From NCBI GenBank assembly GCA_017503785.1, contig JAFVSK010000026.1, forward strand, positions 1 through 48,862: a stretch of DNA of 48,862 bases, written 5' to 3'. Under the pieces are notes generated by a model, which had not been told where the DNA came from, made no database searches, and worked only from the letters and a program-made list of their open reading frames with translations. Origin of the DNA: Clostridia bacterium. GTDB lineage: Bacteria; Bacillota; Clostridia; Oscillospirales; Acutalibacteraceae. Within the stretch, counting starts at the first letter, position 1. Every line of letters starts with the position of its first letter. The translations under genes were made by a program, and so were the position numbers. This document shows, piece by piece, positions 1 to 48,862 of this stretch.

Positions 1-1662
<1,662 letters not shown>

Positions 1663-1666
<4 letters not shown>

Positions 1667-2004
1667 GCCACCTCCTATTTTTCCCCGTCTACGCCTTCCT
1701 CCTGCTCTACGCACTGTGGGTGTTTTTCCTCGCGGTCATGTCGCTCAAGCGCGCCAAGGACGCCGGCACGCTGACCTTTTGGAACAAAATGTTCGGATAC
1801 CCAGTGCTGTTCGTCGGGCTGCTATTGGACTTTCTGGCAAACACCTTGGTGCTCACGGTACTTCTGGGTGAACTGCCGCGCGAGGGAACTGTCACCGCCC
1901 GACTGAAGCGCCACAACGAGACAAGCACCGGCTGGCGCAAGGCTGTCGCCGTTTGGGCGGAACAGCACCTCGACCAGTTCGACCCGAGCGGCGATCACAT
2001 CTGA
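1663..2004 (+). CDS. Small two-helix membrane protein
   Basis: 113 residues with two hydrophobic segments: about residues 4-27 (VYAFLLLYALWVFFLAVM) and 44-66 (MFGYPVLFVGLLLDFLANTL). A soluble charged C-terminal tail follows. The ATG overlaps the previous stop. Topology and place next to two more small membrane proteins fit a lysis-associated cassette, but the tail is long for a classical holin and I do not recognise the family. It could also be an antiholin or a superinfection-exclusion membrane protein. Confidence 0.65.
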
Positions 2005-2057
2005 TCCGAAACCAGCCCGCAGTCCACCAGCACATTTTCCGACGACAATCGCCACCC

Positions 2058-2459
2058 ATGCGACATCTAGACCCCACTGCGGCCTTCACCGTGCTGCTGG
2101 CCTCCATCTTTGGGGCTCAACTCAGTGCGGTGATTGGCCCCTACGCCGTCATCATCCTTGCAGCTACCACGGGGGCTGGCTGGGGCCTTGGGCGCTGCCC
2201 GCCGATGACCCGCGCGCAGGGCCTCTGGTACTTTTTGAAACTCAATTGCACCGCTTTGTTGGTTACAGTACCGATTGCATCCGGTGTTCAGCATATGCTC
2301 GGCTGGCAAGAGGCCAACTGGCTCCTGGTCCCCGTCGGCCTCCTGGTTGGCGGTGTCGGCAATAGCTGGCCCAAGGTCGGCGAGTGGTTCGTGACCTGGC
2401 TGGGTCGCCTGCTGGAGAAGCGCACCGGCACCGAGCAACCACCGAAAAAGGACGACTGA
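2058..2459 (+). CDS. Putative holin
   Basis: 133 residues. I chose the ATG at 2058 rather than earlier in-frame starts because the upstream stretch is Arg/Pro-rich, reads like out-of-frame sequence and overlaps the previous gene. There are three to four hydrophobic stretches (about residues 10-45, 61-75 and 85-103) and a charged C-terminus ending PPKKDD. Size, helix number and charged tail match many phage holins, which oligomerise in the inner membrane and release the endolysin. The endolysin lies about 19 kb away, so the lysis genes are split. The holin role is an inference. Confidence 0.6.
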   Translation: MRHLDPTAAFTVLLASIFGAQLSAVIGPYAVIILAATTGAGWGLGRCPPMTRAQGLWYFLKLNCTALLVTVPIASGVQHMLGWQEANWLLVPVGLLVGGVGNSWPKVGEWFVTWLGRLLEKRTGTEQPPKKDD

Positions 2460-2460
2460 G

Positions 2461-2760
2461 ATGAATTCCCACCTCTGGGCCCTGCTGAACACGGTCGTCT
2501 GCGGGGCGATCATGGTTGTCTGCATCTGCCGCTTGTCGGTCATGCACGTAGGCATTCGCAAGCTCGTCCGTCTCAAATACACCCTGCTGCTGTCCGGCGC
2601 CTGCGCATACGGATTTCAGCCGTTCATCTTCGGCACATGGCCCACGCCCGCAGGTATGTTTTTCGTGGTCACGGTGTTTGTCGGGCTGCTCACCAGCTCG
2701 CACCGCTGGCGCCGCGCCGCCCCCATCGAGACCGAAACACGTCCTGCCGAACTGGCCTGA
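2461..2760 (+). CDS. Small membrane protein (second holin candidate)
   Basis: 99 residues starting one base after the previous stop. Hydrophobic segments lie at about residues 4-24 (LWALLNTVVCGAIMVVCI), 41-60 and 62-80, with a polar C-terminal tail. It resembles the small membrane proteins that accompany holins in phages of Burkholderiales. It could be a holin or antiholin partner of the preceding gene. It is the last gene before the intergenic gap that carries a 23-bp repeat and precedes the head genes. Confidence 0.6.
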   Translation: MNSHLWALLNTVVCGAIMVVCICRLSVMHVGIRKLVRLKYTLLLSGACAYGFQPFIFGTWPTPAGMFFVVTVFVGLLTSSHRWRRAAPIETETRPAELA

Positions 2761-2767
2761 GAGCGTC

Positions 2768-2790
2768 GTCCGAAATTGTGCCGCAGAGGT
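2768..2790 (+). promoter_or_regulatory. 23-bp repeat, copy 1, upstream of the head operon
   Basis: A 23-bp sequence beginning GTCCGAAATTGTGCC and ending GCAGAGGT is repeated exactly at 7081-7103. Both copies sit in the only roughly 80-100 bp gaps of the late rightward operon, just after a stop codon and 51-84 bp before the next start. No convincing sigma-70 -35/-10 pair is shared around them. I infer a late-promoter activator site or an RNA processing site. What is seen directly is the exact repeat and its matched placement. Confidence 0.55.
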
Positions 2791-2840
2791 GAATAACGCA
2801 GGGATCAACACAATGCGCAGCATTCAGCAAAGGACTGCGC

Positions 2841-3902
2841 ATGCGCCCCTGTTTCAAATTCACAGCCAAGGCGGGTAAAAAGCCCGCGGTCTTGGCGCTA
2901 GACGAGGAAATCGGCTTCTGGGGCACCCAGGCCAAAGATTTCCGTGCCCAACTGGATGCTGTCGAAGGCAACGAACTGGTGGTCGAGATCAACTCGATTG
3001 GCGGTGACGTGATGGCCGGCCTGGGCATCTACAACATGCTGCGCTCCTGGGCCAAGGACGGCAAGACCGTCACCACCCGCGTGACCGGCATCGCAGCCAG
3101 CATCGCCTCGATCATCGCCCTCGCAGGCGACAAGCGCGAGATGCCCAAGAACACGTTCGCCATGGTGCACCAGGCTTCGACCATCGCAGCCGGCACCTCG
3201 GAAGACATGCGCGACGCGGCCAACTGGCTGGACAAGGTGGACGGCTCTCTGCGCAACATCTACATGGACCGCATGGGTGCTGACGAAGCCAAGGCCGCCG
3301 AAATCATGGCGAAGGACACGTACCTGACCGCTGACGAATGCCTGGACCTGGGCTTCGCCACTGCGCTTCTGGACGACATCCGCGCCACGGCCAAGTTCGA
3401 CCTGGCCCGCGCCGACCTGCCCGCCAACGTGGCTGCGATCTTCAAGGCGGAAGCCGACCCAGTGGTTGACCCCGTTGTTGACCCTGTGATCGACTCTGTG
3501 ATCGACCCTGTGATCGACCCCGCGGTGCCAGACACCCCCGTCGCCAAGCAGATCGAAGCCCTGGCAATCACCGCTGGCCTGCAGGCCTACGCCGCTACGT
3601 TCGCAGTGGCCTGCACCTCGCTGGACGAAGCCAAGACCCGCATCACTGCGGCCAAGGAAATTGTGGCGCTCTGCGCCGTTGCCAAGCGCCCGGACGATGC
3701 CGCCAAGGCCATCCGCGCCAACCAGTCCGTAGAGGACGTGCGCGCCGCGCTGATCAAGGCAATGGCCGAGGCCGATGAGCACACCAACAACGCGCCTCCG
3801 GCGCGTGGGTCCCAAACCGCCGGCCAGTCCGGGGTGTTGTCGGCGAAAGCCGTCTACGAAAAGCGTGCGGCACGCAAGCAAAACTCTCGCAAAGGAAACT
3901 GA
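2841..3902 (+). CDS. ClpP-like head maturation protease
   Basis: 353 residues; ATG preceded by AAAGGA at 7 bp. The N-terminal 190 residues form a ClpP/SppA-like serine protease: EINSIGGDV near 49-57, then GIAASIAS with the likely nucleophile Ser87, then MVHQAS with His110. This family cleaves scaffold and capsid precursors inside the prohead. Residues about 205-230 form an acidic Asp-Pro-Val linker of short repeats. The C-terminal ~120 residues are helical and may act as an internal scaffold, as in lambda C/Nu3-type fusions. Decoration and capsid genes follow directly, which supports the call. The portal gene that usually precedes it is not in the window. Confidence 0.9.
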   Translation: MRPCFKFTAKAGKKPAVLALDEEIGFWGTQAKDFRAQLDAVEGNELVVEINSIGGDVMAGLGIYNMLRSWAKDGKTVTTRVTGIAASIASIIALAGDKREMPKNTFAMVHQASTIAAGTSEDMRDAANWLDKVDGSLRNIYMDRMGADEAKAAEIMAKDTYLTADECLDLGFATALLDDIRATAKFDLARADLPANVAAIFKAEADPVVDPVVDPVIDSVIDPVIDPAVPDTPVAKQIEALAITAGLQAYAATFAVACTSLDEAKTRITAAKEIVALCAVAKRPDDAAKAIRANQSVEDVRAALIKAMAEADEHTNNAPPARGSQTAGQSGVLSAKAVYEKRAARKQNSRKGN

Positions 3903-3904
3903 CC

Positions 3905-4558
3905 ATGGCAACCTCTCTTCTCTCCACGCCGCGCGTCAAAGCGGTGATCATTTCGGAAGCGTCCAACCAGCGCAGCCGTGAAAACATCGTCGTGACCCAA
4001 TCGGGCACCGCGCTGGCCTCCGGCACCCTGCTGACCCGCTCGGGCGACGCAGGCGAGGGCACCTTCGCCATGGACGCCGGCGCAACTGGCAACCCCACGG
4101 CGGGCACTATCACTGTCGGCGCTGCGGCCATCCCCGGCGTCTACGTGATCGAGTTCACCGCAGCCACCAAGTTCACGGTGGAAGACCCTGAAGGCAAGAC
4201 CGTCGGCACCGGCACGCTGGGTGCCGCCTTCAGCAAGGGTGGCGTCGGCGTCACGCTGACAGCAGGCGCAACCCCCGCAGTGGCTGGCGACACCGCGACC
4301 ATCACCGTGGCTGCAGGCTCCGGCAAGTACATCGCCTACACCGCCAACGGCGCCGCAGGCCCCGCTGACGCGGTGCTCTACAACTGGCTGCCCGCCAAGA
4401 CCGGCGACTCCGACGCAGTGGGCTTCGTGCGCGACGCCGAGCTGAACCGCTTCGAACTCACGGGTCTCGACGCGGCAGGCCAGACCGACCTGGCGAAGAA
4501 AGGTCTGATCGTGCGCGGCACGGCTGGCCTGCCAACCGTTTCCACCCCGGCTCTCTGA
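3905..4558 (+). CDS. Head decoration protein (lambda gpD type)
   Basis: 217 residues, starting two bases after the protease stop. The N-terminus (about 35-70) and C-terminus (GKYIAYTANGAAGP, then RFELTGLD) match the shape of head decoration proteins that bind the expanded capsid and stabilise it. It is longer than lambda gpD (110 residues) because a Gly/Ala/Thr-rich beta insertion lies at about residues 60-140, with motifs such as GTITVGAAA and TATITVAAGSGK. Placement between the protease and the major capsid gene is canonical. Confidence 0.85.
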   Translation: MATSLLSTPRVKAVIISEASNQRSRENIVVTQSGTALASGTLLTRSGDAGEGTFAMDAGATGNPTAGTITVGAAAIPGVYVIEFTAATKFTVEDPEGKTVGTGTLGAAFSKGGVGVTLTAGATPAVAGDTATITVAAGSGKYIAYTANGAAGPADAVLYNWLPAKTGDSDAVGFVRDAELNRFELTGLDAAGQTDLAKKGLIVRGTAGLPTVSTPAL

Positions 4559-4592
4559 GCCTTTCATCTCTCGACTCAGGAGCACAAGAAAC

Positions 4593-5603
4593 ATGGCAAC
4601 CCTCGACATTTTCCAGGACGATGCGTTCAGCGTTACGTCTCTGTCCAGCACCATCACGGACATTCCCGACGTGCCCACCAAACTGGGCGACAAGGGTCTG
4701 TTCCAAGAGGAAGGCATCTCGACCACTTCGTTCATGATCGAACGCCAAGGGTCGAGCATCAAGCTGCTGCCCACCGCCCCCCGCGGCGGTGTGCGTGAGC
4801 CTGTCGCCCTCGGCCCTCGCAAGCTGATCCCTCTGCACGCTCTGCACATCCCCGCCTCATGGTCGGTGCTCGCAGACGAAGTGCAAGGCATCCGCGCCTA
4901 CGGCAGCGAGACCGAAGTCGAGCAGGCAGCCACACTGGTGCAGCGCAAGCTCGCCAACGTGCGTGCCAGCATGGACCTGACCCACGAGAACATGCGCGTC
5001 GGCGCACTCAAGGGTCTGGTGACCGACGCCGACGGCTCCACGCTGCTCGACGTGTACGACGCCTTCGGCATGACCCAGCAGACCCAGTTCTGGAACATCG
5101 CTGTGGCCGCCAACGGCGACCCCAAGGCTTCGATCATCACCCTCAAGTCGATGATCCGCGCCAAGATGGGTGGTCGCTCCTTCGGTCGCATCCGCGTGAT
5201 CTGCTCGCTGGGCTTCTTCACCCCCCTGGTGCAGAACACCAAGATGATCAAGGCGTGGGAACTGTGGAACCAAGGCGCCTACCTGCGCACCGACCAGGTG
5301 AACGGTGGCGACTTCGAGTTCGCAGGCGTGATCTTCGAGGTCTACGACGGCGGCACCTCGGCCGGCGACTTCATCGCTGACGGTATCGCCTACGCCTACC
5401 CCGAAGGTGTCCCCGGCATGTTCCAGTCCAAGTTCGCACCTGCGGACTACATGGAGACGGTGAACACGCAGGGCCTGCCGTTCTACGCCAAGCAGGAAGC
5501 GATGCCTTTCAACAAGGGCATCATCGGCGAGGCGCAGTCCAACCCGATCCACTTCAACTCGTTGCCCGAGGCAGTCATCAAGCTGTCTGTGGCCGCGAGC
5601 TAA
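4593..5603 (+). CDS. Major capsid protein (lambda gpE family)
   Basis: 336 residues, preceded by an AGGAG ribosome-binding site. Length and sequence pattern fit the lambda E/HK97-fold major capsid family: an N-terminal arm (MATLDIFQDDAFSVTSL), the segment RQGSSIKLLPTAPRGG near 50-66, the spine-helix region around 100-150 (VQRKLANVRASMDLTHENM) and the C-terminal A-domain (QGLPFYAKQEAMPFNKG). It should form the icosahedral shell together with the decoration protein. Nothing is truncated. Codon use is strongly GC-biased at third positions, as expected of a highly expressed gene here. Confidence 0.93.
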   Translation: MATLDIFQDDAFSVTSLSSTITDIPDVPTKLGDKGLFQEEGISTTSFMIERQGSSIKLLPTAPRGGVREPVALGPRKLIPLHALHIPASWSVLADEVQGIRAYGSETEVEQAATLVQRKLANVRASMDLTHENMRVGALKGLVTDADGSTLLDVYDAFGMTQQTQFWNIAVAANGDPKASIITLKSMIRAKMGGRSFGRIRVICSLGFFTPLVQNTKMIKAWELWNQGAYLRTDQVNGGDFEFAGVIFEVYDGGTSAGDFIADGIAYAYPEGVPGMFQSKFAPADYMETVNTQGLPFYAKQEAMPFNKGIIGEAQSNPIHFNSLPEAVIKLSVAAS

Positions 5604-5933
5604 ATGGCAAGCGTCTTCGGGCGCATGACGGAGAGCGTCCTTTCCCTGCTGGGCGAGGACGCTCTTTTACGTGGTGCGGTCCCCTGCAAAGTGAACATCG
5701 AGCACGACGTGCAGCTCGTCGGTATGGACGCCGAGCGCGCACAGAGCCGGGGCGACCTGGTGACCAACAGCGACGTGATCACCCTCGCTAAACGGCACAA
5801 CCCCAAAGGCGGGGACTCTCTGAAATTCACGGGAACCGGGCCCCACGCGGGCCGCTCGTTCCGCCTCGAAACCATGATCGAGGACAACGGCTACTCCCGC
5901 CGCTACATCGTCATTGAGACGACGGTGCCATGA
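5604..5933 (+). CDS. Head-tail joining protein (gpFII-like)
   Basis: 109 residues; the ATG follows the capsid stop codon with no gap. Size and position match lambda FII-type head-tail connectors that form a ring at the portal vertex and receive the tail. The C-terminal half (KFTGTGPHAGRSFRLETMIEDNG) is beta-rich. I assign it from synteny and size more than from a diagnostic motif. Confidence 0.65.
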   Translation: MASVFGRMTESVLSLLGEDALLRGAVPCKVNIEHDVQLVGMDAERAQSRGDLVTNSDVITLAKRHNPKGGDSLKFTGTGPHAGRSFRLETMIEDNGYSRRYIVIETTVP

Positions 5934-6589
5934 CCAAAGCCCGCGACTACACGCTCAAGATCGACGCCTCCCAGGTAGTGAAACTGGGAGAACGACTCGC
6001 GCAGGCCAGCGGCGAAGAGATTGGCCGCGCGTCCGTCACCGCTTTGAACGAGGTGGTGGACCGCACATACGATCTGGCGCGCGACCGGATGATCGCCGGT
6101 ATCAACCTGTCCGACGATTATCTGCGGCGTCGAATGACGCTCCAGCGCGCCACACCCGGCAAGCCGGTGGCGTCGATCACGGCCAGCGGTGCGCGCAACG
6201 CAACCACCGTGCTCGGGCGCTACGACGCCAAGCCGGTGATCGTAGCGAACAACAAAGGGCGGCCCGGAAAGGGCAACAAGGCCCTTGGCATCCCGTCGGG
6301 CCAGAAGCAGGTCGGTGTCACCGTTGAGGTGACCCGTGGGCAAACGAGTGACGGGTTTGTACCGCGCGGTTTCCTACTCCCGCTGAACCGAGGCACCGAG
6401 TCCGGTGGCAACGGCTTCGGCGTTTTCGCGCGTTCGCGCGACGGCAAGTTGCGCCACCGCTACGGCCCGTCCGTGTATCAACTGTTCGCCTACCAGGTCG
6501 AGCGCATCGTGAACGATGTGACCGACGACCTGGAAGACACCCTCGCCGCACAGGTTGACCTGGCGCTGCAGAAAGCCATCGAACCATGA
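5930..6589 (+). CDS. Minor tail protein Z-like
   Basis: 219 residues, ATGA overlap with the preceding connector. The N-terminal region is helical (VVKLGERLAQASGEEIGRASVTALNEV), followed by RMTLQRATPGKPVASITASG, a pattern seen in phage minor tail protein Z and related tail-completion proteins. These act at the head-proximal end of the tail and help connect it to the head. Gene order (FII-like, Z-like, U-like, tube) is that of lambda. A basic middle section (residues 100-130) is the only unusual feature. Confidence 0.72.
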   Translation: MTKARDYTLKIDASQVVKLGERLAQASGEEIGRASVTALNEVVDRTYDLARDRMIAGINLSDDYLRRRMTLQRATPGKPVASITASGARNATTVLGRYDAKPVIVANNKGRPGKGNKALGIPSGQKQVGVTVEVTRGQTSDGFVPRGFLLPLNRGTESGGNGFGVFARSRDGKLRHRYGPSVYQLFAYQVERIVNDVTDDLEDTLAAQVDLALQKAIEP

Positions 6590-7080
6590 CCGCCACCCCC
6601 GCCATCTTCAAGAAGTCCTCCGACATCGCCGAGTATCTGACCACGGTACTGCAGGGCGTCACCAAGGCCAACGGCTACAAGACCGACCTCGGCACCACGG
6701 TGTACCGGGGCCGCCTGAAGCACGATGAGGACCGTGTGCCCTACGCCGTGCTTATCGAGGGTGAGGACCGCCCGCAGGAGAACGACGGCGGCCGACTGGA
6801 CATCACCCTGGAGCAAGACTTCGTACTCGGCGCCTACGTGCACTGCAACGTGGACAACCCGAACGATGCCGCGCACGACGCGATCAAGGACATCAAGAAG
6901 GCGGTGTTCTCCAGCGACCTGGCCCGACGACCGATTGCCGGTGCGCGCGGGGCCAACGGCCGCGTAGCGAAGTTGAGCTACCGGGGGAAGGACATCGGCC
7001 CCCGCGCCGATGGCAAGAACATTGTGTTCGCCGTCGTGCACATCACGGTGGTGTTCGCCGAGAACCTGCTGGAAGCCTGA
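6586..7080 (+). CDS. Tail terminator-like protein
   Basis: 164 residues, overlapping the previous gene by 4 bp. Lambda gpU-type tail terminators lie exactly here, between the Z-like gene and the tube gene, and are of similar size; they cap the tail tube once it reaches the length set by the tape measure. Visible features are an alpha/beta pattern with ALIHREDR-like acidic loops (VLIEGEDRPQEND), a long central helix (NPNDAAHDAIKDIKKAV) and C-terminal strands (NIVFAVVHITVVF). Call rests on order and size. Confidence 0.65.
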   Translation: MTATPAIFKKSSDIAEYLTTVLQGVTKANGYKTDLGTTVYRGRLKHDEDRVPYAVLIEGEDRPQENDGGRLDITLEQDFVLGAYVHCNVDNPNDAAHDAIKDIKKAVFSSDLARRPIAGARGANGRVAKLSYRGKDIGPRADGKNIVFAVVHITVVFAENLLEA

Positions 7081-7103
7081 GTCCGAAATTGTGCCGCAGA
7101 GGT
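7081..7103 (+). promoter_or_regulatory. 23-bp repeat, copy 2, upstream of the tail-tube gene
   Basis: Exact second copy of the sequence at 2768-2790. It begins at the base after the terminator-gene stop and lies 84 bp before the tail-tube ATG. The flanking sequence does not match copy 1, so this is a discrete element and not a longer duplication. It is a candidate late regulatory site for the highly expressed tube gene. Confidence 0.55.
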
Positions 7104-7186
7104 CGATTCGCCCTGTGCGATGACACTGCGAGCGTTGTAATCCGATCTTGCCGTGAGTGCGGCATGACATTCTCAAGGAGTTTCTC

Positions 7187-7948
7187 ATGGCAGCACGCAG
7201 CTTCAATGGCGCTGGCGACGTTTACTTTAACCGTATGGTGGACGGCGTAAAGCAAGGTCTTGTCGGGCCGATCTACGCCGACAGTCTCTCGATCACCCCC
7301 AGCGTCGAAACGATCCAATCGACCAGCAAGGGCCGGTATGACTATGGTCAGGTGCTGGAGAGCGTGAACATCGCCCAACCGTCTGAGTTCTCCATGGCGC
7401 TTAAGGAAGTTACCGGCGACATCTTGACCATGGCCTTCCTCGGAACCTCTGCCGCGTTCACCGAAGCCTCCGGCACGCTGACGGGCTACGACCTGACTGT
7501 CACACAGGTGGGCACATGGCTCCCCATCGGCAAAAAGAATCTCGCCACACTGGTTACCGTTGAAGACGCGGCCACTGGTGGCGCCACGCTGATCGAAGGC
7601 ACCGACTACAAACTGAACCGCCCCATGGGCTGGATCATGGCGCTGGCCGGGGGCGCTCTGGCGGTAAACGACCACGTTTTCATTACCTGCGCACATAGCG
7701 GTGCCACGGGCACGAACGTTAAGGGCTCCACCCGCACAGAAGTTCGCGTTGAAATCATTTTCGACGGTATCAACCAAGCTGACGGCACCCAGTGCACGGC
7801 AACGATCTGGGAAGCCATCCTGGCGCCAGACAGCGAGTTTGACTTCCTGGCGGATGACTTCGGGAACGTAAACCTGACGGGGACACTGAAGACCCCGGTC
7901 GGCAAGGACGCTCCGTACGAGGTGTTGATCCAAGACCCCGTGGCCTAA
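7187..7948 (+). CDS. Major tail tube protein
   Basis: 253 residues. I start at the ATG at 7187 because CAAGGAG lies just upstream; an upstream in-frame ATG at 7157 has no such site. The sequence has repeated beta segments (GDVYFNRMVDGVKQGLVGPIY, SITPSVETIQSTSKGRYDYG) and a conserved tube-like end (TVWEAILAPDSEF-type, seen as TIWEAILAPDSEFDF). It should polymerise around the tape measure to form the tail tube. A strong intrinsic terminator follows, consistent with a separate, highly transcribed unit beginning near 7081. Confidence 0.85.
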   Translation: MAARSFNGAGDVYFNRMVDGVKQGLVGPIYADSLSITPSVETIQSTSKGRYDYGQVLESVNIAQPSEFSMALKEVTGDILTMAFLGTSAAFTEASGTLTGYDLTVTQVGTWLPIGKKNLATLVTVEDAATGGATLIEGTDYKLNRPMGWIMALAGGALAVNDHVFITCAHSGATGTNVKGSTRTEVRVEIIFDGINQADGTQCTATIWEAILAPDSEFDFLADDFGNVNLTGTLKTPVGKDAPYEVLIQDPVA

Positions 7949-7982
7949 GCACTGCTGGTGTGGCGGGCCCGCCCGCAGCCCA

Positions 7983-8019
7983 AACCCGCCACGCGCCTTC
8001 AGCCTGGCGGGTTTTTTCA
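7983..8019 (+). terminator. Rho-independent terminator after tail tube gene
   Basis: AACCCGCCA (7983-7991) pairs with TGGCGGGTT (8005-8013) around a 13-nt loop and is followed by a run of six T from 8012. A leaky terminator here would give more tube protein than downstream tape measure. Confidence 0.85.
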
Positions 8020-8032
8020 TTCAAGGATCGTC

Positions 8033-8704
8033 ATGCATAAATGCACCCGATGCGGGTTGACCAAGACCCCTAGTGAATTCTACAAAGCCACCAAGAATCC
8101 TTCGGGCCTGCAGTCCCGGTGCAAAGAGTGTTCGAAGGCGACAAACCGCGAGTGGATGGCGAAGCACCCGGAAAAAGCTGCGGAGTACACCAAGCGGTAC
8201 GAAGAGAACAACGCCGAGCGTCGCAAAGAACTCCGCGCGATCAGTCGCGCGGCGTATGCCCCGCGTCGTCTTGAACTGGGACGCGCGCTGGAAGAGAAAA
8301 ACCGCGCGAAGCGCAAGGCACAGGCCGACGCCCGTCGCGCGTCGATGCTTGATCGCCATAATGAAAAGTCGCGCCGTTGGCGCGCCGCGAACTTGGAAAA
8401 GTCCAAGGCCATCTTCAAGAAGTGGCGGGACGCCAACCCGGGCGTGATGGCGATGCATTCGGCGAAATGGCGCGCGGCCCTTTTGCAAGCAACCCCAACA
8501 TGGGCCGACCAAAAGAAGATCGCGGAATTCTATGAGGCCGCCGACGGCCTGAGCATGCTCACTGGGGAGTGGTATCACGTGGACCACATCGTACCGCTGC
8601 AAGGTAAGACGGTGCGCGGCCTGCACTGCGAAGCCAACCTCCAAGTCCTGCCTGAAGCCGAGAACATCCGCAAAGGCAACCGCCACTGGCCTGACCAGCC
8701 CTGA
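8033..8704 (+). CDS. Free-standing HNH endonuclease with N-terminal zinc finger
   Basis: 223 residues; start chosen at 8033 because the longer frame would run through the terminator. Residues 3-30 carry CTRCG and CKEC, a four-cysteine zinc-binding pair. Residues 40-150 are very basic and helical with repeats of the type KWRxANPEK. The C-terminus holds the HNH core: HVDHIVPL, then ANLQVLP and N. Such genes are usually selfish homing endonucleases that nick or cut related phage genomes. It sits between tube and tape-measure genes, where two tail-assembly chaperone frames are normally found; no chaperone is seen here. Confidence 0.85.
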   Translation: MHKCTRCGLTKTPSEFYKATKNPSGLQSRCKECSKATNREWMAKHPEKAAEYTKRYEENNAERRKELRAISRAAYAPRRLELGRALEEKNRAKRKAQADARRASMLDRHNEKSRRWRAANLEKSKAIFKKWRDANPGVMAMHSAKWRAALLQATPTWADQKKIAEFYEAADGLSMLTGEWYHVDHIVPLQGKTVRGLHCEANLQVLPEAENIRKGNRHWPDQP

Positions 8705-8712
8705 AAGACACC

Positions 8713-11700
8713 ATGGCTACTTCGAATCGTGATGTAACCCTCAAACTGAGCGTTGAGACCCTCGGTGAAGACGGTATCAAGGAACTGCAGAAGGCGGTTG
8801 AAGCTCTCGGGCGCGACGGCGGCGCAGCGGCGCCTGAGTTCCAGAAGCTCGCCGACGAGATCGGCCGCCTGGGCGAGCAGAGCCAAGCGCTGACCACGTT
8901 CCGGGAACTGAGCGAGGAAACCGACAAGCTGGCCGCGCGCCAAGTGGACGCCGCCGACAGCGCCGCGCAGATGGCCGAGCGGCTGGAGGTGTTGCGTGAT
9001 GCCACTGCTAAGGCCACCCAGCGGCAGAGCGAGGCCAACGCCGAGTTGTTGAAGGGTCAGCGCACGCAAGCCGAGGCCACGGCAGCGTTGCGACTCCTGA
9101 AGGCAGAATACGACGCGGCCGGGAAGAACACTGCAGCCTACCGCGACCAACTGGCCGATGCGGTCAAAGCTCAGAACGCAGCAAACGTCGAACTCGTAAC
9201 GCTGCGCGCCAACCAGAAGGCAGCCAACGCCGAAGCCTCGTCGGCCGTGGCCGAGCAAGGCAAACTGGAGACCCAGTACAAGAAGAGCGCGGCACAGGTC
9301 GAACGCCTGGACACCGCCCTGAACAAGCAGAACGAGGCGCTACGTCAGGCGACCACGGCGGCCGAGGCGCTGGGGCTGTCCACTGCAGACGTAGCTGCGG
9401 CTGAGGGCAAGCTGCAGGCGATCTTCAACTCTGGCGTTCAGACCGTAAACGCGCGCAACGCAGCGCTCCGCGAGATGGCAGAAGCCAACCGCCTGCTCGC
9501 CATCGAAGAGAAGGCAGTTGCAGACCTGCTGGCACGCGGCCAAGCGGCGCTGCAGGCCGAGACACTGGCCCAGCGCGATGCGGCGCGGGCCACGGAGCAG
9601 TACGCGGCCACAAAGCGCGAAGCGGCTGCGGCCAACGATGCCTGGCAGAAAGAGGCCGAGGCCCTGGTCAACGCGGCCCACGCCGCCCAGCAACTGGCCC
9701 GCGAGACCGAGATTTTGGCTGCGGCCCAGCGTGAACTCGCCAACCAGAACGCCTTCGAGAAGCAGGCCACCGAAGCGCAGAAACTGCTGCAGGCGGCCCA
9801 GTACGTCAAGTTCTGGGAGAACGCGCTGGAGCAGGCCGAGACCCAGGTCAAGCAGACCGCTGACGAAGCCCAGAAGGCTGCCCAGCGCATCGACAACGCC
9901 TTCGGCACGCTCGGCGTGCGCTCGGTGCAGGCCGTCCAGCAGGAAATCGCCGAGACACGCGCTGCGATGGCAACCCTGGCGACCACTGCCGGGCAGACGG
10001 GTGCACAGCTCTCCGGCGCCTTTGCTGCGGGCGAGAACAAGATCAAGGTGCTGGAGCGGGAAATCCGCGAGCTGACCGGCACGCTGACCACCGCCGACAA
10101 GGCGGCCGGCCTGTTCAAGAACTCGCTGGGCCAGATTGCGGCCGGCAACCTGATCGCGGACGCCGTGGGCGCGATTGTGGAGCGCGTCAAGGACATGGGT
10201 CGCCAGTTCATCGCCTCGGTCGTGCAGCTCGACACGTTCCGCCGGGCCATGAACGCTGTCTACAAAGACACCGCACTCGTCGCCAGCCAACTGGATTTCC
10301 TACGCAAGACCGCCAACGATAGCGGCGTGGGGGTGGGCGGCCTCAGCGACTCGTTCGTCAAGTTCTCGGCATCCATGAAGTCGGCCAACGTACCGGCGCA
10401 GCAGAGCAACGAGCTGTTCGCCTCGCTGACCCGCGCCGCAGGCTCGCTGGGCCTCGGCGCCGAGCGCACGTCCCTGGCCCTGGACGCACTCAGTCAAATA
10501 GCGTCCAAGGGCGTCGTTAGCATGGAAGAGCTGCGACAGCAATTAGGGGATTCCCTACCTGGTGCGCTCAGTTTGACGGCCAAGGGGCTCGGAATCACCG
10601 ACGCCGAACTGGTCAAACTGGTGGAGTCAGGCAACTTGGCAGCGCGCGACTTCTTCCCGTCGTTCACCAAGGGTCTGCAGGAACTGCACGGCGAGACAGA
10701 AGGCTTGGTGCCCACGTGGGAGCGCCTGAAGAACGCCTTCACACTGGCCGCCCAAAACGCTGGTGACGCCGGCTGGCTGGAAATCCTGACCATGGGGTTG
10801 CGCGGTCTGGGCCTGGCGGCAGGATCGGTACTGCTCCCGCTCAACGCCCTGTTTGAATTAATGGCGGGCCTGATCCGGTCTGGGGGAGCCTTGGTCGCAG
10901 CCATCGCCACATGGACAAACCCCATGGAGGCTTTGAGTGAAATCTGGGGACAGGCTGCGGATCGCCAGTCCAAGTTGACCGAGGCTTTCGACGCGACGAT
11001 CAAGGGGGTCGCTCAGACAAGCGCCGCCACGACGCAACTGACCAGTAAAGTCCAAGAGACTATCACCTCGACCGACGGCCTGACCAACTCGCAGAAGCTC
11101 GCAGCCATCGCGGCGCAGCTAAATGGAGACGCCACACTAGAGGCGGCTGCGAAGTACGTTCAACTCTCTATTGCCACGGCCACGCTGATCAAAGAGCAGG
11201 AGAACGAGACGCTGAACCTGGAGCGCGTCGCCAAAGCGCGCAAGGAAGAGGGTGAGACCCTGGTGGCGCTGGCGAAGTTGCGAGGCGATGAACAGGGCGT
11301 CCTGAAGGCAGCCAGCCAAGCGGCGGAAGAGTACGCACTTGCCAGCGCGCGGGTCGCGGCTTCGAAGCAGGAAGAGCTGAAAATCCTGGAGCAACAGTTG
11401 GTCGCACAGCAGGCCAAGCTCGAAGCCGACAAGGCGACGGCGGATCAGCAGGAAAAAGAGACGCAGAAGCTGCGCGAACTCATCAAGACCAAGCAGTCCG
11501 AGGTCGAGCAGACCAAGGCGTCAACGGAGGCGGCAAAACAGGAAGTCGCGGCGCGCAAACTGGCCGTTGAGATATACGGCGACCAGTCGGCCAAGATGGC
11601 CGAGTACCGCGCCGAAATGGATCGGCTCATCCTCGTCTTGCAAGAGTACGAAAAGCTCAACATCAACGGGAAAAAGACTGACGAGGAAGTCGCGGCTGTG

Positions 11701-12846
11701 CGCCAGAAACTGGCCGAGATAACGGCCAAGTACAAAGACACCGTGAATGACTTGGCACGGAACCTGCGCCTGCAAGCGGCAGAAGAAGTCGCCACGCTGA
11801 AGACCAAACAGGCTTCACTTTCCGTGGACATTCAGATTGCACAGGCAAGTGCCAACATCGCTCGCCTTCGTGGGGATAACACCAAGGCGATGCAGTTGGA
11901 GCGCGAGGCCATGGCGAAGCAGATCGAGGTCGCCAAGATCAAAATCGAGATCGACCGGGTACAGGCACAACTCCAGATCAAACTTCTCGAAAACGAGAAG
12001 TTGAAGCTCCAAGCCAGTGACGCCAACTACAAACTGTTGGTGCGGGAGTTGGACCTAAAGATCAAGTTGCAGAAGGCAACCCTTACCGAACTGGATGGCG
12101 CGGACAAACTCATCCGGTTGAAAGAAGAAGAGAACCGCCTGCGGCAGCAGGCCACCAACGACCTCGGCAGTGAGGCATCCGCGCGAGGCAACGTCACAGA
12201 GGCCAGCGAGCGCCAGGCCGACGCCATGGCGAAGATGCTCATGCAGTACACACTCAGCGCCGACTACAGCGAGCGGCAGATCGCCATCTTGGAACGAGAA
12301 GCCGCCGCCGAGGAAAAACTGGCCGAAGCCCGCCGCAAGCGCCTGAACGTGGACAAGGAAGGTTACTCCTTGAACACCGCAGGGGAGCGCGTGATGGCCG
12401 GGGAAACCCAAGAGCAGGTAGACCGCGACATCGCCCGGCGTTACGGCGAAGAGAACATCGGCAACCCAGACGCCATCAAGGCTCGCGGCCTGGCAGAGAT
12501 GCTGAAGTTCATCTCCAGTCAGGGTGGGCAGATTCGAGACCCCAACTACAGCAAGCAGGTGGCTGACATGCGCCGGCAACTGCAGGAGTTGGAAGCGAAG
12601 CTGCTCAACACAGGCCCGGCACCAGGCGGCACGGCGACCACACCCGCAGGTGGGGGATCGACGACGCCAGGCGGCAGCCCTTCGGGTGGGCGCCCAAGCA
12701 GCGGTGGCGTCAGCAGCGGGGGGAACCTGACCGTCAACCTCGGCGGCCGCAACCTCGGAACCATCACCGGACTGAACCCCACGCAGTCACGTGAAACTCT
12801 CGCAGTGCTTCGCGCACTTGAAACCTCACAAGGAACCGCAGCATGA
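8713..12846 (+). CDS. Tape measure protein
   Basis: 1377 residues, the largest gene. Residues 1-480 are a long helical coiled coil rich in Ala, Glu, Gln and Lys. Residues ~485-690 match the conserved tape-measure N-terminal domain: LDTFRRAMNAV, then GVGGLSDSFVKFSASMK, GLGAERTSLALDALSQIASKG and LRQQLGDSLPGALSL. Hydrophobic segments near 690-740 (LGLAAGSVLLPLNALFELMAGL) may insert in the membrane during DNA ejection. Residues 800-1230 are again coiled coil, and a Gly/Ser/Pro linker precedes a short beta C-terminus. Tail length scales with this protein, so the tail should be about 200 nm by the usual ~1.5 A per residue rule. Confidence 0.95.
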   Translation: MATSNRDVTLKLSVETLGEDGIKELQKAVEALGRDGGAAAPEFQKLADEIGRLGEQSQALTTFRELSEETDKLAARQVDAADSAAQMAERLEVLRDATAKATQRQSEANAELLKGQRTQAEATAALRLLKAEYDAAGKNTAAYRDQLADAVKAQNAANVELVTLRANQKAANAEASSAVAEQGKLETQYKKSAAQVERLDTALNKQNEALRQATTAAEALGLSTADVAAAEGKLQAIFNSGVQTVNARNAALREMAEANRLLAIEEKAVADLLARGQAALQAETLAQRDAARATEQYAATKREAAAANDAWQKEAEALVNAAHAAQQLARETEILAAAQRELANQNAFEKQATEAQKLLQAAQYVKFWENALEQAETQVKQTADEAQKAAQRIDNAFGTLGVRSVQAVQQEIAETRAAMATLATTAGQTGAQLSGAFAAGENKIKVLEREIRELTGTLTTADKAAGLFKNSLGQIAAGNLIADAVGAIVERVKDMGRQFIASVVQLDTFRRAMNAVYKDTALVASQLDFLRKTANDSGVGVGGLSDSFVKFSASMKSANVPAQQSNELFASLTRAAGSLGLGAERTSLALDALSQIASKGVVSMEELRQQLGDSLPGALSLTAKGLGITDAELVKLVESGNLAARDFFPSFTKGLQELHGETEGLVPTWERLKNAFTLAAQNAGDAGWLEILTMGLRGLGLAAGSVLLPLNALFELMAGLIRSGGALVAAIATWTNPMEALSEIWGQAADRQSKLTEAFDATIKGVAQTSAATTQLTSKVQETITSTDGLTNSQKLAAIAAQLNGDATLEAAAKYVQLSIATATLIKEQENETLNLERVAKARKEEGETLVALAKLRGDEQGVLKAASQAAEEYALASARVAASKQEELKILEQQLVAQQAKLEADKATADQQEKETQKLRELIKTKQSEVEQTKASTEAAKQEVAARKLAVEIYGDQSAKMAEYRAEMDRLILVLQEYEKLNINGKKTDEEVAAVRQKLAEITAKYKDTVNDLARNLRLQAAEEVATLKTKQASLSVDIQIAQASANIARLRGDNTKAMQLEREAMAKQIEVAKIKIEIDRVQAQLQIKLLENEKLKLQASDANYKLLVRELDLKIKLQKATLTELDGADKLIRLKEEENRLRQQATNDLGSEASARGNVTEASERQADAMAKMLMQYTLSADYSERQIAILEREAAAEEKLAEARRKRLNVDKEGYSLNTAGERVMAGETQEQVDRDIARRYGEENIGNPDAIKARGLAEMLKFISSQGGQIRDPNYSKQVADMRRQLQELEAKLLNTGPAPGGTATTPAGGGSTTPGGSPSGGRPSSGGVSSGGNLTVNLGGRNLGTITGLNPTQSRETLAVLRALETSQGTAA

Positions 12847-13244
12847 GCCTCACCCTGGCCGATGGCACGACCACACTGACCTTGAACCCAGACCTGTTCT
12901 GGTCCGACGAGAACAACTGGAACCCGGTCGAGCAGACTGCCGACCGCACGATCACGGGCGCGTACATCGTCCAGGCGGCGGCGAGGGTCAAGGGGCGACC
13001 CATCACGCTGGAGCCGGAGAGCGACAGCAGCGCGTGGATGACGCGCGCCGACGTGACGGCGTTGCGAAATTGGGCCGCAGTACCCGGCAAAACCATGACT
13101 CTTACACTTCGCGGCGAGGCTCGGGAGGTCATCTTCCGTCACCAGGACGGCGGTTTTGAGGCCCGTCCTGTGATCCAGTACCGCGATGGGCACGAACTGC
13201 CTGCCGACTTTTACCTCTGCACCATCCGTCTCATGGAGATTTAA
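12843..13244 (+). CDS. Tail protein after the tape measure
   Basis: 133 residues, ATGA overlap with the tape measure. A compact beta-rich protein (MSLTLADGTTTLTLNPDLFW, then TITGAYIVQAAARVKGRPITL and PADFYLCTIRLMEI). Proteins of this size and position in phages of Pseudomonas and Burkholderia are annotated as minor tail or distal-tail proteins. No catalytic motif. I infer that it is part of the tail tip that joins tube and baseplate. Confidence 0.65.
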   Translation: MSLTLADGTTTLTLNPDLFWSDENNWNPVEQTADRTITGAYIVQAAARVKGRPITLEPESDSSAWMTRADVTALRNWAAVPGKTMTLTLRGEAREVIFRHQDGGFEARPVIQYRDGHELPADFYLCTIRLMEI

Positions 13245-13247
13245 CAA

Positions 13248-15536
13248 GTGGCAATCTTGAAAGGCGATGTCCGCCTGGTAGCGTCGGCGGTGATGGATGA
13301 CGTGAGCGAAGGCGGCGGTGCCCCCACGGCGACGATCATCCAGGACGGTGAGAGCAACAACATCTTCCCGGACATCAGCGAGCTGGACCGCGCGGGCGGT
13401 CGGGTGAACCTGCGCAAAGTGCATGTGCACGTCCAGACGGGCGACCGTGACACGCTGCTGGGCACCAATTTCATTGTGGCCGAGCCCCCTAATGATCCGA
13501 ACGTGAGCATCACGGTCTTCTCTACCGGCGAGACCTTTGACACGCGCACCAACGCTGCGGATTTCATCGAAGCCTATCTGGTGAAAGGCCCCGCACTTCC
13601 GGGCTTCTTGCTGGAGAACCACGTCGCTGGTCAGCGGGCGATCCAGTTGTTCCAACGCCCCGGGTCCCCGCTCCCCGCTGTGGGCCGCACCCTGGTACTG
13701 GTGGCCGACGAAGACACCCCCGACGAGATCGTGCAGTACGTGCGCACGACGCGGGTGGAAAGCACCATCGGCACCTACACCGAACTGGTTGGCGGCGGTT
13801 TGGTGGACTTTGAAGCGGAAGTTGTCACCTGTGACATCAGCGATGCCTTGCGCGTCAACTTCCCTGGCTCACCCCCATCCCGGCTTTTCGCCGTGGCCGA
13901 CGGCAAGACTAAGGTCCGTGACACCACCGTCGCGGATGCCGGGTCGTACCACGGTGTCGTTGCCCTGGAATCGGCGGGGGCTATCGGCGACGCAACGGTG
14001 CAGGTGGAGAGCGTCTACACCCAACTGGTTCCCAACGCGCGGACGGAAGTCAGTGCGCTCGACCAGCGGCCTTCCGCACAGCGATCCTTGGTCTTGGCCG
14101 AGACGCCACGGCTTGTTACCGTTGGCGCCGCGCCGCACAGCAAGCGCATCAAGATCGGGCAGGAAAACCGCGGCTTCAATTTCGTTGACATCCTGCGGCC
14201 GTTCCCGGCTGCGAACTCCTTGGTGGTTTCCTTCCGGGCGCTCGGTAGTTGGTACACCATCCAGGACGACGGTCTCGGCAACCTGACGGGCACGGGGGTT
14301 GGCACCGTCAACTACGACAACGGCTCCATCGCCGTAACGTTCCCCTCGATGCCAGACGTTGGCTCATCCATCATCTACTCGTGGGGTGAGAAGTCTGCGT
14401 ACACCAACCGATCTGCCGCCATCGGTTTTCGGATGCCCGAATTGTCGTGGACCGTACCGCACTCCCCCTTGGAACCAGGGTCCGTCGTCGTGACCTGGGA
14501 GTCTGGGGGTGTGTTGAAGACCGCAACCGACAACGGCACAGGCGGTTTCACCGGAGACGCTACAGGCAGCATCACGTACAACAGCGGGTTCATCTCCCTC
14601 AAACCTTTGGCGATGATCGACCCAGGCGGCGAGTTCAACACCGAATACGCCTACACGTCGGCCCGCAGCGAGAGTTTCGCCGGCCTTAGCCCCGACGCCG
14701 GCGGTTTTGTGACCATCACCTTGAGCGAACCGCCCCTGGCTGGGACCATCACCGCCCGTTGGATCACGGTGCGCAACGTCAGCAACAGCAGCGGGACCAG
14801 CGATCTGGTGAGTGAAAGCAGCACGGAGATCGAGTACAACGGCGCCGTGATCGTAGACCCGCCGCGCTCTGGCGGTGGGGGCAGTACCGGCGGGGGTGGG
14901 GGCGGCGGGGGCGGTTCGTCCACATCCTACGCCTGGCTGGAATGCGGCAACCCGCAGGTCTTGAGCGGAACGGCGTTCAACTTAACCTTTGACGCAGGCC
15001 CCGGCGCGGACGGCACGTACTCCTGGACGACCATCACCCTTAAAGGTGGCGGCCTTGGCGCAACCTCCGGCACGTTCACCGTGTCAGGGGGTCAAGGGTC
15101 CTTCTCTGTACCAACAGTCTCCGGCTGGCTGGTGAACAGCACGCACCACGTTTTCGTGGAAAATCCGTCGTCCATCACGGTGGGCCAGTCGGTTGTTCTC
15201 TACAACTACAACGCCGGTTCTTGGCCTGTGCCAAACCCCAGCGTTCCCCTCACGATCAAAGCCCCGGCAGACGTGGTGCGCGATCCATTGGTGAGCGGCA
15301 GCGCTACGACCGGCGCGGTGGCCGTTGGTGGCGTCTATCCGGGCGGCATTCGAGACGACAACGGCGCTACTGTGTACGTCAACGTGATTCCAAGCAGCCT
15401 TGCAGGCTTTGGGAACGTGTACGACCCTCCGGCATCTGGCGGAGCCGTGTGGTCTTCCGGTGACCTGACGGCAGGCCAAAAATCGCTGATGAGCCGTGAC
15501 GGCGTGCTCAAGACCTATTTCCTCGCAGGGGCATAA
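13248..15536 (+). CDS. Large beta-rich tail protein with repeated modules
   Basis: 762 residues, GTG start with GGAG upstream. The middle (about residues 330-470) contains two related modules of the pattern DxGxGxxTGxxxGxxxYxxGxI, seen as DDGLGNLTGTGVGTVNYDNG and DNGTGGFTGDATGSITYNSG. The same pattern recurs in the next gene. Near residue 545 a Gly-rich hinge (GGGGSTGGGG and more) separates a C-terminal Ig-like region (GTFTVSGGQGSFSVPTVSGW). No enzyme signature. Likely a tail-tip or baseplate structural protein displaying beta domains; exact role unknown. Confidence 0.65.
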   Translation: MAILKGDVRLVASAVMDDVSEGGGAPTATIIQDGESNNIFPDISELDRAGGRVNLRKVHVHVQTGDRDTLLGTNFIVAEPPNDPNVSITVFSTGETFDTRTNAADFIEAYLVKGPALPGFLLENHVAGQRAIQLFQRPGSPLPAVGRTLVLVADEDTPDEIVQYVRTTRVESTIGTYTELVGGGLVDFEAEVVTCDISDALRVNFPGSPPSRLFAVADGKTKVRDTTVADAGSYHGVVALESAGAIGDATVQVESVYTQLVPNARTEVSALDQRPSAQRSLVLAETPRLVTVGAAPHSKRIKIGQENRGFNFVDILRPFPAANSLVVSFRALGSWYTIQDDGLGNLTGTGVGTVNYDNGSIAVTFPSMPDVGSSIIYSWGEKSAYTNRSAAIGFRMPELSWTVPHSPLEPGSVVVTWESGGVLKTATDNGTGGFTGDATGSITYNSGFISLKPLAMIDPGGEFNTEYAYTSARSESFAGLSPDAGGFVTITLSEPPLAGTITARWITVRNVSNSSGTSDLVSESSTEIEYNGAVIVDPPRSGGGGSTGGGGGGGGGSSTSYAWLECGNPQVLSGTAFNLTFDAGPGADGTYSWTTITLKGGGLGATSGTFTVSGGQGSFSVPTVSGWLVNSTHHVFVENPSSITVGQSVVLYNYNAGSWPVPNPSVPLTIKAPADVVRDPLVSGSATTGAVAVGGVYPGGIRDDNGATVYVNVIPSSLAGFGNVYDPPASGGAVWSSGDLTAGQKSLMSRDGVLKTYFLAGA

Positions 15537-15539
15537 CAC

Positions 15540-17435
15540 ATGGCAACCGGATACGCATACCTCGAACCCCAGCGCCGCCGCGCATCGCGCAAGGTCACAG
15601 CAGGCTCTTCGCACACGAAGACAACCTACAAGACCGAGAAGACACAGGAAACCTTGGTCAACGAACTCACTGACGACGGCACGGGTGGCCTCGGTGATTT
15701 CGGCACGGTCAACTACGGCACGGGCGCGCTGAATGTGCGCCTGGTCGAGCTTGACCTGACGACGGAAGGATACAAAAGCGATCACGAAGATGCCGAATCC
15801 TTCGAGAGCTATCTGGAGCCTTCCACCGGAGGTGACAGCGCGCAGAAAGGCGGGGAGTACGGCGACACATCCGTGGGTGAAGAGCTGTTGGCCGCTTCGA
15901 CGCTGACGGTGACGTACGCGACAGACTTCGCCAGCACGGTCACTACGGAGTACAGCTTCAAGCCCCCGACCATCACGATTGACCTGTGCCCATACACCAG
16001 CGACTACGTGGTGCCAAACAGCGTGCAGTTCACCTGGATGGGTCACACCTATGCGGACTACGACGGCGACCTGATTCGGGATCGCACGACCCCGGGCACC
16101 GGTTTTTTCGCAGGCCGAGTCAACTACGCGGGCGGCATCGCCGAGATCACAGACTACGTGGTGGACCCCCTCTACGACGCCGAAGACCTGACCATCACAA
16201 GCCTCTGGACTGTGCGTCAGAAGTGGACGACTGCCAGCATTTTCATGCGCACCCAGATCGCCCCCCTGAAGCCCGCCGGGTTCGTGATGAACCTGTCGGA
16301 CACGGAGGGTAACGCGATCACCGCCAGCGCGGGCATCGACGGCGTGATCGCGGGGACACACCTGCGCGGCAAGGTGGACTTCGAGACGGGCGTGGTCGAG
16401 TTGCAGTTCGGCGACTACGTTCTCGACACCTCGCTGACCGTCGAGCAGAAGCTGGAGTGGTGGTACGACGCGGACGACGTGGGCGCAGTTGAGGCGCTGA
16501 AAATCTGGCGCCCATGGCCTGTGGACCCAACCACACTGCGCTACAACAGCGTGGCTTACTTCTACCTCCCGCTGGACGCCGACGTGTTGGGCCTGGACCC
16601 CGTGCGGCTGCCACAAGATGGTCGCGTTCCCATTTTCCGCCCCGGTGGCTTCGCCGTGGTCGGCCATACGGCGGTAACCAGTCCGGCCACTGTGTCGAAC
16701 GGGCAAACCATCGACCTGGCCCGCACGCGCCTGTCTCGCGTTCGGGTGATCGGCGATGACGGTGACACGATCAACACTGGCTACACGGCCAACCTGGAAG
16801 CAGGAACGGTGACGATTGTGGACACCACCGGTTGGAGCCAACCCATCACCATCGAGCACCGCATCGAGGACTTGGCCCAGGTCAGCGATGTGCAGATCAC
16901 AGGCCAGATTGGCTTAACACGTCAGCTCACACACGACTTTCCGGTGCCAGGTAGCTACGTCTCGGGCGCCCTGATCGCGGGAGACCTGCGTAGCCGCATG
17001 TCCTTGATGTTCGACCAAGGCTCCTGGGATGGCACCACATGGTCGGATGTGGTGGACGGCTCTCCTGCCACGGGGACCTACAACAACACGCTGGCCCCCG
17101 TAGAGGTGAACAACCTTGGTGCCGTGACGGAGCGATGGGCTTTCCGTTTCACCAGCACCACGGCATTCCAGATCATTGGCGAACATGTCGGTGTGATCGG
17201 GACCGGGACCATCAATGCTGACTGCTCGCCGAACAATCCGGCCACTGGTACGCCGTACTTCACCATTCTGGAAACCGGTTGGGGTTCCGGCTGGTCGGTG
17301 GGAAATATCGTACGCATGAACACTGTCGGTGCGCAGTTCCCCGTGTGGGTGGCGCGCACGGTGCAGCAGGGCCCAGAAGCCGGCCTGGACTATTCGTTCT
17401 CTCTGATCACACGCGGTGGCGTGGATCGCCCGTAA
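15540..17435 (+). CDS. Large tail protein, related in modules to its neighbour
   Basis: 631 residues, starting three bases after the previous stop. Residues 38-60 (TDDGTGGLGDFGTVNYGTGA) match the module repeated in the upstream protein, followed by looser copies (GTGFFAGRVNYAGGIAEIT; GKVDFETGVVELQFGDYVLD). The C-terminal ~130 residues contain a distinct beta domain ending YSFSLITRGG. Together with the upstream gene this suggests duplication and divergence of one beta domain in the tail tip. Structural role is inferred from context. Confidence 0.65.
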   Translation: MATGYAYLEPQRRRASRKVTAGSSHTKTTYKTEKTQETLVNELTDDGTGGLGDFGTVNYGTGALNVRLVELDLTTEGYKSDHEDAESFESYLEPSTGGDSAQKGGEYGDTSVGEELLAASTLTVTYATDFASTVTTEYSFKPPTITIDLCPYTSDYVVPNSVQFTWMGHTYADYDGDLIRDRTTPGTGFFAGRVNYAGGIAEITDYVVDPLYDAEDLTITSLWTVRQKWTTASIFMRTQIAPLKPAGFVMNLSDTEGNAITASAGIDGVIAGTHLRGKVDFETGVVELQFGDYVLDTSLTVEQKLEWWYDADDVGAVEALKIWRPWPVDPTTLRYNSVAYFYLPLDADVLGLDPVRLPQDGRVPIFRPGGFAVVGHTAVTSPATVSNGQTIDLARTRLSRVRVIGDDGDTINTGYTANLEAGTVTIVDTTGWSQPITIEHRIEDLAQVSDVQITGQIGLTRQLTHDFPVPGSYVSGALIAGDLRSRMSLMFDQGSWDGTTWSDVVDGSPATGTYNNTLAPVEVNNLGAVTERWAFRFTSTTAFQIIGEHVGVIGTGTINADCSPNNPATGTPYFTILETGWGSGWSVGNIVRMNTVGAQFPVWVARTVQQGPEAGLDYSFSLITRGGVDRP

Positions 17436-17444
17436 GGATTTCCG

Positions 17445-18593
17445 ATGACCTCTCCGGTTGACACGTCCGTCAAACTCTTCCGCAGCACCATGCCGGGTGC
17501 ACCAGCGTTGCGCGGCCAAGTTGGCAGTCTGATCTCTTTGCTGGACGCCTGTTTGGTAAACGGTTGGGGCAGTCAGACCGCCTCGTCGGTGATCATCACG
17601 GGTGGTGTAGCCACGGCCACATTTCCAGCCGATCACGCAGCCGCCGTCGAGTCGGTGGTGCTGGTCGCAGGGGCGACACCTGCTGGGTTGAATGGCGAAC
17701 AGAAGGTGACCGCGGTGGCACCGAACGTCATCCGGTGGGCAACTGCTGAAGCTGACGGCACAGCCACCGGCACAATCACGGTGAAGATGGCTGCGGCTGG
17801 CTGGACGAAGGTTTACACCGGCACCAACTTGGCAGTCTACAAGTCGGCCGACCCGCAGGCCCACGGGCAGTTTCTGCGCGTCAACGACACCGGCACGACG
17901 GCGGCGCGGGTGGTCGGGTACGAGAATATGACTGCGGTGTCTACCGGCACAGGTCTTTTTCCTACGAGCGCGCAGCTCAGTGGCGGTTTCTATTGGGGTA
18001 AGTCTCACACGGCTGGTTCCGCGGACGTGGCGTGGGCGATTGCGGCCGACAGCCGTGCCTTCTACTTCAACGCTGCGGCGTATGTGACGACCGGAGGGCC
18101 AACAGCCAACGGTGGTGCGGCTTACTTTTTTGGCGACCTCGTGCCGCATAGTCGGTCCGGGGACGCCTACGCAACCATGCTGACCGGCGCGCCAGGTTCG
18201 GTGTGGGAAAGCTACGGTGGTCAGTACATCCTGTCTTCGGACGTAGCAACGCGCGCGATACCTCGCAAGGTAGACGGGACGGGGACCGCGATACAACCAG
18301 AAGTCTCGCCGTACACCGCGTACAACCTTAGTTTCTTGCCCAACACCGTGAATGGACGTGTCCCGTTCACGCCGATCATGGTGCGGGACTCGCAATCGCA
18401 AACAGGCATTCGTGCGGACATACCGGGGGGCAGGTTGTCACTGCACTTCGGCGCCGAAACTGTACTCTCCGAGCATCAAATCTTCTACGACACAGATGGT
18501 CGTGCTCGCGTGAACATGCTCGCGCCGAACAACATGACCAGTGCGTCGGGTTTCAACTCCCTCGCGGTTGATGTGACCGGCCCCTGGAGGTAA
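17445..18593 (+). CDS. Tail tip protein of unknown fold
   Basis: 382 residues; ATG preceded by AAGGATT. An N-terminal section (RSTMPGAPALRGQVGSLISLLD) recurs in phage tail-tip proteins, followed by a Gly/Thr/Ala-rich beta region and a motif area VYKSADPQAHGQFLRVNDTG near 125-145. The C-terminus (FTPIMVRDSQSQTGIRADIPG) is also beta. No catalytic residues can be pointed to. It sits in the compact run of tail genes and is probably structural. Confidence 0.6.
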   Translation: MTSPVDTSVKLFRSTMPGAPALRGQVGSLISLLDACLVNGWGSQTASSVIITGGVATATFPADHAAAVESVVLVAGATPAGLNGEQKVTAVAPNVIRWATAEADGTATGTITVKMAAAGWTKVYTGTNLAVYKSADPQAHGQFLRVNDTGTTAARVVGYENMTAVSTGTGLFPTSAQLSGGFYWGKSHTAGSADVAWAIAADSRAFYFNAAAYVTTGGPTANGGAAYFFGDLVPHSRSGDAYATMLTGAPGSVWESYGGQYILSSDVATRAIPRKVDGTGTAIQPEVSPYTAYNLSFLPNTVNGRVPFTPIMVRDSQSQTGIRADIPGGRLSLHFGAETVLSEHQIFYDTDGRARVNMLAPNNMTSASGFNSLAVDVTGPWR

Positions 18594-18597
18594 CGCC

Positions 18598-19347
18598 GTG
18601 GCCGCACACAAATATTGGCGTGCCAAGCTGATGACGGCCCCCACGCTGTCCACGCTTGAGCTGTCTGAGTTTCACCTGTTCGACGGCGCCACGCGCGTCG
18701 ATGCGGCGGCCACGCTGACGGCGAGTGCGGCCCCCACGGGTCCGCTGACCAACCTGTCTGACAACAACACGGCCACAGGCTGCTACTGGAGCACCGGAGG
18801 TGATGCGGTGGTGCTGACATGGACGTTTCCAACGGCCGTACAGGTTACAGGCATTGAGCTGGGCGCGCGCACCACAGCCTCTCGATTCCCCACCGCTCTG
18901 GTCTTGCAGGGGGGAGATGCCGTAACAGGAACGGGTCCTAGCCCAGAGTACACCACACTGATGGGGTTTGGTGTGAAGGCATTCGCCTCTGCCGCCAAGA
19001 CGGGGGTCATGCTGCAAGCTGTGCAGCCCACGGACGGTGGGGTGATCTACAGCGCGTTTGACTTTCAGACACCCAGCGGCATCGGCCGCGTACCCTACGA
19101 CGTGAAGCGAGAGATTCTGCCCGCCACCACGCCGAAGACGTACACCCCGCAGTTTGCCAAGGTGCGCCTGGTGCGTGACATTGACGGCAAGGTGATCCGC
19201 GAAGAGTGGTCGGACCCGACCACGGGGGAAGGCGCGTTCGAGGGTGTGGACGAAAACTACACGTACAGCGTAATCGCCATCTACCCGAGCGCCGATTTCC
19301 GCGCCGTCATCGCCGACCGCATCGAGCCCGAGGGCTACCCAGGATGA
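18598..19347 (+). CDS. Tail protein with discoidin-like (F5/8C) domain
   Basis: 249 residues, GTG start with GGAGG five bases before it. Residues 1-125 resemble an F5/8 type C fold: KYWRAKLM, LSELSEFHLF-like (TLELSEFHLFDGATRV), LTNLSDNNTATGCYW, then LTWTFPTAVQVTGIELG. Such beta-sandwich domains bind carbohydrate in many proteins. Residues 150-249 (VRLVRDIDGKVIREEWSDPTTG and YSVIAIYPSADFRAV) look like a second tail-associated beta domain. A surface-sugar-binding role at the tail tip is plausible but inferred. Confidence 0.6.
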   Translation: MAAHKYWRAKLMTAPTLSTLELSEFHLFDGATRVDAAATLTASAAPTGPLTNLSDNNTATGCYWSTGGDAVVLTWTFPTAVQVTGIELGARTTASRFPTALVLQGGDAVTGTGPSPEYTTLMGFGVKAFASAAKTGVMLQAVQPTDGGVIYSAFDFQTPSGIGRVPYDVKREILPATTPKTYTPQFAKVRLVRDIDGKVIREEWSDPTTGEGAFEGVDENYTYSVIAIYPSADFRAVIADRIEPEGYPG

Positions 19348-19781
19348 CCACGCTGGCACTCTCGGCTGCTGCGCGCGCGGCTGCGCTCGTGTCAGCTCGA
19401 CCTGCTGTGCTGCAGGCTCTGATCGACCTGGCCGACGCAGGCTCTGGTCCCGCGCAACTGGAAATCTACGGCACGACGCGCCCGGCCACCTCTGGTGACG
19501 TTCCGGGGGGCGCCGCCCTGGCAACCTTGGTGCTCACGAAGCCGTGCGGCACGGTCGAACTGACAGGGATTCTGCTCACGCAGGAGTCTGTGATCGGCGA
19601 CCTGATCGCAGTCAACGGGGCAGCGGTGTGGGGCCGGCTGGCAACCAGTGAAGGTGACCCCATCGCCGATGGCGACGTGACCGACATGGCGGGCGACGGG
19701 CCGTTCAAACTGGACGGCGCTGACGGCGTGAATCTCTACGCAGGAGGCCGGGCGATACTGGGCGCAACGGCGCTCTCATGA
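19344..19781 (+). CDS. Small tail protein
   Basis: 145 residues from the ATG at 19344, which overlaps the preceding stop; longer in-frame starts lie inside the previous gene and read as shadow. Ala-rich helical N-terminus (LSAAARAAALVSARPAVLQALIDLA), then beta segments (LEIYGTTRPATSG, CGTVELTGILLTQESVIGD). Similar small proteins sit before the baseplate hub in related phages. No specific function recognised. Confidence 0.6.
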   Translation: MTTLALSAAARAAALVSARPAVLQALIDLADAGSGPAQLEIYGTTRPATSGDVPGGAALATLVLTKPCGTVELTGILLTQESVIGDLIAVNGAAVWGRLATSEGDPIADGDVTDMAGDGPFKLDGADGVNLYAGGRAILGATALS

Positions 19782-21619
19782 GCACGAGCCTGATCTTCTC
19801 GGCCGCCCCAACCACTGGGCTGCCGGTACACCTGGTGTTCGGTGATGAGCCGACAGCCGACATCCCGAGCGTTGCCGTTTACGTCGAGGGGGTCTTCGAC
19901 CTGGTAGCGGATGACGTTTTCGACCTGACAGGCGCGGTTGCGTTTGAATACGTGAGCGGGGCCGAGCGCCCCGACGTGGGCGAAGTGCGCTCTGTCTACC
20001 AAGGGGCCGCTGCGTCCCAGGAGCCGATGCGCGGTGTGTGGCAAGACAGCACGCCTCTCGTTCCCCACTGGCAGAGCCGTTGGCAAGACGCAGACCCCGT
20101 TGAGTCGCCCACCGACCTGCGATGGCAGGACCAAGAGCGCCTGCGCAGCGACAGCACGTCGCATTACCAGGAGGCGGCGCCCCTGCAGACGACACTGGGT
20201 TCCGAATTTCAGGACCAAATTCGACTGCGCAACGACGCCTGGGCTCGATTCCAAGAAGCGCTGGGCATACAAAGTGCGCGCACGACCAAGTTTCAGGACA
20301 CCCTAAACGACCGGCGAAATTCAACCGCAGGGCGTTTTCAGGAAGCCGTCGGATACTGGAATTCAATTCTGGAAGGCTACCAAGATGCGCTGCCGTTCGG
20401 TGCACTGCTCGCCGGCCGATACCAAGAGGCCATGCCACCACCGGCGGGTATCTGGGTTCGGCCACCCGTGCCCGGACCGGACCCGTGCTACCTGCCTTCG
20501 TTGCCGGTACACCTGGTGTTCTCCGAGGCGCACGTCGATGCCGCGCACCTCGTTTTCATTTGCGAGCGGCACGGTGGGCCAACACCGGGCGGCACGGTCG
20601 TTGTCCCGATCAAAGAGGTCTACCTGGTGATCAACAGTGCAGTTCTGATTCGAGTTGAGGGTGCGGTGCCGATCCCCACGCTGTCCATGTCCATGTCGCT
20701 GGACGTGGACTCGTGGACGTGGAGCTTCAGCGCCTCCGTACCAGGCTACGCGCTGGCCGACATTGAGCCCGAGGACGGCGTGCCCGTGGACGTGCAGGCG
20801 ACGATCAACGGCACGCCCTACCGCTTCATCGTGGAGTCTATCTCCCGCGAGCGCACGTTCGGCCGGAGCGACCTGCGCATAGGTGGCCGTGGCCGCGCGG
20901 CGGTGCTCGACGCCCCGTACGCGCCGATCATGAGCTTCGGCAACGAGTTTGGCCGCACGGCTGAACAGCTCATGAACGACATCCTGACCGACAACGGCGT
21001 GCCGCTGGGCTGGGACGTGGAGTGGAACCCGGACGACTGGAACGTGCCTGCGGGCGTGTTCAGCCACCAGGGCAGCTACATCACCGCGCTGAACCAGGTG
21101 GCCGGGTCGATCTCGGCGTACCTGCAGCCCCACAACACCGACGAGGTGCTGCGGGTCCTGTCGCGCTACCCCGTGGCGCCGTGGGACTGGGCGGGCGTCA
21201 CACCCGACTTCGAGCTGCCATCGGCGGTGATGAGCCGCGAGAGCATCGAGTGGCGCGACAAGGCCCGCTACAACCGGGTGTACGTCATGGGCCAGCAGGT
21301 TGGGGTCAACGGCCGCGTGACGCGAGAAGGCACCGCTGGCGACTACCTGGCGCCCACCATCATCGACCCGCTGATCACCGAGGCGGTGGCCGCGCGCCAG
21401 CGGGGTATCGCCGTGCTGTCCGACACAGGCCGCATCGCCACAGTGGGCCTGCGCCTGCCGGTGCTCGCTGAGACCGGGATCATCGCCCCGGGCAGCTTCG
21501 TGCGCTACTTGGATGGGGGCATCGAGCGCATCGGTCTCACGCGCAGCGTGCAGGTCGAAGTTGGGCTGCCGTCTATCTGGCAAACCTTGGGGGTGGAAAC
21601 ACATGTCGAACCTGTTTAG
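19778..21619 (+). CDS. Baseplate hub-like tail protein with 14-residue aromatic-Gln repeats
   Basis: 613 residues, ATGA overlap with the previous gene. Residues 74-218 hold eleven copies of a unit starting [W/Y/F]-Q-[D/E/G], at positions 74, 88, 102, 116, 130, 144, 158, 172, 187, 201 and 215, so spaced 14 residues with one 15. The array is bracketed by two copies of LPVHLVF (residues 15-21 and 242-248). From ~270 to the end the protein looks like a tail hub (TATINGTPYRFIVESISRER-type and QLMNDILTDNGVPLGWDVEW), the family that crowns the tube and organises the tail tip. Hub assignment is moderate; the repeat is certain. Confidence 0.75.
   Translation: MSTSLIFSAAPTTGLPVHLVFGDEPTADIPSVAVYVEGVFDLVADDVFDLTGAVAFEYVSGAERPDVGEVRSVYQGAAASQEPMRGVWQDSTPLVPHWQSRWQDADPVESPTDLRWQDQERLRSDSTSHYQEAAPLQTTLGSEFQDQIRLRNDAWARFQEALGIQSARTTKFQDTLNDRRNSTAGRFQEAVGYWNSILEGYQDALPFGALLAGRYQEAMPPPAGIWVRPPVPGPDPCYLPSLPVHLVFSEAHVDAAHLVFICERHGGPTPGGTVVVPIKEVYLVINSAVLIRVEGAVPIPTLSMSMSLDVDSWTWSFSASVPGYALADIEPEDGVPVDVQATINGTPYRFIVESISRERTFGRSDLRIGGRGRAAVLDAPYAPIMSFGNEFGRTAEQLMNDILTDNGVPLGWDVEWNPDDWNVPAGVFSHQGSYITALNQVAGSISAYLQPHNTDEVLRVLSRYPVAPWDWAGVTPDFELPSAVMSRESIEWRDKARYNRVYVMGQQVGVNGRVTREGTAGDYLAPTIIDPLITEAVAARQRGIAVLSDTGRIATVGLRLPVLAETGIIAPGSFVRYLDGGIERIGLTRSVQVEVGLPSIWQTLGVETHVEPV
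19821..19840 (+). repeat. 20-bp direct repeat, copy 1
   Basis: TGCCGGTACACCTGGTGTTC occurs here and again at 20502-20521, both in the same reading frame and encoding LPVHLVF. The pair brackets the aromatic-Gln repeat array of the hub-like gene. Confidence 0.95.
20502..20521 (+). repeat. 20-bp direct repeat, copy 2
   Basis: Exact copy of 19821-19840. Recombination between the two copies would delete the array cleanly in frame (distance 681 bp, a multiple of three). Confidence 0.95.
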
Positions 21620-21821
21620 CCGGTTCCAGAAGCTGATCCCCACCTACCCGTTGCGCGTGGGTGAGGTGATCGCCTATGCCGACGGCGTTGCCACCATCCA
21701 GGAGCAGGGTGGTATGGCTACTGCACGCGGGGAGGCCACCGTGGGTGACCGCGTGTTCTTCCGCAACGGCGCAATCGAAGGCCCCGCGCCGGACCTGACC
21801 ATTGAGATTATCGAGGTATGA
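21603..21821 (+). CDS. Small tail-associated protein
   Basis: 72 residues beginning MSNLFSRFQKLIPTYPL, starting inside the end of the hub-like gene (17-bp overlap). I chose this ATG because the longer frame is a shadow of the upstream gene. The rest (GEVIAYADGVATIQEQGG, then GEATVGDRVFFRNGAIEG) looks like a small beta barrel. Similar proteins follow hub genes in Burkholderiales phages, which suggests a baseplate part; function unknown. Confidence 0.65.
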   Translation: MSNLFSRFQKLIPTYPLRVGEVIAYADGVATIQEQGGMATARGEATVGDRVFFRNGAIEGPAPDLTIEIIEV

Positions 21822-22402
21822 CCATGACCTTCACGGTTGAACAACTCGCGGCGGCCACCAGCGCGCCGTACGGAAACGCGCAGACCTACCACCAGCCCCT
21901 GCTGGATGCCATGGGTCGATTCGACATCTGCTCTCTGCAGCGCCAGGCGGCGTTCCTCGCCACCGTGGCGGTGGAGTCGGCGCACCTGTCGGCGGTGGAA
22001 GAGGGCCTGTACTACAAGGACGCCTCACGGTTGGCGCGCATCTACCCCCGCGCGTTCAAGAGCATGGCTGACGCCGAGCCATACGCACGCAACCCCAAGG
22101 GCCTGAGCGAACTGCTCTACAAAGGCATGCATGGCAGAGGTTTGGTGCAGCTAACTTGGCGCAAAAACTACGAACGCGCCGGCGAGTCGCTGGGGTACGA
22201 CTACGTGGGCAACCCCGCGCTGGTCACCACGCCAAAGCACGCCGCGCTGACGGCAGCCTGGTACTGGCACGACGCCAAGTGCAACGACCCGGCCGACAAG
22301 GGCGACATGACCGAGGTGACGCGGCGGGTGAACGGGCCAGCGCTCATGCACCTGGCCGAGCGCAAGGCGCAGTACGAGACTGCGCTGAAAGCACTGACAT
22401 GA
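21818..22402 (+). CDS. Endolysin, glycoside hydrolase family 19
   Basis: 194 residues, ATGA overlap with the previous gene. The GH19 (chitinase-like lysozyme) fold is clear: AAFLATVAVESAHL with likely acid Glu53, EEGLYYKDASRLARIYP around 61-77, GMHGRGLVQLTWRKNY near 105-120 and AALTAAWYWHDAKCN. It cleaves the glycan strands of peptidoglycan. There is no signal peptide, so export depends on a holin. The Rz/Rz1 pair follows, as in lambdoid lysis cassettes. Confidence 0.92.
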   Translation: MTMTFTVEQLAAATSAPYGNAQTYHQPLLDAMGRFDICSLQRQAAFLATVAVESAHLSAVEEGLYYKDASRLARIYPRAFKSMADAEPYARNPKGLSELLYKGMHGRGLVQLTWRKNYERAGESLGYDYVGNPALVTTPKHAALTAAWYWHDAKCNDPADKGDMTEVTRRVNGPALMHLAERKAQYETALKALT

Positions 22403-22905
22403 TCGGGCTGCTCAAATTCTGGCGCGAGGCGCTGATCGTGGTGCTCCTGCTGGCGCTGGCCGGGCAGCAGGTGAGGGTGGCCGGCGAGAAGTCGGCGCAT
22501 CAGAAGACGAAGGCCGACAACGCCGAGGTGCTGCGCGTGTTGGCCGACAAGACACTGAAGGCGTACCAGGCGGTGGTCGCCGAGGACGATGCGCGCAAGG
22601 CGGCCGTGGCCGCTCTGGACGAGAAACACACGAAGGAACTGAACCATGAAAAGCGCAAGCTGGAAACTCTGCAGTCTGATGTGCGCGCTGGCCGTGTCGG
22701 GCTGCGGATCAATGCCAAGTGCCCCGCCCCAACCGGAACTGGTGTGCCCCAAGCCCCCGGCGCCACCAGCGTGGTTGATGCAGGCGGCCCCCGACTTACT
22801 GACGCCGCTGAACGGGATTATTTCAGTCTCCGAGCCGGGATTGAAACTGCCCGCCAGCAAATAGCGGGGCTGCAGGATTACGTCAGGGGTGTTTGCCTGA
22901 AGTGA
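22399..22905 (+). CDS. Rz: Rz-like inner-membrane spanin
   Basis: 168 residues from the ATG at 22399, overlapping the endolysin stop. One N-terminal membrane anchor (FWREALIVVLLLALAGQQV), then a long charged helical periplasmic region (residues 30-100) and a C-terminal part ending with CLK. This matches i-spanins, which join with the outer-membrane lipoprotein Rz1 to fuse the membranes in the last step of lysis. Rz1 is encoded inside this gene in the +1 frame. Confidence 0.85.
   Translation: MIGLLKFWREALIVVLLLALAGQQVRVAGEKSAHQKTKADNAEVLRVLADKTLKAYQAVVAEDDARKAAVAALDEKHTKELNHEKRKLETLQSDVRAGRVGLRINAKCPAPTGTGVPQAPGATSVVDAGGPRLTDAAERDYFSLRAGIETARQQIAGLQDYVRGVCLK
22646..22864 (+). CDS. Rz1: Rz1-like outer-membrane spanin, nested in Rz
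   Basis: 72 residues, wholly inside Rz in a different frame. The N-terminus is a lipoprotein signal (MKSASWKLCSLMCALAVSGC) with the lipobox AVSG|C, so Cys20 would be lipidated. The mature part is short and Pro-rich (PPQPELVCPKPPAPPAW), typical of o-spanins. The embedded arrangement is as in lambda. Confidence 0.85.
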   Translation: MKSASWKLCSLMCALAVSGCGSMPSAPPQPELVCPKPPAPPAWLMQAAPDLLTPLNGIISVSEPGLKLPASK

Positions 22906-22922
22906 TCAGGTTCAGGTCGTCC

Positions 22923-22970
22923 CTGCGCCACCCACTCTGCGTATAGTGCACGAAGTTTGGGGTGGCGCAG
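22923..22970. terminator. Inverted repeat between convergent operons
   Basis: CTGCGCCACCC (22923-22933) is perfectly complementary to GGGTGGCGCAG (22960-22970) with a 26-nt loop that contains GTGCAC. It lies between the end of the rightward late operon and the end of the leftward operon. There is no T-run, so a bidirectional or Rho-assisted terminator or transcript-end stabiliser is more likely than a classical terminator. Confidence 0.5.
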
Positions 22971-22991
22971 TGCCCTTCTCCAGAACGATCT

Positions 22992-23084
22992 CTAGGCGAG
23001 GACGAACACCTTGTCACCGCGAATCTCAACCACAGGGTGTGGGTACTGCTTGCGAAAAGCCACACGACGTTGATGCGAGTTCAT
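22992..23084 (-). CDS. 30-residue protein at the end of the leftward operon
   Basis: Starts with ATG overlapping the stop of the upstream gene (ATGA) and preceded by GGAGGAAGGT in the minus strand, a strong ribosome-binding site. It encodes MNSHQRRVAFRKQYPHPVVE and ten more residues ending VFVLA, then TAG. It is basic at the N-terminus. Overlap and binding site make it a probable real gene; family unknown. Confidence 0.6.
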   Translation of the reverse strand: MNSHQRRVAFRKQYPHPVVEIRGDKVFVLA

Positions 23085-23299
23085 ACCTTCCTCCGACGCT
23101 TCGGCAGCGGGCACCACGCCTGCCAGAACGGATCACCGTGGTAGTCGCCGTATACCGCCACGCCGCCCGCGCCGAGCAGTTGGACCTTGGCGCCGCGAGG
23201 GCACGTGGTCATGTCCTCGTTCCAGAACACGTCGGTGGCGACGGCCACGGTCTGGTCGGCGTTGAGCTTGTGGGCCGGTTGTTCTGCTGTTTCGGTCAT
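23081..23299 (-). CDS. Small unknown protein
   Basis: 72 residues; ATGA overlap with the HNH gene upstream. It contains the segments NADQTVAVATDVFWNEDM and GAKVQLLGAGGVAVYGDYHG and a basic end (PKRRRKV). The middle looks like a small beta protein with a GDYHGDPFWQAWCPLP stretch seen in some small phage proteins of unknown function. No function assigned. Confidence 0.6.
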   Translation of the reverse strand: MTETAEQPAHKLNADQTVAVATDVFWNEDMTTCPRGAKVQLLGAGGVAVYGDYHGDPFWQAWCPLPKRRRKV

Positions 23300-23838
23300 A
23301 GCGTGTTGCTTTCGTGCAGTTCTCGTTTTGCCGCGAGGTAGGCGGCCGATGCGGCTTCAGGTGTTGGGAAGCACCCCAGATACTTTCGGGCGCCTCTGGC
23401 TGCGATGCGCGCCATGTAGGGGTTGGGCAAACCCGGACGAGGCATCTTGAACACACCTATCGGTAAGTCTTCCTTCTTCCCGCGCATGAGCGCCCTGCGA
23501 TTTTCAGCGTTGCCCATCGGGCAAACGACACGAAGGTTGTCCAATCGGTTGTCATATTTGTCGCCGTTCCGGTGGTCGATAATCCCGTTGGGCCAGTGAC
23601 CATGTGTGTAGAACCATGCGACACGATGACTCCAGTATGTTTTGCCGTCGATGCGGATGTTGGTGTAGCGCAGTGTTGAGCACCCTGCAGGGCGACCGGC
23701 ATGCTGCGTGTTCCAACTGCGCCATCGTCTTTCATCGCCGTCGAAATCTTCGAGGCCACGGGGGTGCCACGTGAACACGCCATTATCCGGGTCGTAGTGC
23801 AACACCTGTCTCAACCGCGCCAGTGAAATCCGTTTCAT
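23296..23838 (-). CDS. HNH endonuclease with AP2-like DNA-binding domain
   Basis: 180 residues. HNH core: HRVAWFYTHGHWP, then IIDHRNGDKYDNRLDNLRVV (about residues 71-104). The C-terminus (about 126-172) is AP2-like: IGVFKMPRPG, YMARIAARGARKYLGCF and TPEAASAAYLAAKRELH. HNH-AP2 genes are homing endonucleases spread among phages. It overlaps both neighbours by 4 bp, so it is fully merged into the operon and may be an old insertion. Whether it is active cannot be told. Confidence 0.88.
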   Translation of the reverse strand: MKRISLARLRQVLHYDPDNGVFTWHPRGLEDFDGDERRWRSWNTQHAGRPAGCSTLRYTNIRIDGKTYWSHRVAWFYTHGHWPNGIIDHRNGDKYDNRLDNLRVVCPMGNAENRRALMRGKKEDLPIGVFKMPRPGLPNPYMARIAARGARKYLGCFPTPEAASAAYLAAKRELHESNTL

Positions 23839-24131
23839 GGATTAACCTCGTAAATCAGTAGGTTATAGTTGCGCGCAAGAGACACAAGATGGTCGTTTCC
23901 CCCTGCACACACCAATGCGTCTGAGTGGAAAACAAGTGTGTAGTTCCGCGCCCGCTCCCGGGTTTCCACCGGCTGCATCGGGCAGATCGGGTAGACATCG
24001 ACGGGCAGGCGGCTGCCGCGCGGCGGGTGGGACAGGCCGTTCGTCACGAAGCTGGTCGGGGTGATCCCGGCCATCAGTTCGGCATCGGCCAGGTGGTCGG
24101 CGGTTACGGGGCCGTGGAGGATCACTCGCAT
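23835..24131 (-). CDS. Small SLOG/DUF2493-like protein
   Basis: 98 residues. It starts MRVILHGPVTADHLADAEL and ends with SDALVCAGGNDHLVSLARNY, a pattern like the C-terminal half of small nucleotide-binding SLOG (YspA/DUF2493) proteins, where a Gly-Gly loop binds a nucleotide. The typical central Gly-rich segment is replaced by NGLSHPPRGSRLP. Assignment is tentative; biological role of the family in phages is unknown. Confidence 0.55.
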   Translation of the reverse strand: MRVILHGPVTADHLADAELMAGITPTSFVTNGLSHPPRGSRLPVDVYPICPMQPVETRERARNYTLVFHSDALVCAGGNDHLVSLARNYNLLIYEVNP

Positions 24132-24397
24132 ACGCGATACCTCACGATGTCGCCAGGGCGGCCGGTGTGACCCCAGTCAAAAGTTTGACCCTCACCGCGC
24201 GTCTGTCTACCCGAACGGGGCTGGAGGGCAACGACGACACCGGAAGCTACGGGACACGCACCGCCGGCCCAGTCGATCCACTCCGGCACACGCCCCACAC
24301 CCTGCACCCCCTGGATCAGCCGCAGCACGCCGTCGATGTCGGGACCGCGCGCGGTGTACTCGGCGGTGCCCACTTGGAATTGGACTTCGTAGGTCAT
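24122..24397 (-). CDS. Small unknown protein
   Basis: 91 residues with an ATGA overlap to the gene upstream and 10 bp shared with the gene downstream. Begins MTYEVQFQVGTAEYTARG and contains several aromatic and Gly residues (EWIDWAGGACPVASG; GDIVRYRVCE at the end). Probably beta-rich. No family recognised. Confidence 0.6.
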   Translation of the reverse strand: MTYEVQFQVGTAEYTARGPDIDGVLRLIQGVQGVGRVPEWIDWAGGACPVASGVVVALQPRSGRQTRGEGQTFDWGHTGRPGDIVRYRVCE

Positions 24398-25014
24398 GGC
24401 TTGACCACCTTGTAGGCGACGATGTTCCGGTTGCGCAACTCGCCTGCGGTCCAGTCGGATTCCGGGGTCGTGTACGCTTTGTTGTCCCGTTCGGACCGGA
24501 ACAACCAGCCCGCCATTGGTGTGTTAGGTGGCAGCTCGCGCGGGTGGCCTTCCACCCAGTCGCCTGAATCGTCGGGATACCAGGGGGTGGTGTCGGCCTT
24601 CGGCTCCATCATGAGGGCCGCCCACTTGACGAAGAACTCGCCAATCACCTTGATCTTGTCGTCGCCGCACTGCGCGCCGAAGAACTCTTGGTTCTGCTGT
24701 ACCAGGCCCATCGCGGCGTTGAGGTCGCTGGTCGCTTGGAGCCAGAGGTTTTCGTAGATGGGCGGCTCGGGGTCTTTGCGCAAACCCATGTCCTGCGCAA
24801 ATTTTTCGTTCTGCTCTGCGAACCCAGCCAAATCGCCCTCCGGCGCTTGCCCAGTAAGCGCTCGCAGCTCTTCTTTCAGGAGCGCGTCGAGGTGGACCTG
24901 CAGCGCGGTGCGGGTGGACTCGGGGAGCCCCGGGCCCATTACGGGCGGGCGAAGCTGGTTGGTGGTGCATTCGATGGCGGTACGGATGCGCGCGGTCAGT
25001 TGGTCGAGGTTCAC
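24394..25014 (-). CDS. Unknown phage protein (206 residues)
   Basis: I place the start at GTG 25014 (MNLDQLTARIRTAIE), overlapping the stop of the excisionase-like gene (GTGA), since the upstream extension lies inside that gene in another frame. The N-terminal ~140 residues are helical and acidic; the last ~35 hold GWLFRSERDNKAYTTPESDW and ELRNRNIVAYKVVKP. The ending resembles the N-terminal segment of the DUF3310 gene in the same operon (WNHCGNADIAAYKVAEK-like), hinting at a shared small module. Function unknown. Confidence 0.65.
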   Translation of the reverse strand: MNLDQLTARIRTAIECTTNQLRPPVMGPGLPESTRTALQVHLDALLKEELRALTGQAPEGDLAGFAEQNEKFAQDMGLRKDPEPPIYENLWLQATSDLNAAMGLVQQNQEFFGAQCGDDKIKVIGEFFVKWAALMMEPKADTTPWYPDDSGDWVEGHPRELPPNTPMAGWLFRSERDNKAYTTPESDWTAGELRNRNIVAYKVVKP

Positions 25015-25223
25015 ATGGTGCTTTCTCCGACTCTTCGCCGGGGTTTGGTGTTTTGTTCGGAACGAGCCCACCTGTTGAACCCATCCATGTCGATCAGCAA
25101 GCGCCCATCCGGCGCCCGCACGTACTCGCGGCCCTCGACCCACACGCCGTCTTCGATCTTGCGGGCCAAGGCCTTCTCAGAATAGCCAGTCTCCTGGCAG
25201 AACAGGGGGATGCGTTTTAGCAT
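25011..25223 (-). CDS. Excisionase-like DNA-binding protein
   Basis: 70 residues from ATG 25223. The pattern LFCQETGYSEKALARKIEDG, then VWVEGREYVRAPDGRLLIDM, fits small winged-helix excisionase-like proteins, in which the helix-turn-helix is followed by a wing with PDG. These bend DNA and steer integrase towards excision, or act as small regulators. No integrase is in the window. Its place deep in the leftward operon, away from any visible att site, makes a regulator role also possible. Confidence 0.6.
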   Translation of the reverse strand: MLKRIPLFCQETGYSEKALARKIEDGVWVEGREYVRAPDGRLLIDMDGFNRWARSEQNTKPRRRVGESTM

Positions 25224-25444
25224 GGTGCCCCCTTGACGTGCGGAACGCCGCGTGCTGTGGTCAGCGAGGCGATCAGCGCGTCGAACGACGCACCAGCAGG
25301 CGCTGGGTTGATCTCCAGCAGTTCCGTCGCCATGTCCTGCTGGGCCGCCTTCCACACCTTGCGCGCCACTTCCTTCGCTGCCGGGTTCAGCGCCACGCGC
25401 GCCGGGTTGCTGGTCCACCAGGATTCGAATCGTTTGTCGTTCAT
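25217..25444 (-). CDS. Small unknown protein
   Basis: 75 residues, 7-bp overlap with the next gene and ATGA overlap with the one before. N-terminus MNDKRFESWWTSNPARVALN, then a helix (KEVARKVWKAAQQDMATELLE). Short proteins with the opening FExWW are common in phage early operons, but the function is unknown to me. Predicted soluble and mostly helical. Confidence 0.6.
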   Translation of the reverse strand: MNDKRFESWWTSNPARVALNPAAKEVARKVWKAAQQDMATELLEINPAPAGASFDALIASLTTARGVPHVKGAPC

Positions 25445-25788
25445 GGCATTGCCTTTCCAATTTCGGCGGCGGCGTGGGTTATGGCCCAGCGAGTGGCGGC
25501 GTGGGGGTCTGGAGTTATGTCGTACTCACGGTAACCAAAGTCGCCCTTGATACCGATACCCACCGCGTTGTCAAAGACCGTCACCGACATGCGCAACTTC
25601 ACCGCCAGAAGCAGGGCATCGCCATCGTTGACGAGGGGGTTCCAGTAGCTCGTGATCGCACCCCGGCGAGAACCCAGTTCTAAGCACACACCGACTTCTT
25701 TATCCACCACGGTGTAGTTACAGAAATTCGGGTTCCGCAGGTTGTGCATGGCCTTCGCAGCCAGCTCCAACATTTCGTCTTCGCTCAT
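25441..25788 (-). CDS. Unknown conserved-type phage protein
   Basis: 115 residues from the ATG at 25788, which overlaps the preceding stop. It contains ELAAKAMHNL, then YWNPLVNDGDALLLAVKLRM and HAATRWAITHAAAEIGKAM. The core NPLxxDGDAL.LAVKL is a recurring pattern in small phage proteins of unknown function (DUF2591-like arrangement). No membrane or metal-binding motif. Confidence 0.6.
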   Translation of the reverse strand: MSEDEMLELAAKAMHNLRNPNFCNYTVVDKEVGVCLELGSRRGAITSYWNPLVNDGDALLLAVKLRMSVTVFDNAVGIGIKGDFGYREYDITPDPHAATRWAITHAAAEIGKAMP

Positions 25789-25988
25789 CGCACACCTCCC
25801 CGCAACCGCGACTCGCGCACCCACCCGTCACGGCAGGCTGTGTCGCACCACCGCTGGTCGTCGGCAACGATCTCGTCGCAGTACAGGCACCGACCGGTGG
25901 CCGTGGGGCCAGTCGGCTTGCGGCTGGCTGCGAGCAGGTAAGGGGCCTCGCGCTCGGCGCGGTCTTGGCTCAGGTCGGCGTCATCCAC
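25785..25988 (-). CDS. Small zinc-finger protein
   Basis: 67 residues with the pattern RCLYCDE, WCDTACRDGW in the C-terminal half: Cys-X2-Cys and Cys-X3-Cys, a likely single zinc site. Small zinc proteins of this shape are common in phage early operons and may bind nucleic acid or host proteins. The N-terminus is acidic (MDDADLSQDRAERE). ATGA overlap downstream. Confidence 0.65.
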   Translation of the reverse strand: MDDADLSQDRAEREAPYLLAASRKPTGPTATGRCLYCDEIVADDQRWCDTACRDGWVRESRLRGGVR

Positions 25989-26208
25989 GCTTCACCCCCT
26001 TCTTGACAGCCGCCTTGCGTGCTTCCTTGAAGAAAGCGAGGTCTGGCGACTTGTTCTGCAGCTTGGCGTTCAGCAGGCCCAGGCGGATGACACCTTGGAT
26101 ATTGGCCGCCGTGTTGTTGAGTTCGTGGGCCACTGCTGGCTCCACTTTGCCTGCGCGGATGTCTTTGTAGAGACCCGTCAATTCATTGGTGAGTGCTTCG
26201 AGGTTCAT
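25981..26208 (-). CDS. Small helical protein
   Basis: 75 residues: MNLEALTNELTGLYKDIRAG, then VAHELNNTAANIQGVIRLGL and a basic C-terminus (KAAVKKGVKRG). It looks all-helical, like small phage proteins of unknown function that sit beside replication genes. Overlaps both neighbours by 4-8 bp, so translation is probably coupled. Confidence 0.6.
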   Translation of the reverse strand: MNLEALTNELTGLYKDIRAGKVEPAVAHELNNTAANIQGVIRLGLLNAKLQNKSPDLAFFKEARKAAVKKGVKRG

Positions 26209-26690
26209 GGTGCGACTTTCTGTTTTCTGAGTTCACGTTTGATCAGCATCTGGGTGCGGAAGATCGGGAGCACTTCGTCGGGCACGTCCTTGCTGGTCAG
26301 ACCGACAGACCCGTATCCGTGCGCCACGATGCCCCGAACACTGGCATCGTTGAGGTCCTGCCAGCGCTGGGCTTGGTTTGCCAGTCGGCGCTCGCGGTGG
26401 CGTTCATAGTCTGCGCGCCGGAGTTCCGCTACACGCTCGGGGTTGGCCTCCCTCCATCTGCGGACGCATTCGCGTTCCTTTTCTGGGTTGGCCTCGCGCC
26501 ACGCTTTGTTGCGAGCAAGAATTTCCTCTTTCTTGCGCCGGTAGTAGTCCTTCTTTTGCACGCTGACCTTGTGCTTTTTCCAGGTGAGTAGATGCGCGTC
26601 GTGTAGCACCGTCGGGTATCCGGTCATCCACGCTGGCGGCGTGTAGTACTCCGGCGCGAGCATCGAAGCGTCAAACTTGCGTCTTGGCAT
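26205..26690 (-). CDS. Basic protein resembling an HNH endonuclease without the HNH core
   Basis: 161 residues from ATG 26690. The centre has repeats REANPEKE and REANPERV with very basic flanks (KDYYRRKKEEILARNKAWRE). The same kind of repeat fills the middle of the HNH gene at 8033-8704, where it is followed by an HNH core. Here no His-Asn-His core is present; the C-terminus is GIVAHGYGSVGLTSKDVPDE and a helix. It may be a domesticated DNA-binding remnant of a homing endonuclease, or an unrelated basic phage protein. Confidence 0.55.
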   Translation of the reverse strand: MPRRKFDASMLAPEYYTPPAWMTGYPTVLHDAHLLTWKKHKVSVQKKDYYRRKKEEILARNKAWREANPEKERECVRRWREANPERVAELRRADYERHRERRLANQAQRWQDLNDASVRGIVAHGYGSVGLTSKDVPDEVLPIFRTQMLIKRELRKQKVAP

Positions 26691-26931
26691 GTTGGCGCTC
26701 CAAAATCGCCGCATCAATCGCCTCGCGAACCGTGGGCTTCTGCGCGCCGACCTGACGCACAGGCGTGCCCTCCAGCACGGCGAACTGCCCGTCGATGCAC
26801 ATGACCTTCCACTGGTAGGTCTGCAGCGCGTCGAGGCGCAGCTTGTTCAGGTTGGCTTTGTAGAGGTGGGCGACGAAGCCCAGGCCCAGCAGCGCGAAGC
26901 CGATGAGGCCAAACCATTCGATTGGTGTCAT
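26671..26931 (-). CDS. Single-pass membrane protein A
   Basis: 86 residues starting MTPIEWFGLIGFALLGLGFV, with one N-terminal membrane helix (about 5-24) and a soluble tail (KLRLDALQTYQWKVMCIDGQ, then PTVREAIDAAILERQ). GGAG precedes the ATG in the minus strand. Its opening is similar to that of the next small gene, MTPLEWIFAIG, suggesting duplication. Function unknown. Confidence 0.6.
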   Translation of the reverse strand: MTPIEWFGLIGFALLGLGFVAHLYKANLNKLRLDALQTYQWKVMCIDGQFAVLEGTPVRQVGAQKPTVREAIDAAILERQHAKTQV

Positions 26932-27053
26932 TGGTGTTTCTCCAGGCGCTGGCGCACCATCTTGAAAGCGGTAACGAGGATGAAGAACGCTGCTCCGGCA
27001 CCGAGGGCAAGCAGCGTCATGCCGATTGCAAAAATCCATTCGAGTGGGGTCAT
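26928..27053 (-). CDS. Mini membrane protein B (41 residues)
   Basis: ATGA overlap at both ends and GGAGAG upstream. Sequence begins MTPLEWIFAIGMTLLALGAG, one membrane helix, then a basic tail ending RQRLEKHQ. It is too short for a typical gene list, but overlaps and ribosome-binding site support it. Start residues parallel the neighbouring 86-residue membrane protein (MTPxEW). Confidence 0.6.
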   Translation of the reverse strand: MTPLEWIFAIGMTLLALGAGAAFFILVTAFKMVRQRLEKHQ

Positions 27054-27154
27054 GTGCTCTCTCCTTTGTTGACGACCAGCAGTGCGGCGATGCACACACC
27101 GATGAAGACGCCTGCGAACAGGCCGACTGCGAGGCCGATGGTGAAGTCATCCAT
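27050..27154 (-). CDS. Mini membrane protein C (34 residues)
   Basis: MDDFTIGLAVGLFAGVFIGV, then a few more hydrophobic residues and a polar end (VVNKGEST). One Gly-rich membrane helix. Ribosome-binding site AAGGAG lies at proper distance and the stop overlaps the next ATG. Third in a row of small membrane proteins. Confidence 0.6.
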   Translation of the reverse strand: MDDFTIGLAVGLFAGVFIGVCIAALLVVNKGEST

Positions 27155-27428
27155 GGGTGGACTCCTTGTGGAATCGGATGTCAAAGTCCGCAAGGGCGTC
27201 GTCTGCGTGTTTGGAGCTGCCGAATTTCAGTTGAACGCCGATCCAAAGTTCCTTGCGATAGTCGCGCTGGGGGATCACTTCGAGCGGTTCGAGCATCTGA
27301 ATCTGGCCGGGCTTGAACATCTCGGCGAGGTAGGCTTCGATGGCCGGTGCTACGCCGTCATGTGCACTACCCGGGGCGTCATAGAAAGCCATCATCGCCT
27401 TCCGTAAGCACTCACGGTTGAGTTCCAT
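27147..27428 (-). CDS. Small unknown protein
   Basis: 93 residues from the ATG at 27428 (a GTG one codon earlier is possible). Contains MELNRECLRKAMMAFYDAPG, EAYLAEMFKPGQIQ, then RKELWIGVQLKFGSSKHADD. Appears alpha plus beta and soluble. I do not recognise the family. Confidence 0.6.
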   Translation of the reverse strand: MELNRECLRKAMMAFYDAPGSAHDGVAPAIEAYLAEMFKPGQIQMLEPLEVIPQRDYRKELWIGVQLKFGSSKHADDALADFDIRFHKESTHG

Positions 27429-28147
27429 CACACACCTCCTTCCGTCTTGCCCGCGCCGTACTCCAGTTCGAGCAGGAGCTGGCAGTAGTGAATGACCTTG
27501 CGCACGTCGTCGGCGCCGTGCTTCTGGCGGTGGCGCGTGATGTACTTGACCACGTTACCTTCGGCGAAGCCGAGCTTGTTGGCGTGGATGTACTCGATGG
27601 GTTGGATGGCGCAGTCTTTGTAGTGGGTGCCGCCGACCTGCACGTCGAGCGCGTTGGGCACCATACCGATGGGCAATTCAGCCTTCGGCTGCTCCGTCCA
27701 CGCTTGGCCGTCGAACGTCCAGCCGAGGGCGCTCAGGGTTTCTTCGGCGAGGGTGGCGCTGTCGGAGGGCTGCGGGGCTGCGGCTTTCTCGGCCACTTTG
27801 TAGGCGGCGATGTCTGCGTTACCGCAGTGGTTCCACATATATCTGTCGGCAGGACCGTGCTTGGTCGAGCGGCCGATCCTAACTTCGACCACCTTCCCGC
27901 GCGTTTCCGCCGGCTGCTCACCGCCGCGCCAGATCGTGAAGCCGTTCTCGTCCTTGACGAGTTCGATCAGGTCGCTGTTGCTCTCTCCGTCATAAAACTC
28001 AGCGCCAGTGTCGGACACCGAGTCGCCGTTTTCGAGGTCCCACGGCCAATCGTCGTGCCCGTCGTTGCTGACGACTTTGCGCTCTTTACCATCTCGGCAG
28101 CGCCACACCTGCCCCACCTTGATCTCAATGCCATTTACTCCGACCAT
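27428..28147 (-). CDS. DUF3310-type protein with N-terminal SH3-like segment
   Basis: 239 residues from ATG 28147. The C-terminal ~65 residues match DUF3310 (phage putative nucleotide kinase group): VGGTHYKDCAIQPIEYI, then KYITRHRQKHGADDVRK and YCQLLLELE. The N-terminus (IKVGQVWRCRDGKERKVVSN) looks like a small beta-barrel. A middle segment (AAYKVAEKAAA) is linker-like. A promoter with a 17-bp spacer lies directly upstream. Function of DUF3310 is unproven; kinase is only a database label. Confidence 0.75.
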   Translation of the reverse strand: MVGVNGIEIKVGQVWRCRDGKERKVVSNDGHDDWPWDLENGDSVSDTGAEFYDGESNSDLIELVKDENGFTIWRGGEQPAETRGKVVEVRIGRSTKHGPADRYMWNHCGNADIAAYKVAEKAAAPQPSDSATLAEETLSALGWTFDGQAWTEQPKAELPIGMVPNALDVQVGGTHYKDCAIQPIEYIHANKLGFAEGNVVKYITRHRQKHGADDVRKVIHYCQLLLELEYGAGKTEGGV

Positions 28148-28175
28148 GATTGCCTTTCGGTTGTTGATGGTAGGA

Positions 28176-28204
28176 AGTTTAGCAAACGCGCAAAAACTGC
28201 GCAA
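28176..28204 (-). promoter_or_regulatory. Candidate promoter for the distal part of the leftward operon
   Basis: On the minus strand TTGCGC (28204-28199), a 17-bp spacer and TAAACT (28181-28176) stand about 30 bp before the ATG at 28147. The spacer holds TTTTTGCGCG, like the TTGCGCA words in other control regions of this phage. The 74-bp gap after the helicase gene is otherwise empty. Confidence 0.5.
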
Positions 28205-28221
28205 GGGGGTTGTGAGGGGTT

Positions 28222-29643
28222 TTAGCGGGAAATTTTCATGGCTTCCATGAGAGCGTCTTGGATGGAGGCTTTTGTGCGCAGGCGCTTCACGACAACCTCT
28301 TCCAGCGTTCCGGCCGCAATGAGCCGATGGACGTACACCGGGCGGTTGTACCCGCTCTGCGCCTGGCGGGTGGGGCCCAGGCGCTCGACCATCTGCGCGC
28401 TGGCCTCAAGACTCCAGTTGCTGGAGAAGAAACACAGAATGTTGCTTCCGTGCTGGAGACTCAACCCGTGGCCGGCGCTTTGTGGGTGGGCCACGAGCAT
28501 TTGAATCTCACCCGCGTTCCAGCGGTCGATGATCTTCGGGTCGGCGCCGAGGTGCACAGCCTTGGGGAACGCCTTCAAGATGCGCGCCAGGTCGCTCTTG
28601 AAGTGGTACGCACAGAGCACTGGCATGCCTGCTGCCTCTTCGACCACGCTCTGCAGCGCCTCGATCTTGGCGTCGTGCACCAGCGACCATGCGCCGTCAG
28701 CGTCGGTGTAGAGCGCGCCAGAAGCGATTTGTAAAACCTTCTGCGAGAGGGCTGCCGCGCTGAAGGCTTCGATGGGCTTGCCTTCCAGCTCCACGAACAT
28801 TTCTTGCTCCATTTTTTTATAGAGCTTCATGGCGGCCGATGGCATCTCAACCTTGATGTCGTTCTCGATGAGTTCGGGTAAGTCAAAGTAGTCGCGCGCC
28901 TCCAGCGCGATGGTGATGTCTTTGATGGCTGCGCGAATTTGTTCGTCCGCAAAAGGTAGCGGTTCAATCTGTTGCTTCTGCGGGTCGCTTCCCGGGCGGG
29001 CGCGGAACCAGCGGTGGCTGAAGGCAGTGAAACTGGTTCCGAGGCGTCGGCCGGAATCCAAGAAAAAATACTGCGCCCACAAATCTTCCAGGCCATTCGG
29101 AGCGGGCGTGCCAGACAGGCAGATGAACCGAGTGGCGCGGGTCAACGCGACGCGGGCCAGGGCTTTGGCGCGCTTGCCCCCTTGGCCGGTGAGAAACTTC
29201 TTGCCGGACTTGCTCGTCTGGATGCTGACGCGCAGGCTCTTGAGTTTCGTGCTTTCGTCACAGACGATGCAATCGAACGACCAGTTGGCGCCGTGGTACT
29301 CCACCAGCCATTCCAGCACGTCGTAATTTGCCGTAACGATCACCGCGTCGGAGCCAATGGCGGCGCGGCGCGTATCGGCATCGCCGACGGCCACGGCGAT
29401 CTTCATGTGCCCGAAGCTGGCTTTGAACTTCTCGATCTCACCGGGCCACGTGCTGACGGCCACGCGCTTGGGGCCGAGCACGAGCACGCGCTTGACCTCA
29501 CCGAGCAGCAACAGCATGGACAGGGCCTCCAGGGTGGCCGGCCCTTTGCCGGTTCCCATGGACGCCGCCACGAAGCAGCGGGGGTGGTTCAGGATATGAT
29601 TGGTGATGGCGGGCTGATAAACCCGAGGGGCGTAGCGGGTCAC
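28222..29643 (-). CDS. SNF2-type superfamily 2 helicase
   Basis: 473 residues. Motif I ASMGTGKGPA with Lys33; motif II CDEST (129-132 DEST); motif III SGTPAPNG (177-184); motif VI near MVERLGPTRQ (about 426-435), where the usual ERxxRxGQ is slightly altered. SF2 helicases of this phage type sit between PolA, VRR-NUC and MazG-like genes and are thought to remodel replication forks or recombination intermediates. Full length for the family. Confidence 0.9.
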   Translation of the reverse strand: MTRYAPRVYQPAITNHILNHPRCFVAASMGTGKGPATLEALSMLLLLGEVKRVLVLGPKRVAVSTWPGEIEKFKASFGHMKIAVAVGDADTRRAAIGSDAVIVTANYDVLEWLVEYHGANWSFDCIVCDESTKLKSLRVSIQTSKSGKKFLTGQGGKRAKALARVALTRATRFICLSGTPAPNGLEDLWAQYFFLDSGRRLGTSFTAFSHRWFRARPGSDPQKQQIEPLPFADEQIRAAIKDITIALEARDYFDLPELIENDIKVEMPSAAMKLYKKMEQEMFVELEGKPIEAFSAAALSQKVLQIASGALYTDADGAWSLVHDAKIEALQSVVEEAAGMPVLCAYHFKSDLARILKAFPKAVHLGADPKIIDRWNAGEIQMLVAHPQSAGHGLSLQHGSNILCFFSSNWSLEASAQMVERLGPTRQAQSGYNRPVYVHRLIAAGTLEEVVVKRLRTKASIQDALMEAMKISR

Positions 29644-30050
29644 AGGAAAGGCGTGAGGTCAGGCTTGATGTACGACTGTGGCTTGGCAATCTTGCCGTTG
29701 GCATCGAACACCGGCTTGCCGTCAACGAATTTCGAATAGTTGCTCCGTGTGACCTCGGCCAGCGCGCCCTCGATGTCCAGCCCGAACATGTGGGCCACGC
29801 CGACGGCGGTGACGATCTGGTCGCAGATGGCGTCAAGCAGTTCGGTGCGGTCTGGTTGCATCACGCCCGGGAACTCGCTCTTCATGTAATTGGCCCACAG
29901 TTCGACGTTCGCCGAGGTGTTTTGGAAGCCCAATGCCGTCAGCATCTCGGCGAACTCTTCCGCGTGGCAACCGAGCTGTACGGCGCGGTTTTTGTCGGTG
30001 GGCTCCGGTACGGCAAGTTGGAACCACTGTTTGATGCGGGGAATTGTCAT
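29640..30050 (-). CDS. MazG-like nucleotide pyrophosphohydrolase
   Basis: 136 residues. The helical core has EEFAEM near 31-36, then DRTELLDAICDQIVTAVGVA, the metal-binding Glu/Asp pattern of all-alpha NTP pyrophosphatases. The C-terminal segment SNYSKFVDGKPVFDANGKIA is the typical substrate-side loop of the phage PRA-PH/MazG group. It would hydrolyse nucleotides and help keep the nucleotide pool or (p)ppGpp low during replication. Confidence 0.82.
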   Translation of the reverse strand: MTIPRIKQWFQLAVPEPTDKNRAVQLGCHAEEFAEMLTALGFQNTSANVELWANYMKSEFPGVMQPDRTELLDAICDQIVTAVGVAHMFGLDIEGALAEVTRSNYSKFVDGKPVFDANGKIAKPQSYIKPDLTPFL

Positions 30051-30059
30051 TTCGGTCTT

Positions 30060-30404
30060 TCAGTTGGTTGAGGAAACAGTGCTGCCCGCCAGGCGCTGCA
30101 CCATGTCCAGATGCTGGGCCTTGCTGCGGTAGGTTCGCGCCCGTTCGGCGTCCGTCTTACGTTGCCGCTTGGCGTCGCGCCCTGGGCCGATCTTGTAAAT
30201 CTTGATGGAGTCCCGGCCGCGTCCGTCTTTGTCCCATGCGCAGATGTGCGCGGCCTTGGCGGCGTGGAGTTCGCGGGTGTACTGCAGGACGGTGACGTAG
30301 TGTAGGCCCGTCAACTCGGCCAGGGTGCGGCAGTCGTGAACGCCCTCCAGCATGTGCAGGATCAACTGCGCGTAGGTCAGGGCTCCCACTTTCACTTGCT
30401 TCAT
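30060..30404 (-). CDS. Winged-helix DNA-binding protein 1
   Basis: 114 residues. Helix-turn-helix around AQLILHMLEGVHDCRTLAEL and TGLHYVTVLQYTRELHAA, followed by the signature ICAWDKDGRGRDSIKIYKIG and a basic tail. The same layout appears in the proteins at 38811 and 41673, so it belongs to a small paralogous set in this phage. Likely a transcription regulator or replication accessory protein; target unknown. Confidence 0.7.
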   Translation of the reverse strand: MKQVKVGALTYAQLILHMLEGVHDCRTLAELTGLHYVTVLQYTRELHAAKAAHICAWDKDGRGRDSIKIYKIGPGRDAKRQRKTDAERARTYRSKAQHLDMVQRLAGSTVSSTN

Positions 30405-30586
30405 TGCTTGCTTTCAGAGTTGATCTTCTTCACCGCCTGCGCCACCACCCAGCGAGTGCTGCCCATGCTGATGACGATCTCCGCCTGGGTGAGCCCCTGC
30501 TTGCGCAGGGCGGCCACGCGGGCGAGGTTGATGGGTTTCGTCTTGGGGCCGCTACCAGGGCGCGTACCGCCGTGGGTGTTCTTCAT
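30401..30586 (-). CDS. Small helix-turn-helix protein
   Basis: 61 residues from ATG 30586: a Gly-rich start (MKNTHGGTRPGSGPKTKP), then ARVAALRKQGLTQAEIVISM and GSTRWVVAQAVKKIN, a simple helix-turn-helix like resolvase or terminase-small N-terminal domains (GGxRPGSGPK). ATGA overlaps at both ends. Probably DNA-binding; role unknown. Confidence 0.65.
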   Translation of the reverse strand: MKNTHGGTRPGSGPKTKPINLARVAALRKQGLTQAEIVISMGSTRWVVAQAVKKINSESKQ

Positions 30587-30792
30587 ACCGGCACCTTTCC
30601 TGTTGCGTGCAGCACGGCAGTCCACACACCCTTGTCCGTGGGCGCCTGACCCCATTCCTCGGCGTAGCGGTTGTCGATGAGGTTCTTGGCGATGGAGCGG
30701 GCCTGCGCCTCTTTGACCCCCAGCCGCTCGGCCAGTTCGGCGCGGGTGGCGGGCAGGTGGGCCAGCGCTTTGTTGATGGTTTCGTTTCTCAT
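30583..30792 (-). CDS. Small winged-helix protein 2
   Basis: 69 residues: NKALAHLPATRAELAERLGV, then KEAQARSIAKNLIDNRYAEE and a beta wing (GVWTAVLHATG). It resembles the winged-helix core of the other small regulators here but lacks the ICAW segment. ATG overlaps the VRR-NUC stop. Confidence 0.65.
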   Translation of the reverse strand: MRNETINKALAHLPATRAELAERLGVKEAQARSIAKNLIDNRYAEEWGQAPTDKGVWTAVLHATGKVPV

Positions 30793-31064
30793 GGTGCTTG
30801 GTCGATCACGTCTACGGCGAAGCCCATGGCACGCAGGCGGTCGTGCTCGCGCACTTGGCCGGGCCGGGGCTTCTTGTTGGGCGCCTTGTACTCCGCAAAG
30901 CGGAAGTAGCGGGCGACGATCTCCTGGTGCTCCGGTGGCACCGGGAACAGCTTGATGCGGTCGGGCACGTTGGCGCGGCCGGGCGACACGAACTTGAGGC
31001 TCAGGCCGCCGAGGGCGGTGGTGGCCTCTTTGTCGGCGCGCTCGATGGTGGACTCGCGGGTCAT
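30789..31064 (-). CDS. VRR-NUC nuclease
   Basis: 91 residues. The compact VRR-NUC fold is visible: LKFVSPGRANVPDRIKL with the metal-binding Asp, then RFAEYKAPNKKPRPGQVREH with Glu-X-Lys and Gln, and DRLRAMGFAVDVID. Stand-alone phage VRR-NUC proteins act as structure-specific nucleases, probably as Holliday-junction resolvase-like enzymes, and sit in replication modules with PolA and SF2 helicases, as here. Confidence 0.88.
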   Translation of the reverse strand: MTRESTIERADKEATTALGGLSLKFVSPGRANVPDRIKLFPVPPEHQEIVARYFRFAEYKAPNKKPRPGQVREHDRLRAMGFAVDVIDQAP

Positions 31065-31621
31065 GCAGGGGCTTTCTTGTTGCGGTTGGCGATTTTGAAC
31101 AGGTGCTCGACCTGGAACTGCGCGTCGGCCAGCGCGTTGTGCGCGCCGGTGCCCTTGTCGGCGGGGTTGTACTCGATGGCCGAGTACATGTTGCGCACGG
31201 TCCGAAAATCTCTTTCATTTGTCCAGTACCAAGGCGTCTTGATGTCGGCGCGCTTGTAGGCCCCGCCGACGATGGTCAGATCGAACGCATTCGAGTTGCC
31301 CCATGGGCGCACGTCCTCGTGGCGGCAGGTCTCTTTGATCCAGTCGCTGAAGTCCTGCAGCACCTTGCGGATGTCCTGCCCGTTGAAGCGCACGCCGTGG
31401 CGAGCCTCATCGCTCTGCCCCAGCCACCACAGGAACGCGGACGGGTCGATGGTGCCACCATCGCGCACGCTGGTCGCCAGGTGCACGGTGCGCAGGAACG
31501 TGGGGCCCAGGGTCTGCGTCTTCATATCGAAGAACACTGCGCCGATGGACATCAGCGCTCCGGTGGGCGGGAGGCCCGCAGTCTCTGTATCAATCATGAG
31601 ATCGAAAAATTGGGTGGTCAT
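31061..31621 (-). CDS. DnaQ-like 3'-5' exonuclease (DEDDh)
   Basis: 186 residues from ATG 31621. Exo I: FDLMIDTETAGLPP (Asp7, Glu9 region); Exo II around NSNAFDLTIVGGAYKR; Exo III HNALADAQFQ near 166-175 with the His typical of DEDDh enzymes. It ends inside the operon next to PolA, whose own exonuclease domain is also kept, so two proofreading-type domains are present. A role in removing primers or in recombination is plausible. Confidence 0.87.
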   Translation of the reverse strand: MTTQFFDLMIDTETAGLPPTGALMSIGAVFFDMKTQTLGPTFLRTVHLATSVRDGGTIDPSAFLWWLGQSDEARHGVRFNGQDIRKVLQDFSDWIKETCRHEDVRPWGNSNAFDLTIVGGAYKRADIKTPWYWTNERDFRTVRNMYSAIEYNPADKGTGAHNALADAQFQVEHLFKIANRNKKAPA

Positions 31622-31622
31622 A

Positions 31623-33728
31623 TCAGCCCTTGTAGTAGCGAGTGGTTTCAAACCCGGCGGCCGAGAGCGGCAGGCCCGGGGCCCAGTCGGGGTTCGTGGA
31701 CAGGATCGCCACGAGGCCGTCTGCGTCGTATTCAGGGGTGTCGGGCACTTCGGTCAAGCCTTCGTCGTGCACGCTGAGGACGGGCAGGTATCCCTTGTCC
31801 TCGGCCACTTGCAGCGCTGGCGCCAGGATGTCGCGCGAGGTGGTTTGGCAGACGTTGCCGGTCATCTTGCCTCCATGTGTGAACACCTTCACCCACTGCC
31901 GCGTGGTCTTGCCTTCCTCGGCTGCCTCGCCGAAGTAGGCGATGGTTCCGTCGTCCAACAGGTGCGGGTGGAAGTAGGTGATAAGCCGCCCGCTGGGCAG
32001 CCGCACGACCATCCAGCGCTGACCCTTGTGGGACACGCAGCGCACCTTGATGTACTTGCCAACAGGAAACACCACGCCCCAGTTCCGGAGGGCGCTCTTG
32101 GCCGCGTTCTGCAGGTCGTACCAGAAGGCTTTGGTGGCAGGGTGGCGAGCGCGCCAGGCGAGTTTGCACGCCTCGCTGGCGAGCCATTCGGTTTCGCTGA
32201 TCTCCAGCGACTCCAATTGCGGGCGGCCCCACTTGTTCAGGTTTTCGTGAGCTTTGGCGATCAGCGCGGGGGACACCTGTTCCTGCAGAGTGCCCCAGTA
32301 GTCGGCCATGCGGACGTTGTAGGCCGCCGCGAACTTCTGGTAGCCAGACACACCGCCCATGTACCCGCTGGCGAGGTCTGAAACTTTCCCTAGCGAGTCG
32401 CGGATGTACTTGGGCACCTCCATGGCCGGCACGCCGGTGATGATGGAGGCGGTAACCTTATATAAATCGGGCCCACGGCCAGCGTCGTACTCCCGGAACG
32501 CCTGCAGCTTCCATTCTTCCCCGGCCACCCACGCGAGCATGCGGCCCTCGATGTTGGACAAGTCCGCCACCACCAGCTTCTTGCCGGGAGGGGCGATCAC
32601 GCAACCGCGCAGGGCCGCCGCACCGAACAACATGAGGTTGTCGAACATCAGGTCGTGTGCCCCGGCCTTCAGGCACTCGATGTACTGCTCGACTGCGGTG
32701 GGCTTGGGGAGGCCACGGCTGGGCAGATTCTGGGGTTGGAACATACGACCAGCCCAGCGGCGGGTGCGGCTGGCCCCTGCGAACTGCAGGCCCCCACGGA
32801 AGCGTCCGTCGGCCGCCACGGCGGGGTCCAGTGCGGCGTACTTGGCCGTGCTGGTCTTGTTCGACGCCATGGACAGCTCCATCAGCTCGGCAAGACGTGG
32901 GTCGATCTTTTCGCGCGCCTTCAGCATCTGGGTGAAGGTGTCCTTGGTCGTGTCCTCCAATTCCACACCGAACTCATTGAGCACGAATGCCTTGAATTGG
33001 TCGCGCTGGCTCGGCCGGTCCACCACGCCGCGCGTCAGCTCGCGGAACCGCACGCCGATGCGCTCCTTCTCTACGATGGCCGCCCGTGCACCGGCGCGTG
33101 TCAACTCCTGGTCCACCTGGAACCCACGCTCGTTGATCCGTTGGTCGCAGTGCCACTCTGCAATGGCCGAGGCGTCCCAATTCCAGGTGGGCGTGCGGCG
33201 CACGCACTCGCGCATGGCGGTGATGTCGTCGGCCGCGTAGACCTTGAAGCGCTCCCACTCGGCGGGGTGTGTGAGCCGCGTGGCGCGCTGCACCTTGCGG
33301 TTGGCTGGCTGGGGGCGGGTGAACAACTGGATGAGCTTCTTGCCCTCCTTGTTCTTGGCCTGGTCCTCGGGCACCTTGAGCACCGTGCACAGGTCACCGA
33401 GGCTGGCGGGCAGCGCGTGGGACAGCGCCTGAGCCATGCTGCAGCGCCAGCGGGTCAACTCGATGCGGGGGAGGTGGGCCTGCCGTGGGCCGTTGTGGAT
33501 GGCCTTATCGAACGCAGCGTTGTGCGCGATGACTTCGGGGGCTTCGGCCATCGCATGGCGCAGATCGTCGGGCAGCGGCTCGCAGGTGCAGTCCCAGACC
33601 TTGACCGGGCCGTCGTCAATCGCGTAGGAGACCAGCAGGTCCTCGGCGGTTTCCGCGTAGCGGTAGGTGCCGACTTCTTTCAGGTCGATCTCGCACCACG
33701 TCTCCCTATCAAGCCACAGTCGCTGCAT
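31623..33728 (-). CDS. Family A DNA polymerase
   Basis: 701 residues. N-terminal exonuclease domain: LDRET with Asp7 and Glu9, HNAAFDK with Asp74, AADD near 166-169. Polymerase motif A VVADLSNIEGR (386-396; Asp389, Glu394), motif B RDSLGKVSDLASGYMGG (443-459) and motif C VHDEG (653-657) are intact, so it should be an active proofreading replicative polymerase. It is close in size to T7-type enzymes. The operon order DUF2800, DUF2815, PolA, VRR-NUC, SF2 helicase is a known phage replication module. Confidence 0.95.
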   Translation of the reverse strand: MQRLWLDRETWCEIDLKEVGTYRYAETAEDLLVSYAIDDGPVKVWDCTCEPLPDDLRHAMAEAPEVIAHNAAFDKAIHNGPRQAHLPRIELTRWRCSMAQALSHALPASLGDLCTVLKVPEDQAKNKEGKKLIQLFTRPQPANRKVQRATRLTHPAEWERFKVYAADDITAMRECVRRTPTWNWDASAIAEWHCDQRINERGFQVDQELTRAGARAAIVEKERIGVRFRELTRGVVDRPSQRDQFKAFVLNEFGVELEDTTKDTFTQMLKAREKIDPRLAELMELSMASNKTSTAKYAALDPAVAADGRFRGGLQFAGASRTRRWAGRMFQPQNLPSRGLPKPTAVEQYIECLKAGAHDLMFDNLMLFGAAALRGCVIAPPGKKLVVADLSNIEGRMLAWVAGEEWKLQAFREYDAGRGPDLYKVTASIITGVPAMEVPKYIRDSLGKVSDLASGYMGGVSGYQKFAAAYNVRMADYWGTLQEQVSPALIAKAHENLNKWGRPQLESLEISETEWLASEACKLAWRARHPATKAFWYDLQNAAKSALRNWGVVFPVGKYIKVRCVSHKGQRWMVVRLPSGRLITYFHPHLLDDGTIAYFGEAAEEGKTTRQWVKVFTHGGKMTGNVCQTTSRDILAPALQVAEDKGYLPVLSVHDEGLTEVPDTPEYDADGLVAILSTNPDWAPGLPLSAAGFETTRYYKG

Positions 33729-33953
33729 TCAGTTCTTTCTAAATTTCAAAGTTCAATGACCGTTCCCCAAATTCCCGCTTGTGTCGTTGCCGGCCTCCAG
33801 CGGTTTGCGCATGCACTAGGTGTAAAACGTCCACGGGCACCTGGTGTTAGCCATAAGGGGCGAGTTACCGGGTGGTCAGCCCAGCGAAAGGAGGCGGAGG
33901 CCCCGTTGTGTATCCCTTTGGAGAAGGGCGGCAAGCGCCCCTCTGCGAAGGGT
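33729..33953 (-). other. 225-bp gap between small gene and polymerase with complementary segments
   Basis: No confident gene. A 62-codon minus-strand frame with a TTG start (33746-33934) exists, but codon pattern and start are weak. On the plus strand GGCCTCC near 33794 is complementary to GGAGGCC near 33896, and inside it ACTAGGTG pairs with CACCTGGT, so either strand could fold into a long stem-loop. The last 30 bp before the polymerase ATG are A/T-rich and carry AGAAAG as a ribosome-binding site. Confidence 0.45.
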
Positions 33954-34154
33954 TTACTTCGGCTCTTGCGCGCTCATCGCGGCCTTGGTGCCCGCGGGCA
34001 GCTCGGTCACGGTGATGGTATTGCCGCTGTGCACGTACAGTTCGACGGCCTCGCCGGGTGCAAGCACGTGAGCGGGGTTGCCATTGCTCTCGGCGACTTG
34101 GGCTTCGTACGGCCCACCGTCGGTAGGCACTTCGATTTTGATTTTCAGGGTCAT
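33954..34154 (-). CDS. Small unknown protein
   Basis: 66 residues: MTLKIKIEVPTDGGPYEAQV, then GEAVELYVHSGNTITVTELP and AMSAQEPK. A beta-sandwich-like pattern with no catalytic residues. Placed between the ssDNA-binding protein and the polymerase. Similar small beta proteins occur in related modules but the function is unknown. Confidence 0.65.
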   Translation of the reverse strand: MTLKIKIEVPTDGGPYEAQVAESNGNPAHVLAPGEAVELYVHSGNTITVTELPAGTKAAMSAQEPK

Positions 34155-34192
34155 TTCAGTCTTTCAGAAAACGGGGCCGAAGCCCCGTGGGT

Positions 34193-34876
34193 TTAGAACA
34201 GGTCGCTGGCGCCTTGACCGGCGGTCTCGACTTCTTCTTCGCCGAAGCCTTCAGCGCTGGTCGGGCCGCTACCGAATGCCTCGCCGTCCTTCACGAACTG
34301 GATGGCGATGATGCGGGCGAACACCTGGTTGGGGATGATCTGACCGTCGCTGCCCTTGAAGGACTTGCCGGCCACAAATTCCACCTTGGCGTTCACGTAG
34401 CAGCCACGATATGGCACCTTGACCTCGTAGCCGAGCTGGTCGGTCACGTCCATGCCATCCACCAGGCCGCGACCGGCTTCTGTGATCTGCACGAACTTGC
34501 CGTTGTGCTTCTTCTGCGTGACCACCTGGGGCTTCTTGTCAGCCTTGTTGCTGGCCGAGATGAAGAACATGTTCTCGTACTCGGGGCGCACGGTGCCGTC
34601 GTCGCTCATCTTGTCGTTGCCGTCACGGATCGCACGGCTGTTGGCAGCCATGGAGCGGATCATGTTGGCGGCGTTCGCGGGACCCCAGAGCTTGGTGGCG
34701 GCTTCCAGCATTGCTGCCTTGCCGATCTTCAGCGCTTCGCTTTCGGGTTCCATCAGGCCGGTGAACTTGAACTTCGGCGCGCCGCCGTTCATGCCCTCGC
34801 CGGGCTTGAAGATGTCGAGCCATGCCGCCCGCAGGCCCTTGAGGATGACGGGTTGGGAAGATGCGAAATTGCTCAT
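34193..34876 (-). CDS. DUF2815-type single-stranded DNA-binding protein
   Basis: 227 residues. Pattern of the DUF2815 family: LRAAWLDIFKPGEG, PKFKFTGLMEPES, then YEVKVPYRGCYVNAKVEFVA and NQVFARIIAIQFVKDGEAFG. These proteins have an OB-type fold and act as the phage ssDNA-binding protein. The C-terminus is acidic (EGFGEEEVETAGQGASDLF), as in SSB and T7 gp2.5, whose tails recruit partners. The last four residues SDLF recur on two other replication proteins here. Confidence 0.85.
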   Translation of the reverse strand: MSNFASSQPVILKGLRAAWLDIFKPGEGMNGGAPKFKFTGLMEPESEALKIGKAAMLEAATKLWGPANAANMIRSMAANSRAIRDGNDKMSDDGTVRPEYENMFFISASNKADKKPQVVTQKKHNGKFVQITEAGRGLVDGMDVTDQLGYEVKVPYRGCYVNAKVEFVAGKSFKGSDGQIIPNQVFARIIAIQFVKDGEAFGSGPTSAEGFGEEEVETAGQGASDLF

Positions 34877-34901
34877 GTCTGCGCTTTCAGAGTTTCAGTT
34901 T

Positions 34902-36251
34902 TCAGGAAAAAAGATCGCTGTTGTCAGCGGGCGGTACGTCTCCGAACCCGTCCAGCGCGGTGGCGATGGTCGGTCTCGGGTCAGTTTCTAGGACGATGCT
35001 GGGCTTGCCAATGTCCTGTGTGATGAGCGCCTGCAGTCGGTTCCACTGAGTGGGGCCGAGCACAGGCGGTAGTGTGGGTTCACCTTTCTTGGCCTTGGGC
35101 GCCTTCACCAACTTCTCGGCGGTGGTGGGCGAGATGAGCGACTGGGTATACATCTGGTCGGTCTTCAGGCGCATCTTCTTCAGCGCGGCCTCGGCCTCGG
35201 TCTCGTCAGTCCAGGTGCGTGCACCCTTCTTGCCTTCGACCAGCTTGTAGGCCACGCCGTCGGCGCGAGCCACGCGCTTGCCTGCCTGCAGCGCCTCGTA
35301 CACGCGCTCGCCCACCGCCTTCAGCCAGGTGGAGACCAGCGGCACGAGGCGGTAGGCTTCGCCCAGCTCGATCTCGGCGGGGGTGCGCACCTTGGGCTCG
35401 TCGGTGTCGAAGCCTTCGAGCGCGAGGTTCACCACCATCTCCGTCTGCGCCTTGCAATTGCCGGAGGCGCGGCAGAAGTGGCATGCGTCGGCCGACGGCA
35501 CGTACTGCGGGTTGGTGCGCGTCTCTTCGGCCTTCTGCCGCAGGAACGCTTCGACCTCACGCAGCTCGTCAATCGAGCAAGAGTAGGTGCTGAGGTGGCC
35601 GATGGCAGGCTGCACAATGGTCATCACCACGTCGCGGATGTCGTAGAGCAGGCCAAGTTCCTCAATGGTCCCCAGCGCATAGCCTGCCATCTGCAGGTTG
35701 GCGCGCACCACTTCGGGTACGGGCTTGCCGGTGATCATGTCCGTGGTGGCAGGCACGATCACGTCGTAGGCATCCACGCGGCCACGGCCGCCCTTGAGGT
35801 CGATGACCTCCACCGTGGTGCCGTAGATCAAGGTCACGTCCGTGCGGCCGGTGGCACCTTCCTCGCCGGTGAACTGACCGATGGGGACGGCGCGCTCCAC
35901 AAGCATCTCGGCGCCGGTGAGGGCTGCGCGCTCACGCACGTAGTTCACAGCCGTGGTCGAGATGTCGATCAGCTCTTGGTCGATGGTTACGATCTCTTTC
36001 GAGAGCGGCCCCGCGCAACCCGGGTTCACCCAGACTTCGCGGCCTTCCAAGAACACCAGATTTCGCCCCAGATAGCTCTGCGGGTCGATGCTCGGGTCCA
36101 ACAGCATCTCTTCGAGCATCTGGTGGCAGGCGGTCCCCCGGCGCGCGGCCTCGTTGCCCTCGTTCGGGACACCCTCCTGGGCACCCACGGACGCGGTGCA
36201 GCTCGTCCATCTTGCGGCGCTCGACGGAGAAAGACGGGCATGGTATGTCAT
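34902..36251 (-). CDS. DUF2800-type nuclease (Cas4/PD-(D/E)XK-like)
   Basis: 449 residues from ATG 36251, overlapping the HNH stop. N-terminus LSPSSAARWTSCTASVG is typical of DUF2800. A PD-(D/E)XK core lies around GATGRTDVTLIYGTTVEVID with LKGGRGRVDA, and a Cys cluster (ADACHFCRASGNCKAQ near 257-272) probably holds an iron-sulfur or zinc site as in Cas4/AddB nucleases. The family works with DUF2815 in recombination and replication. It ends NSDLFS. Confidence 0.85.
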   Translation of the reverse strand: MTYHARLSPSSAARWTSCTASVGAQEGVPNEGNEAARRGTACHQMLEEMLLDPSIDPQSYLGRNLVFLEGREVWVNPGCAGPLSKEIVTIDQELIDISTTAVNYVRERAALTGAEMLVERAVPIGQFTGEEGATGRTDVTLIYGTTVEVIDLKGGRGRVDAYDVIVPATTDMITGKPVPEVVRANLQMAGYALGTIEELGLLYDIRDVVMTIVQPAIGHLSTYSCSIDELREVEAFLRQKAEETRTNPQYVPSADACHFCRASGNCKAQTEMVVNLALEGFDTDEPKVRTPAEIELGEAYRLVPLVSTWLKAVGERVYEALQAGKRVARADGVAYKLVEGKKGARTWTDETEAEAALKKMRLKTDQMYTQSLISPTTAEKLVKAPKAKKGEPTLPPVLGPTQWNRLQALITQDIGKPSIVLETDPRPTIATALDGFGDVPPADNSDLFS

Positions 36252-36778
36252 GCGTACTCCCACTTATAGCCTTGATAGACACGACTAGCATCGCGCAACG
36301 CTAAATGCATGCGGGTGCGATTGAAGCCTGCGCGCCAAGCTGCCACCACCGTCAAGAAACCAATCTTGTCGCCGGTAACCGCGTGGGTTCCAACGATGGG
36401 GTTCTTTTGGCCTGACCGAGTGCCGAGGACAGTACGAGCGTGCTCCAAGTTTTCCAGATGTGTCATCCACTCCAGGTTGCCGAGCGCGTTGTCGTGACGA
36501 ATTCCGTTCTTGTGATTCACAGTCGCTTCTTGGCTATCGCCAAGAAAAGCGGCAGCAACGAGGCGGTGCACTTTCATGTGCGCAACGGAATCTCCGGCGT
36601 AGATCGTAACGAGCCGATAGCCGTCGGCATCGGGGCGGCACCGAAGTATTTTTCCGCACACAGGATACGACCGCCCACTGCCCTTGTTGAACACGACGCG
36701 ATCCACACTTCGGACACGCCCGAGGCTGCTAACCTCATAAAGTGGGTAGCCCTCAATGGGTTTCCAGATTTCGTCCAT
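36248..36778 (-). CDS. NUMOD4-HNH homing endonuclease
   Basis: 176 residues from ATG 36778. NUMOD4 motif at the N-terminus: IWKPIEGYPLYEVSSLGRVR. HNH core: HRLVAAAFLGD, then VNHKNGIRHDNALGNLEWMT. The C-terminal ~40 residues form a NUMOD-like DNA-contact region (GTHAVTGDKIGFLTVVAAW). It sits between a mini membrane gene and the DUF2800 nuclease with 1-4 bp overlaps, a typical free-standing selfish insertion. Confidence 0.9.
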   Translation of the reverse strand: MDEIWKPIEGYPLYEVSSLGRVRSVDRVVFNKGSGRSYPVCGKILRCRPDADGYRLVTIYAGDSVAHMKVHRLVAAAFLGDSQEATVNHKNGIRHDNALGNLEWMTHLENLEHARTVLGTRSGQKNPIVGTHAVTGDKIGFLTVVAAWRAGFNRTRMHLALRDASRVYQGYKWEYA

Positions 36779-36942
36779 CAGTTCACCGCCAAAAAGTAAG
36801 TTGCCCCAGCGAGCAGGGCGCCGTGCACCAGCACGCCGAAAATGTCGCCCTTGTCCATGCCGCCGCTCTCGTTTGCAACGATGAGGTCCAACACAACCGC
36901 GATGCCCATGTACGCGAAGACGCACCAGAGGAACGCGGTCAT
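36778..36942 (-). CDS. Small two-helix membrane protein (54 residues)
   Basis: Encodes MTAFLWCVFAYMGIAVVLDL, a polar stretch (NESGGMDKGD) and a second helix (GVLVHGALLAGATYFLAVN). The stop overlaps the endonuclease ATG (TGATG) and the start is three bases after the stop of the gene before. The good packing supports a real gene. Function unknown. Confidence 0.6.
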   Translation of the reverse strand: MTAFLWCVFAYMGIAVVLDLIVANESGGMDKGDIFGVLVHGALLAGATYFLAVN

Positions 36943-36945
36943 GAT

Positions 36946-37593
36946 TTACAGGCCCAAATCAGCGTCCGCAGCCGGTGCCAGCAGGCCCTGCACGTGCGCC
37001 AAGATTTCGGCGTTCTTGTTCAGGTCCTTCAGCGCGGGGACGGTCTTGCCCTCGCAGCCGAAGTGCTTGAGCACGCCAAGCACCGCCTCACGACCGCCGC
37101 TGGGCGCCGTGGACAGTTCCTTGATGGCGCGGAACACCGTGTCCCAGTCAGCGTCCGAAGTCGCGGCCGAGGCAGTGTCCTGTTGGGCTGTTGCAGAAGG
37201 CGCGGAAGTAGCACTGGCTTGGGACGCCGCTGCAGCAGCCGCGTCTTGGGCCTTTTTTGCGAACTCTGCCTTCTTGGCAAGGTACTGGGCCGAGGACTCA
37301 ATCTTGAAGGACTGATCCTTGGGGTCTGGGTCGCCGGGCTTCTGGGCGTAGGCGGTCTGTGTTTCTTCGCTCACCCAGTAGCGCGTGCCCTCGGGGTCGC
37401 CGTCCACAAGGTCGGCCTTGGTGGCAGGCTCGTCGGTCTTCTTGGTGCGGGGCTTCTTGGTCTCTGCGGTAGGCGCTGCAGCAGCGGCTTCAGGGGCGCC
37501 GGCCACGGCGGTGATGGTGCCTGCGCTCTGCAGGATGGTGACAAGGGTCTTCAGCGATGTGTCGATGGATTCCAGGCGGTCTTCGATGTTCAT
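36946..37593 (-). CDS. First gene of the leftward operon, Ala-rich linker protein
   Basis: 215 residues from ATG 37593. N-terminal helix MNIEDRLESIDTSLKTLVTI may be a coiled coil. Middle is Ala/Thr/Lys-rich and probably disordered (AAAAAPTAETKKPRTKKTDE). The C-terminal domain (DWDTVFRAIKELSTAPSGGR, then VLGVLKHFGCEGKTVPALKD) is helical and resembles small domains found beside phage recombination genes. Its end (ADADLGL) loosely recalls the SDLF tails of the next proteins. A partner or loader role for the nuclease/SSB pair is a guess. Confidence 0.65.
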   Translation of the reverse strand: MNIEDRLESIDTSLKTLVTILQSAGTITAVAGAPEAAAAAPTAETKKPRTKKTDEPATKADLVDGDPEGTRYWVSEETQTAYAQKPGDPDPKDQSFKIESSAQYLAKKAEFAKKAQDAAAAAASQASATSAPSATAQQDTASAATSDADWDTVFRAIKELSTAPSGGREAVLGVLKHFGCEGKTVPALKDLNKNAEILAHVQGLLAPAADADLGL

Positions 37594-37769
37594 GAGTGCT
37601 CCAGTTTGAAAATTTAAGTTGCTCGGTGAGCGGACTGAAGTGTATGCGAAATTTCGCGTTTGCGTAATACCCGACAAAAGTTTGTGACCTTTTGCGAAAA
37701 AACTTGTCGTTGTTCACACTTGTCGGTAAAGTTCAGTTGTCAGTAACGACAAACCAACGAAAGCACCAG
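37594..37769. promoter_or_regulatory. Divergent early control region
   Basis: Leftward: TTACGC (37667-37662), 17-bp spacer and TACACT (37644-37639), with the perfect 12-bp palindrome GCGAAATTTCGC (37646-37657) inside the spacer. Rightward: TTGTCG (37704-37709), 17-bp spacer, TAAAGT (37727-37732). Three direct repeats of the form A(C/G)TTGTC start at 37702, 37718 and 37735, and AACGACAA (37745-37752) mirrors TTGTCGTT (37704-37711). A/T content is far above the neighbouring genes. Promoter strength is inferred from sequence only. Confidence 0.6.
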
Positions 37770-37988
37770 ATGACCCGCAAACTCACCGTCAGCACCAAGT
37801 GGCTCGAAATGGCCGCCATCAAGCTGGAGATCGACGCGCAGGACTCCCTGCACACCTGGATCGTCCTCGGCCAAACCCACCGCTACTGCGAAGACTTGGG
37901 CAAAGCAGCGATGCTCCGCAAGGCCGCCGGCATCAAGAGCATCGCCGAGCGCCGCGAGTTTCTTCGGATCAACGGTGTGACGGCCTGA
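37770..37988 (+). CDS. First gene of the rightward operon, small unknown protein
   Basis: 72 residues: MTRKLTVSTKWLEMAAIKLE, then TWIVLGQTHRYCEDLGKAAM and SIAERREFLRINGVTA. Helical and slightly basic. It is the first product of the rightward early transcript, where many phages place a regulator or host-takeover factor. I do not recognise the family. Confidence 0.65.
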   Translation: MTRKLTVSTKWLEMAAIKLEIDAQDSLHTWIVLGQTHRYCEDLGKAAMLRKAAGIKSIAERREFLRINGVTA

Positions 37989-37990
37989 TC

Positions 37991-38215
37991 GTGAAGATCA
38001 TCGCCACCACCCACCGCGTGCGCCGGTGGACGCGCAGCGACTGCACCGGTTTTCAGGTGCTTGAGCGCGTCACCCGCGTGCTCGGTATGCCTATCTGGTG
38101 CCGCGAAATCGACCGCGAGGACGTGCCGAGCTGGGCCTTCATCCAGCGCGCATGCCTTGGCGAAACCGACTGGGAATCGCGCCTGTTCAAAGACTATGCA
38201 CACCTGCTCGCCTGA
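37991..38215 (+). CDS. Small unknown protein
   Basis: 74 residues from a GTG at 37991: MKIIATTHRVRRWTRSDCTG, then VLERVTRVLGMPIWCREIDR and WAFIQRACLGETDWESRLF. Begins two bases after the previous stop. Longer frames start inside the previous gene. No known motif. Confidence 0.6.
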   Translation: MKIIATTHRVRRWTRSDCTGFQVLERVTRVLGMPIWCREIDREDVPSWAFIQRACLGETDWESRLFKDYAHLLA

Positions 38216-38261
38216 TCGTGCCGCCAAAGACAAACCTCTCCGTTCCAACTGAAAGCACCCC

Positions 38262-38444
38262 ATGAAATTCCTAAACCCTTTCCGCAAACCCTCCCCCAAG
38301 GAACTGGCCCAGCGCGAGCTGGAAGAAGCCCAGCGCCAACTCCTGGCGGCTCAGTCCAGCGCGGACTACGCCCGCCGCATCGCCGAGTACAACGGCGACC
38401 GCATCAAGCGGCTGACGGCGTTCTTGAAGAAGGAGGGTGTGTGA
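38262..38444 (+). CDS. Small coiled-coil protein
   Basis: 60 residues: MKFLNPFRKPSPKELAQREL, then a continuous helix (EEAQRQLLAAQSSADYARRI) and a basic end (DRIKRLTAFLKKEGV). Small proteins with this FRKPSPxELAxRELEEA start are common in phages of Burkholderiales and Pseudomonas; function is not known to me. Possibly peripheral membrane or DNA-associated. Confidence 0.7.
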   Translation: MKFLNPFRKPSPKELAQRELEEAQRQLLAAQSSADYARRIAEYNGDRIKRLTAFLKKEGV

Positions 38445-38626
38445 TGGAGACGGTAACTCTCTGGCTCCTGATCACCGTTGGCGGGTACTACGGACATGAG
38501 GCGACCGTGGTCGAACGATTCCCCACCGTTGAGCAGTGCGAGCATGTGCGCAAATCCATCCCGTTTTCAAATGAATCTCTGCGGAAGGGGACGCGCTGCG
38601 TCGAAGCCAAGGTGTTGCGCCCATGA
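38444..38626 (+). CDS. Small exported or membrane-anchored protein
   Basis: 60 residues. ATG 38444 overlaps the previous stop (TGATG). Hydrophobic start (METVTLWLLITVGGYYG), then VVERFPTVEQCEHVRKSIPF and TRCVEAKVL with two Cys that could form a disulfide after export. The gene at 42059 has the same layout (hydrophobic start, VVEK, Cys, Cys-Val), suggesting a paralogous pair. Confidence 0.62.
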   Translation: METVTLWLLITVGGYYGHEATVVERFPTVEQCEHVRKSIPFSNESLRKGTRCVEAKVLRP

Positions 38627-38814
38627 CCGCCCGCACCACCACTATCCTGCTGCTCGCCCTGGCACTGGCCGGCTGCTCTGAGGACAAGATCAAAGCCATG
38701 GAAGCTATCAACGAGTTCTGCAAGAAGAACAACGGCGAGCTGACCACGGTGTTCGAACACGGAACGTTTGGCAGCAAGCTCACGTTCGGCTGCACTGCGA
38801 GGGCCTACCCATGA
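38623..38814 (+). CDS. Small lipoprotein
   Basis: 63 residues with a lipoprotein signal: MTARTTTILLLALALAGCSE, lipobox LAG|C at Cys18. The mature part (about 45 residues) has two Cys (EFCKKN; TFGCTARAYP). It would be anchored to the outer or inner membrane. In a temperate phage a small lipoprotein expressed early can block adsorption (superinfection exclusion), but this is only a possibility. Confidence 0.68.
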   Translation: MTARTTTILLLALALAGCSEDKIKAMEAINEFCKKNNGELTTVFEHGTFGSKLTFGCTARAYP

Positions 38815-39149
38815 CCGCCCCCCGCCGCAACAACGCCAAGATCACCCTGCGCATGCAGACCGCGCTGAAGGCCAAGGGGCACACCTACGACGACCTGGTG
38901 CTGGTCTCCGGCCTGGCAAAAGAGTCGGTGGCCCGCTGGGTCAAGCAGATGCGCGAGCTGGGTGTGGTGCGCATCTGCGCATGGAACGACGACGTGCGGG
39001 GTCGCCGCATCGTGCCGGTGTTCCAGTGGGGCACCGAACCCGACCTGCCGCGCCCCGGGCGCCGGTGGACAGCCGCCGAGACGATGGCGCGCATGCGTGC
39101 GCGGCGTCGGGCCGAGAGTTCGATGGTCAGCCTGGAGGACACGTTATGA
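38811..39149 (+). CDS. Winged-helix DNA-binding protein 3
   Basis: 112 residues. Helix-turn-helix around AKITLRMQTALKAKGHTYDD and GLAKESVARWVKQMRELGVV, then the shared signature RICAWNDDVRGRRIVPVFQW. The C-terminus is Arg-rich (RMRARRRAES). Same family as the proteins at 30060 and 41673. Likely a regulator; ATGA overlap with the lipoprotein gene. Confidence 0.7.
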   Translation: MTAPRRNNAKITLRMQTALKAKGHTYDDLVLVSGLAKESVARWVKQMRELGVVRICAWNDDVRGRRIVPVFQWGTEPDLPRPGRRWTAAETMARMRARRRAESSMVSLEDTL

Positions 39150-39313
39150 CGATGGACGAATTTGATGAAGCCATTCGTGAAGCCAAGGTGGAAAAGCGGT
39201 CGGCCAAGCGGGATTTCGGAAAAAGCAGCCCTGAGTTCGCTGAGGCAAAGGAGGCGTTGGCCGCACTCAAGGACGCGCGTGACTTCGAGTTTCTTCACGG
39301 GGAAGGCACATGA
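39146..39313 (+). CDS. Small charged helical protein
   Basis: 55 residues: MTMDEFDEAIREAKVEKRSA, then SSPEFAEAKEALAALKDARD. Strongly helical and charged, coiled-coil-like. Start overlaps the previous stop (ATGA). No known family. Confidence 0.6.
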   Translation: MTMDEFDEAIREAKVEKRSAKRDFGKSSPEFAEAKEALAALKDARDFEFLHGEGT

Positions 39314-39432
39314 CTATCCCACCCACCAGCACCTACTACGCCAAGGCGTTCTGTGTGAAGTGCCTCACCGACCGCAACCGGACGGGCGGGGTGTGGCGCA
39401 ACCGGATGTTCTTCTGCGGGGGTTGCAAATGA
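39310..39432 (+). CDS. Mini zinc-ribbon protein (40 residues)
   Basis: Sequence contains FCVKCLTDRNRTGG and FFCGGCK, two Cys-X2-Cys pairs about 20 residues apart, a compact zinc ribbon. ATGA overlaps at both ends. Such tiny zinc proteins are frequent in phages and can bind RNA polymerase or DNA; nothing more can be said. Confidence 0.62.
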   Translation: MTIPPTSTYYAKAFCVKCLTDRNRTGGVWRNRMFFCGGCK

Positions 39433-39632
39433 AAAGCACGACGCACGAACGCTTGGCTGCGTGTCGCCGTGTGACCGAACACCCACCTGCTGCGGTGCGC
39501 GCCGTTGTCGCCACCATCGAACGGGTGACAGAGGTCCGCATTCGGTTGTTGACCTGTCTGATGCGCAAAAAACGTTGGGATGGAGACCTCGCGGTCGCGT
39601 TTGTTCGGGCAAACGGGGACGTGTGGCGTTGA
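39429..39632 (+). CDS. Small unknown protein
   Basis: 67 residues: MKSTTHERLAACRRVTEHPP, then RAVVATIERVTEVRIRLLTC and KKRWDGDLAVAFVRANGDVW. Helical, basic. ATG overlaps the zinc-ribbon stop. Family unknown. Confidence 0.58.
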   Translation: MKSTTHERLAACRRVTEHPPAAVRAVVATIERVTEVRIRLLTCLMRKKRWDGDLAVAFVRANGDVWR

Positions 39633-39898
39633 TCCTACGCTGCCCTGAATGTCGAACCCGACGCAAGTCGTTCGACCTGTTCACGAAGCACCTGCGTGAG
39701 ACCGGGCACCGCGTCTGCAACTGCGGGGGTTACTGGTATCCCCACCGCCCTGGCTCACCGTACTGCGAGCAGAACGCCATGAGCGCTGTCCGCATCGCCG
39801 CTCGTCAGGAGGGGATCACCGCCGACGAGTTACTGGAAATTGCGGTCGATTGCGCTTGGGAAAAAGCCGGTCGGCCGTTTACAAAATGGAGAGATTGA
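39629..39898 (+). CDS. Small zinc-finger protein with TTG start
   Basis: 89 residues if translation begins at TTG 39629, which overlaps the preceding TGA; GTG 39623 is an alternative. N-terminal RCPECRTRRKSF and HRVCNCGGYWYPHRPG, CEQN supply Cys/His ligands. The C-terminal ~35 residues form helices (AVRIAARQEGITADELLEIA). Probably nucleic-acid-binding. Start codon is uncertain. Confidence 0.6.
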   Translation: MILRCPECRTRRKSFDLFTKHLRETGHRVCNCGGYWYPHRPGSPYCEQNAMSAVRIAARQEGITADELLEIAVDCAWEKAGRPFTKWRD

Positions 39899-39900
39899 TC

Positions 39901-41676
39901 ATGACGAATGAAGAACACGACAGACCAGCAGCACCAAAGGGCGGGGCCTATGCGGAGCTGCCTGAGCCCACGCCAGATGAACTGCGAGCCATAGTACGCA
40001 AAGCACGCAAAGCACGCGACAGCTCTGGCAGCGCAAGCGACGACTGCGGCTCTGCCGCTTATGTGCTTTACGGGTGGCGCGCGGCAATTCGCGCATACCA
40101 TGGGCAAGCACCAGCCTCCCGCATCACGGTCGAACAGGTTGAAGACGCCATAGGGCTGCAATCCACGGCATGGGACACCATCGGCGCCGAAAAAATCGTG
40201 GAAGCGGTGTTGCGATTGGCAAATGGGCAAGCACCAGCCGGGGCGACGAACACCAAGACGCACGCTCTACTGAGCACGATGATCGGCCTGTTCTTGAGAG
40301 CAAAGGAGAAGATTGGCTACCAACCCGGCAGTGCGATTGACAAGACGGTGGCCGAAGCCGTCGAGCATTTGAAGGACTGGCCCTACCCAGAAACCGCCAC
40401 GGCACAGGCGGCACCAGCCGCAGGGGCGTGGATTGAGCGCTGGTACGGCTCTGGCGGCAAAGATGGCTACGAGGGCTGGAGCATCGTGAACAAGGAAGGC
40501 CGTGGCCTTGTCTCGTACCTTGGGCGGAATGTCGAATCCGGTGCGGTCACTGAAATCGTGATGGCCCACAACGCTACCCTGGCCGCCCCCACGGCACAGG
40601 CGGCACCAGCCACCACCGACTTCACGACGCTTAGTGCGGCGGTGCGAGCCATCCGGCAGGCCATCGAGTTGATCGGCGAGCCTGCCGATGACCGCATGCG
40701 CGCTGCGAGGCGCGTGCTGCGCGGCGCGGTGATCGTCGCGGAGGATTCTGGCGAGTTGGCGGCACCAGCCGCTGGCGCAGTTGCGGGGCCTGTCGAGACG
40801 ATAAAGTTCTCGGACGGCTCCACAGCGGATCCGGTGGAGAAAGCGCGCCGATACCTCAACGCCATGGCCGACCACCGCATCAATAGCCAGTATTTCTTCG
40901 ATGATGGCTGGCCGAAAAAGGAGAGTGCAATCGATGCAATGGCGACGTTGGCTGTCTTGGAGCAACTCGCCGCAGCGCCCACCCCAGCCGCCCAGGCAAA
41001 CAGCCAGCCAGTGCCAGCTGAGGTTGCTGACGCCATGGCCGATAGCCAATACCTCGCCGGTGTTTCCGCTGGGTGGAACGCAGCAAATGCAGACGACCCC
41101 AACGCGGCGCTGCAAAAGCTCCACGAATCACGCGCTGGATACCTCAAGCCACTGAGCGCATCCCGTGCCCCGGCAGACAGCGTGACGGCACCAGCCGCTG
41201 GAGCAGTAACGGGGCCGCTGGACAGTCTCGCGCTGATGAAGGTTGTGATGCAGGCTGATGAAGCGCTGTCAGGTCGTTGCACCAGAGGCACTACGAATTG
41301 GGCAGCAGCCATCGGCAAGGCAGTTCAACGCGCCGTTGTCGCCGCCGCACCCCAGCCAGCACCCCCGGCAGACAGCCAGCCGTCCAGCTTTGGAAGCCCT
41401 GAACTGCAGGCGATGATTCTTGCGCGCTGCGCGGAGAAGGACAAGGCAGACAGCGTGCTGGAGGATGCGGCGCGGTGGTTTTCCGAGCGCGACAACGTGC
41501 TGCACTCATTCTGGGTGCTTTTGGGTGAAGCAGAAACCCAAGCGGACAACGACAACAACCCACTGCTGAAACACCAAGTCGAAGGGTTCTATCGCCAGTG
41601 GAACGCACTAAACGGAAGCGCGCTGGAGCCCCGCTGGGTGACTCGCGCAGCCCGCAAGCAAGGGGGCGCCCAATGA
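39901..41676 (+). CDS. Mosaic multi-domain phage protein with recurring Ala-Pro linkers
   Basis: 591 residues from ATG 39901. Seven or so short domains of 35-70 residues are joined by near-identical Ala/Pro-rich linkers: AQAAPAAGAWIERW, AQAAPATTDF, AAPAAGAVAGP, TAPAAGAVTGP. One segment (IERWYGSGGKDGYEGWSIVN) is beta, another (RRYLNAMADHRINSQYFFDD) helical. The layout recalls Ead/Ea22-like polymorphic proteins of temperate phages, which grow by shuffling small modules. No enzyme motif. It is the largest gene of the accessory block and its function is unknown. Confidence 0.65.
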   Translation: MTNEEHDRPAAPKGGAYAELPEPTPDELRAIVRKARKARDSSGSASDDCGSAAYVLYGWRAAIRAYHGQAPASRITVEQVEDAIGLQSTAWDTIGAEKIVEAVLRLANGQAPAGATNTKTHALLSTMIGLFLRAKEKIGYQPGSAIDKTVAEAVEHLKDWPYPETATAQAAPAAGAWIERWYGSGGKDGYEGWSIVNKEGRGLVSYLGRNVESGAVTEIVMAHNATLAAPTAQAAPATTDFTTLSAAVRAIRQAIELIGEPADDRMRAARRVLRGAVIVAEDSGELAAPAAGAVAGPVETIKFSDGSTADPVEKARRYLNAMADHRINSQYFFDDGWPKKESAIDAMATLAVLEQLAAAPTPAAQANSQPVPAEVADAMADSQYLAGVSAGWNAANADDPNAALQKLHESRAGYLKPLSASRAPADSVTAPAAGAVTGPLDSLALMKVVMQADEALSGRCTRGTTNWAAAIGKAVQRAVVAAAPQPAPPADSQPSSFGSPELQAMILARCAEKDKADSVLEDAARWFSERDNVLHSFWVLLGEAETQADNDNNPLLKHQVEGFYRQWNALNGSALEPRWVTRAARKQGGAQ

Positions 41677-42062
41677 CCATCGCGGCAAAAGGCGCCGTGC
41701 GAAAAGCCGTCGTCAGCACCTTGGAGCGCATCGGCCGGGGCTCGTGCGCGGAGATCGAGCGGCGTAGTGACATCGCCGACGGCGGTTCTCGTGCCGCGCT
41801 GTGGGCCTTGCACAAGGATGACCTGGCGCACATCACCGCATGGGAGCGCTCGACGGAGAAGTCGGCACCCGCCGCCGTGTGGGTGCTGGGCCCCGGGCAG
41901 AACGCGCCTCGGCCCGCGCCGAAGCCTCGCGCCTCTCGTGGGTACGTGGCGAAGTACAGTCCGTTCTCGGACGGTGAGCGTACCGTTGATCTGCCGATGG
42001 ACTACCCGGTAAAGTCGGTGTTTGTTGGTGGGGTGAACCCCTGGACTGGAGGTGTTGCGTGA
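41673..42062 (+). CDS. Winged-helix DNA-binding protein 4
   Basis: 129 residues. KAVVSTLERIGRGSCAEIER, then GGSRAALWALHKDDLAHITA gives the winged helix; it continues with WVLGPGQNAPRPAPKPRASR, matching the Gly-Pro-Gly/Pro-rich stretch that follows the winged helix in the other two paralogues. Short C-terminal extension (YSPFSDGERTVDLPMDYPVK). Regulatory or nucleoid role is inferred. Confidence 0.65.
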   Translation: MTIAAKGAVRKAVVSTLERIGRGSCAEIERRSDIADGGSRAALWALHKDDLAHITAWERSTEKSAPAAVWVLGPGQNAPRPAPKPRASRGYVAKYSPFSDGERTVDLPMDYPVKSVFVGGVNPWTGGVA

Positions 42063-42286
42063 ACTGGGTCTTCGTTTTCATCGCGTTCACGGCCCAAGGC
42101 GCCGTGGTCGAGAAGGTGCACATGGACAGCGCGAGCATCTGCGCGGCCTACGGCTAGGGGTACTCGTCCAGGGTGGAGTTGCGGGTCGCCCATGTGCAGG
42201 TGGCCCAATGCGTGTCGCTGCGCAGCGGTGCGGTGATCCCCGTGGGGCCGGTGGGTAAGCGGCCTGTTGGGAAAGGGTTGGTATGA
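42059..42286 (+). pseudogene. Small exported protein interrupted by an in-frame TAG
   Basis: GTG start at 42059 overlaps the previous stop. The frame reads MNWVFVFIAFTAQGAVVEKV, a short stretch with one Cys, then TAG at 42155-42157 (codon 33), and stays open for 42 further codons to TGA at 42284. The part after TAG (RVELRVAHVQVAQCVSLRSG) aligns with the end of the paralogue at 38444, so the protein was evidently longer. It may be a nonsense allele (one C-to-T change from CAG), a sequencing error or a read-through product. TAG ends other genes here, so it is not reassigned. Confidence 0.6.
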
Positions 42287-42376
42287 GCACACCTCCGTGG
42301 GGCTCATTGGGGTGACGTAAGACTATCGCAGAGTTTAGGTGTACGCAACAGTTTTTTCGCGTTGGCCGATGGGTGG

Positions 42377-42405
42377 TTGTGAGCGATTGCGCAATAAGCT
42401 AGAAT
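42377..42405 (+). promoter_or_regulatory. Candidate promoter giving a leaderless mRNA
   Basis: TTGTGA (42377-42382), 17-bp spacer, TAGAAT (42400-42405). The spacer contains the perfect palindrome ATTGCGCAAT (42386-42395). The ATG at 42412 lies 7 bp after the -10 box, exactly where transcription would begin, so the mRNA would have no leader. The 125-bp gap before the gene holds no other gene. Confidence 0.6.
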
Positions 42406-42411
42406 TTGCGC

Positions 42412-42651
42412 ATGTGCGAAATAACTTTATCACCCTGCCCCTTCTGCGGGGGTGCGCCTTCCGAACGGCTGGGCCACAACCCTGGCGGTGGTTTCGGCCC
42501 TGACCCAGTGGACGTCTTCTCGGTCTGCTGTAACCCCTGCGGTGTGCGCTTTGTCGTGTCCAACTGGCCGGGCCACGTCACCGAAGACCAAAAGGCGGCC
42601 GTCCGCGCGAAGTGGAACCATCGTGCACAAACACAGAAAGACCCTTCCTAA
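42412..42651 (+). CDS. Lar-like restriction-alleviation zinc-finger protein
   Basis: 79 residues. N-terminus CPFCGGAPSERLGH and VCCNPCGVRFVV give paired Cys-X2-Cys ligands; the C-terminus has AVRAKWNHRA, the AVxxWNxR ending of the Lar family. Lar of the Rac prophage modulates type I restriction, and small Lar-like proteins are common in temperate phages. It probably starts at the first base of its transcript. Confidence 0.78.
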   Translation: MCEITLSPCPFCGGAPSERLGHNPGGGFGPDPVDVFSVCCNPCGVRFVVSNWPGHVTEDQKAAVRAKWNHRAQTQKDPS

Positions 42652-42920
42652 TGGCCCGCAAGAACACCCCGAAGACACCCCTGCTGGCCGTCCTGCGCCA
42701 GTTGGAGACCGACGACAAGCGCGACGAATTCGCGGGGCTCGCCGGCACGTCGCGTCTGTACCTCTACCAGTTGTCGATCTGCAGCCGCCGCTCGTGCCGC
42801 GCTGACCTCGCCAAGCGGATCGCCGATGCCTCGGTGGTCATGCACGAGAAGTACGGCACGCAGGTGCTGACGCTGGAGGTCATCTGCTCGATGTGCGCTG
42901 AGTGCGAGGTTGCGCCATGA
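42651..42920 (+). CDS. Cro/YdaS-like DNA-binding protein
   Basis: 89 residues; ATG overlaps the previous TAA (TAATG). Helix-turn-helix RDEFAGLAGTSRLYLYQLSI, then RSCRADLAKRIADASV, the layout of YdaS/Cro-like proteins that sit opposite repressor genes. Two Cys pairs at the end (CSMCAECEVA) are unusual. It may be the Cro-type regulator of this phage, possibly acting on the TTGCGCAA palindromes. No CI-like gene is seen nearby. Confidence 0.65.
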   Translation: MARKNTPKTPLLAVLRQLETDDKRDEFAGLAGTSRLYLYQLSICSRRSCRADLAKRIADASVVMHEKYGTQVLTLEVICSMCAECEVAP

Positions 42921-43312
42921 CCAACACCGACACCCGCCCCCAGTTCGAAGACGCCTGCTGGGCCCACTACCAGGGGCTGAAGGCGCGAGGCTGGTCGCAC
43001 CCGGAAGAGGGTGATCCGAACAGCCGGGAGGCCCTGTTCTGGCGCGAAGCGAACGGCCAGTACGGCGTCCGGCAGATCGAGGCAGCATGGCGGGGGTGGT
43101 TGATGCGGGAGGCGGCCGAGGGTTGGGTAGAACCCGGCGGTTTCGGTCTCGGCACTACGGTGGACATCATGCTGACCGACGGCAGCGTGCTGTGCGGCTG
43201 CATCCCGCAGATGGACGGTGACCTCTGGTGGCACGGGGCCGACACGGGCGCGAAGTTCATCGACCCGGTGTACACCAGCATCCTGAAGTGTCGAGTGTCG
43301 CAAAACGTTTAG
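42917..43312 (+). CDS. Small unknown protein
   Basis: 131 residues from ATG 42917 (ATGA overlap). First half holds FEDACWAHYQGLKARGWSHP and FWREANGQYGVRQIEAAWRG, a pattern repeated in small phage early proteins; second half (VDIMLTDGSVLCGCIPQMDG and WWHGADTGAKFIDPV) looks like a small beta barrel of the DUF551-like kind. Function unknown. Confidence 0.65.
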   Translation: MTNTDTRPQFEDACWAHYQGLKARGWSHPEEGDPNSREALFWREANGQYGVRQIEAAWRGWLMREAAEGWVEPGGFGLGTTVDIMLTDGSVLCGCIPQMDGDLWWHGADTGAKFIDPVYTSILKCRVSQNV

Positions 43313-43337
43313 TGTTTTTGCGCAAACGCGATATACT
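43309..43337 (+). promoter_or_regulatory. Candidate promoter with TTTGCGCAAA operator
   Basis: TATACT (43332-43337) is a good -10 box; the -35 (TTAGTG, 43309-43314, 17 bp away) is weak. The spacer carries the perfect palindrome TTTGCGCAAA (43317-43326), five bp before the -10 box, almost the same position as in the promoter at 42377. A weak -35 and a nearby operator suggest activation or repression by one regulator. Confidence 0.55.
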
Positions 43338-43343
43338 GCACGC

Positions 43344-43428
43344 CGCCAGCCAGAATTCCCCGTCACCCGCAGAGCCGCACGGTGGGGGCCTGACACCCCC
43401 ATTTTTGCGGATGGGGTACAGGCTGGCG
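43344..43428 (+). ncRNA. Structured RNA, candidate C4-type antisense RNA
   Basis: Starts about 7 bp after the -10 box. CGCCAGCC (43344-43351) pairs with GGCTGGCG (43421-43428); CCCC (43358-43361) with GGGG (43413-43416); CCGCA (43367-43371 or 43375-43379) with TGCGG (43406-43410); and TGGGGG/CCCCCA (43383-43401) forms a hairpin followed by five T. Conserved-looking words such as CCCCGTCACCCGCAGAGCC recall C4 antisense RNAs of P1-like and many temperate phages, which block translation of a downstream gene. Family match is from memory and needs a covariance search. Confidence 0.5.
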
Positions 43429-43446
43429 CTCCGTCAGGTCTCCACC

Positions 43447-43761
43447 ATGCGGCGCCTTGCAGAAAGGTCGCCAGCCTTGTTCTCTCCTACCAAATTCCCC
43501 TGTACCGCCTGGTACGTCACCGCTTCGCTGAACGTGAAGCAGTTGTCTGTCTGCGGTGTCTATCCTGGCTCCATCAAGGGATACTTCAACTGCGACAAAC
43601 CGTCGCTCCTGCACCAGGGGGGCCTGTTCGCCACGCGCGATGAGGCCATTGCCGAGGCCGAGCGCAAGCTGGAAAAGATGCACGACGCCTACGTGCGCGC
43701 GGGCCAGCGCTGGACGAAGGCGCGTGAAACCGTCTCCAAGCTGAAGGGCGGTGCGGCATGA
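43447..43761 (+). CDS. Protein controlled by the structured leader
   Basis: 104 residues from ATG 43447; a longer frame would read through the structured RNA. Sequence: FPCTAWYVTASLNVKQLSVC, CDKPSLLHQGGLFATRDEAI, then a helix (AEAERKLEKMHDAYVRAGQR). In C4-type systems the gene after the RNA is an antirepressor or division inhibitor; this one is not recognisable as either. It lies two genes before the primase-helicase. Confidence 0.6.
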   Translation: MRRLAERSPALFSPTKFPCTAWYVTASLNVKQLSVCGVYPGSIKGYFNCDKPSLLHQGGLFATRDEAIAEAERKLEKMHDAYVRAGQRWTKARETVSKLKGGAA

Positions 43762-44012
43762 ACATCGAACAGGTCGCAATCTTCATCAGGGTCGATGGGC
43801 GAACCACTCTTGCACCAATCGACCCGAACATGGCTGAGGCTTTCGTGGGGATGCTCAGTGCGTTCCAGACCGGGACGCCCAAAGAAACGAAGCTGGTTGT
43901 ACTGCCAAAACACACTGTAAAACAACTGGGCGCCATGACCGCAGCGCTTGCTCGTGAGATCGCCTTGCGCCAGCAGAGCAAGCAGAAGAAAGCCGAAAGC
44001 CCCCAAGGATGA
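43758..44012 (+). CDS. Small unknown protein before the primase
   Basis: 84 residues, ATGA overlaps at both ends. IEQVAIFIRVDGRTTLAPID, FVGMLSAFQTGTPKETKLVV, then a helix (LGAMTAALAREIALRQQSKQ). Position directly before the primase-helicase suggests a partner or loader, but no family is recognised. Confidence 0.62.
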   Translation: MNIEQVAIFIRVDGRTTLAPIDPNMAEAFVGMLSAFQTGTPKETKLVVLPKHTVKQLGAMTAALAREIALRQQSKQKKAESPQG

Positions 44013-46585
44013 CCGACCATTTTCGCAACCATGGCCGGGCGCTGCTCGCCAACGGCTACCTGATCGTCCCCATCCGCAAGGGCGAAAAACGCCCAGCAAT
44101 CTCTGGCTGGCAAAAGGCCCGCCTCGGCATGGAGGACCTGACCCGCTACCCTGACCACGGGGTGGGTGTGCTCTGCGGCCAGGGGGCGCACCCCATCGTC
44201 GGCGTGGACATCGACGTGAGCCACCCGGTCATCGGCCCTGCGCTCATCGCCTGGTGCCGCCGCAACCTCGGTGATGGGGCCGAGCGTGTGGGGGCCGCGC
44301 CGCGCATCCTGCTGGCCTACCGCGCAGACAGCGCCGGCTGGGCCAAGGGCGCCTCGGTGCAGTTCTTCGACCCCACGGACCCCACCAAGCCGTCCGGCAA
44401 GGACAACCACCAGCAGGTGGAAATCCTGGGCCTGGGCCAGCAGTTCGTAGCCTACCACGAGCACCCGGACACCGGCCGCGACTACCAGTGGGTGGACCTG
44501 ATGGGAGGGCTGGAGTCGCTGCGCGCCTCTGACCTGCCTGTCGTGACCGAGAAGCATGTCGCTGCGCTGCTGGCCGAGGTGAGCCGCCTGGTGCGCACCA
44601 CCCCCGGTGTGACGGTGGTGGGCTCGGCCGAGTCGCCTGCCATGCGCAGCTCCAGCGACGCCGATGACCTGATGAGCTTGGTGGCCCGTGTGGGCATGTC
44701 CTTCGCCGAGGTTGAGCGCTGGATGTCGCACCTGGAGAACGACGGCGACTCCTACGACCACTGGGCACACGTCGGCATGTCCCTGCACCACGAGTTCGCA
44801 GGCACCGAGCATGAGTCCGACGCGCTGGCGCTGTGGAAGGAGTACGGAGCACGCTCCAGCAAGGACGACCCCAAGCAGTACGACTACAAGTGGCGCTCGT
44901 TCGGCGGGGGCAGCGGTGCGCCCACCACGCTGCGCTGGTTGCTGAAAATCTGCGGGCAGGCCAAGCGCGAGAAGGACCACGAAGGGCGCCGCGCCGCGCT
45001 GGACGAAGCCAAGGAACTGATCCAGTCGCAGACCGACAGCCTGAAGTTGGGCGGAAAGGAGGTGCTGGAGAAGCTGAAGCTGCTGATCCCTGACGACCCG
45101 CTGGTGCGCACGGAGATCATTGGCGCCTTCCAGGCGCGCTACAAGGCCCTGACCAAGACCAACATGCCCATCACGCAGGCGCGCGCCCTGCTGGTGGGAC
45201 CACGGGCGGCCACGGTGCAGGCCAAGCGGCCCTTGACCGAGTTCGGCAACGCCGAGCGCATGCTGGACCGCTACGGCGACGGCCTGATGTTCGTGCCCGA
45301 GGTCGGAACGTGGTTCATCTGGACCGGCGTCTACTGGCGCCGCGCGGTGGACGTGGAAATCGAGCATCTGGCGAAAGAGACCATCCGCGCCCTGGTCAAC
45401 GAGGTCGAGGAACACGAGGAACGCGCCGAGTTCTTCCAGTTCTGCGCCCTGAGCCAGCAGGCCAGGATGGTGAGCAACATGGTCAAGCTGGCGTCCAGCG
45501 ATCCGCGCGTCGCCGTGCCGGCTGCCGAGCTGGACAAGCACAGCCACTACCTGGGCGTGCGCAACGGCGTGGTGGACTTGCGCACGGGCGCGCTGCTGCC
45601 CCCGGACCCAGACCTGCGCATCACCTTGGTGGCGGCCTGCGACTTCGACCCTCGGGCCAAGGCGCCGGTGTTTGAGCGCACCATCTCCGAGGTGTTCTCG
45701 GGCGACGAGGACATGGTGGAGTACGTGATGCGCACCTTCGGGTACGCGCTCATGGGCACCCCCATCGAGGACATCATGTTCATCGCCTTCGGCAACGGGG
45801 CCAACGGCAAGAGCACCATCTTCAACGCCGTGCGCCAGGCGTTCGGCAGCTACGCCCGCTCGGCCGATGCCGCTTCGTTTGTGGCAGATGGTAATAAGGG
45901 GGGCGGGGGTGGCCCGCGAGAGGACCTTGTTCGATTGCGGGGGGCTCGTTTCGTCTATGTCAATGAGCCGGATGAAAACGGCGAGCTGCGTGAGGGTATG
46001 GTCAAGAGCATGACCGGGGGCGACACCATCACTGCCCGGGGCATCCATGCCAAGCACAGCGTCGAGATGACCCCGACATGGGTGGTCTACATGCCGACGA
46101 ACCACAAGCCGATCATCAAGGGCAACGACAACGGCATCTGGCGCCGCATGGGCATGCTGCCGTTCGAGCGCAACTTTGAGAACGACCCGAACGTGCCCAA
46201 GGATGGAAAACGGAAGGAAAAACTCGCCCTGGAAATGGCCGGCATCCTTGCGCTGATCGTCAAGGCAGCCCTGCGGTATCAGAAGGACGGCCTCGTGCCG
46301 CCCAAGCGCGTTCTCGCGGCCCGCGACGCCTATCGGTCGCAGATGGACCTCTTGGCCGAGTGGCTGGATGAGTGCTGCGACCTTGATCCTTCGGCCACGG
46401 TGTCGTCAAAAGAGCTGTGGGACTCGTGGGAAATGTTCGCTCGCGGTCGCGGATTGCTCAATTACATCCGAAGTAGCACCGCTCTATCGCGTCGGTTGGA
46501 CACGAGATTTCCGCCAATCCGGGGGTCAGGCGGCGTGCGCTTGAGGTCTGGGTTACGCATAAAGGGTTCAGCGGACCTGTTTTAG
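44009..46585 (+). CDS. Bifunctional prim-pol / SF3 helicase
   Basis: 858 residues. N-terminal prim-pol domain (1-190): RKGEKRPAISGWQKA, GVDIDV with the catalytic Asp67/Asp69, GQQFVAYHEHPDTG. Middle PriCT-like region around 215-310 (LMSLVARVGMSFAEVERWMS; YDHWAHVGMSLHHEF). A D5-N-like stretch precedes the SF3 ATPase: GNGANGKSTIF near 593, FVYVNEPDENGELREG, TARGIHAKHSVEM and MPTNHKPII. It should prime and unwind DNA at the origin as a hexamer. The C-terminus ends KGSADLF. A large inverted repeat follows. Confidence 0.93.
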   Translation: MTDHFRNHGRALLANGYLIVPIRKGEKRPAISGWQKARLGMEDLTRYPDHGVGVLCGQGAHPIVGVDIDVSHPVIGPALIAWCRRNLGDGAERVGAAPRILLAYRADSAGWAKGASVQFFDPTDPTKPSGKDNHQQVEILGLGQQFVAYHEHPDTGRDYQWVDLMGGLESLRASDLPVVTEKHVAALLAEVSRLVRTTPGVTVVGSAESPAMRSSSDADDLMSLVARVGMSFAEVERWMSHLENDGDSYDHWAHVGMSLHHEFAGTEHESDALALWKEYGARSSKDDPKQYDYKWRSFGGGSGAPTTLRWLLKICGQAKREKDHEGRRAALDEAKELIQSQTDSLKLGGKEVLEKLKLLIPDDPLVRTEIIGAFQARYKALTKTNMPITQARALLVGPRAATVQAKRPLTEFGNAERMLDRYGDGLMFVPEVGTWFIWTGVYWRRAVDVEIEHLAKETIRALVNEVEEHEERAEFFQFCALSQQARMVSNMVKLASSDPRVAVPAAELDKHSHYLGVRNGVVDLRTGALLPPDPDLRITLVAACDFDPRAKAPVFERTISEVFSGDEDMVEYVMRTFGYALMGTPIEDIMFIAFGNGANGKSTIFNAVRQAFGSYARSADAASFVADGNKGGGGGPREDLVRLRGARFVYVNEPDENGELREGMVKSMTGGDTITARGIHAKHSVEMTPTWVVYMPTNHKPIIKGNDNGIWRRMGMLPFERNFENDPNVPKDGKRKEKLALEMAGILALIVKAALRYQKDGLVPPKRVLAARDAYRSQMDLLAEWLDECCDLDPSATVSSKELWDSWEMFARGRGLLNYIRSSTALSRRLDTRFPPIRGSGGVRLRSGLRIKGSADLF

Positions 46586-46593
46586 CCCTACAG

Positions 46594-46691
46594 AGTGACG
46601 CAAGTGACGCATTTTGCCCTTTTTTGACTTTTTCCACCTATGCGTAAAGAGAGTTTTGGAAAAAGCACCTAAATGCGTCACTTGCGTCACT
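46594..46691. other. 98-bp inverted repeat with iterons, candidate replication origin
   Basis: The 21-bp arms 46594-46614 (AGTGACGCAAGTGACGCATT and one T) and 46671-46691 are perfect inverted copies. Each arm has two GTGACGCA words, so four in all. Nested inside, CTTTTTCC (46628-46635) mirrors GGAAAAAG (46658-46665), and the loop is A/T-rich. It starts 9 bp after the primase-helicase stop. This looks like an initiator-binding origin; a transcription terminator is an alternative. Confidence 0.6.
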
Positions 46692-46728
46692 AACGGAGAA
46701 ACTTGTAGACAAATTGCAGATTGGTTTT

Positions 46729-47199
46729 ATGCAGATTTTTGAACACGACAAATTGCACTGTGTGATCAGAGCGAGTTTTCCGTACACCTCGGGTGTTTAC
46801 GGATTGCTAGACCCGTTGTCAGGTGAGATTAGGTACGTGGGGTCAAGCGTTCGTATCGAGAAAAGGCTTTACACCCATCACCACAACATCGCCCCTAAAA
46901 ATGCCCGGCCGTGTCAGGTTTGGATGGCACAGATGGTGCTGGCCGGATGGGACATCAAAGCATGTCTTTTGGAGGAAGTAGCTTCGGCAATTCTGCTTGA
47001 TCAGAAACGACGCAATGCCCATGAACGTGTTTGGATTGAGCACTTCAACAATCTCGGTCAGGCCGATCTGAATGTGCAAATGGCACCAGTAGGGCATCCG
47101 AACGGCACCTCGCACCCGTACAAGGTGATGCGGGCTCACATCAATTACCTGCAAGGTTTGCTGTCGGGCCACAACATCCCGTTCACACGGTTTGACTGA
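46729..47199 (+). CDS. GIY-YIG endonuclease
   Basis: 156 residues from ATG 46729; a TTG at 46714 is closer to GGAG and could add five residues. GIY-YIG core: SGVYGLLDPLSGEIRYVGSS with the Arg/Lys-rich follow-up VRIEKRLYTHH, then RVWIEHFNNLGQADLNVQ. These are usually homing endonucleases. Its codon and base use is visibly more A/T-rich than the neighbours, a sign of recent arrival. Confidence 0.85.
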   Translation: MQIFEHDKLHCVIRASFPYTSGVYGLLDPLSGEIRYVGSSVRIEKRLYTHHHNIAPKNARPCQVWMAQMVLAGWDIKACLLEEVASAILLDQKRRNAHERVWIEHFNNLGQADLNVQMAPVGHPNGTSHPYKVMRAHINYLQGLLSGHNIPFTRFD

Positions 47200-47214
47200 A
47201 ACGGAAAGACCCCC

Positions 47215-47682
47215 ATGGAACTGCGAAACACCACCCTCGATGACATCAGCGCCGTGATCGGCTTCAGCGCGACACTGCGTCTCGTGGCCTGGTTCGGTGA
47301 CGGCAGCAACCTCTACGTGCCCATCGTGGCCGAGGAAGGCCACCTGCTGGTCCGCCTGCTGGGTCTGCCAGCCGCCAAGCGACTGTGTGAGGCATGGCCG
47401 GGCGAGCACCTGGCCGTACCCCGCCTGCGCGACCATGAGGACGACCTGCGCAAGCGCAGCGTGGCTCGGTTCATCGAGAAGGGGTTCGGCACCCGCGAGA
47501 TCGCCGGGATGCTCAGGATCAGCGAGCGCCGCGTGCAGCAGATACTGCGCGAGCTGGAGGTGGCCGGACTGGTGCAGGTGGCGGGGCCTGCGCGCCGAGG
47601 TGTTGCTGTGAAAACTGCCGGGGAAAACCTCCAGGGACATTGGCCCCCTCCAACCGGGCTCCTGAAAAAACAGAGCGCATAG
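47215..47682 (+). CDS. Mor-like helix-turn-helix regulator
   Basis: 155 residues. N-terminal part LVAWFGDGSNLYVPIVAEEG, then LLGLPAAKRLCEAWPGEHLA, followed by the helix-turn-helix GFGTREIAGMLRISERRVQQ. This order (small beta module with YVP, then helix-turn-helix) is that of Mor/C-type activators of Mu-like phages, which switch on middle or late genes. The C-terminal ~25 residues are variable. A terminase-small-like role is the main alternative. Confidence 0.6.
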   Translation: MELRNTTLDDISAVIGFSATLRLVAWFGDGSNLYVPIVAEEGHLLVRLLGLPAAKRLCEAWPGEHLAVPRLRDHEDDLRKRSVARFIEKGFGTREIAGMLRISERRVQQILRELEVAGLVQVAGPARRGVAVKTAGENLQGHWPPPTGLLKKQSA

Positions 47683-47848
47683 GCGCCCAGCAAAAGAGGG
47701 GTCCGTTTGAAAAATTGCACCCAATTTGGCCCACGAAAAAGGGCGGGCGATTTTGTGCATGAGAAAGAGGGGTGCCGATGTGCACGGAGCACAGGTCTCT
47801 ACGGCACCGCCAGCAGACCACTCCAAGAAATACAGGGAAATCGGGGTC

Positions 47849-47892
47849 TAGCGCTTATCCATAAAGCGTTGGTAGCTATCTGTTTTTTAGCA
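47849..47892 (+). repeat. REP-like hairpin element 1
   Basis: Pattern TAGCGCTTATCCATAAAGCG, then GGTAGCTATCTGTTTTTTAG and CA: two short hairpins, AGCGCTT/AAAGCGTT and a TAGCTATC...TAGCA arm. Near-copies occur at 47943 and, inverted, at 48733. I recall such elements as abundant between genes in Comamonadaceae; not checked. Confidence 0.65.
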
Positions 47893-47942
47893 AAGGTAAG
47901 ACCCCAAGAGCAGCGTTGAACGCCAGGGTGTAAAAGACGGCC

Positions 47943-47985
47943 AGCGCTTATCCAACAAGTGCCGACAGCTATCTGTTTTATAGCA
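47943..47985 (+). repeat. REP-like hairpin element 2
   Basis: Second near-copy in the same orientation: AGCGCTTATCCAACAAGTGC, then CGACAGCTATCTGTTTTATA and GCA. About 75% identical to element 1, with conserved ends and variable middle. Confidence 0.65.
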
Positions 47986-48040
47986 AAAACCCGATTTGCC
48001 CACCACCAAGCAGTACCACCCCAATGGCCGCCCGCGTAGC

Positions 48041-48331
48041 TCACCCGGGCAACGACGCCAGATAGGCCACAGTGCCGTTGGCCCTAGCGAGGTCAACAAG
48101 GGCCTCATCGCCCTCGGAGCTACCAACCCCTTGCCCAACGAGAAAATCGCCCACAGCGCGCTGTTGGACGGACAGCAGGGGTGTCCGATCGACCCCATGG
48201 TCCTCCCCATAGTGAGTGAACATGCAGGTGGTCACGTAGATCAGCACCGCAACCGCTGTGGTTGAGCCCACATGGCGGTAGTTTAGAGAAGCCGTCAAAC
48301 GCCCAATCTCGTTGTTGATCGTGTCACACAT
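48041..48331 (-). CDS. Possible small membrane protein
   Basis: 96 residues from ATG 48331: MCDTINNEIGRLTASLNYRH, one membrane helix (TTAVAVLIYVTTCMF), then TPLLSVQQRAVGDFLVGQGV and a short end. Codon pattern looks coding, but the ribosome-binding site is weak and there is no supporting operon. It might be a host or phage-edge gene. Family unknown. Confidence 0.4.
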   Translation of the reverse strand: MCDTINNEIGRLTASLNYRHVGSTTAVAVLIYVTTCMFTHYGEDHGVDRTPLLSVQQRAVGDFLVGQGVGSSEGDEALVDLARANGTVAYLASLPG

Positions 48332-48732
48332 TTTTCTCAAGTCATCAAGTTGATCGAGACTCGACTGTGCCTTGTTGCGACGCAGCAGGGTTGTGGGTCG
48401 GCGATGGGCGGTTGATGGCCGGCGATGGGCGGTTGATGGCCGGGGGACGAACGGACGCCGAAGTGAGATGGGCGTCTCTTTTCCTGGGCACGCGGCTTGC
48501 CATGGTGCGCGCCGGATTTGAAAATGATCGGGAGGTGCACCCCTGGGCGGGGGTCCAAATTCAAAATTGACCGGGAGGCTGGGAGTACCCCCGGGGTGGT
48601 TTGTGGCGACCAGGTGGTGATCGAGCGGGCCGTTTTTCTGGAGAGGTCCTTGGTCTTGTATTTTTCTGGTGGCGAGAAAATTCGGGCGTAGGTCGGGCCC
48701 GGCATTTTTTCTGCCGCCGGTTGTGTGGATGC
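48332..48732. other. Non-coding stretch with short duplications
   Basis: No gene I would defend; several overlapping frames without ribosome-binding sites. It holds a perfect 21-bp tandem duplication (48400-48441) and two imperfect 19-bp direct repeats of the form TTxxAAAATxGAxCGGGAGG (48517-48535 and 48560-48578; 15 of 19 identical), which look like insertion-sequence end debris. Confidence 0.5.
48400..48441. repeat. 21-bp perfect tandem duplication
   Basis: The unit GGCGATGGGCGGTTGATGGC plus C occurs twice head to tail. Length is a multiple of three, but no convincing gene contains it. Confidence 0.9.
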
Positions 48733-48778
48733 GCTATCGAATTGATAGCTACTAGCGCTTGCCAGTTAAGCGCTACCA
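48733..48778 (-). repeat. REP-like hairpin element 3 (inverted)
   Basis: GCTATCGAATTGATAGC is a hairpin (6-bp arms), followed by AGCGCTT (48754-48760) and AAGCGCT (48768-48774), a second hairpin. It is the reverse-orientation counterpart of the two elements at 47849 and 47943. Confidence 0.65.
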
Positions 48779-48790
48779 CCTGTTTTAATG

Positions 48791-48862
48791 GGCCATCCGC
48801 GCCCACCGCAGGCCATCCGCGCCCACCGCAGGCCATCCGCGTCCACCGCAGGCCATCCGCGC
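48791..48862. repeat. 20-bp tandem repeat running off the right end
   Basis: Unit GGCCATCCGCGCCCACCGCA is present in three full copies (the third with one C-to-T change) and a 12-bp partial at the window end. No coding frame is evident. As at the left end, the sequence stops inside a tandem repeat. Confidence 0.93.

What the first reader, a model, noticed from the sequence alone, without database searches (positions are those of the whole stretch)
19997..20437. Eleven-copy 14-residue [W/Y/F]-Q-[D/E] repeat in a baseplate hub-like protein
Aromatic-Gln pairs recur at residues 74, 88, 102, 116, 130, 144, 158, 172, 187, 201 and 215. Spacing is exactly 14 residues except one 15, while the other positions vary freely. 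Such conserved period with divergent filler suggests selection for a regular structure, for example an aromatic ladder along a helix or spiral. I know no description of this array.
Basis: partly seen in the sequence, partly recalled or inferred. Interest (0 to 1): 0.75.

Follow-up and report, generated by a model that had tools for sequence, protein, structure and literature searches.

The report
Fixed-length repeat array on phage hub
The tail hub protein of a long-tailed bacterial virus carries a front extension of eleven 14-residue repeats whose spacing and total length are kept in many related viruses while the rest of the sequence changes fast, probably a scaffold at the host-facing tail tip.

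The parts
19778..21619 (+). tail hub gene, 613 aa, with N-terminal extension and C-terminal hub domain
   Evidence: PHROG 6079 tail protein E 4.4e-131
19778..19966 (+). residues 1-63: LIF...LVFG motif (hairpin-like by eye) and short variable stretch before the array
   Evidence: read from sequence and alignments; low pLDDT
19997..20437 (+). eleven-copy array, unit consensus [SAG]-R-[FWHY]-Q-[DE]-[AG]-x-[RP]-L-R-x-[AG]-x-x; aromatic codons start at 19997, 20039, 20081, 20123, 20165, 20207, 20249, 20291, 20336, 20378, 20420
20438..20605 (+). residues 221-276: PPxG-type anchor, proline-rich link, second LVF...LVF motif with conserved Cys 237 and 262
   Evidence: P221, G224, C237, Y238, L258, F260, C262 conserved in 90% or more of the 65 sequences of A3
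20606..21616 (+). gp27/gp44-type hub domain
21603..21821 (+). 72-aa small protein next to the hub, PHROG 5076; similar by eye to the C-terminal end of the longer hub protein of L009
   Evidence: alignment
18598..19347 (+). 249-aa protein two genes upstream; at this position homologues carry Laminin_G_3, SPRY or F5/8 type C domains (no Pfam match in the window copy)
8713..12846 (+). tape measure protein, separate gene, marks the tail module

Best explanation
The gene is the tail hub of a siphophage related to Acidovorax phage ACF1. Its last 335 or so residues form the usual hub ring subunit (shown by fold match). Its first ~280 residues are an added extension, bracketed by two similar hairpin-like motifs, whose core is a ruler-like array of eleven 14-residue units. 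Inferred: each unit is a short extended/beta strand plus a tight turn at aromatic-Gln-Asp/Glu-Ala/Gly; the three copies in the hub trimer fold together only on assembly, under or around the hub on the host-facing side. The motif residues hold the scaffold together and set its length. The outward filler is free to change and forms, or docks, the variable host-recognition surface, together with the variable, often lectin-like, product encoded two genes upstream.
Against: AlphaFold2 gives no confident fold for the array (pLDDT by blocks 30-47 in the window protein) and low-confidence helix (blocks mostly 52-75) in the regular homologue L030, against the beta reading. The beta-type periodicity is marginal (2 of 7 periods tested, 0.034 and 0.048, uncorrected). 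Array similarity also follows other linked pieces (own N-terminus 0.81, link 222-276 0.62, gene -3 0.58), so plain mosaicism may explain the link to the lectin-like gene. No structure, mass spectrum or mutant places the extension in the virion. One homologue of 65 has a shorter array (L028, 105 residues), and 22 of 77 homologues show no significant period at p<0.05, among them L008, L009, L033 and L034.
Confidence: 0.4

Rival explanations
1. The array is an intrinsically disordered string of short linear motifs; each aromatic-Gln-acid-Ala unit binds one site on a repeated partner (adhesin, distal tail or tail-tube subunits), so spacing matches the partner's repeat and the filler is only linker.
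For: Low pLDDT throughout the array in the monomer; three strong positions per unit with weaker filler; filler evolves fast.
Against: Linkers usually tolerate length change, yet the array is 157-162 residues in 64 of 65; enriched +6 Leu, +3 Ala/Gly and +9 small residues suggest packing within the unit.
Confidence: 0.27
2. The extension lies in the hub lumen as a plug or as the grip for the tape measure C-terminus, leaving at DNA ejection.
For: Array net charge is positive in 62 of 65 and hub charge positive in only 2 of 65; N-terminal extensions of hubs can be hard to place (Jersey hub in PMC13243795, passages).
Against: The window's own array is acidic (-7, the lowest of 65); 280 residues x 3 is bulky for a lumen that holds tape measure protein; fast divergence fits an exposed part better.
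Confidence: 0.13
3. The array is a coiled-coil or helical aromatic ladder.
For: 14 is four turns at 3.5 residues; low-confidence helix in the AlphaFold2 model of the homologue L030.
Against: No lag-7 excess; no amplitude at 3.5; Pro in 44% of units, mostly at +5; mostly coil in the window model.
Confidence: 0.1
4. The array is a relic of tandem duplication without a structural role.
For: A few homologues have homogeneous arrays (L030, L048, L085).
Against: Unit i resembles unit i of other phages more than other units (0.094 against -0.391, filler only); no 42-base tandem repeat at DNA level in the window, L027 or L030; near-fixed length and conserved motif columns.
Confidence: 0.04

Closest known systems
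gp27 / Mu gp44 / VgrG-type tail hub proteins (PDB 9ki1, 1wru, 8fqc, 1k28)
   Different: In 39 of 50 listed relatives the hub match begins within the first 9 residues of the chain; here ~280 residues with an eleven-unit array precede it
Aromatic repeats of tape measure proteins (11 and 18 residues; PMC5099701, passages)
   Same: regularly spaced aromatics with divergent filler in a tail protein
   Different: period 14, in the hub; the tape measure is another gene (8713-12846)
JBD30 and T5 siphophage hubs (JBD30 gp53, PMC11445458, passages; T5 pb3, PMC8616854, passages)
   Different: in the passages seen, their extra domains follow the core (fibronectin-like domains towards the C-terminus) and no N-terminal repeat array is mentioned
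Hub C-terminal brush (polyglycine-rich) antireceptor domains (PMC13243795, passages)
   Same: variable appended domain of a siphophage hub thought to meet the host
   Different: C-terminal and polyglycine-rich; the array is N-terminal with 7.7% Gly
PHROG 6079 tail protein
   Same: covers residues 10-610 and matches 8 of 8 arrays tested alone
   Different: the library gives only the name tail protein; no repeat described there

Membership tests
gp27/gp44-type tail hub | hub fold | tested here: met
gp27/gp44-type tail hub | encoded in a tail module after the tape measure gene | tested here: met
   tape measure at 8713-12846, hub at 19778-21619
gp27/gp44-type tail hub | trimer at the distal end of the tube | not testable with these tools
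   no multimer prediction offered
tape measure aromatic repeats | located in the tape measure protein | tested here: not met
   array is in the hub; tape measure is a separate gene
tape measure aromatic repeats | period 11 or 18 | tested here: not met
   period 14; periods from PMC5099701 passages
coiled coil / helical ladder | heptad or 3.5-residue hydrophobic period | tested here: not met
   but the model of L030 shows low-confidence helix
beta meander or beta solenoid repeat | strand-turn units in a confident model | tested here: inconclusive
   alternation marginal; models not confident
known Pfam repeat family | match to a Pfam repeat model | tested here: not met
   8 arrays scanned alone; best E 0.012, each family in one member only; whole window protein: 0 families at E 0.1

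The most novel reading that the evidence does not exclude
A previously undescribed repeat fold at the siphophage tail tip: three chains of eleven 14-residue units build a fixed-length scaffold whose fastening residues are constant and whose exposed filler is a fast-evolving host-recognition surface, a repeat-based way to vary an antireceptor without changing its size.
Probability: 0.2. Interest if true: 0.75.

Novelty: new variant of a known kind. Interest (0 to 1): 0.5.

Why it matters
Hubs sit where the phage tail meets the cell, and the variable parts of hubs that I recall or saw in passages hang on the C-terminal side. A widespread N-terminal extension with a strict 14-residue period and a near-constant length, yet fast-changing filler, would be a new way to build and diversify a tail tip. 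It gives a clear, testable target for cryo-EM: either a new repeat fold or an assembly-dependent binding rail.

Tried and rejected
Heptad/coiled coil: rejected on lag and hydrophobicity, though the L030 model shows low-confidence helix. Tape measure repeat: rejected on gene and period. Known Pfam or PDB repeat by sequence: no match beyond PHROG 6079 that I would trust (the PDB list holds designed helical proteins at E 0.03 or worse and EzrA at 0.41). Specific link to the lectin-like gene: supported only weakly, because other linked parts co-vary too. Conserved positive charge as a DNA- or LPS-binding clue: set aside because the window's own array is -7, the extreme of 65.

A first count on the 80 listed loci was replaced by one on all 120: 48 ORFs in 47 loci carry the peptide pattern, 17 of 48 with the hub domain. 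In 16 of these 17 hub ORFs at most 5 of 11 filler residues agree between the first two units; in the 31 others, 25 have 6 or more in common (near-identical simple repeats) and 6 (L150, L189, L192, L209, L223, L229) are divergent too, so a short three-unit match is not confined to hubs. Of these I followed only L189, without a useful match. The scan needs exact 14 spacing and Asp/Glu, so it misses many homologues.

Control weakness: in the hub domain of the same 78 sequences, relatedness alone gives |z| up to 9.5 (5.6 at lag 14), so the array z (21.4 at lag 14) is inflated; that run also shows 7.7 at lag 12. The per-sequence test is the safer one. Filler dN/dS may be inflated by misalignment in the array, some pairs have saturated dS, and the motif columns were chosen because they looked conserved.

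Full report
What is there. ORF 19778-21619 (613 aa) contains eleven [WYF]Q pairs at residues 74 to 215, spaced 14 residues with a single 15. In 20,000 shuffles of residues 61-235 no run exceeded 3. The first copy is YQG, the other ten have Q followed by D or E. An extra WQ at residue 98 is out of phase. Tandem Repeats Finder shows no DNA repeat inside the array, which suggests that the copies are not recent duplications.

The phage. A tape measure gene lies upstream at 8713-12846 and an endolysin gene follows (21818-22402). The nearest named relatives found are Acidovorax phages ACPWH and ACF1: matching DNA over 34% and 28% of window 1-24000 at about 75%, hub about 55% identical. [quoted passage not shown]

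Is the period a family property? Homologues came from named phages (38 records, 11 fetched), genomes (24 loci) and viral contigs (291 relatives, best 80 kept). After leaving out 8 identical or partial copies and close relatives, 78 sequences remained. Pairs of aromatics at lag 14 number 284 (z 25.6) and at lag 28 number 279 (z 27.6), with none in excess at 7; smaller peaks stand at 15 and 16 (z 3.3, 6.1). For [WYFH][QED] pairs z is 47.0 at lag 14. Relatedness inflates such z values: in the hub domain of the same sequences |z| reaches 9.5, and 5.6 at lag 14, while the extension gives 21.4 at 14, 18.9 at 28 and also 7.7 at 12. Tested one by one, 39 of 77 have p below 0.01 and 55 of 77 below 0.05, and 14 is the best of the periods 8-20 in 53 of 77. 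Among the 11 named phages (hosts as recorded: Acidovorax, Curvibacter, Psychrobacter, Pseudomonas, Stenotrophomonas, Shewanella, Marinobacter, Pseudoalteromonas; some without host), 7 have p below 0.01 and 9 below 0.05, and 14 is the best period in 7; L008 and L009 show no period.

Length is held. Between the anchors Arg64 and Pro221 the aligned homologues have 157-162 residues in 64 of 65; L028 has 105. Unit i of one homologue resembles unit i of another more than other units do (filler only, 0.094 against -0.391). The array is therefore probably old and positionally fixed.

Filler changes fast. In 13 disjoint pairs, pooled dN/dS is 0.14 for the motif columns, 0.50 for the other array columns and 0.10 for the hub. 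In five pairs profiled along the DNA in 150-nt bins, the array runs at about 40-66% identity while the hub domain runs at about 72-98%. Against ACF1 the genes and hub N-terminus in 17445-20440 are at 49-60% and the hub domain at 75.0%. The gene two places upstream carries, in 10 proteins tested, Laminin_G_3 (3), SPRY (2) or F5/8 type C (1) domains; the other four, the window copy included, gave none. The array thus sits in the variable part of the tail module. Array similarity follows that gene beyond the hub (partial r 0.59), but also its own N-terminus (0.81), the link 222-276 (0.62) and gene -3 (0.58), against 0.39 for the adjacent gene (38 of 65 rows).

Unit. From 210 exactly spaced units the consensus is [SAG]-R-[FWHY]-Q-[DE]-[AG]-x-[RP]-L-R-x-[AG]. 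The hydrophobic profile peaks at periods 2.0 and 2.8 (0.034 and 0.048 of permutations reach it) and not at 3.5 (0.706); Pro is in 44% of units, mostly at +5. This leans towards an extended strand plus turn, weakly. AlphaFold2 does not settle it: coil with two short strands in the array of the window protein, low-confidence helix in the regular homologue L030.

Specificity. Of 48 ORFs with the peptide pattern 17 carry the hub domain; of the other 31, 25 are near-identical simple repeats (6 or more of 11 filler residues shared by the first two units) and 6 are divergent. One of these, a small protein in L189, has three YQD..LR units.

How it most likely works. Shown: hub domain; N-terminal extension; conserved period and length; fast filler. 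Inferred: the extension folds with its two partners in the trimer on the host side of the hub, motif residues fasten the scaffold, and the exposed filler presents or docks the variable recognition surface. The main rival is a disordered string of binding motifs.

Print status. Seven searches of the open-licence library turned up no description of the array. The nearest printed idea met there is the 11- and 18-residue aromatic repeat of tape measure proteins (PMC5099701, passages); papers outside that library were not searched.

Noticed in passing
whole window; L013-L016, L029, L038: The same phage DNA (99.985-100% identical over the stretches held) lies in contigs labelled Aeriscardovia MAG (cattle abomasum), Eggerthellaceae MAG (roe deer jejunum) and the isolate Vreelandella rituensis TQ8S; of 394 genomes of the window's order searched only its own has the hub. 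The contig is probably misbinned or a shared contaminant; judged by its relatives the true host may be a betaproteobacterium.
   Followed up: partly
1-116 and 48791-48862: Both ends of the window lie in tandem repeats (9-bp unit, 12.9 copies; 20-bp unit, 3.6 copies), perhaps where the assembly broke.
   Followed up: no
13248-15536 and 15540-17435: Two adjacent ORFs both match one 1200-residue family, PHROG 6128, the second over its C-terminal half; ACF1 also has two genes at that place.
   Followed up: no
18598-19347: At the position two genes upstream of the hub, homologues carry different lectin-like domains (Laminin_G_3, SPRY, F5/8 type C).
   Followed up: partly
L189:7873-8313: A 146-aa phage protein begins with three YQD-x3-LR units of 14 residues, resembling the array consensus; no useful family or PDB match.
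   Followed up: partly
46594-46611 and 46674-46691: Two 18-bp tandem doublets that are inverse copies of each other (AGTGACGCA twice, TGCGTCACT twice), a possible binding site.
   Followed up: no
7958-8704: A gene of the endonuclease VII / HNH kind lies just before the tape measure gene and after an ORF (7157-7948) that may be the tail tube gene.
   Followed up: no
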